Source: Actinomycetes bacterium
GTDB taxonomy: Bacteria; Actinomycetota; Acidimicrobiia; Acidimicrobiales; Acidimicrobiaceae
Length of the DNA: 33,759 nucleotides
NCBI GenBank assembly: GCA_021806545.1
Contig: JAJZXI010000010.1
Coordinates: 1 to 33,759 of the forward strand
Reading direction: 5' to 3'
The notes under the pieces are model-generated. The model did not search any database and had not been told where the DNA came from. It was given only the letters and a program-made list of their open reading frames with translations. Shown one piece after another: positions 1-33,759 of the stretch (its first letter is position 1; each line of letters opens with the position of its first letter). The position numbers and the translations under genes are program-made.

Positions 1-1
1 A

Positions 2-166
2 TCCCGATTGGGATATGACCATCAAGGCGAGGTCGATTACCTGGCCGCCATGGAGCCCCGATGCGAAGAGGAAAGAGGCAATGCCACCGCCCGACTCCAA
101 GCAAGCCACGTGGACGGTGAACAACCGCCGGCTCCGTCTCATAGGGTCAGACGAAGGACGCCGTAA
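2..166 (+). CDS. Possible 3' end of an unrecognised gene (5' end outside window)
   Basis: A plus-strand frame is open from the first bases of the window to a TAA at 164-166, giving 54 residues. The tail is rich in Glu and Arg and ends in a basic, Pro-rich stretch, which would suit a protein C-terminus. It converges on the zinc-ribbon gene ending at 273, so the layout is plausible. I recognise no domain. The open length is short enough to occur by chance, so this is a weak call. The rest of 167-272 shows nothing I can name. Confidence 0.22.
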   Translation, partial: SRLGYDHQGEVDYLAAMEPRCEEERGNATARLQASHVDGEQPPAPSHRVRRRTP

Positions 167-272
167 TGGCTGGAGCGATGCACAGGTGGGGTTGCGCGGT
201 TCCCCAGCCTATCAAAGACGACCATTCAAGCAGCTCGGACGGCGACGTGCGCCGGAGCAGAGCAGCCCCCGC

Positions 273-614
273 TCACTGCTCGTATTTGCCCTGGCTGTAA
301 CGGATGAGACGCTCGAGCCATGTCGGATCTGCCAACTGGTGATGAAACGCGATGAGGTCGTCGTAGTCAACCGGTGGACCGCAGATATCACCCTCAAGCT
401 CATCCGGTAACCGCCAGAAGTGAATTTTCACGCCAGAGGAGACCAGGATCTCCACGATACGCTTGTCAACTGGCTTGGAGACCACCATGGCACAACTTGG
501 GCAGCGAAAAACATAGCTCGCTTCTCCATTGGACGAACAGAGCATCACCGTCATCGCATCAGGCGCTATGTCGACGTCACCACACGTCGGACATGAAGCC
601 CTAATTATCGGCAT
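273..614 (-). CDS. Small zinc-ribbon protein of unknown function
   Basis: A 113-residue protein begins MPIIRASCPTCGD. I chose the ATG at 612-614 because AAGGGAG lies about 6 bases upstream and the protein then opens directly on the first Cys pair; the frame stays open further upstream but that extension looks non-coding. CxxC pairs at C8/C11 and C38/C41, with C26 between them, suggest one zinc ribbon. The C-terminal half has an acidic Asp-Asp-Leu then Phe-His-His stretch followed by Trp-Leu-Glu-Arg-Leu. Similar short zinc-ribbon proteins are, from memory, common in Acidimicrobiia genomes, with no defined role. It is monocistronic as far as can be seen, with nearly 490 bases to the next gene upstream. 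Confidence 0.7.
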   Translation of the reverse strand: MPIIRASCPTCGDVDIAPDAMTVMLCSSNGEASYVFRCPSCAMVVSKPVDKRIVEILVSSGVKIHFWRLPDELEGDICGPPVDYDDLIAFHHQLADPTWLERLIRYSQGKYEQ

Positions 615-1103
615 TGCGACTCCCTTCGCACCATTGAATTCATCCAGTGACCACAGTATCGGTTCATTTACCCCCGAATCTGAGCCCCAATCCGGATATC
701 TAGCAAACAATCTACCGACCAGCAATGCACTGCTCCCTTCGTTGTACCCGCCGCGCTGGCCAATCGGGCGGCACTCGACAGCTCCAGATACCTCACCGCC
801 TTGTTGTCGGCACCGCCCCAGTTGTAGAAGTGGAATAGCTGCGCTCCATGTCTCTCGGGGTTCTGCTCCTCCAGAGCGAGAACTGCTTCGCACCCCGCGC
901 CACCTGCATCCTCGGAGCTGACTCGGAACGACACAAATACCTCTTGGGTATCGGCCTCACCCCAACTCGAGCGCCTATGCAGCGATCGGATAGCGTGGAG
1001 TGACATCCTCCCCGCCCTCACAGACGGGGCTTGTGCTCCCGGTTGGTGAACGCCTACGCTGTCCGGGTCACGCGTTGACGTGGCTCCGATCGTCGTTTGC
1101 AGC
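615..1103. other. Gene-poor stretch between the zinc-ribbon gene and lepB
   Basis: No convincing gene is present in these 489 bases. A minus-strand frame is open over 668-1021 (117 codons) but has no recognisable domain, and its start lies inside the IS605-like hairpin. The hairpin at 1010-1029 is the only clear structure. The stretch must hold the promoter of the zinc-ribbon gene and the 3' end of the proteasome-lepB transcript. It may be the decayed remains of an IS200/IS605 insertion, which is inference. Confidence 0.4.
1001..1030 (-). mobile_element. Solitary IS200/IS605-like right-end hairpin, possibly the lepB operon terminator
   Basis: Read on the minus strand, 1029-1010 folds into an 8-bp stem (CCCCGUCU against GGGCGGGG, with two G-U pairs) closed by a GUGA tetraloop. 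It is followed by AGGATGTCA. A GC-rich hairpin followed by GGGGAGGATGTCA is, from memory, the look of the right end of many actinobacterial IS200/IS605 elements, where it follows tnpB. No tnpB is present: about 75 bases upstream on that strand is the lepB stop. It could be a solo remnant, or simply an operon-terminal hairpin, although there is no U tract. Confidence 0.4.
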
Positions 1104-1703
1104 CTACGAGAAGTAATGCCACTGCGAGAGCGGCCAATAGATCAGGATCACCCGACCGACGATAAGCGACCGTGAAATCGGGCCAAAAACCCGTGAGTCA
1201 GCTGAGTCGCCACGATTATCTCCGAGTACGTAGTACTCATTCTTCGGAATATGAATCGCTCCCCCTGAGGGTGTGTGGATACCATGGGTTTGCACCCCCT
1301 TTGGCAAGAAGGGCTCGGCAATAGGCTTGCCGTCGATGTACACCTTCCCATCGTGACTCCAGATCGTCTGGCCAGGTAGACCAATGACGCGCTTGACAAG
1401 GTAGTGAATCTTGGCGCTCGTATGGTCGTTGGCCGGTTTGTGAAACACAACGATGTCGCCAAAACCCACCGGATGCAGGTGATAACTTAGCTTGTCAACG
1501 ATCATATGATCCCCGATCTCGATCGTGGGGATCATCGACCCTGAGGGCACATAGAACGACTCGAAGACGAAGCTGCGCACCATTACCGCGGCGACCAAGG
1601 CGACGATCAAGACGATCAACCAGTTCCGCAAACCATGAGATTTACGTCTAGTGGACCTCGCCTTCGTGGCCCCTGTTGCCTCTTGGGCGATCCCGTCGGT
1701 CAT
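1104..1703 (-). CDS. lepB: Type I signal peptidase
   Basis: This enzyme cleaves Sec and Tat signal peptides from exported preproteins at the outer face of the membrane. The 199-residue protein has a basic N-terminus, one membrane segment (about 28-46) and then the S26 core. The nucleophile is Ser56 in PSGSMIPT. The general base is Lys104 in VKRVIGLPG. Box E is [11 protein letters not shown] near 160. This is a single-TM, Gram-positive-style enzyme. Its ATG overlaps the pafA stop (ATGA), making it the last gene of the proteasome operon and probably translationally coupled to pafA. Signal peptidase is not an established part of pupylation, so the linkage may reflect shared control of protein quality rather than direct partnership. 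Confidence 0.95.
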
Positions 1704-3073
1704 AGTCCAGCGATCAACCTCTCCACCCGATCGTCATAGGAGGCGAACGGGTCCTTCAACATCACCGTACGTTGCGCTTGATCGTTTAACTTCAAGTGCA
1801 CCCAATCTACCGTATAGTCCCGGTGGTGGGCCTTGGCCGCCGCAATGAATTCACCCCGTAGCCTCGCCCGTGTCGTCTGTGGCGGCACATCGACGGCTCG
1901 CTTGATCCGTGCCTCATCGACCAGCTCAACGGTCCGCCCATGATCAACGAGCTTGTAATAGACACCTCGACGTCGATTGATATCGTGATACTGAAGATCC
2001 ACGAGTGAGACCTGCGGATGGGAAAGCGGAAGATCGTGCCGCCTACGGTAGTCCTCGATCAATCGAAACTTGGTGACCCAATCAACACGCCCGTCAAGCT
2101 TCAAGGGGTCATCGCGTAGCAATGAAAGCGCCTCGCCCCACATTGTCAATGCACGCTGCTCATCGGCTGGGATTGCGTGACCTTCAGCAAAGCGCTGGAC
2201 GCGTTCGAAGTAGCTCTCTTGAATTTCGAGAGCCGTCATCTCTCGACCGTTGATCAAGCGCACCCGTTTGGTGAGCGACTGGTCGTGGGAAATCTCACGA
2301 ATGGCTCGAATCGGATTCTCCATCGAGAGGTCGCGCAGTACCACATCGTGCTCGAGCAGTCGCAGCACCAACGACATCGCGCCTACCTTGAGATACGTCG
2401 CCCACTGCGACATGTTCGAGTCGCCGACTATCACGTGCAGTCGACGGAAACGCTCCGCGTCAGCGTGAGGCTCATCTCGGGTATTGATAATCGGACGAGA
2501 ACGGGTGGTAGCAGAGGAGACGCCCTCCCATATGTGTTCGGCACGCTGGGAAAGCGTATAGACAGGGCCCCGGGACGTCAGCAACACCTTGCCAGCACCG
2601 GCATAGATCTGCCTCGTAACCAAAAATGGGATCAGGACTTCGACGAGACGCGAAAGGTCATCGACGCGCAGGGTGAGAAAATTCTCATGGCACCCATAGG
2701 AGTTGCCCGCTGAATCCGTATTGTTCTTGAGTAGATAAACCGCGCCCCTGATGCCCTCTTCTCGCATGCGCACCTCGGCAGAGTATGCCAGCGACTCAAG
2801 GATCAACTCGCCTGCCTTATCATGGCTGATGAGATCGTCGAGGCTGTCACACTCTGGTGTCGCGTATTCCGGATGACTTCCGACATCGAGATACAGCCGT
2901 GCTCCATTTTCGAGGAAAACGTTCGAGGACCGACCCCAGCTGACCACGCGACGAAACAGGTAGCGCGCCACCTCGTCCGGACTCAGGCGTCGCTGGCCTC
3001 GCAACGTACAGGTAACCCCATACTCATTCTCAATACCGAAGATTCTCCGATCCAGCTCGCCAACCCTGCTCAA
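1700..3073 (-). CDS. pafA: Pup--protein ligase
   Basis: PafA phosphorylates the C-terminal Glu of Pup with ATP and joins it to substrate lysines, marking proteins for the Arc-20S proteasome. The 457-residue length fits the family. The glutamine-synthetase-like core is visible: IFGIENEYG at 11-19 (nucleotide and metal site) and [14 protein letters not shown] from 61, where Asp63 matches the catalytic Asp. NSYGCHENF and [11 protein letters not shown] are further family blocks. The start is TTG overlapping the prcA stop (TTGA), and the stop overlaps the lepB start. It is a paralogue of Dop in the same operon. It is distinguished from Dop by the shorter N-terminal part, which lacks the Dop insertion around residues 40-75. 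Confidence 0.96.
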
Positions 3074-3756
3074 CCAGCGTCACCTAGCAGTGCTTGCAGT
3101 TCAGCACCGTTCACTCTTCGAAACGTTCTTCGTTCCCCGCGATCCTCAAGCACTGCAACCTCAAGATCTTGAGGGTTGAGGCGCTCATCGCCATCCTCAA
3201 GCGCCGCTACCGAGGCGCGCAATGCCTCCCTGAGCCCCCAATTCTCAGAGTAGTGTTGAGCGACCCGCTCAGCAATGCTATCGGAGTCGCCTCCAATGAC
3301 CGCAAACTGTCGCTCGTCGACAACCGTTCCGTCATAGAGAACATGGAACAGCTCCGCATCCCTGCCACTTCGTCCAAGTTCGGCCACCAAAATCTCGACT
3401 TCGAGCGGCTTTACCTCATGGGTAAAGACCTGACCAAGGTACTGCGCATACAGATTGGCAAGACTACGGGCATCGACATCGTCACGCGCGTAGGCAAACC
3501 CCTTCGTATCGGCATGTCGAATCCCCGCAACCCTGAGCTGGTCGAATTCGTTGTACTTGCCGACGCCGGCGAACGCAATACGGTCATAGATCTCGGAGAC
3601 CTTATGCAGTGACCGCGATGGATTCTCGGCACAGAGCAAAACCCCGACCTCATAGACCATCCCCACCAGAGCGCGGCCGCGCGCGATACCCTTGCGGGCG
3701 TAATCCGCACGATCCTTCATCATCTGCTCAGGAGCAACGTAAAAGGGCATACTCAC
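3070..3756 (-). CDS. prcA: 20S proteasome alpha subunit
   Basis: The 228-residue non-catalytic alpha subunit forms the outer rings that gate the core and dock the Arc ATPase. The N-terminus ([11 protein letters not shown], then [15 protein letters not shown]) is the bacterial alpha signature with the gating segment. The rest follows the Ntn-hydrolase fold without a processed Thr. The start is GTG overlapping the prcB stop (GTGA), and the third codon is an ATG that could serve instead. The stop overlaps the pafA TTG. Tight coupling to prcB suits the 1:1 stoichiometry of alpha and beta rings. Confidence 0.95.
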
Positions 3757-4562
3757 CGGGCTCGTCTCCTTGTCGTCAACTCCTGCTCAAGCTCCTGGGC
3801 CAGTGCGACGAGCTCCTCATCGCCCACACGTTGATAACCCGTCTCGTCTATCACCCCAATCACTGGGAAGATCCCCCGCAAAAGATCGGGCCCGCCCGTG
3901 GCCGAGTCCTCCTGAGCTGCCTCGAAAAGTGCCTTCGTCGCTAGCCGAACCACTTCATCACGGCTCATACCTGGGCGGAAACCGAGGCGCAGGGTAGCAC
4001 GGGCATCACGCCCTCCCGACCCGGTCGCGTAGAACGCCTCCTCCTCGTATTTTCCACCCGCAATGTCATAGGTAAAGATCCTCCCCTGACTACGGTGCAG
4101 ATCCCAACCGGCGAACAACGGCACAACCGCGAGACCCTGCATCGCCATTCCCAAGTTCGCTCGGATCATCTGAGCCAGCTGATTCGCCTTGCCCTCGAGA
4201 GAGAGAACCGACCCCTCCACCTTTTCGTAGTGCTCCAACTGCACCTGGAATAGGCGGACCATCTCGACAGCGGGACCAGCCGCGCCCGCGATAGCTACCG
4301 CCGAGTACCTATCCGCCGGGAACACCTTCTCAATCGTGCGGTTCGCGATGATATTTCCTTCGGTAGCGCGCCGATCTCCCGCGATCACCACACCATCACG
4401 GAACCGTGCAGCAGCGATCGTCGTCCCGTGTGGCACACCATCGACCGACCCACCTGACATCGGTACTGCCCCAACGGCACCCCCGCTGGCTCCAAGAAGC
4501 CCTAGCAGTCCGGCAAAATCAGGGCCCGGGTCCCGAACTACGTCAAACAATGGCAGCGCCAA
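3753..4562 (-). CDS. prcB: 20S proteasome beta subunit (proteolytic)
   Basis: The catalytic beta subunit degrades pupylated proteins inside the core. Of its 269 residues, about 46 form a Gly-rich propeptide that is removed autocatalytically before Thr47 in HGTTIAA. Counting from Thr47 as residue 1, Asp63 (GDRRATEGN) is D17 and Lys79 (IEKVF) is K33, so the full catalytic set is present. The GSGG motif near 183 is also typical. The first codon is TTG with GAGAGAGG about 10 bases upstream. No ATG fits, so the exact N-terminus of the propeptide is slightly uncertain. It lies 33 bases downstream of pup and overlaps prcA by 4 bases. Confidence 0.95.
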
Positions 4563-4595
4563 CGCTTACCGCCTCTCTCTATTCGCTTCGATAGC

Positions 4596-4790
4596 CTACT
4601 GTCCACCCTTTTGCACATAGTTCCGGACGAACTCTTCGGCATTATCCTCAAGCACCTCGTCGATCTCATCGAGGATATCGTCAAGCTCGGCCTTCAACTG
4701 ATCAGAGCGTTCCGCCGATGGTGTCGCCTCCTCTTCGGCTACCTCTGGCCGAGTTGAGGACGACTTTCGAACTTGTTCACGTTCAGCCAT
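4596..4790 (-). CDS. pup: Prokaryotic ubiquitin-like protein Pup (Gln-terminated)
   Basis: This 64-residue, highly acidic, probably disordered tag is the substrate of Dop and PafA. It ends in Gly-Gly-Gln, so it must be deamidated by Dop to Gly-Gly-Glu before ligation; a Dop gene lies directly upstream. The central region (SDQLKAELDDILDEIDEVLE) is the helix expected to dock on the Arc coiled coils. GAGGTGG sits about 5 bases before the ATG. It is 31 bases downstream of dop and 33 bases upstream of prcB, the classical actinobacterial order. Confidence 0.97.
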   Translation of the reverse strand: MAEREQVRKSSSTRPEVAEEEATPSAERSDQLKAELDDILDEIDEVLEDNAEEFVRNYVQKGGQ

Positions 4791-4821
4791 GTATCCACCT
4801 CACCTTTGCACTTTATCCTAC

Positions 4822-6315
4822 TTATGAACCTAGTGCTTCGACCAACTCTTGTGCACTGTGTACCCGTCGCAATAGCTCACCAACATGGGCCTCGGTTCCA
4901 CGCAAGGGGTCCATCATGGGAACCCGCCGCAGGGGATCCGTCCCCAGATCGAAAATGATCGAATCCCAATTCGCCGCCGCAATCGAACCAGGAAACTTGG
5001 CAAGACAGGTCCCTCGAAAGTACGCCCGCGTATCCGGGGGCGGGTTGCTCGTCGCCCAACTCACCGTCGTCTCATCAAGCATTCGCCGCATAGGCAGACG
5101 ACGAAACAGGGACCTCTCGGGTCTGAGATCGTGGTATTGCAGGTCGATGGCGGCGAGCCTCGGATCCCCCACCTCGATCTGATGACGCTCCTGATAGCCC
5201 CGCACGAGCTGCCACTTCGCCACCCAGTCAAGGGTGTCTGCAAGGGTCATGGGATCGTCATCGAGCGCCTGGAGCACACGACCCCACTCCTCCAGTAGCG
5301 CCGGACCGTCGGTCTCATTGCCGAGGTAACTGACGCCGAAATGCTCTACATACTCGAGCGCATGCTCGAGATAGGCGTATTGAACCTCCAGGGCGCGAAT
5401 CCGTCGACCGTCTTGGAGCAGAACTGAGCGCTGCAACGTTGGATCCCAGGAGATCTCTCGCAGCGCCCCCACCGGGTCCGCTAACTCTATCTTGAGGTCC
5501 TGAAGGAATCCGTCTTCGATCATCGCCAAGACGATCGCAGTCAAACCAAGCTTCAACCATGTCGACCTCTCAGAAAGATTGGCATCACCCAGAATCACGT
5601 GCAATCTGCGAAATCGTTGCCCATCCGAGTGCGGTTCGTCCCGCGTGTTGATGATCGGCCGCTTCAACGTCGTCTCGAGCCCAACCTCCTCTTCGAAGAA
5701 GTCAGCCCGCTGCGAGAGTTGAAAGTCGACATCCGTGGCCTTCGATCCAGAGAACTCAGAGCCTACTTTTCCGGCACCGATTATTACCTGACGGGTGACA
5801 AAGAACGGCACCAGCTCCTTGACGAGCTGCTGAAACGGAACCTCACGATCGACAAGGTAGTTCTCATGACATCCGTAGGAATTCCCTTTGCGATCGGAGT
5901 TATTCTTGTACACCACGATCTCCTGACCGGCGGGCAGCAACCGGCGTGCGCTGGCCATCGCACGAACCATGACCTCCTCACCCGCCTTGTCGTACAGAAG
6001 CGCTTGCGACGGTGAGATGCACTCCGGTGACGAATACTCAGGGTGAGCATGATCCACATAGAGTCGAGCGCCGTTGGTCAGTACGGCGTTCACCAGGTGC
6101 GTATCGAGCTCGATACCCGAGCCGCCATCGATGGCGAACCCTCGGGCATCGACCCCAGGTGACTCGTCCACGAAGTCCCACTCGACCCGGTCAGCCAGGC
6201 CCGCGACATAGGCGTTGATCAACGTCGATGACGTCGAAATCGGGTTGGCCTCCGGCGCACCAGCGACGACGATCCCGTATTCAGTCTCTATGCCGAGTAC
6301 CTTGGGTATTGGCAT
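4822..6315 (-). CDS. dop: Deamidase/depupylase of Pup
   Basis: Dop converts the Pup C-terminal Gln to Glu and also removes Pup from conjugates, using ATP as a bound cofactor. The 497-residue protein shows GIETEYG at 8-14 and YVDHAHPEYSSPE from 86, with Asp88 as the likely catalytic Asp. Unlike PafA it has the extra N-terminal loop (about 35-75) that marks Dop. NSYGCHENY and [10 protein letters not shown] are shared with PafA. GAGGAGAGG precedes the ATG. It lies 39 bases after arc and 31 before pup. Having both Dop and a GGQ-ending Pup makes the system self-consistent. Confidence 0.96.
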   Translation of the reverse strand: MPIPKVLGIETEYGIVVAGAPEANPISTSSTLINAYVAGLADRVEWDFVDESPGVDARGFAIDGGSGIELDTHLVNAVLTNGARLYVDHAHPEYSSPECISPSQALLYDKAGEEVMVRAMASARRLLPAGQEIVVYKNNSDRKGNSYGCHENYLVDREVPFQQLVKELVPFFVTRQVIIGAGKVGSEFSGSKATDVDFQLSQRADFFEEEVGLETTLKRPIINTRDEPHSDGQRFRRLHVILGDANLSERSTWLKLGLTAIVLAMIEDGFLQDLKIELADPVGALREISWDPTLQRSVLLQDGRRIRALEVQYAYLEHALEYVEHFGVSYLGNETDGPALLEEWGRVLQALDDDPMTLADTLDWVAKWQLVRGYQERHQIEVGDPRLAAIDLQYHDLRPERSLFRRLPMRRMLDETTVSWATSNPPPDTRAYFRGTCLAKFPGSIAAANWDSIIFDLGTDPLRRVPMMDPLRGTEAHVGELLRRVHSAQELVEALGS

Positions 6316-6354
6316 CGCCTCTCCTCTCGCTTTGGGATGTAACGAACGTCGACC

Positions 6355-8103
6355 TCACAGATACTGACCAGTGGCTACGCGCTCGATCGCGCGCCCGCCC
6401 TCCGATCCCTCCTCTTGAGAGAGAAGTATGCGCATGAACACGATCCGCTCTCCCTTCTTGCCAGAGATCTTGGCCCAGTCATCTGGGTTCGTTGTATTCG
6501 GAAGATCCTCGTGCTCTTTGAACTCCTTGGATATGGAGTGAATCAAATCATCCTGAGTGATTCCAGGAGGATCACCGGCAATCTCGCGCTTGATGGCCAG
6601 CTTCTTTGCTCGCCGGACGATATTCTCGATCATCGCTCCGGAAGCGAAGTCCTTGAAGTACAGAACCTCCTTCTCGCCGTTCTGATAGGTAACCTCGAGG
6701 AACCGGTTCCCATCGACCGCGGCATACATCGTCTCTACTGTCGCCTCAATCATCCGCTGCACCGTCAACTCGACATCGCCGTTGCCCAGCCTGTCCACTT
6801 CGTTCTTGTCGATCGGCAGCTCTGACGTGAGATACCGGGAGAAGATCTGACGCGCGGCAGCACTGTCTGGTCGCTGGATCTTGATCTTCACATCCAATCG
6901 ACCGGGACGCAGGATCGCAGGGTCGATCAGATCTTCGCGATTCGAGGCTCCGATAACGATAACATTACGCAACGTCTCGACTCCGTCAATCTCAGCAAGC
7001 AGCTGCGGAACCACCGTCGACTCCATGTCAGAGCTAATACCGCTTCCTCGTGTGCGAAACAACGAGTCCATCTCATCGAAGAAAACGATGACCGGCATGC
7101 CCTCTTCTGCCTTTTCTCGGGCACGTTGGAAGATGAGTCGAATCTGGCGCTCGGTCTCACCAACATACTTGTTCAACAACTCCGGGCCCTTGACGTTCAA
7201 GAAGTAGCTCTTCACGCTCCGTCCAGAGGTCGCCTCGATCTTCTTGGCCAACGAATTCGCGACCGCTTTGGCGATCAACGTCTTACCACAACCTGGCGGG
7301 CCGTAGAGCAAAATGCCCTTTGGTGCTGGTAGCTGGTACTGCGAAAACAGTTCGCGGTGCAGAAATGGCAGTTCGACCGCGTCTTGGATCTCCTCGATCT
7401 GGCGATCCAATCCACCGATATCGGAGTAACTGATATCCGGGACCTCCTCGAGGGCCAACTCCTCCACCTCAGGCTTCGGTAGTAGCTCGAGCACTACCGA
7501 CGATCTCGGGTCGACCAGCACGCTGTCGCCGACTCGGACTCGGCCAGTCCGCAGCGCACCACTGAGGATGCCCACTCGCTCATCGTCCCCACGTCCAACA
7601 ACGACAACCCGCTCCCCGTCATCGAGGACGTCCTTGACCATCGCGACCTCGCCACTGCGGTCCGCCCCACGTACACCAATCACCGCAAACGACTCATTGA
7701 GCGTGACCTCTTGACCGTGCTGCAGGTCCGCCAGTGCGATGTCGGGATGGACGGCGACCTTCATCTTTCTCCCAGACGAGACGACGTCGACGGTCTCGTC
7801 ATCGTTCACACCTATAAAAACACCGTAAGCGGCCGGAGGTTGGGTGAGCTTCTCAACCTCCTCACGGAGGTTCGCAATGTGCTCACGAGCCTGTTGGAGC
7901 GTGAAGGTGAGCTTCTCGTTCTTTGCCTGCAGCTGCGAGAGAGCTCCCGACACCTCGAGCAGCTTCTCCTCGAGAGCTCGCTCGCGTGAGGGCGCGTCAT
8001 TCATACGACGGCGTAGCTCCTGGATCTCAATCTGGAGCGCATCAACCGTCTGCCGCTCGTCGGCGGCTGCATTGTCATCGATGGGATCTCTGCGATCGAC
8101 CAT
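6355..8103 (-). CDS. arc: Proteasome-associated AAA+ ATPase (Arc/Mpa)
   Basis: A hexameric unfoldase that captures pupylated proteins and threads them into the 20S core. In 582 residues I see a coiled coil at about 20-88 (Pup docking), a double OB region at about 90-215 and one AAA+ module. Walker A is GPPGCGKT at 268-275, Walker B ends FFDE at 339-342, and SNRED and RPGR sensor/arginine-finger regions follow. The C-terminus is GQYL, the tail with penultimate Tyr that inserts into alpha-ring pockets. AAGGAGG lies about 5 bases before the ATG. It is the first gene of the operon and diverges from the ferredoxin gene, so 8104-8259 should hold its promoter. Confidence 0.97.
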
Positions 8104-8186
8104 TACGCCTCCTTCCTTTCTTCACGCTACCCGAGTGCCGACTAAATTAGAACCCTTCCTGAGCAGCTAGACTCGAAGCTGTTCTT

Positions 8187-8211
8187 CACCGCGAGGTGCT
8201 GCACCGCGAGG
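8187..8211. promoter_or_regulatory. 10-bp direct repeat in the arc/ferredoxin divergent region
   Basis: CACCGCGAGG occurs exactly twice, at 8187-8196 and 8202-8211, with centres 15 bases apart. It lies in the 156-base region between the divergent starts of arc and the ferredoxin. Spaced direct repeats of this kind can bind a tandem dimer regulator, but no such protein is identifiable here and 15 bases is not an integral number of helical turns. Chance is possible. Confidence 0.3.
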
Positions 8212-8259
8212 GGCAGATATCCGAGCCCCGAGATCAACCCCCTAATGGAAAGGACCTTA

Positions 8260-8496
8260 ATGAAAGTCTGGATTGACCAGGATCTTTGCACCGGTGACGG
8301 CCTCTGCGAGGAGATTTGCCCGCCGGTGTTCACGCTGCTCGATGACGGGCTCGCCTATGTGAAAGAAGGCCAAGAGGTCATGAATAATCCTGGTGGTGCA
8401 GCGCAGATGGCAGCAGTGCCGACCGATCTTGAGGACGCGGTCACTGAGGCGAGCGAAGAGTGCCCTGGAGAGTGCATCTTTGTCGAGAGCGACTGA
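8260..8496 (+). CDS. Single-cluster ferredoxin with an Asp in the second ligand position
   Basis: A 78-residue electron carrier. I start it at the ATG at 8260 because GGAAAGGA lies 5 bases upstream and the protein then opens with MKVWIDQDL; an in-frame ATG at 8245 would add five residues without a good binding site. The cluster motif is CTGDGLCEEICPPVF, that is C-x2-D-x2-C-x3-C-P, with a distal CPGEC. The Asp replaces the usual second Cys, as in the Pyrococcus furiosus ferredoxin, which holds a [4Fe-4S] cluster with Asp ligation that converts easily to [3Fe-4S]. The protein is very acidic. Redox partner unknown; it diverges from arc and converges on trmI. Confidence 0.9.
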   Translation: MKVWIDQDLCTGDGLCEEICPPVFTLLDDGLAYVKEGQEVMNNPGGAAQMAAVPTDLEDAVTEASEECPGECIFVESD

Positions 8497-8707
8497 CCAC
8501 TATCGAGGGGTCCCAAGGTGGCCAATGCGGTATTCGACATCTACCTCAATAAGGCTCTGACCACAGCCACGAGAGCCAGGGGGTCGTACCTCGCTTGCGC
8601 CATGTCGTGCCATCCTATCTCCGCGAGGCCGCTCACGTTCACGGACAAACGCGATGGCGATGCCCGAGGGTGGATCGGTGCTCGCCCACTCCAGAGCCCG
8701 CGGGCCT

Positions 8708-9541
8708 CTACGTAGCGACGCTGACGTCACCGGCCGTGGGTTCAGGACTCGAGGGGTTCTCTGATCTCGAGGCTCTCGCGCTTATGATAAAGCCAGTATG
8801 GCCGATCATCTTCTGTTCAGGACGCACGATGTCGCCGTTGACGATCCAGCTGCGCTCTAGGATCTCCTTGACCGAGTCGACCGACAGGCTGTGAAGCCGC
8901 ATCGCCCGTACCGTCTCTTGAACTTGGTTGATATTGGTGACGTAGACTACCACACGGCCGTCGGAGGTCAACAGCGGCCTCACGCGAGCCAGTACCCGCC
9001 ACGGGTCGAGCAGATCGAGGACTATCCGGTGGAATGGGCCCGAGATCTCGGTCTCCATGACATCACCGAGCACCACCTCTAGGTTACTGCTCACCTCAGG
9101 TGGCAAAAAACTCTCGACGTTCTTGCGTCCCCGACTGGCAAAGTCCTCACGCTTTTCCACCGCGACGACGCTGGCTCCATGTCGCAACAGCCCCATCGTC
9201 AGTGCTCCCGACCCAAAGCCGGCTTCAAGCACGCGCATCCCAGGCAGTAGCGACAGCTCGCCGAGCATGGCGGCGATGTCCTTCGGATAGATGATCTGGG
9301 CACCACGGGGCATCTCGAGCACGATGTCCTCGAACGATGGCGCATAAACGGTCAGACTTGATCCTGACCGGGTGACGACCGTCGCACCCGAAGCAGCCCC
9401 GATCACGGCATCGTGCTCGAGCAACCCACGATGAGTGTTCACCAAAGCACCTGCCTGCAGCGATAGGAGGAGACGCCGTCCCCGCGGGTCGACCACAAGA
9501 GCCCACGACCCAGCCTCGAAGACCCCCTGAACCTGCGTCAC
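8708..9541 (-). CDS. trmI: tRNA (adenine-58-N1)-methyltransferase
   Basis: TrmI makes m1A58 in the T loop of tRNAs using S-adenosylmethionine. I use the GTG at 9541, which overlaps the preceding stop (GTGA). It gives 277 residues, close to the mycobacterial enzyme of about 280, and alignment-like features begin right there: GRRLLLSL, THRGLLEHDAVIG, then RGAQIIYPKD at about 79-88, a TrmI hallmark. The SAM loop is LEAGFGSGAL at 105-114. VLDLLDPW and YVTNINQV are later family blocks. The reading frame extends upstream to 9694 but that overlaps the neighbouring gene. TrmI beside mpa/arc is also found in mycobacteria. Confidence 0.92.
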   Translation of the reverse strand: MTQVQGVFEAGSWALVVDPRGRRLLLSLQAGALVNTHRGLLEHDAVIGAASGATVVTRSGSSLTVYAPSFEDIVLEMPRGAQIIYPKDIAAMLGELSLLPGMRVLEAGFGSGALTMGLLRHGASVVAVEKREDFASRGRKNVESFLPPEVSSNLEVVLGDVMETEISGPFHRIVLDLLDPWRVLARVRPLLTSDGRVVVYVTNINQVQETVRAMRLHSLSVDSVKEILERSWIVNGDIVRPEQKMIGHTGFIISARASRSENPSSPEPTAGDVSVAT

Positions 9542-9795
9542 TTGGAGATGCGTGACTTCGTCGAGATCACGTACCGTGCACCCTCGACCACTTCGAGCCT
9601 GGTGGTCCCTCGCGGGGTCGGAAAGCGTCGGCTCAGGGGTCCCTTTGTCAAGGACCGTAGTACATAGACCGCGAATGCACCCGCAAGCAACCAACGATTA
9701 TTAGCGCTCGAAAAAATGCGCCTCAAACCGCGAGCGAGCACAGTAGAAGGGCGAAGTAGCGACAGGGTGCGTCCAAGACGTGTCACAGCGCTCAC
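9538..9795 (-). CDS. Small one-TM basic protein, unknown function
   Basis: An 85-residue protein with a GTG start that shares one base with the preceding stop (TAGTG) and a stop that overlaps the trmI GTG. The N-terminus is basic and amphipathic; a single hydrophobic segment runs from about 34 to 47 (WLLAGAFAVYVL), followed by a very basic tail. No family recognised. Tight overlap on both sides argues that it is translated. It probably belongs with the two membrane proteins upstream as a small envelope cluster. Confidence 0.6.
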   Translation of the reverse strand: MSAVTRLGRTLSLLRPSTVLARGLRRIFSSANNRWLLAGAFAVYVLRSLTKGPLSRRFPTPRGTTRLEVVEGARYVISTKSRISK

Positions 9796-10001
9796 TACAA
9801 TCGGGTAATTTCGATCACTGATGTCTTGTTATGCCCTCGGCGATAACCCGCGACGAAGGCCACCAGAACGAGCAATCCTGCCGCCAGCCCTACAAAGCCC
9901 GGAAACGCAGGCTTGAGCGCGCCCAACGAGCTGTTTGCCGATCTCTGCACGCCACGAAAGGAATCCTCGACATCAGCAAGGCTGATTCTCTTATCGGCCA
10001 T
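9795..10001 (-). CDS. Small one-TM protein with basic cytoplasmic tail
   Basis: A 68-residue protein starting MADKRISLADVED. The ATG at 10001 is chosen because AGGAGG lies 6 bases upstream. An ATG two codons earlier (10007) forms an ATGA overlap with the upstream stop but would touch the AGGAGG. One membrane segment (about 35-56) is followed by a Tyr-Arg-Arg-Gly basic patch and a C-terminus VIEITRL. Short actinobacterial membrane proteins with such a basic tail are, from memory, often found beside holin-like proteins. Function unknown. Confidence 0.65.
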   Translation of the reverse strand: MADKRISLADVEDSFRGVQRSANSSLGALKPAFPGFVGLAAGLLVLVAFVAGYRRGHNKTSVIEITRL

Positions 10002-10003
10002 CG

Positions 10004-10300
10004 TCATCCTCCTCGCTTGCCAATGCGCTTGAACGTAACCGCCAACACGATCCCCACCACTACGAGGGTAATCAGATAGGGCAGCCAATTGAGATGACCG
10101 TGGAACGCGGAGCCGGTCTCGTCTTGGAGCAACCGCAGCAACCCGAGGGCTACCAGCACAAATCCAAACGCCGTCAGTACCGATGCAACGACACCCCAAA
10201 GTAGCAGTCCACCCAGTCGCTTGACGGGATCGATCGTCTCCTGCTTAACGTAGCTCAACGACATCGACACTGCCGACTTGAGATCATCTCGTTGACTCAC
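10004..10300 (-). CDS. Putative holin-superfamily-III-like membrane protein
   Basis: A 98-residue protein that I start at the GTG at 10300, since GGTGGGGAGG lies 8 bases upstream; the frame extends nine codons further but through that site. It has a charged N-terminal helix, then two membrane segments (about 30-52 and 70-90). The pattern (VKQETIDPVKRLGG, then a long hydrophobic helix with LLRLL, then a second helix) resembles the actinobacterial holin-X family (Phage_holin_3_6). These are chromosomal envelope proteins and not evidence of a prophage. First gene of a four-gene set ending in trmI. A TATCCT box lies upstream at 10350-10345. Confidence 0.65.
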   Translation of the reverse strand: MSQRDDLKSAVSMSLSYVKQETIDPVKRLGGLLLWGVVASVLTAFGFVLVALGLLRLLQDETGSAFHGHLNWLPYLITLVVVGIVLAVTFKRIGKRGG

Positions 10301-10470
10301 GTCAAAAGCCTCCCCACCGAAGATCAAACTGCTCGGTTCACACTAGGATAGCAGCGTAATCACCGCTCAACCCCATCCAAGCTGTTGCGCTGCCAGCCAG
10401 CGTCGTAACGTCAATTCGCGACCGTTGGATGGAGGTGGTCGCGCGGCCAAGACCGGTACGAAGGAGTGAA

Positions 10471-11205
10471 ATGGCGAATTTTACCTATGAAATTACCGAC
10501 GACATACCAGAGCGCTTCGCCGTCCACGTGAACAGCCACCTCCCCAAAGGGGGTCTCCTCCTCCTCTCTGGAGGACACACTATCCTGGAACTCCTGGCCG
10601 CGCTACGCGACTCGCTCTCCGCCTACCACGGGGACCCACTCGCCATTGGGCAGGTCGACGAGCGACTGGTTCCCTCCGACGACGAGCGATCCAACTGGTA
10701 CCACATCGCCAACGGACTCAAGGACCTCGAGTACATCGATCTGCCCATGATCAAGTGCCATACCCCAACCGAACGGGCGCTCCTTGCCGACTGCGATACG
10801 CCTGATCGCAGCACCGCTGAGGCTCGCGCCACCCTTGCCAAGGGTTATGCCAAGCGATACGAGTTCCTGCTGGCTGAGTACCAACCGTGGTCCGTTGTCC
10901 ATCTTGGTCTTGGCGCCGATGGGCATACCGCTTCGCTATTTCCCAACTCCTCGGCCCTCGGCTCGATGAGCAGCTTCGTCACCTCGAATGTCGATCCATC
11001 GGGTGCCAACCCCATCGAGCGCGTCACCTTGACATTTCCGGCACTCAATCGCTTCGACTTCCGGATCATCGTAGCTACTGGCCAGGACAAAGCGACGATC
11101 GTTGAGCGTGCACTGCACGGTGACGGGTTGCCGATCCACGCCCTCGACACCAAGAACACGTTGCTCCTCATCGACCGAGCTGCTGCCAGTGCACTCGAGG
11201 CCTGA
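10471..11205 (+). CDS. pgl: 6-phosphogluconolactonase
   Basis: Hydrolyses 6-phosphogluconolactone to 6-phosphogluconate in the oxidative pentose phosphate pathway, in the cytoplasm. The 244-residue protein starts at the ATG at 10471, preceded by AAGGAG; the frame is open a further 14 codons upstream. The SGGHT phosphate loop is at 33-37 (SGGxT in the family), DERLVPSDDERSN at 63-75, and the signature GLGADGHTASLFP at 146-158. Length fits the family. No glucose-6-phosphate dehydrogenase or 6-phosphogluconate dehydrogenase gene is adjacent, so the pathway must be completed elsewhere. Confidence 0.9.
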   Translation: MANFTYEITDDIPERFAVHVNSHLPKGGLLLLSGGHTILELLAALRDSLSAYHGDPLAIGQVDERLVPSDDERSNWYHIANGLKDLEYIDLPMIKCHTPTERALLADCDTPDRSTAEARATLAKGYAKRYEFLLAEYQPWSVVHLGLGADGHTASLFPNSSALGSMSSFVTSNVDPSGANPIERVTLTFPALNRFDFRIIVATGQDKATIVERALHGDGLPIHALDTKNTLLLIDRAAASALEA

Positions 11206-11237
11206 CCCACAATGGGGCTGTCGTTGGTGACATGAGC

Positions 11238-11262
11238 GTCGACCGCCCCTATGGGTGTCGAC
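11238..11262. terminator. Inverted repeat downstream of pgl
   Basis: GTCGAC at 11238-11243 pairs with GTCGAC at 11257-11262, and inner CCC/GGG pairs shorten the loop. It begins about 30 bases after the pgl stop. There is no T tract after it, so factor-independent termination is uncertain; it could also be an operator upstream of fbiC. Confidence 0.3.
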
Positions 11263-11345
11263 CAATACCACTCGTTCGGCACACCCCGTCTTCCAACGAT
11301 GACACGGTGCGCCGAATACTCCAACGGCCACGCCTCGACGATTGC

Positions 11346-11351
11346 TAGGGT
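11346..11351 (+). promoter_or_regulatory. Candidate -10 box for leaderless fbiC mRNA
   Basis: TAGGGT ends exactly 6 bases before the fbiC ATG, and no good Shine-Dalgarno sequence fits between them. A TANNNT box at this distance places the transcript start on or near the A of ATG, as in known actinobacterial leaderless genes. No clear -35 is visible. Confidence 0.45.
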
Positions 11352-11357
11352 GGTCCC

Positions 11358-13664
11358 ATGCACATAAATCTTGCCCGATGGTCAACCGACAGACTTCTGG
11401 CTGAGGCGTCAAAGCTCCGCGACCGAAGCTTTGGCCGCCTGACTACCTACTCGCCAAAGGCGTTCTTCCCTTTCACCATGCTCTGTCGTGATAGCTGCGG
11501 ATACTGCACCTTCGCCAAGGCGCCTGCCCGTCTCGCCCAGGCGTATATGACCCTTGACGAGGTTACCAATCTCGCACGCTCCGCACATGCCCGAGGCGCC
11601 ATCGAAGCGCTCTTCACGCTGGGAGAGCGTCCAGAAGATCGCTACGCGATCGCCCGTGAGGAGCTCGATAGGCTTGGGTATCGCTCGACCGTCGACTATC
11701 TACGCCAAGGAGCTGAGACCGCCCTCAAGGAGCACCTACTGCCTCACATCAACGCTGGAAACTTGGCCCCTGACGAGCTCGCGTTGCTGCGACCGGTAGC
11801 CGTCTCAATGGGCATCATGGTTGAGTCAATCAATGAGACGCTGCCGTGCCATCGCCTCGCCCCCGACAAAGAGCCACAGCGCAGACTGCAAATGCTCAAG
11901 GATGCCGGTGAACTCTCAATCCCAATGACCACTGGCCTCTTGATCGGTATCGGCGACACCGAGGGGGATCGTATCGAAGCTCTTCGTGCGATCGCAGCAA
12001 TCGCAGAGCGCTATGACAACATTCAAGAGGTGATCATCCAGAACTTCGTACCCAAGCCAGCGACCCAGATGGCCTTAGTTCCCCCACCATCGCGTGCGGA
12101 GTACCTCAGGTCTATCGCACTGGCGCGGCTTATCTTGCCCCCCACCGTCAGCCTCCAGGCTCCACCTAACCTCTCGGATGATGTGAGCGAGCTTCTCATG
12201 GCGGGGGTCAACGATCTCGGTGGAATCTCTCGAGTGACCCCAGACCATGTCAACCCCGAACGCCCATGGCCCAACACCACAGAGCTCTCCGAACGCCTTG
12301 AGCGTCTGGGCTTTGCCCTCACGCCGCGCCTACCGATCTATCCAAGCTATCTCCAGACGCCATCAAGATGGATTGACGACTCTCTGATACCAGCGATCAA
12401 CTACCACCGCGACCAACTCGGATTTGCGCGAGAGCACCGCTGGTTTTCCGGAGAGCCCACACAGCTACCAGATCGCGTTTTCTTGAAGCCAAGCAATTCT
12501 CTTGCTACCCCAGCATGGCTCGACGAACTACGAGATGAACTTGACGCGGGGCATGAAGCGCCAACTGAACTGCTCGTCGAGGCTGGATCCGCGAAGGGGT
12601 TCGACGTCATGGGCGTGGTCGAACTGGCGGATGACTTGCGTCGCAAAACCGTCGGCGATGTAGTCACGTACGTAGCCAATCGCAATATCAATTACACCAA
12701 TGTCTGTACGTTCAAGTGCCGGTTTTGTGCCTTTTCAAAGGGGCCACTCTCACTAAATTTGCGTGGAACGCCCTATCTCCTGAGTCTCGATGAGATCCTG
12801 GACAAGGTGGGCGATGCGCAAGAGCATGGGGCAACCGAGGTCTGCCTCCAGGGCGGCATCCACCCTACGTTCGATGGTGAGTACTATCTCACCGTAGCCA
12901 AAGCCATTCACACCCAGTTTCCGGCGATCCATCTCCACGGATTCTCCGCTTTGGAGGTATTCACCGGCGCAAAGCGCCTTCATATCGAACTTGATGACTA
13001 CCTTCGACAGTTGCACGATGCGGGTCTCAAAAGTCTGCCTGGAACCGCTGCTGAAATCCTCTACGATCCAGTTCGAGCGATTTTGTGTCCGGACAAGCTA
13101 ACGACTGATGAGTGGTTGCAGGTTCATGCGACCGCGCACGCCGTTGGCTTGCGCTCGAATGTCACGATGATGTTTGGCAGCGTTGAAGACATCGGCGCCG
13201 TCGTGCGACACTTTGATGTCACCCGACAATTGGGCCAAGCCACTCACGGCTTTACGGAGTTCGTGCCACTACCCTTTGTTCACATGGCGACACCCATCTT
13301 CCGTTCGGGAAGAGCTAGGCGTGGACCAACACTGCGAGAAACGGTCCTGATCCACGCGCTCGGTCGCATTGCCTACCACGGAGTTATCGATAACATCCAG
13401 GTCAGCTGGGTCAAACTCGGAGTAGAGGGCGCAGCACTCCTGCTCGGTTGCGGCGCCAACGATCTCGGCGGTACGCTCATGGAAGAGAGCATCTCGCACG
13501 CTGCCGGAGCTACCCATGGCACAGCGCTCACCCACGATGATTTTGCACTGGTCGCCCAGCATGCTGGACGCATACTGCAACAACGTACAACCTTTTACGA
13601 ACCAGTGTCGAACGACCCCAACCAGAGAATCCCAGTCCAAGCAATGCCCGGACTGGCACCATGA
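11358..13664 (+). CDS. fbiC: FO synthase, CofG-CofH fusion
   Basis: This two-domain radical-SAM enzyme makes the deazaflavin FO, precursor of coenzyme F420, from 5-amino-6-ribitylaminouracil and tyrosine. The N-terminal half is CofG-like with C43-x3-C47-x2-C50 (CRDSCGYC). The C-terminal half is CofH-like with C450-x3-C454-x2-C457 (CTFKCRFC), plus CLQGGIHP and SLPGTAAEIL. Both clusters are intact. At 768 residues it is shorter than the mycobacterial protein (about 850), mainly at the N-terminus, where it opens almost directly on the first domain. It appears to be leaderless. Its stop overlaps the LOG gene (ATGA). F420 use is typical of Actinobacteria; no F420-dependent enzyme is evident in this window. 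Confidence 0.95.
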   Translation: MHINLARWSTDRLLAEASKLRDRSFGRLTTYSPKAFFPFTMLCRDSCGYCTFAKAPARLAQAYMTLDEVTNLARSAHARGAIEALFTLGERPEDRYAIAREELDRLGYRSTVDYLRQGAETALKEHLLPHINAGNLAPDELALLRPVAVSMGIMVESINETLPCHRLAPDKEPQRRLQMLKDAGELSIPMTTGLLIGIGDTEGDRIEALRAIAAIAERYDNIQEVIIQNFVPKPATQMALVPPPSRAEYLRSIALARLILPPTVSLQAPPNLSDDVSELLMAGVNDLGGISRVTPDHVNPERPWPNTTELSERLERLGFALTPRLPIYPSYLQTPSRWIDDSLIPAINYHRDQLGFAREHRWFSGEPTQLPDRVFLKPSNSLATPAWLDELRDELDAGHEAPTELLVEAGSAKGFDVMGVVELADDLRRKTVGDVVTYVANRNINYTNVCTFKCRFCAFSKGPLSLNLRGTPYLLSLDEILDKVGDAQEHGATEVCLQGGIHPTFDGEYYLTVAKAIHTQFPAIHLHGFSALEVFTGAKRLHIELDDYLRQLHDAGLKSLPGTAAEILYDPVRAILCPDKLTTDEWLQVHATAHAVGLRSNVTMMFGSVEDIGAVVRHFDVTRQLGQATHGFTEFVPLPFVHMATPIFRSGRARRGPTLRETVLIHALGRIAYHGVIDNIQVSWVKLGVEGAALLLGCGANDLGGTLMEESISHAAGATHGTALTHDDFALVAQHAGRILQQRTTFYEPVSNDPNQRIPVQAMPGLAP

Positions 13665-14674
13665 CTGAAGCGCAAACCTCAAGCCCGACCACTCCTCAGG
13701 AGCGCTCCGTCGGTATCGAGAATCCTAATCGGGATCTCAAGCTCGCGCTCGTCAACGAACTCGAGTCGACCCTGGGCGCCAACATGGATCGCCTCGATCT
13801 CAAGATGATCACATCGGCGATTCGTGAGCTCAGAGAAGCCTTCACCACGTTCGCCCCCTATCGGACACAACATAAAGTCACCATTTTCGGCTCTGCCAGG
13901 ACCACACCGACCGACCCGCGCTACACGCTTGCCCTCGCGCTTGGTGCCGCATTCGCCCAGCGCGACTGGCTCGTCATCACCGGAGGCGGTCCTGGCATCA
14001 TGGAGGCAGCAACCGTCGGCGCTGGCCCAAAGCACGCCTTTGGGATCAACATACGCCTACCACACGAGCAAGACGCGGTAGCCGGACTCGAGGGCATTGG
14101 GCACTTGATCGAGATGAAGTACTTCTTCACCAGAAAAGTGCTCATGATCAAGGAGTCCTCAGCGTTTGTCTCGATGCCCGGGGGCCTTGGGACCCTCGAC
14201 GAGACCTTCGAACTCCTCACGCTGCTCCAGACTGGGAAGGCCCAACTCGCACCCCTGGTGCTGTTAGAGCCTCCCGGACACGATTACTTCTCGACGCTCC
14301 TGTCGTTCCTGACCGAGGTCCTCGTTCCACAGGGTCTTGTCTCCGCGTCGGATCTCTCTCTCTTTCGCCGCTGCTGGACCGTCGAAGATACCGTGGATGA
14401 GGTCACGCACTTCTACCATAACTTCCACTCGGCGCGCATCGTCGGACACCGCCTCATCCTACGCCTTCAGCGACTGCCCAACGAATCGCTCCTGAGCGCG
14501 CTGAACCACGACTTCGTCGATATCGTCCGTTCCGGTAGCATCGACGCTACCGAACCGACCGCGTGGGAGGTCCGTGAACACGATAACATCCACCTCAAGC
14601 GGTTAGCACTCGATTTCGATCAGCACTCATTGGGGCGACTCCGAACCATGATCGACCGCCTGAACGAAGTCTGA
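13661..14674 (+). CDS. LOG-family nucleotide 5'-monophosphate phosphoribohydrolase
   Basis: A Rossmann-fold LOG protein, often misnamed lysine decarboxylase, expected to cleave a nucleoside monophosphate into base and ribose 5-phosphate. The two signature motifs are present: GGGPGIME at 108-115 and PGGLGTLDE at 173-181, with Arg158 and Lys159 between them. At 337 residues it is longer than the about 190-residue LOG core, with about 70 N-terminal and 90 C-terminal extra residues. This places it with the larger bacterial type rather than small cytokinin-activating forms. It overlaps fbiC by 4 bases, so it is probably translationally coupled; a link to purine or flavin precursor supply is conjecture. 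Confidence 0.85.
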   Translation: MTEAQTSSPTTPQERSVGIENPNRDLKLALVNELESTLGANMDRLDLKMITSAIRELREAFTTFAPYRTQHKVTIFGSARTTPTDPRYTLALALGAAFAQRDWLVITGGGPGIMEAATVGAGPKHAFGINIRLPHEQDAVAGLEGIGHLIEMKYFFTRKVLMIKESSAFVSMPGGLGTLDETFELLTLLQTGKAQLAPLVLLEPPGHDYFSTLLSFLTEVLVPQGLVSASDLSLFRRCWTVEDTVDEVTHFYHNFHSARIVGHRLILRLQRLPNESLLSALNHDFVDIVRSGSIDATEPTAWEVREHDNIHLKRLALDFDQHSLGRLRTMIDRLNEV

Positions 14675-14679
14675 ACCCG

Positions 14680-14695
14680 AGGTGGCAGCACACCT
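14680..14695 (+). terminator. Weak terminator-like hairpin after the LOG gene
   Basis: AGGTG at 14680-14684 pairs with CACCT at 14691-14695 around a 6-base loop, followed by TT. It starts 6 bases after the stop codon. The 5-bp stem is short, so this is tentative. Confidence 0.3.
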
Positions 14696-14765
14696 TTAGC
14701 GAGTCCAATAAGCGCTTAGGTCCTCGCGCACGGTTCCTGTCCGAGCCTCGATCCAAACTCAAAGT

Positions 14766-14909
14766 ATGAGAAAGGCACAATTAGAACTCTTCGAGGAAAT
14801 GACCACTGTCGACAACTCCGATTTTCGGCGCCAACAGGGCCTCCATGGTGTCGCAAAGCTGCGCCAGACCCTATCGACTGCGAACCAGCGATGCCGAGAC
14901 GTCGCCTGA
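14766..14909 (+). CDS. Possible 47-residue small protein
   Basis: An ATG-started frame of 48 codons including the stop. The protein begins MRKAQLELFEEM and has an amphipathic, charged composition with a later Leu-Arg-Gln-Thr-Leu run, more protein-like than most frames in this gap. No clear ribosome site and no family recognised. It may be a fragment of a decayed gene. Confidence 0.2.
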   Translation: MRKAQLELFEEMTTVDNSDFRRQQGLHGVAKLRQTLSTANQRCRDVA

Positions 14910-15124
14910 TTCGAACCGGCTCGCTACAGCGATCCCCATCGCCCCAATGTGACCAGCTCCATCGACTCTGATCGCCGATGCGAACCAGGACCGTTATGCG
15001 ACGCCGACACAGTCCACAATCGTGCGGGAAACTCAGCATGTCCAGTCGCGGGCCTCTACGTGGTCACGACCATCAACCGACACCGATATGGCCGCACTCT
15101 CTGGCTAAGCGTGCCGACTAACCC

Positions 15125-15138
15125 CGTCCTTTAGGACG
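15125..15138 (+). mobile_element. Possible decayed IS200/IS605 right-end hairpin
   Basis: CGTCCT pairs with AGGACG around TT, preceded by AACCC, at the end of an open plus-strand frame (stop at 15132-15134). The sequence AACCCCGTCCTTTAGG resembles the tail of tnpB-bearing elements, but no tnpB domain is left. It is weaker than the similar element near 1010. Confidence 0.22.
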
Positions 15139-15318
15139 CCAAGGACGTCTGGCGGACCCAACTCACACTCGGCAGGCACCGATGCCCACCACTACATCAG
15201 TACGAGGCGATCCGTCCATCAGACAAGATATTTCGCTAACATGGACTGTTTTTACCACCTCATGCGCTTTTCAACGTCAATACCACCATATGTGTTCAGT
15301 TATGTAGGCTGAACTGCC

Positions 15319-15324
15319 GATACT
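15319..15324 (+). promoter_or_regulatory. Candidate -10 box of the minor-pilin operon
   Basis: GATACT ends 6 bases before the GTG start of the first pilin gene. No Shine-Dalgarno is visible, so leaderless translation from the GTG is likely. The match to TANNNT is imperfect at the first base. Confidence 0.3.
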
Positions 15325-15330
15325 GCACTT

Positions 15331-16647
15331 GTGAACGGTCGACTGAGAACCCTGGAGCGAGAAGAACGAGGGGTCTCACTAATTAGCGTGCTTGTGGCAT
15401 TCACCATTCTTGCCGCCGTAGTAGGTCCTGCGACCTACCTCGTGGAGCGCTCGACGCAACTGTCCGCCTCGTCACGAGAACAGGTGGTCGCCTCGAATCT
15501 CGCACAGTCAGAGATTCAGGTCCTCGATGCCGAGGCTACACGTTCATTCACCAACCTCACGAACATGCTCGGCACCTCGACCCATACCGCCACAATTGGT
15601 TCGATCGTGTATACCATCACGGATAATCTTTACTGGACCGAAGGCACGTCAAACCCTAATGGATGCAACGCTAATGCCACGAGTTCTCAGGTGCTCGAAC
15701 CAATTCTTTCGGCATCCGTCACCGTTACCTGGACAGGGATGGCACCGTTCCCACCAGTACGCAGCACGACCGGCTACCACGTCCCAGCGGGCTATAGCTC
15801 GCCAACCACAGGGTCGGTCTTGGTGGTCGCCCAAAATCAGGCTGGAGTTCCCGATAGCAATGTGATCGTGTCGTTGGTAGCACAAGGGGCGGCGAGTGAC
15901 ACGGCGCAGACGGTCCAGACCGATTCCCAGGGGTGCGCACTCTTTCCGTTCATCACCCCTGGGGTCTACGCGGTGTCGTTATCCGCTCCTTCAGGCCAGA
16001 CATGGATTACCCCGGCCAGTACCCCCGATCCCTCTCAAACGGTAACTGTGAGTGCCTCACAGAGCACCCAAGCAGACTTCACGTATGCCCAAGCAGCCTC
16101 ATTTAGCATCACGTACCCCAATATCCCGATACCTTGGGCGTTCGGGGTTTCTCTTGGATCGACGTCCTTGCCCGGCGGTGAAACCATCTACTCGCCGAAC
16201 CCGAGCTCCTCTCCAGTCACCGGCATCGCTCCCGTGTTTCCTGCAACCACCGGTTATCAAGCGTGGCTGGGACAATGTCAGTTGTACACCTCTTTTTCCG
16301 GAACCGGACTGGGACAGATAGCGATCGCTCAGCCGGGAACTACCAGCGCCATCAACCTTCTTGGGCAGCCGGTCACCATTACCGTCACCAAGGCCAGCAG
16401 TCCAGTGTCTGGTGCAACGGTTAGCGTTCAGCAAACCGATGCCAACGGCACACCCCTCTCCGGATGCTCGAACTCGATCACCGCCGTCGGAACCACCAAC
16501 AGCAATGGCCAACTGACCTTTCTTGCGCCAATCGGCTACGTGACCATCACTGTGACCGATGGGTCCTCGAGCACCCCCTATCCATCGACAGGAGCCCTGC
16601 AGACACCCGGGGGAGGATCGATCGATGTACCGATCGCACTCGGGTGA
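15331..16647 (+). CDS. PilV-like minor pilin with large extracellular domains
   Basis: A 438-residue prepilin. A 14-residue charged leader ends Glu-Glu-Arg-Gly, with prepilin peptidase expected to cut after Gly14 before VSLISVLVAF; a hydrophobic helix runs to about 40. The residue at +5 of the mature chain is Ser19, not the usual Glu. After about residue 140 come two beta-rich segments (about 155-250 and 350-438) with NSNGQLTFLAPIG-type motifs typical of carboxypeptidase-regulatory/CnaB-like folds, rich in Ser, Thr and Pro. Only four Cys. It is first in a PilV-PilW-PilX-like operon and should sit at or near a type IV pilus tip or initiate assembly. The GTG start is the only one giving a correct leader. 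Confidence 0.8.
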   Translation: MNGRLRTLEREERGVSLISVLVAFTILAAVVGPATYLVERSTQLSASSREQVVASNLAQSEIQVLDAEATRSFTNLTNMLGTSTHTATIGSIVYTITDNLYWTEGTSNPNGCNANATSSQVLEPILSASVTVTWTGMAPFPPVRSTTGYHVPAGYSSPTTGSVLVVAQNQAGVPDSNVIVSLVAQGAASDTAQTVQTDSQGCALFPFITPGVYAVSLSAPSGQTWITPASTPDPSQTVTVSASQSTQADFTYAQAASFSITYPNIPIPWAFGVSLGSTSLPGGETIYSPNPSSSPVTGIAPVFPATTGYQAWLGQCQLYTSFSGTGLGQIAIAQPGTTSAINLLGQPVTITVTKASSPVSGATVSVQQTDANGTPLSGCSNSITAVGTTNSNGQLTFLAPIGYVTITVTDGSSSTPYPSTGALQTPGGGSIDVPIALG

Positions 16648-17248
16648 CCGAGACGCCGGCTTCGGCATCGTCGAGCTATTGATCGCCACAACGCTGACTG
16701 GCTTGTTGAGCCTGATCAGCTATAAGGTCATTACGTCGTTCGAAGTCATCCAGCAGGCTACGTTGAGCGCCCAGGCAGCAACGGCATCGACTGACCTGGG
16801 ATCGACCGAACTCACGAGACTCCTTGGCGAAGCCACCAACACCGGTCAGGGTGCGCTCTTATCCGCATCTCCATCGTCGGTGAGTTTCGACGCAATCGAT
16901 CCATCCGGGCAGCTCGGTATCGAAACCATCTCGCTCGCAAGCACAACCTGTCCCTGCCAGATTCAGGCACAATTCCAATACAACAGCACCTCCCAGCCGA
17001 TCACTAATCTCGGCGTAGCGGTCGCAACACCTCAGCTGTTCTCGTACTATCAGACCCCATCTAGCCCAAGCACCCTTACCCAAGCGGTAGTTCTCATCCC
17101 AAGCCAAGGGACAACGAGCCCAACGTTGCTCGCAAGCGTGCACCTCGTCGGGGTAGATCTGACCGAAGATATCGTTGGCCAAGGACTGAGCACTACCCAG
17201 ACCCTCGTTGCACTGCCTGGCTCTATCCAACCCACACCAAGCACCTAG
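16625..17248 (+). CDS. PilW-like minor pilin
   Basis: A 207-residue prepilin. I chose the ATG at 16625, inside the end of the previous gene, because GGAGG lies 8 bases upstream and this gives a 12-residue leader ending Asp-Ala-Gly. Cleavage before FGIVELLIATTL leaves Glu17 at +5, the canonical pseudopilin residue. The hydrophobic helix continues to about residue 36. The remainder is a Ser/Thr-rich globular domain with one CxC (Cys-Pro-Cys-Gln) near 101. It overlaps the PilV-like gene by 23 bases and is followed 9 bases later by the PilX-like gene, so the three are surely co-transcribed. Confidence 0.82.
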   Translation: MYRSHSGDRDAGFGIVELLIATTLTGLLSLISYKVITSFEVIQQATLSAQAATASTDLGSTELTRLLGEATNTGQGALLSASPSSVSFDAIDPSGQLGIETISLASTTCPCQIQAQFQYNSTSQPITNLGVAVATPQLFSYYQTPSSPSTLTQAVVLIPSQGTTSPTLLASVHLVGVDLTEDIVGQGLSTTQTLVALPGSIQPTPST

Positions 17249-17257
17249 GAGAAGTCT

Positions 17258-18895
17258 ATGATGTCAAAAACCCCAAAGGGAGAACGTGGCGATGCCTTGA
17301 TCTTGGTGATCATCGCGACCATGCTCATCACCCTGATTCCCGCTGGGCTCGTTGCGGCCTCCATCGGCCAGCTACCGCAAACCAAGCAGCGTCAAGAAAA
17401 TCAGGTGGCGCTTGCCGCCGCTGAGGCCGGCATTGCTAACTACGAAAACTTGTTGGACCAGTACTCGATCAATCAGCTCGGCAACTACTGGCAATATGAT
17501 GCGTCGAATCCACCACCGGTTGCGAACCTCGCCCTCACTGGTTGGGAGCCAGTGGCAGGCTCCTCTACCGAATATTTCCATTACTCGGTCGACAACGCGC
17601 AGACCGCCTCCAGCGGGATAGTGCGACTGCTGGTAAGTGGCGCCGCTGCAAGTGGAGCCAATACGCAATATGTCACGCTCAACGCAACGTTTCGCTCGCA
17701 GAGCTTCCTCAACTATCTGGTCTTTAGTAATAAGATGGTGGTCGATCCCGTTTTCGCGGTCCACTCTGCTCAAATTCCGAACACCAAGGCTGAGCAGTAC
17801 TGCAACTTCTCTTTCGCTCAATCCAATGGCTCCAGTCAACAACCAACTCACGGACCCGTCCTCCCCTACTGCGAGTCCCTCCTCAACTTCTACGTCACGG
17901 GACAGACCTTCAACGGACCGGTATTCTCCAATGACATGTTCTATCTTGCTGGTCAACCTGTCTTCAACGGCCCCGTCTACTCCGCCTCTGCCGTCACGAG
18001 TGGGATCCCTGCGCATCCGTACTGGATCGATCCTATTAACGCCTATCTTGGCGGCAACAATATCGACAATCCGGTCTTCAACGTGGGCGGCAACGTGCAA
18101 TACCATACACCGCTTGCCCTACCACAGTCCGATGCCACCCTTGAACAGACGGCGGCCACCGGTGGTTGTCTCTATTATGGGCCTACACAGGTAACCCTCA
18201 ACGGGACAACCATGACGGTGGTCTCACCGCAGACGAAGAATGCGACCTGCGTTGGCGCCAATGTACCCTTGCCCGCCAATGGCGTCCTCTATGTGGCAAG
18301 TTTGCCAGGCGCCCAAAGCCAGACGTGTGCATCGGGTTCGCTCAACATCGATCAACAGTACGCGCCATGCCAGGAAGGGAATCTCTACATCCAAGGGACC
18401 CTCAACGATCAACTCACCGCCGCATCGCAGAACAATATCACCATTACCGGCAACCTGGAGTACGCTGGCTGTGGCGCGAACGGAACCTCAAGCCTCCTCG
18501 GCCTTATAGCCAACAATTTTGTCCAGCTCAGCAATAACTTCGCCAAGACGAACACCACCCCCGATAGCTGCTTCGCTCATCCTGCGAATGACCCAGTTAT
18601 CATGGCGGCAATCTTGACGCTTCAGCACTCCTTTGCCGTCAAGGACTTTTGGAAGTTGCCTTACGAGGGAACCATCTATCTCTACGGAGCGCTGGCTGGC
18701 AACTACAGCGACATCGAAGGGGTATTCCAAGGAACACAAATCACGAATGGCTATGGCACCAACTACACCTACGACACCCGCCTCGCCTATCTCTCTCCGC
18801 CATATTTCCTCACTCCTGTGGCAAGTTCATGGACCGAGCTCAGTTCGGTGGCCGTCAACAACCCGAGCAGTCTCCCAGCACTTCCTGGCTCATAA
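17258..18895 (+). CDS. PilX-like pilus assembly protein
   Basis: A 545-residue exported protein with a PilX-type N-terminus: GERGDALILVIIATM, a membrane helix at about 14-36, then a Lys/Arg/Gln-rich segment leading to AAAEAGIANYENL, the usual entry into the extracellular part. If processed after Gly11, +5 is Leu, as in E5-less tip pseudopilins such as GspK. The C-terminal part has NNITITGNLEY, then YGALAGNYSD and a block YDTRLAYLSPPYFLTP, which I recognise from large PilX-associated bacterial proteins (DUF4900/7305-like). About eight Cys in the exported part could form disulfides. AGGAGA lies just upstream of the ATG. Last gene of the operon. Confidence 0.8.
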   Translation: MMSKTPKGERGDALILVIIATMLITLIPAGLVAASIGQLPQTKQRQENQVALAAAEAGIANYENLLDQYSINQLGNYWQYDASNPPPVANLALTGWEPVAGSSTEYFHYSVDNAQTASSGIVRLLVSGAAASGANTQYVTLNATFRSQSFLNYLVFSNKMVVDPVFAVHSAQIPNTKAEQYCNFSFAQSNGSSQQPTHGPVLPYCESLLNFYVTGQTFNGPVFSNDMFYLAGQPVFNGPVYSASAVTSGIPAHPYWIDPINAYLGGNNIDNPVFNVGGNVQYHTPLALPQSDATLEQTAATGGCLYYGPTQVTLNGTTMTVVSPQTKNATCVGANVPLPANGVLYVASLPGAQSQTCASGSLNIDQQYAPCQEGNLYIQGTLNDQLTAASQNNITITGNLEYAGCGANGTSSLLGLIANNFVQLSNNFAKTNTTPDSCFAHPANDPVIMAAILTLQHSFAVKDFWKLPYEGTIYLYGALAGNYSDIEGVFQGTQITNGYGTNYTYDTRLAYLSPPYFLTPVASSWTELSSVAVNNPSSLPALPGS

Positions 18896-18968
18896 TGAGC
18901 TATGCCCAAAGCCCATACACTACCCAAGCTGTGGGCGTCGCGGGACCGGGGTCAGCTGATATGAGATC

Positions 18969-19973
18969 CTAGGGGGCGCCGACTTCGACGACCATCTTGC
19001 CAACATTCCCCCCACGAAACAGCGAAAGAAACGCCTGGGGAAGGCTCTCAAACCCCCGACTGGTGGTCTCCAACGAGACAAGTTGACCTTCGCGCACCCA
19101 TGTCATCGCCTTCCTTAGATACTCGCTATACAGCGAGAGATGATCCGAGACAATGAAGCCCTGTATCTTGAGTCGACGGCGCACCACGATACCCTCGAGT
19201 CCTCGCGGTCCAGGTGGGAGTTCGGTATCGTTGTAGTGCGAGATTGCACCACACGACACGATTCTTCCAAAATCCTTCATGCGGTGCAGTGCTGCCTCAA
19301 ACTGGCGTCCACCGACATTGTCGAAAAACAAGCTGATACCTGCGGGAAAACTCGACGCCAGCGCCTCAGAAAAATCAACCGCATGGTAGTCAATGCCCGC
19401 GTTAAAGCCGAGCTGGGCCAGCTGTCCAACTTTGTGAGCACCACCCGCCGACCCCACGACTCGGGCTCCAAAAATTCTGGCGAGTTGGCCAACCACCGAG
19501 CCAACGGCACCAGCCCCTGCGGTCACTAACACCTCGTCGCCTGGCTGTATCCCACCGAACAGCGTAAGCCCCACGTACGCCGTGAGTCCGGTCATTCCGA
19601 GAACCCCCAGGTACGCCGACGGCCTGACATCGCTCGTCTCTGGTAACCTCCACAGGTTTGCTGCGTTTGCAACATATGACGTCGCCCACGGTGACTCACC
19701 ACGAACGAGATCTCCGATCCTCAGTCCGGGTGCGCTCGTCTCGAGAACCCGACCGATAGCACTCGATGTAATTGCCTGACCCACCTCGAAGGGTGCGACA
19801 TATGACCGGGCATCCGACATGCGGCCGCGGAGGTAGGGGTCCACTGAGACGAACAACGGCTCAACTCGCACCTCACCATCGTGCAGCGGCTCGTCCGCCC
19901 ATGTGGCTTCGGCGAAATCGTCAAGTGTCGGTAAGCCCTCCGGTCTCTTTGACAGCACAAATACTCGAGCCAT
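18969..19973 (-). CDS. NADP-dependent oxidoreductase, CurA-like medium-chain reductase
   Basis: A 334-residue zinc-free medium-chain dehydrogenase/reductase of the curcumin reductase/prostaglandin reductase type, expected to reduce the C=C bond of enones with NADPH. The N-terminal block VSVDPYLRGRM at 43-52 is a family hallmark. The nucleotide loop is AGAGAVGS at 152-159 and FDNVGG follows near 225. No zinc ligands are present. The ATG lies 1 base after the stop of the HAD gene (TAG-C-ATG), so the two form an operon. Physiological substrate unknown. Confidence 0.88.
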   Translation of the reverse strand: MARVFVLSKRPEGLPTLDDFAEATWADEPLHDGEVRVEPLFVSVDPYLRGRMSDARSYVAPFEVGQAITSSAIGRVLETSAPGLRIGDLVRGESPWATSYVANAANLWRLPETSDVRPSAYLGVLGMTGLTAYVGLTLFGGIQPGDEVLVTAGAGAVGSVVGQLARIFGARVVGSAGGAHKVGQLAQLGFNAGIDYHAVDFSEALASSFPAGISLFFDNVGGRQFEAALHRMKDFGRIVSCGAISHYNDTELPPGPRGLEGIVVRRRLKIQGFIVSDHLSLYSEYLRKAMTWVREGQLVSLETTSRGFESLPQAFLSLFRGGNVGKMVVEVGAP

Positions 19974-19974
19974 G

Positions 19975-20733
19975 CTACACCAACCTCATATTCACAATCT
20001 CGGCCAGGCTGTGAGCGGCGAGACTCACCGGTATCTCATGGTCATGTGCCTCTTGGATACCTGAACTCACGAGTCCGAACTCGACCCCCAAACGGGCTGC
20101 AAATCTTCCATCCGTACTCAACCGATCACCGACCATAATCGTGTGTTCCTCCAGGAGGGGTCGGAGCAACCCAACCATGGGATCTTCTGGTTTTCCGGCC
20201 ACCGTTGGGCTGACCGAGGTGGCTGTGACCACGGACGCGACGAGGGCGCCAGTACCAGGCACCACAAGGCGCTCAAGAGGATAGGTCGGATCTGCATTGG
20301 TAGCAACGAACCGTGCTCCCGACAGAATCGCTACGCATGCGTTCGACATATCGATGTAACTAAACTTGCGATACCAACCGAGCACGACGCTGTCAATACC
20401 GACCACATCCTCAAGCGATCTCGGCACCACCAGATCGGCACCTACTGCTTCGAGCTCCTCAACCAGCCCCAGCTCACCTATCGCCAGGACACGGTCTCCA
20501 GGTTTTACCAGGGTCGCTGCAGCCATCGCCGAAGTCAAGATCTGATCACGTTGCGCCTCAACACCCATGCGACCAAGCTTGGCCACGTACTGCGATCGTG
20601 AAAGTGAAGAGTTGTTCGTGACGAAGCGAACGTCATGCCCCTGCGCAAGCAGCCGATTAACGGCTTCAACAGAGCCATCGATAGGCGTATCCATTCTCCA
20701 GACCACTCCGTCCAGATCAAGCAACCACTGCAT
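19975..20733 (-). CDS. HAD-superfamily IIA phosphatase (NagD-like)
   Basis: A 252-residue HAD phosphatase. Motif I is DLDGVVW with nucleophile Asp6 and Asp8. Motif II is TNNSS at 39-43. The cap region holds residues to about 180. Motif III is Lys181 in GKPEDP and motif IV is GDRLSTD at 202-208. In mycobacteria the Rv1692 homologue dephosphorylates glycerol 3-phosphate and sits beside a TPR gene, and here a TPR gene also lies close by. The activity here is therefore plausible but unproven. GGAG lies about 7 bases before the ATG. It shares an operon with the CurA-like reductase downstream. Confidence 0.85.
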   Translation of the reverse strand: MQWLLDLDGVVWRMDTPIDGSVEAVNRLLAQGHDVRFVTNNSSLSRSQYVAKLGRMGVEAQRDQILTSAMAAATLVKPGDRVLAIGELGLVEELEAVGADLVVPRSLEDVVGIDSVVLGWYRKFSYIDMSNACVAILSGARFVATNADPTYPLERLVVPGTGALVASVVTATSVSPTVAGKPEDPMVGLLRPLLEEHTIMVGDRLSTDGRFAARLGVEFGLVSSGIQEAHDHEIPVSLAAHSLAEIVNMRLV

Positions 20734-20769
20734 AACTCACTCCGCTTCTCGCCTAACCTAACGGGTCAA

Positions 20770-21645
20770 ATGTCAACCTCGAACCTTAACGCCCCAGGCT
20801 ACCTTCTCACGCAGCTAACCCCCACGGCGCTCGGCAGGGTCCAACCAATCCGTCTTGTGCATCTCGACCCCGAGGGCTCCGGTGCCGAAGGCTTTGACAG
20901 CACCACGACCGCCTTCCAGGAGACGCAAATGGCGGTCGATGGAGCCAGCGGGCTCTATCGCTATACGCTCGCCAGCACCGGAGGGGACATTCGCCGCCGC
21001 GTAAGGGGCCTGGTCGCCGGCATGTCGGTCAACAAGGGGCCGCTACCTCTCTGGATCGCAATCGATGCACCCGACTTAGAGGCAGTCCTGGAGACCCAAG
21101 GAAACTACCTCGGCAACATCGCTGACAACCATGGTGTCCTCCACCGCCTCGAGCGCTACGATGGGTCGGCCCTAACCGCGATGATCGACGCGATGCTATC
21201 CGATCACCCAGCGCTCACGGTATTGCCGCGTCCACAGTCCCCCCCAGCTGGAACCGCCTTGCCGGTCTTTATCACCACACTCGAGGCGACTACCCACTGC
21301 CTGTTTGAACCTGTTGAACTCCCAATGACAGCTCCTATGTGGCGATGGTTGTCACTCAACATGCGAAGGATCAAGATAACCAAGGAGCTCGTCGATACAC
21401 CAGTGGTGCGCTATCACCAAGATGGTCAAACCTATGGCTTCATACACGACTCTTCAGCCACCACCGACCTCTTAGCCGAGGAGAATCATCAAAATCCACT
21501 GGGCGCGAAGCCAACAACGGTTACTTGGATCCCAGATATCACACTGCTCAGAAAGTTCGCGACAGCCTCGCACCGAGGGCTCGAATGTCCTGCGATGCTC
21601 CTGATGTATCCGGCTCCCGGAATCCTCTACGCCGCCTGGCACTAA
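20770..21645 (+). CDS. Unrecognised 291-residue protein
   Basis: I recognise no family. The protein starts MSTSNLNAPGYL at the ATG at 20770. There is no Shine-Dalgarno; TAACCT lies 10 bases upstream, which suggests a short or absent leader. The frame remains open upstream into the HAD gene but that part is on the opposite strand of a good gene. No membrane segment or signal peptide is evident, and there are only two Cys. The sequence is soluble-looking, with a Met/Arg-rich patch near 195-205 (LNMRRIKITKELV) and a Trp-Ile-Pro stretch near 255. It stands between the HAD and TPR genes and is read opposite to both. Confidence 0.7.
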   Translation: MSTSNLNAPGYLLTQLTPTALGRVQPIRLVHLDPEGSGAEGFDSTTTAFQETQMAVDGASGLYRYTLASTGGDIRRRVRGLVAGMSVNKGPLPLWIAIDAPDLEAVLETQGNYLGNIADNHGVLHRLERYDGSALTAMIDAMLSDHPALTVLPRPQSPPAGTALPVFITTLEATTHCLFEPVELPMTAPMWRWLSLNMRRIKITKELVDTPVVRYHQDGQTYGFIHDSSATTDLLAEENHQNPLGAKPTTVTWIPDITLLRKFATASHRGLECPAMLLMYPAPGILYAAWH

Positions 21646-21729
21646 TGCAGTGGTGAACTTCACGTCATCGAGCCCAGACAAGAGGGGCCTCACCCGAACA
21701 TGGAACGAGACCGCGCGGCCCAGACCAAC

Positions 21730-22983
21730 TTAAGTCAACCCCGCCAGACGTTCCGCAACGTCGTAGAGGTTGTGATCCTCCTTGAAAAGCTGAAGGTAGA
21801 TCTCCCTGGCACCCGATACATCACCAGCTCGCTCGAACAGCTGAGCCAACAGGTAGCGCTGGCGAATGCTCGTGAGGGTGGAGGCACGTCGCTCCTTGGC
21901 GACCCCCTGCTCCATTAAGGTGATTGCCTCAGATAGCTTCCCTTGGTCAGCAAGTGCACCAGCATAGACAATTCGACCCTCAACGATCACCTCCTTGGCT
22001 GGCGACGCCTCACGTAACCTCAGCCACCACCGTTCAAGTTCGCTGGCGCGTCCCAAAGCACGTGCACAGTCCATGATGACCGGAACTTGGTCGAAGCTTT
22101 CCGTAGCTTTATGAATTTTTCTCAGTATCCTTAGCGCCGCGTCGTAGCGCCCAAGACGATACAAACTCAGGCCCATGAGCTCCAATACCTCAGCCTCGTC
22201 TGGATCCATCGCATCGATTCGCCGGGTAATGCGAAGCGCCTCCTCAAAGCGGTCTCGCTCGTACGCATCAGCCGCCCTAGCAAGGAGTTGCGTCATGGCG
22301 CTCCTGCTCTTGGTGCGCATCGACGGACGCTGCGAGCGGACTTTGGAGTGCGACAAACCAGTATCGGCCGTTGTCCGTTCTCGCGTCTCCGACCTCATCC
22401 CCTCCTGCTGGAGCCAGCGCGAGGCATGAAACCGCAACACGGGAAGCTCCAGGGACACCCCGTCAGCCATCTGCGGGTCCGCCTCTATCGGTGACGCATC
22501 ATCCACCCCTAAACTATCAACAACTTCGTCCGAACGGTCCGGCCTCATCCATCCACGAACGCGATCGTCGTCTCGTGGACGAGCGTAGCGAGGACGGTCG
22601 GTGTCATCCCTGCGGGGACGGTCACCGCGATCGGGTCGAGGACCACCTCGTGCGCTTGCACCAGGGCGATAACCGCCGCGATCGTCGTCTCGTGGACGAG
22701 CGTAGCGAGGACGGTCGGTGTCATCCCTGCGGGGACGGTCACCGCGATCGGGTCGAGGACCACCTCGTGCGCTTGCACCAGGGCGATAACCGCCGCGATC
22801 GTCGTCTCGTGGACGAGCGTAGCGAGGACGGTCGGTGTCATCCCTGCGGGGACGGTCACCGCGATCGGGTCGAGGACCACCTCGTGCGCTTGCACCAGGG
22901 CGATAACCGCCGTCCGGGCGGTCAGACCGATCGGACGATCCCGACTCGTTGGATTGTCTCGGATCGTCTGATCTGGCTGACAT
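21730..22983 (-). CDS. TPR protein with Arg/Asp/Gly repeat N-terminus
   Basis: A 417-residue, probably cytoplasmic protein. Residues 25-141 are three identical 39-residue repeats (GGYRPGASARGGPRPDRGDR then PRRDDTDRPRYARPRDDDR). This is a disordered polyampholyte with RGG-like motifs of the kind that bind RNA. Residues about 142-225 are a linker. From about 229 to the end are helical TPR-like repeats (AYERDRFEEALRI, LYRLGRYDAALRIL, LFERAGDVSGAREI). GGAG lies 9 bases before the ATG. Actinobacterial TPR proteins beside HAD-IIA phosphatases are known (Rv1691/Rv1692 in mycobacteria), and some carry Arg-rich N-termini. Role unknown. Confidence 0.82.
   Translation of the reverse strand: MSARSDDPRQSNESGSSDRSDRPDGGYRPGASARGGPRPDRGDRPRRDDTDRPRYARPRDDDRGGYRPGASARGGPRPDRGDRPRRDDTDRPRYARPRDDDRGGYRPGASARGGPRPDRGDRPRRDDTDRPRYARPRDDDRVRGWMRPDRSDEVVDSLGVDDASPIEADPQMADGVSLELPVLRFHASRWLQQEGMRSETRERTTADTGLSHSKVRSQRPSMRTKSRSAMTQLLARAADAYERDRFEEALRITRRIDAMDPDEAEVLELMGLSLYRLGRYDAALRILRKIHKATESFDQVPVIMDCARALGRASELERWWLRLREASPAKEVIVEGRIVYAGALADQGKLSEAITLMEQGVAKERRASTLTSIRQRYLLAQLFERAGDVSGAREIYLQLFKEDHNLYDVAERLAGLT
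22561..22911. repeat. Three perfect 117-bp tandem repeats inside the TPR gene
   Basis: Units at 22561-22677, 22678-22794 and 22795-22911 are identical base for base by eye. Because 117 is a multiple of three, each adds 39 residues in frame. Identity at silent positions shows a recent expansion or ongoing homogenisation. The copy number is a good candidate for variation between strains, and the array may be miscounted in short-read assemblies. Confidence 0.95.
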
Positions 22984-23193
22984 CTGGTTTCACTCCAATA
23001 GTGCAAGGGAAGACTCTACAAACTTTTGCGCCCGACCATCCTACCCGGTACGACACCAACCCAGGGATGGGAGTGATCATTGCCCTGGTTTGCGCTCCAC
23101 CGATCCTAGGTGTCGCCGATCTTGGACAGCCGCGATACTGACTACCAGCCAATCCATGAAACACGCAGAGTCGATTCTACGACCGCGAGCAGC

Positions 23194-23199
23194 TAGAAT
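23194..23199 (+). promoter_or_regulatory. Candidate -10 box of the ABC-F gene
   Basis: TAGAAT lies 40 bases before the chosen ATG, giving a leader of about 34 bases. An in-frame ATG at 23198 overlaps the box itself and is therefore less likely as a start. No strong -35 was identified. Confidence 0.35.
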
Positions 23200-23239
23200 G
23201 GCGAAAGATCCACACCGTTCCCTCTCGGAAATGAGAACC

Positions 23240-24844
23240 ATGCTCGTCCACGCGAAGTCCCTACAATTTGAGTACGGTGCCCGTCTCCTATTCGATGATG
23301 TGAACCTCCTCGTCGACCGAGGCGACCGAGTTGGATTGGTAGGCCGCAATGGTGCTGGCAAGACGACGCTCATGAGGATTCTCGCAGGAGAACTTGATGC
23401 CAAGGGCACTCTCGAGCGCGCCGGGACCATTGGTTATCTACCGCAAGACCCGCTCGCTGCTGATCCAAAGCTTACCGCTCTTTCGCGCATTCTCTCAGGC
23501 CGCCAGCTCGATGAACTCTTTGCCCAACTCACTGAACTGCAGCTCCAGATGACGCAACTCACTGGCCCGGCTCAGCAGCAGGCCACCAAGGAATACGGAA
23601 GGGTTGAGACGCTCTTTGCCAACAGAAACGGTTACCGTGCTGAGTCTGACGCAACCGTCCTCGCCGGTTCACTTGGGATCGATCCGCAGGTGTTGTCTCA
23701 ACCGATAGGCGTACTGAGCGGCGGCCAACGCCGGCGGATCGAGCTAGCCCGCATCCTCTTCTCCGAGGCCGACCTACTCCTACTCGACGAGCCCACAAAC
23801 CACCTCGATGCTGACTCCATCAACTGGCTTATCGACTTTCTCAAAACATTTAATGGAGGACTAATTGTCATTTCCCACGATGCGAGATTGCTCGAGTCGG
23901 TCGTCAACCGGGTCGCATTCCTCGATCCCCAGCGTTCGACACTGGACCTTTATGCACTGCACTATCGGGCCTATCTCGTAGCGCGCGCCGAAGATGAGGC
24001 CAGACGTCGTCACCTCTACGAGGTGGAGACAACGAAGGCAACGCAGCTAAAGCGCCAAGCCGATAAGATGCGGGGCTCGACGGCAAAGCGCGCTCGTAAG
24101 GCGAAGGTACTTGACCGACGTGCAACAAGAATCCTTGACAACGTTGACGACGTTCGTCTGGCAGAGAAAGTGGCCAATATACGGTTCCCTCAGCCGCTCC
24201 CTTGCGCCAAGACCCCGATTCAAGCCACCGGGCTCGCAAAGTCCTATGGCTCCTTGGAGGTACTCAGCGGAATCGATCTCGCTATTGATCGCCAATCTCG
24301 AGTGGTGGTCCTGGGACTCAACGGCGCAGGCAAGACGACGCTGCTGAGAATGCTAGCCAACGTCGAGACGCCAGACGCTGGAGAGATACATCCTGGGAAG
24401 GGCCTCGTAGTTGGTTATTATGCGCAGGAACACGAGATGCTCAATCCGAACTTGACACCACTGGAAAACCTTCGCAACAGTGCGCCAGGAGATGTAACCG
24501 ATGCCGATCTGCGTCAGATTCTCGGTTCCTTCATGTTCACCTCAGAGATGTTTGCACAACCAACCGGCACGCTTTCAGGCGGCGAAAAGACGCGCCTGGC
24601 TCTCGCAACTCTCGTCTCGCAGCGCGCAAACCTTCTCCTGCTCGACGAGCCGACTAACAACCTCGATCCAGCGAGTCGCGATCGGGTGCTGGCAGCGCTG
24701 CGTGGCTACACCGGTGCGATCATCTTGGTCACCCACGATCCCGGAGCCGTTGAAGCACTCCAGCCAGAACGAGTACTCATGCTCCCTGACGGCGTGGAGG
24801 ACTACTGGAACGAGGAGCTACTCGAGCTTGTGACCTTGGCTTAG
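23240..24844 (+). CDS. ABC-F family ATPase (translation factor or ribosome protection type)
   Basis: A 534-residue cytoplasmic protein with two ABC domains and no membrane segments. ABC1 has GRNGAGKT at 35-42 and LSGGQRRR with LLLLDEPTNHLD. ABC2 has GLNGAGKT at about 360 and LSGGEKTR with LLLLDEPTNNLD. The linker between them is long, basic and helical (KRQADKMRGSTAKRARKAK), as in proteins that enter the ribosomal E site. I start at 23240 because the protein then begins directly on strand one (MLVHAKSLQFEYG) with GGAAA about 8 bases upstream; ATGs at 23231 and 23198 are alternatives. Subfamily cannot be fixed by eye; no antibiotic-resistance claim is made. Confidence 0.88.
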   Translation: MLVHAKSLQFEYGARLLFDDVNLLVDRGDRVGLVGRNGAGKTTLMRILAGELDAKGTLERAGTIGYLPQDPLAADPKLTALSRILSGRQLDELFAQLTELQLQMTQLTGPAQQQATKEYGRVETLFANRNGYRAESDATVLAGSLGIDPQVLSQPIGVLSGGQRRRIELARILFSEADLLLLDEPTNHLDADSINWLIDFLKTFNGGLIVISHDARLLESVVNRVAFLDPQRSTLDLYALHYRAYLVARAEDEARRRHLYEVETTKATQLKRQADKMRGSTAKRARKAKVLDRRATRILDNVDDVRLAEKVANIRFPQPLPCAKTPIQATGLAKSYGSLEVLSGIDLAIDRQSRVVVLGLNGAGKTTLLRMLANVETPDAGEIHPGKGLVVGYYAQEHEMLNPNLTPLENLRNSAPGDVTDADLRQILGSFMFTSEMFAQPTGTLSGGEKTRLALATLVSQRANLLLLDEPTNNLDPASRDRVLAALRGYTGAIILVTHDPGAVEALQPERVLMLPDGVEDYWNEELLELVTLA

Positions 24845-24845
24845 G

Positions 24846-24861
24846 GAAGTTCACAAACTTC
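24846..24861. terminator. Inverted repeat after the ABC-F gene
   Basis: GAAGTT, CACA, AACTTC: a perfect 6-bp stem with a 4-base loop 2 bases after the stop codon. The stem is AT-rich and followed by TCT only, so it is a weak terminator at best. It also lies about 16 bases before the DsrE promoter box and could be an operator. Confidence 0.35.
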
Positions 24862-24877
24862 TCTAAGCTGCCTGGGG

Positions 24878-24883
24878 TAGACT
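24878..24883 (+). promoter_or_regulatory. Candidate -10 box for leaderless DsrE-like mRNA
   Basis: TAGACT ends exactly 6 bases before the ATG, with no Shine-Dalgarno. The spacing is the same as at fbiC. Confidence 0.45.
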
Positions 24884-24889
24884 GCGACC

Positions 24890-25255
24890 ATGAGTAACGA
24901 ATCCAGTGAACCAAAACTCGAGGCGGTCATACAACTCGATACCCCGGACCAGGAGGCTTGGAAGCAGGTGCTGCATCAGATCGAGAACCTGCTGGTGGAG
25001 GATGAGTCAGCGTCCGTGGAGGTCGTTTGCTCCGGACGAGGGGTAGACCTCATCCGGCGGGATACTACCCATCTCTCGATAGAACTCAACAAGCTCGCAG
25101 CGCGAGGTGTCTCGTTCGTCGCGTGTAATAACTCGCTCCACCAGCGCTCGATCAGTGAATCGGAGCTATTCCCCTTTGTGACGATTGTGCCGAGTGCGAT
25201 CGGTGAGCTGATCAGGGCGCAGCGAGATGGCAAGGCCTATCTCAAGCTAACCTAA
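24890..25255 (+). CDS. DsrE/F-like small protein
   Basis: A 121-residue cytoplasmic protein. It has the pattern of the DsrE family: a short beta strand, helices carrying an ENLL segment, a strand ending VEVVCSGRG (Cys47), then GVSFVACNNSL with Cys79 and a C-terminal VPSAIGELIRAQRDGKAYLKL. Cys79 is in the place where sulfur-relay members carry the reactive Cys. Members take part in sulfur transfer or are of unknown function. It stands alone, with no other sulfur-relay genes nearby, and converges on the ABC ATPase gene 55 bases downstream. Probably leaderless. Confidence 0.78.
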   Translation: MSNESSEPKLEAVIQLDTPDQEAWKQVLHQIENLLVEDESASVEVVCSGRGVDLIRRDTTHLSIELNKLAARGVSFVACNNSLHQRSISESELFPFVTIVPSAIGELIRAQRDGKAYLKLT

Positions 25256-25310
25256 CTCCTTGCCTTGGTGAGCGCGCGATGTAGCAAACTGTCGGCGCCT
25301 CCGGAAGCGA

Positions 25311-27407
25311 CTATCGGGCGTCGCTGTCCTCGGCGACGAGACTCGCGTCGGCTCTTCGTGGCTGACTAGCAACATTTGCGAGGCCCTGAAGTTCCCAGGT
25401 GTCTTCGAGGACGCGCTCCGCATGGTGACAAGAGACGCTGTGCCCGCTACTGACAACACGAAGTTGCGGATGGTCGGTCGCGCACTCTGCGCTCGCGTAT
25501 GGGCAACGTGGGTGAAACCTGCAGCCCGATGGTGGTGAGAGCGGCGATGGGAGTTCGCCGATGATCTGGCCTGCCGTCGCCTTCTCTCGCTCGATGATCG
25601 GATCAGGGATAGGTACCGATCGCAAAAGTCCACGCGTGTACGGGTGTGCTGGCCTAGCAAAAATGTCGTCGGCTGGTCCTAGCTCCACGAGTTCGCCCAA
25701 ATACATCACCCCGATTCTGTCAGCTAGGTAACTCACGACCGAGAGATCATGAGAGATGAGGGCATACGTGAGGCCGTAACGATCTTGGAGCCTGCGCATC
25801 ACGTTGAGCACCTGACTACGGATCGAGACATCCAGCGCTGAGACGGGCTCGTCAGCCACGACTAGCCCAGGCTCGAGCATGAGCGCGCGTGCGAAACCCA
25901 CCCGCTGGCGCTGACCACCAGAGAACTCATGCGGGTACCGCTCGACAGCATTGTGCCTGAGTCCTACCTCGTCAAGCAGGGTATACATCCTCGCCTCTTG
26001 AGCCTCATGGCTCCCAACATGTTGAACCTTAACTGGCTCCAGCAGTGCAGCACCAATGCGCATGCGAGGATCGAGCGAAGCGTAAGGATCCTGGAACATG
26101 AGCTGGAAGTTGCGCCGAAGTTTCCGCATCTCGCGAGAGGAACGATTGGCGATATCCTCGCCGTGATACAGAATCTGGCCAGAGGTTGGACGTTCCAAGC
26201 CGACCATCATCCGTCCCAGCGTCGACTTACCGCATCCTGACTCACCAACAATGCCGATCGTCTCACCCTGATACAGGGTCAAATCGATGCCAGACACCGC
26301 ATGAACGCTACCGACCCTCCGACGAAGCGCTCCAGCGTAGACGTCATACTCTTTTACCAGTGCCTTGAGCTCCAGTAACGGCTCGCGCCCTCTCCTACGA
26401 TCAGCATGACGCTCTCGTGAGGTAACGACCACTGATCGTATCTGCTGATCGACCGGGAACCAACAGGCGAACTGGTGTGCCTCGCCCGTGAGGATCGGGT
26501 CCTGCTCGTGGCAGCGATCTTGCGCAAAGCGACAACGCTCCGCGAATCGGCAGCCTGACGGAGGATTGGCCAGATCCGGTGGAAGCCCAGAAATGCTCGG
26601 CAATACCCGATCGCGATCATCACCGATCCTAGGGATCGAGGCGAAGAGGGAGAATGTATACGGATGACGCATAGCGCCAAACAGCTCCCCTGTCTTGGCA
26701 CTCTCCACTACCCGTCCCGCATACATCACCATGACTCGGTCGGCGCGACCTGCGACGACACCAAGATCGTGCGTAACTAGAATCAAGCCCATATTCAACG
26801 TCGACTTGAGCTCATCCAAAAGACCAAGGATCTGAGCTTGAATCGTTACATCCAGAGCCGTGGTCGGCTCATCGGCAATGAGGAGTTCGGGAGAGTTAGC
26901 CAGGGCGATCGCGATCATCACGCGCTGACGCATGCCCCCAGAGAGCTGGTGTGGATAGTCATTGAGACGCTCCGATGCGGCTGGGATCTGCACCAGATCG
27001 AGCACCTCAAGTGCTCGTTTGTGTGCAACAGCCTTGCTCGCCGCCTTATGGATTCGCATAGACTCGGCGATCTGCCACCCGATTGTCTTCGACGGATTGA
27101 GACTGGTCATCGGGTCTTGAAAGACGAAACCGATCTTGTCTCCGCGAATAGCTCTCATTCGTGCCTCGGAGGCTCCGACCAGCTCCTCGCCGTCCAGGCG
27201 TATACTCCCTCTCGCGATCACACCGCCAGTTGGCAAGAGACGGACGATCGAAAGTGCGGTCATTGTCTTTCCACAGCCAGACTCACCCACCACGCCCAGG
27301 GTCTCACCCCGAGCAAGCGACATGGTAACGCCATCAACCGCGCGCACCGTAGTGTGTCTCTGACGGATCTCCGTTACTAAATCGCAAATCTCTAACAGCT
27401 CGGCCAC
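25311..27407 (-). CDS. Fused oligopeptide-type ABC transporter ATPase (DppD-DppF)
   Basis: A 698-residue protein joining the two ATPases of a dipeptide/oligopeptide/nickel-type importer. The first domain has Walker A GESGCGKT at 41-48, LSGGMRQR at about 155 and LLIADEPT; it ends in a Cys-rich tail (CRFAERC and CHEQDP). The second has GESGCGKS at 388-395, FSGGQRQR and [12 protein letters not shown], and a second Cys-rich tail (CRFHPRCPY and later Cys). Such tails hold a [4Fe-4S] cluster in some family members. The GTG start lies 9 bases after the FAD gene, with AGGGGG overlapping that gene's stop. Its partners are most likely the two permeases at 29.5-31.5 kb. Confidence 0.92.
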
Positions 27408-27416
27408 CCAATCCCC

Positions 27417-28826
27417 CTACGAGTCGAAGCCAATGCCAAAGTGATCGAGTGTGCGTAACCAACGATTGCGGTGCCCTTCGTGGCTGTCAGCCCACATCAA
27501 CGAGCGGCGGGTTACAGCAATACTCAGAGAGCGAAGTGGCTCCGGGGGAAACGGCACCGGCTTCGTACGCACCAATCCCAACCTTTCAAATGGAGTATCT
27601 CGCGGCTCCAGCCGACCACAGAGTACCTGAGCAGCAAAACGCGTCGCCCCGACACCCAAACCGGTAAAGCCAAGAGCATAGTGAACCTTCCCTTGATATC
27701 GTGACCCAAAGAACATCGAAAAACGAGTCGATGTATCGATAGCGCCGCCCCAAGCATGGCTAAAACGCACGCCCGCGAGCATCGGGAAGGTGTCGAAAAA
27801 GTGGCGGGCCAGGAGCAGGTGCGTTTCCCGACGCAACCGATAGGCGCTGCTGACTCGCGATCCAAAATGATAGATGGCGTCGTAACCACCCCAAAGAATG
27901 CGATTGTCGTGCGTCAAACGAGAGTAGTGAAAGAGGTTACCCAGGTCCGAGAGCCCATGGCGTCCGCTCCATCCTATCGCCTCGAGCTGCGACGCCGTCA
28001 ATGGCTCCGTCATGAGGACATAGTCATAGACCGGAACCACGAAGCTCCGCACCCCTGGGATGAGGGGAGGGAAGGCGTTGGTAGCCAATACCACCTTGGC
28101 GGCGCGAAGCGACCCGCTCTGGGGAGTTGACAGATCGATCATCCCACCGCGTGCCTGCACCCCTGTCACCATCGTCCCCTCGTAAATCGTCACACCGAGG
28201 GAACTGGCCACGCGAGCCAAACCCCAAGCAAGCTTCGCCGGGTTGACCAATGCCGTACGATTCTTTGTCAAAAGACCACCTAAAAACCGTGGCGAATGAA
28301 TGAGCTCTTGTGCATGTTGCTGATCAAGTACCTCCACTTCGTGACCAAAACGACGAGCTGACTGCGCGAACTCTTCGAGCCCATCAAGATGCCATGACTC
28401 GGTAGCAACCTCGATCGCACCCGAGAAGTTGAGATCGCACTCGATCTGATGATCCACCACGAACTCAGAGATCGCTTGTAGGTTATCGCCACCAAGCCGC
28501 TCGAGCTCCTGCATCTCGTCTGGCCAACGTCGAAGCCCGTTCTCCAAGCCGTGTGTTAGGCTTGCGTCAACAAAACCACCATTACGCCCACTCGCCCCAA
28601 AGCCAACACGACCCGCATCAACGAGCGCTACCTCCCAGGTCGGAAAGCGCTGCTTGGCAAGAATTGCGGTCCACAATCCAAGGAACCCTGCACCAACCAC
28701 CGCGAGGTCCACATCCACATGGTGCCCCAGGGACGGCCGAAAGGATGGGATCTCATCCGTGTCAAGCCAGAACGCATTGTCGCGCACCCCGGCCAGCGAT
28801 CGAATCGCCTCCTGCTGGCTATCCAC
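27417..28826 (-). CDS. FAD-dependent oxidoreductase, amine/amino-acid oxidase type
   Basis: A 469-residue flavoenzyme of the DAO superfamily, most like the gamma-glutamylputrescine oxidase and related amine oxidase group. The FAD-binding beta-alpha-beta loop is VVGAGFLGLW at 43-52, with the acidic VDAG near 69-72 closing it. FGASGRNGGF at 76-85 is the family signature. GFTGLGVGATRFAAQVL near 390 is the C-terminal FAD motif. It is predicted to oxidise a C-N bond with O2 or a carrier as acceptor. Start GTG, Shine-Dalgarno indistinct. It is followed after 9 bases by the fused ABC ATPase, so uptake and oxidation of one class of compound are probably linked. Confidence 0.85.
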   Translation of the reverse strand: MDSQQEAIRSLAGVRDNAFWLDTDEIPSFRPSLGHHVDVDLAVVGAGFLGLWTAILAKQRFPTWEVALVDAGRVGFGASGRNGGFVDASLTHGLENGLRRWPDEMQELERLGGDNLQAISEFVVDHQIECDLNFSGAIEVATESWHLDGLEEFAQSARRFGHEVEVLDQQHAQELIHSPRFLGGLLTKNRTALVNPAKLAWGLARVASSLGVTIYEGTMVTGVQARGGMIDLSTPQSGSLRAAKVVLATNAFPPLIPGVRSFVVPVYDYVLMTEPLTASQLEAIGWSGRHGLSDLGNLFHYSRLTHDNRILWGGYDAIYHFGSRVSSAYRLRRETHLLLARHFFDTFPMLAGVRFSHAWGGAIDTSTRFSMFFGSRYQGKVHYALGFTGLGVGATRFAAQVLCGRLEPRDTPFERLGLVRTKPVPFPPEPLRSLSIAVTRRSLMWADSHEGHRNRWLRTLDHFGIGFDS

Positions 28827-29555
28827 TACACACCACTCTTCCCTCCCCTACACCGTCGCCGTCAACAGCCACATACGTCGGACCCCCGTCATCGGTGCTC
28901 TTTCGCTAGAACACCTCAGAAACTCGCTCGCCGCTCCCGTTAGGAACACGGCACCAACGCAAGGCCAGCACAGCCCTCCTCCTTCGTACCATGCATACCA
29001 TGTCGATGGCGAGGAGCACAGAGGTGACCGGCACGATGCCGTACCCTTTGCGATCCCCACCATTTGGTTCGGAAACGCCTCACGCTCACCTACGATCGAC
29101 ACCCATCAGTCCAGCCACGCGACGGTCGGAAGCTCACGACCGAGCCCGCACCCTCGCTCGGCCCACCGCGCCTTGTTGGTGTTTGCCCGAATCGGCTCTG
29201 CGAAAATGCGTCGCTCTCGTCGCTGCAACCTATCCTCCCCGTCACGGCAACACTCCATCCTTGCCCGTCTTTTGGTGATCGCCATAACCCTACTACAGCC
29301 TACGGAGAGCTGCAACTGATTCCAAACTTTCTATCAGAATTAACAATGGAATCATGCTTCCCTACGCGAGCACTGCTATGCGAAGCGTAATCAAGCGGCG
29401 TTAAGGCGTTGCCCTGAGACAATGCGGAGGCTACTTTGTGATCTGATGTGCACAAGCACGACATCATGCGGTATCATGTCAAACAACTCGGCTCATGGTA
29501 GCGAACTGATGCAACGGCGATGGAGTTCAGCAGGCGCGGGGTCAAAGGAGGGGCA
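28827..29555. other. 729-base divergent intergenic region
   Basis: It separates the FAD-oxidase/ATPase operon (minus) from the permeases (plus). Several frames are open on both strands but none has a ribosome site or a recognisable domain. The last 230 bases are more AT-rich and contain the inverted repeat at 29460-29480. The gap is long enough to have once held a substrate-binding-protein or regulator gene. I see no remnant of one. Confidence 0.5.
29460..29480 (+). promoter_or_regulatory. Operator-like inverted repeat over a -10 box
   Basis: GACATCAT (29460-29467) and ATCATGTC (29473-29480) form an inverted repeat with one mismatch and a 5-base spacer. A TATCAT box (29472-29477) is embedded in the right arm, about 80 bases before the permease start. 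Binding of a dimeric repressor here would block the promoter. No regulator gene is present in the window. Confidence 0.4.
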
Positions 29556-30458
29556 ATGACGACAACGCAGACCGATCGAACAACCGTTGACGTCGTCGAG
29601 ACCGACCATCGGGTCGGCGCCTTACGGGTCGCGCTACGCACCTTCGTCGCCAACAAGCTAGCAGTCGGAAGTCTCGTCATCTTGATCCTCATCATCCTCT
29701 TCTGCTTCCTTGGACCGTTCGTGTATCACACAAATCAGACATCAGCACAACTATTGCTCGAGAACCAGCCTCCCTCACCTCAGCACATCCTTGGGACGAG
29801 TCCCGCAGGCCGCGACGAACTTGGCAGGCTCATGCTCGGAGGGCAAAGTACCATCGAGCTCGGTCTCGCAGTCGGTCTCCTGGCCTCGACATTTGGGCTC
29901 ATCTGGGGCACGGTGAGTGGCTTTGTCGGTGGTTTTGTCGACTCGGTCATGATGCGGATTGTCGACGCCCTGCTCTCTATCCCCTTCTTGTTCTTCGTCA
30001 TTTTGCTTGCCTCCATTGTGCGACCAACTCTATGGCTCATCATCCTCGTCATCTCAGGAGTAAGTTGGCTCTCGACCGCCCGCCTAGTGCGAGGCGAGAC
30101 GCTGAGCCTCAAGACAAGGGACTACGTCATAGCTGCGGCGGGTTTTGGCACACCACGGTGGCGACTGATCGCGCGACATATCGTACCCAACGTACTCGGC
30201 GTCCTTGTCGTCAACGGAACGCTCAAGGTAGCCGATGCAATACTCACGTTTGCCGCTCTCGGATATCTCGGTCTCAGTATCCCACCACCGGCGACCAACT
30301 GGGGAGAGATCCTTGCCGGCGGCGTCAACAACATCTTCGATGGCTATTGGTGGCAGCTGTGGCCGGCTGCGGTGCTTATCGTGCTCACCGTGCTTGCAGT
30401 GAACGTACTTGGCGATGCGCTACGCGACGTCGTAGAGGCACGACTGTCCCAGCGTTAG
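29556..30458 (+). CDS. Peptide-type ABC transporter permease, DppC family
   Basis: A 300-residue inner-membrane subunit. I start at the ATG at 29556, since AAAGGAGG lies 5 bases upstream; the frame is open 12 codons more. The N-terminus is hydrophilic, then TM1 at about 37-58, a periplasmic loop with LGTSPAGRDELGRLM (the DppC signature), and five further membrane segments. The EAA-like loop is DYVIAAAGFGTPRWRLI with HIVPN. It pairs with the DppB-type gene 121 bases downstream. The order C before B is the reverse of usual dpp/opp operons. Confidence 0.9.
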   Translation: MTTTQTDRTTVDVVETDHRVGALRVALRTFVANKLAVGSLVILILIILFCFLGPFVYHTNQTSAQLLLENQPPSPQHILGTSPAGRDELGRLMLGGQSTIELGLAVGLLASTFGLIWGTVSGFVGGFVDSVMMRIVDALLSIPFLFFVILLASIVRPTLWLIILVISGVSWLSTARLVRGETLSLKTRDYVIAAAGFGTPRWRLIARHIVPNVLGVLVVNGTLKVADAILTFAALGYLGLSIPPPATNWGEILAGGVNNIFDGYWWQLWPAAVLIVLTVLAVNVLGDALRDVVEARLSQR

Positions 30459-30579
30459 GAGGTTTTGCGTTGTCAATGCAATCAGGTCTAAGAACCAGCA
30501 GTCCTCATAGCCCCACCAATCCGGCAACCGCGCGAACCAAGGCAGTGAACCCAAAGCCAAGGCATCTGAGGAGGTATCC

Positions 30580-31521
30580 ATGATTCGCTATGTCCTCGGA
30601 CGCTGTGGGCAGGCCCTTATCACCATCGTCGCGGTCTCGATCATTGTCTTCATCATTTTGCACCTTCTGCCCGGGGGCCTCGTCCGAGCCCAGCTCGGGC
30701 AAAAGGCAAGTCCCATTCAGGTACATGCCTTGGAAGTGCAAGAGGGTCTACTGCGACCGCTGCCCATCCAATACCTGACGTGGGCCTGGAATGCACTTCG
30801 CGGGAACTTCGGCTACTCCTACAAACTCAGCGAAAACGTATCGACGTTGTTGGCTCAGTACGTACCTCGAACCTTCTTCCTGGTGGCCATCTCCCTGCTG
30901 TTCGCGGTGGCGCTCGCGATCCCTATGGGGCTATGGCAAGGCTACCGTCGCAATAAGCCGGATGACCATACCCTGAGCGGCACCATGTTGATCATGTACT
31001 CCATGCCAACGTTCCTCCTTGGTGTTGTTCTGATCGTCGTACTCAACATATGGCTACCCATTTTCCCATCGACAGCCTCCAACTTCGGCGGCAGCCTTAC
31101 GGTGGATGCTACCGACCTCGCGTTGCCCATCATCACCCTCTGCCTGGCTAATGTGAGCTACTTCAGCCGCTATATGCGCTCCGCGGTTATCGACAATCTG
31201 CTGGAGGACTACGTGCGCACCGCTCGCTCAAAAGGAGCGCGCAATCGGACGATTCTGTTACGCCATGTGCTTCGCAATTCTTTGAACTCCACGCTCACGC
31301 TGCTCGGACTCTCGCTTCCCTACACGGTTTCCGGATCCCTGATCGTCGAGGCTCTGTTCAACTATCCAGGAGCGGGCCTTCTCTTTTGGAACTCGGCACA
31401 AACTCGAGATTTTCCAGTGCTGCTCGGAATAGTGCTCGTCATCGCGGTGATGACGGTGCTGGGTAACCTCATCGTCGACATCCTCTACGGGGTCATTGAC
31501 CCACGGGTGCGGGTGAGATAG
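30580..31521 (+). CDS. Peptide-type ABC transporter permease, DppB family
   Basis: A 313-residue inner-membrane subunit. The N-terminus MIRYVLGRCGQALITI followed by a hydrophobic helix is the standard DppB opening. A periplasmic loop (about 35-95) with GNFGYSYKL follows, then five membrane segments. The EAA loop is YVRTARSKGARNRTILLRH, and the C-terminal block YPGAGLLFWNSAQTRDFPVLLG is typical. GAGGAGG lies about 6 bases before the ATG. The 121-base gap after the DppC-type gene contains no gene. With the fused ATPase it completes an importer except for the binding protein. Confidence 0.9.
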   Translation: MIRYVLGRCGQALITIVAVSIIVFIILHLLPGGLVRAQLGQKASPIQVHALEVQEGLLRPLPIQYLTWAWNALRGNFGYSYKLSENVSTLLAQYVPRTFFLVAISLLFAVALAIPMGLWQGYRRNKPDDHTLSGTMLIMYSMPTFLLGVVLIVVLNIWLPIFPSTASNFGGSLTVDATDLALPIITLCLANVSYFSRYMRSAVIDNLLEDYVRTARSKGARNRTILLRHVLRNSLNSTLTLLGLSLPYTVSGSLIVEALFNYPGAGLLFWNSAQTRDFPVLLGIVLVIAVMTVLGNLIVDILYGVIDPRVRVR

Positions 31522-31874
31522 CGCACCATCGCCTCCGGAGCTGTCGAAGTTCTTCCTGCCCCGGCACAAGGACCCGCCCTCGTCGCCAAGACGGCGCCTC
31601 GTCGACCTGGTCAACTGTATTGAGGGATTATCATCCTCACCACCTACGGTTGATCCGGTAAGAATCTCCCTTGTCATCGCGACTAATCAATGGATGGGGC
31701 AGGCCTAAGTGCCCATCTCCAAACCCAACCGTGCGCTGTCAGGTGGGTGAGTCTCTCCTCATGTCAAGAGTCTTGGCGCGGTCTTGATCACGCGCACCCA
31801 TTGTGATCTGGGCCAACCCCTATCGGCTGATAGGCTGAAAGTAGACTGAAGATAACGAAGATTGGACGACAGGT
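31522..31874. other. 353-base intergenic region upstream of the MFS gene
   Basis: No gene seen. The right end carries the inverted repeat at 31819-31834 and a TAGACT box at 31842-31847. No convincing terminator was found after the permease gene. Confidence 0.5.
31819..31834 (+). promoter_or_regulatory. Perfect inverted repeat in the MFS promoter region
   Basis: CCTATC, GGCT, GATAGG: a perfect 6-bp inverted repeat placed 7 bases before a TAGACT -10 box (31842-31847), where the -35 region would be. It is a candidate operator. The MFS ATG is 27 bases beyond the box. Confidence 0.42.
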
Positions 31875-33182
31875 ATGAGTTCGCGCTTCATCCGAACATG
31901 GCGTCACGATACCTTTCAGTCCTTGCGAGTCCGAAATTTCCGGCTTTTTACCATCGGTCAGTTCATATCGAACACCGGAAGCTGGATGCAGTCGATCTCA
32001 CTTGCCTATCTCGTTCTGTCCCTGAGCAGGAGTGGATCGCTCCTTGGACTCGTAACTGCGGTCCAGTTTCTCCCAATTCTGGTGTTCGGCGCCCAGGCTG
32101 GTATCATCGTCGACCGCCAAAACCATCGGAGACTCATCATGATCACCCAGACTCTGTTCATGTTGGTCGCCTTCGTCCTCTTTTACTTCGTAGCCACGCA
32201 CACCATCACGATTGTGCTAGTATTCCTCGCTTCGGGAGTTCTTGGCCTGATCAACGCGATTGATACCCCGGCTCGGCAAAGCTTTGTTCAAGAGCTAGTC
32301 GGACGCGATAATCTCCAAAACGCCGTCACACTCAATGCTGCGAGCTTCAACCTCGCCCGCGCTATCGGCCCGGCTATCGTAGGACTTGCGATTGCCGAGT
32401 TGGGACCGAGTTGGGGATTCTTGCTCAACGCGCTCTCCTTTCTTGCCATCCTGTTGGCACTCGTGATGATGCATCCTGCCCAGTTCTACGTTCACAACAC
32501 GGTGGTGCGCGAGCCCGGTCAAATTCGCGCTGGTCTCCGCTATGTCGCCAACAGACCCGTATTATGGGTCACGTTGCTCGCCATCCTGGTCGCCGGCATC
32601 TTTGCCTACAACTTCCCGGTTACCATACCGTTGTTGGCCGAGACCACCTTCCAAGGGCGAGCACAACTCCTCGGCGACTTCATGTCCCTCTTCGGTGTAG
32701 GTGCAATCATCGGTAGCATCGCGGCCGCGTCCCTGCGACGACCAGCAAACGCACGACTGATGATGTTGATCTCGATCGGATTTGCCATCCTGATGGGTCT
32801 CGTTGCCCTGGCACCAAGCGTTTGGCTCGCCGGGCTTGCCCTGGTGGGCCTTGGAGCGATGTCAATCAGCTTCAACGCGCTGGCGAACACCACCTTGCAG
32901 TTGAACTCCCGCTTCGACATGCGAGGTCGAGTCATGGCACTCTACACTCTCGGCTTCCTCGGCAGTACCCCCATCGGTGCGCCCATCGTCGGTTTCCTTT
33001 CACAAGACTTCTCTCCGCGATGGGCATTTGTCGCCGGAGCCGTCTCGCTCATCGTTGCCAGCGCACTTTTCGCACGCCTGCACGCCCGCCGCCAGCGAGC
33101 CACGCCCAACGCCGGATGTCGAACGACAAGCACCCGACCTGACCCAAGAGACGATGGCCTCACTCAACATCCCAACGGCTGA
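31875..33182 (+). CDS. MFS transporter, EntS/MFS_3-like exporter
   Basis: A 435-residue inner-membrane carrier with about 12 membrane segments. The N-terminus FQSLRVRNFRLFTIGQFISNTGSWMQ... is characteristic of the MFS_3 (enterobactin exporter-like) group. The region after TM2 carries GIIVDRQNHRR, the MFS motif A equivalent, and the TM4-5 region has DTPARQSFVQELV, also typical. The last 35 residues are a hydrophilic, probably disordered tail. These proteins export siderophores, drugs or small metabolites; the substrate cannot be read from sequence. No siderophore genes are near. Ribosome site weak (AGG close to the ATG). Confidence 0.87.
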   Translation: MSSRFIRTWRHDTFQSLRVRNFRLFTIGQFISNTGSWMQSISLAYLVLSLSRSGSLLGLVTAVQFLPILVFGAQAGIIVDRQNHRRLIMITQTLFMLVAFVLFYFVATHTITIVLVFLASGVLGLINAIDTPARQSFVQELVGRDNLQNAVTLNAASFNLARAIGPAIVGLAIAELGPSWGFLLNALSFLAILLALVMMHPAQFYVHNTVVREPGQIRAGLRYVANRPVLWVTLLAILVAGIFAYNFPVTIPLLAETTFQGRAQLLGDFMSLFGVGAIIGSIAAASLRRPANARLMMLISIGFAILMGLVALAPSVWLAGLALVGLGAMSISFNALANTTLQLNSRFDMRGRVMALYTLGFLGSTPIGAPIVGFLSQDFSPRWAFVAGAVSLIVASALFARLHARRQRATPNAGCRTTSTRPDPRDDGLTQHPNG

Positions 33183-33279
33183 ACCTCTGGCGGATCCCAT
33201 TGCGCAACCAACGACCTCCCACCGCGCTGGCGCCAGAGCGAGGTTCACATATCAGGCGCGATCGCTGCTAAGCCTGGAT

Positions 33280-33315
33280 CCACCGACGCACCCCGGTGTC
33301 GGGGTCCGTCGGTGG
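33280..33315. terminator. Strong two-stem hairpin between the MFS gene and the IS1380 fragment
   Basis: CCACCGACG (33280-33288) pairs perfectly with CGTCGGTGG (33307-33315). Inside, CCCCG pairs with CGGGG around GTGT, with a 2x2 internal loop. This is the strongest hairpin in the window. It lies 98 bases after the MFS stop and 158 bases after the transposase stop on the other strand, so it could end either transcript. No T tract follows directly. It may instead belong to the end of the insertion sequence. Confidence 0.5.
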
Positions 33316-33473
33316 CCCTCGGGCTGTGATTTTGTGCCGCTGAGTTGACCCGTGGTTCTGGATCGGTTCTGACCCGAGTTGGGACGTGATGGGTTAAGGA
33401 TCTGATTTGGTGTTTCATTTGTGGGGCGCATGGAGAGTGTTCCCGACCGCGCTTTCGAGTCGGAAGTAGTTCC

Positions 33474-33759
33474 CTAGATGGGAACCGGTTCGAGTGCCCG
33501 GAGGGTGATGAGTGCTCTCATGAAGGCCTCGGCCCATGGCCAACGAGCCGGGGTACGAAGCGTGATCTTTCCCGATCGGTTGACAAGGCGTCCGACGAGC
33601 GAGATGAAGTTGCGCCGAAAGCTACGAGCTATGACCATCGACTCGGCCGGGGTGATCTCACCAAGGTAGCTCACCTGACGGGTGAGGTTATGGGCGATCA
33701 CCGCATGGGCGAGCCAGGCACCATTGGCATGAAACTTACCAGAGGGGACATGTTCCATA
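33474..33759 (-). mobile_element. IS1380-family transposase, C-terminal fragment cut by the window edge
   Basis: The last 94 residues of a DDE transposase, running off the right end. SGKFHANGAWLAHAVIAHNL, then RRNFISLVGRLVNRSGKITL and PARWPWAEAFMRALITLRAL, are the C-terminal blocks I recognise from IS1380-family enzymes, after the catalytic region. The frame is intact to its TAG. The outer end of the element should lie between the stop and about 33280; I could not identify the terminal repeat or target duplication without the other end. Confidence 0.85.

Follow-up and report, generated by a model that had tools for sequence, protein, structure and literature searches.

A perfect tandem repeat within the coding sequence of a TPR protein raises the question of whether the array is real, how it has evolved and what the protein region that it encodes might do. 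The window analyzed here, 33,759 nucleotides long, is the whole contig of an Acidimicrobiaceae genome. On its minus strand it carries a gene for a 417-aa protein (21730-22983), read from an ATG that lies 9 bases downstream of a Shine-Dalgarno-like GGAG (22993-22996, minus strand); the ATG and the upstream GGAG are found at the equal position in six congeneric genomes. Comparison between species delimits an N-terminal, Arg-rich, disordered low-complexity tail (residues 1-182; 22438-22983, minus strand), which extends beyond the span of residues 1-145 named in an earlier note on this DNA; that span includes the array and misses part of the tail. The tail is followed by a linker (22309-22437, minus strand) that starts with LRFHASRWLQQE, is kept within the genus and was modeled with low confidence, and by a C-terminal TPR domain (21733-22308, minus strand) that begins at approximately residue 226 and is kept across the phylum, as judged by profile match. 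The Pfam models TPR_14 and TPR_19 matched the protein above cut-off, so that the array is indeed fused to TPRs, as the earlier note had stated. AlphaFold modeled the TPR part as a helical superhelix with pLDDT mostly above 90, for which generic TPR proteins were the best matches in the PDB, while the homologous tail of a relative came out of the modeling as unstructured, with pLDDT below 50 over nearly its whole length. In NCBIfam, every match to the 417-aa protein fell far below cut-off, which leaves it outside any named family, and assignment to a specific TPR subfamily was rejected, since generic Pfam TPR models alone pass the cut-off.

A search of the whole window with TRF detected a single tandem array, at 22560-22912, with a period of 117, 3.0 copies, 100% matches, 0 indels and a score of 706; elsewhere in the genome, over 485 kb, the next-best array scored 90. 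When the 117-bp unit was searched against the complete 2.42-Mb, 161-contig genome, it was found, each time with 100% match on the minus strand, at 22561-22677 (the copy closest to the TPR domain), 22678-22794 (the middle copy) and 22795-22911 (the copy closest to the start codon), and no further copies were present outside 22561-22911. The units are in frame with the 417-aa ORF, and each encodes GGYRPGASARGGPRPDRGDRPRRDDTDRPRYARPRDDDR, with 12 Arg, 8 Asp and no Lys by our own count. All 117 bases, of which about 32 per unit are synonymous sites, are the same in the three copies, which bears out the three perfect in-frame repeats previously described. The copies provide two independent comparisons, with 0 changes across about 65 synonymous sites, and a copy-to-copy divergence above roughly 5% is therefore unlikely (our own estimate, by the rule of three). 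Set against a pS of 0.6-0.7 between this species and others of the genus, this absence of synonymous differences supports the recent expansion of the array that had been proposed. Two other ORFs cross the array, one antisense (22371-23141, plus strand) and one overlapping on the same strand (22545-23006, minus strand). Both were rejected as by-products: ORFs run through the array because its period is divisible by three, and codon-position bias favors the TPR frame.

The genomes of related species allowed the turnover of the repeat to be followed. Among congeneric genomes, the exact repeats measure 64 nt (period 123), 83 nt (period 114) and 61 nt (period 120). The congeneric genome G004 holds two exact repeats of 65 and 64 nt, whereas G005 holds a single copy; their TPR parts are 96% identical, and their tails differ by 38 aa, equal to 114 bp or one unit. 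The variable copy number suggested by the earlier note thus holds between species, each represented by one genome. Most congeneric species bear their own homogenized repeat, and since the copies are alike within a genome yet diverged between genomes, the sequences point to concerted turnover rather than to one event. Of the 81 tails searched with TRF in the wider family, 44 carry tandem arrays, and 43 of these have a period divisible by three; other relatives show hardly any array or none. The tail drifts in sequence and length but preserves its reading frame and residue composition, and the interpretation of the array as a coding minisatellite under concerted turnover, with in-frame units homogenized per genome and varying in number between relatives, is well supported.

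The copy number of three comes from a single draft assembly, and the perfect array could in principle be an assembly artefact that conceals a real gene with a different number of copies, or with one. The exact identity extends over 236 nt, longer than the usual short-read k-mers, and contigs of relatives tend to break at this place: by hand count, contig ends within 700 bp of the match fall on the tail side in 15 cases and on the other side in 1 (p = 5e-4). Among the draft contigs that end on the tail side are those of loci L009, L018, L025 and L027, and the tails of several relatives contain runs of N. However, comparable arrays are present in the single-contig genomes G012 (102 bp x 4.6, 98%) and G248 (420 bp x 1.8, 100%), independent exact repeats occur in the congeneric assemblies, and a false repeat would not recur family-wide, although the count itself could be wrong. 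We thus consider an artefactual array highly improbable. Whether the window truly has three copies is uncertain, since such arrays break assemblies, and the number may have come out too low or too high. Draft genomes break systematically at the TPR gene, which is a warning for assemblies.

Relatives of the TPR gene were found in 48 of the 60 near genomes, and a phylum-wide search of 296 genomes with the TPR profile gave matches in 165, the weakest of which may represent different TPR proteins. Throughout the phylum, it lies upstream of a HAD phosphatase gene, followed by TlyA, NAD kinase and RecN. In the window and in the congeneric genomes, the TPR gene precedes the HAD-IIA phosphatase gene (19975-20733, minus strand), a conserved downstream neighbor identified by Pfam/NCBIfam and synteny; the window itself showed no TlyA, NAD kinase or RecN, and the full order is present in other members of the order. 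The same full TPR-HAD-TlyA-NAD kinase-RecN order is seen in genomes of family f56, the mycobacterial identity of which we infer from gene order, and it corresponds to lprJ-Rv1691-Rv1692-Rv1693-tlyA-ppnK-recN in M. tuberculosis (PMC3072309). By its TPR domain and its gene order, the gene is assigned to an actinobacterial family defined by the Rv1691/MSMEG_3754 locus. It shares with Rv1691/MSMEG_3754 both the domain and the neighborhood (PMC3072309), and differs in its N terminus: where the gene order of a genome is mycobacterial, the ortholog carries a short Arg/Gly/Pro-rich tail and no tandem array, in contrast to the long, array-bearing tail in the window. Between the TPR and HAD genes lies, on the opposite strand, a 336-aa ORF (20635-21645, plus strand) with counterparts in relatives at 48%, 40% and 26%. 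It had no Pfam or NCBIfam match and is probably a real, fast-evolving gene.

The composition of the array is unusual. Its 119 aa contain 37 Arg, 24 Asp and no Lys, along with 6 Tyr, and 5 RGG and 9 RG motifs are present in residues 1-182. The tail with the array has 33 Arg per 100 aa, while the runner-up among disordered-type windows, the insert of Rho, has 16; this comparison used a 518-kb sample, about 21% of the genome, with 460 ORFs picked mechanically. The composition noticed before is accordingly without equal elsewhere in that sample. Arg and Asp alternate closely, their mixing exceeding that of all 500 shuffles, and the array thus displays the features of an Arg-enriched mixed-charge domain, namely high Arg and Asp, close alternation and few Lys. 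Similar properties recur in the relatives. The tails of 79 genomes contain a median of 19% Arg, 2% Lys and 14% Gly, with a median R/(R+K) of 0.90, and 77 of the 79 are net positive. At 92 loci, the tail exceeds the TPR domain of its own protein in R/(R+K) (p = 3e-10), and therefore the preference for Arg is not explained by GC content alone. Of 66 tails compared with shuffles, 62 have the better-mixed charges, 37 of them significantly, and 0 are blockier, the significance for each tail being approximate because repeats within a tail are not independent. No blocky charge pattern of the RNase E type was found in the array or among the 66 tails. The tail is thus an Arg-enriched, Lys-poor region of well-mixed charge, and a disordered, Arg-rich N-terminal tail is, from these comparisons, a trait of the TPR family. 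A search of the open-access literature found no paper describing such tails as a family trait. In the genus of the window the net charge is small, with +9 for residues 1-225 and -1 to +7 in tail cores.

Such a region could be near-neutral filler, that is, a disordered extension free of constraint and encoded by GC-rich DNA, in which slippage repeats persist as long as the frame is kept. Tail length ranges from about 64 to 711 aa across relatives, some of which carry little or no array, and by pN/pS the constraint on the tail is weaker than that on the TPR domain, all of which such an extension would explain. It would not explain the purifying selection that remains. Between species, the whole tail has a pS of 0.6-0.7 and a pN of about 0.3 for most pairs, and with values of 0.3 against 0.65 the tail is under purifying selection and not neutral. 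These whole-tail values were used instead of those for the unit core, in which 39 of 65 changes fall at codon position 3, as pN/pS in a core picked by pattern is biased low. The beginning of the tail is conserved within the genus, and nearly every genome sampled from the phylum repeats the enrichment of Arg, the depletion of Lys, the net positive charge and the mixing of charges. We therefore regard a tail of mere filler as unlikely.

The reading that we prefer, and that we judge about evenly poised between right and wrong, is that the tail, in which the coding minisatellite lies, is a multivalent RNA- or RNP-contacting extension on a conserved TPR adaptor. According to this proposal, the TPR domain would bind a specific protein partner, and the tail would weakly and multivalently contact RNA or RNA-protein machinery, such as RNA polymerase, nascent RNA or ribosomes. 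Slippage, or unequal recombination among the identical in-frame copies, would add and remove units, and their number would set the reach and valency of the tail. Functional data turned up for one member of the family, MSMEG_3754, annotated as the ortholog of Rv1691. It was a high-confidence match in an affinity purification of RNA polymerase, was selected for follow-up and showed no DNA association (PMC7092591). The purification used formaldehyde (PMC7092591), and the co-purification with RNA polymerase could reflect an indirect association. MSMEG_3754 is also listed in a ClpC1 interactome (PMC10433963). Among bacterial low-complexity regions, Arg-rich ones are linked with RNA-binding proteins and Lys-rich ones with DNA-binding proteins (PMC6821194), and in M. 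tuberculosis Rho the Arg/Asp/Asn/Gly-rich insert suffices by itself for binding to RNA (PMC4167861). By analogy, binding of RNA by the tail is plausible, and taken together, the MSMEG_3754 purification, the link with Arg-rich regions and the Rho insert favor a loose contact with RNA or RNP. The RGG/RG repeats of the tail likewise resemble those of RGG-box RNA-binding proteins, RNA binding being a prediction from sequence in the present case. Two points call for caution. The data from M. smegmatis may transfer poorly to the protein of the window, because in genomes arranged as in mycobacteria the orthologs are short-tailed and lack the array. Furthermore, of two Arg/Asp peptides, the blocky one phase-separated and the alternating one did not, and affinity for RNA was reported for the former and not for the latter (PMC9324279); this result and the low net charge argue against assuming strong RNA binding in the genus, where closely mixed Arg and Asp may neutralize each other.

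The same peptide result bears on the suggestion of the earlier note that the repeats form a condensate scaffold. In such a scaffold they would act as stickers driving phase separation, alone or with RNA, at a threshold set by copy number. The 37 Arg and 6 Tyr of the array would suit such a role, and precedents exist in the RNase E bodies of Caulobacter, driven by Arg-rich disordered regions (PMC10412687), and in the Rho of Bacteroides, which phase-separates via a disordered region (PMC10284900). The C-terminal region of Caulobacter RNase E (BR-bodies) resembles the tail in being a bacterial Arg-rich charged disordered region, with engagement of RNA only predicted for the tail. However, RNase E is proposed to depend on charge blocks (PMC10412687), unlike the array, the charges of which are very well mixed, beyond all shuffles, and the tail has a low net charge in the genus of the window. 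With the alternating peptide failing to phase-separate (PMC9324279), the evidence does not support a scaffold, which we consider improbable. The array is close in pattern to the Arg-enriched mixed-charge domains, which consist mostly of Arg and Asp in close alternation (PMC9324279); unlike the array, these are eukaryotic, and the array also holds Gly, Pro and RGG.

Alternatively, the tail may bind protein instead of RNA, either as an Arg-rich lure for acidic partners or as a flexible motif-bearing spacer, with the array setting spacing only. In the linkers of relatives, between tail and TPR domain, a WGx[VL]AR[RK]GA-like motif occurs in 30 of 79 (shuffled mean 0.005) and a [DE]xW[VI]x[DE]-like motif in 31 of 79 (shuffled mean 0.33), with examples at L008, L019 and L009, and these highly non-random motifs speak for such a role. 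Both patterns are absent from the genus of the window, where the linker has LRFHASRWLQ in their place, and a spacer would have no need of Arg over Lys. We thus find protein binding by the tail quite unlikely. PDB matches to kinesin light chain, a binder of W-acidic peptides, had prompted the idea that the linker tryptophan motifs dock in the TPR groove; this was rejected, as the motifs are disordered and undocked in the model of a relative.

Of the known systems, the N-terminal insert of actinobacterial Rho is likewise disordered, Arg/Asp/Asn/Gly-rich and lineage-variable, and tandem repeats are possible in Rho disordered regions too (PMC10284900). The two regions share no homology and belong to different host proteins, and RNA binding, predicted here, has been demonstrated for M. 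tuberculosis Rho (PMC4167861). A repeat motif common to the array and to the Rho insert of the same genome was considered and rejected, the insert being without it. Within the genus (L090-L095), the Rho insert is itself fast-changing, with STNGS-type tandem repeats whose number differs between G004 and G005.

If the tail of the TPR protein does bind RNA or RNA polymerase, the protein encoded beside tlyA throughout the actinobacteria would be a new RNA-associated adaptor. The sister-species copy series, from one to several units, offers a ready-made test of tail length and charge mixing versus exact sequence. A broader version of the proposal, in which the protein is a phylum-wide RNA/transcription adaptor with a tail maintained in a hypermutable state, making the number of repeats an evolvable tuning knob for engagement of the transcription or translation machinery, is in our view rather unlikely. 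Elsewhere in the window, translations from 1700-8103 resemble a Pup-proteasome cluster, with two PafA/Dop-like proteins, two proteasome subunits and an ARC-type ATPase, and a 768-aa ORF at 11358-13664 resembles a fused radical-SAM FO synthase of the CofG/CofH type.
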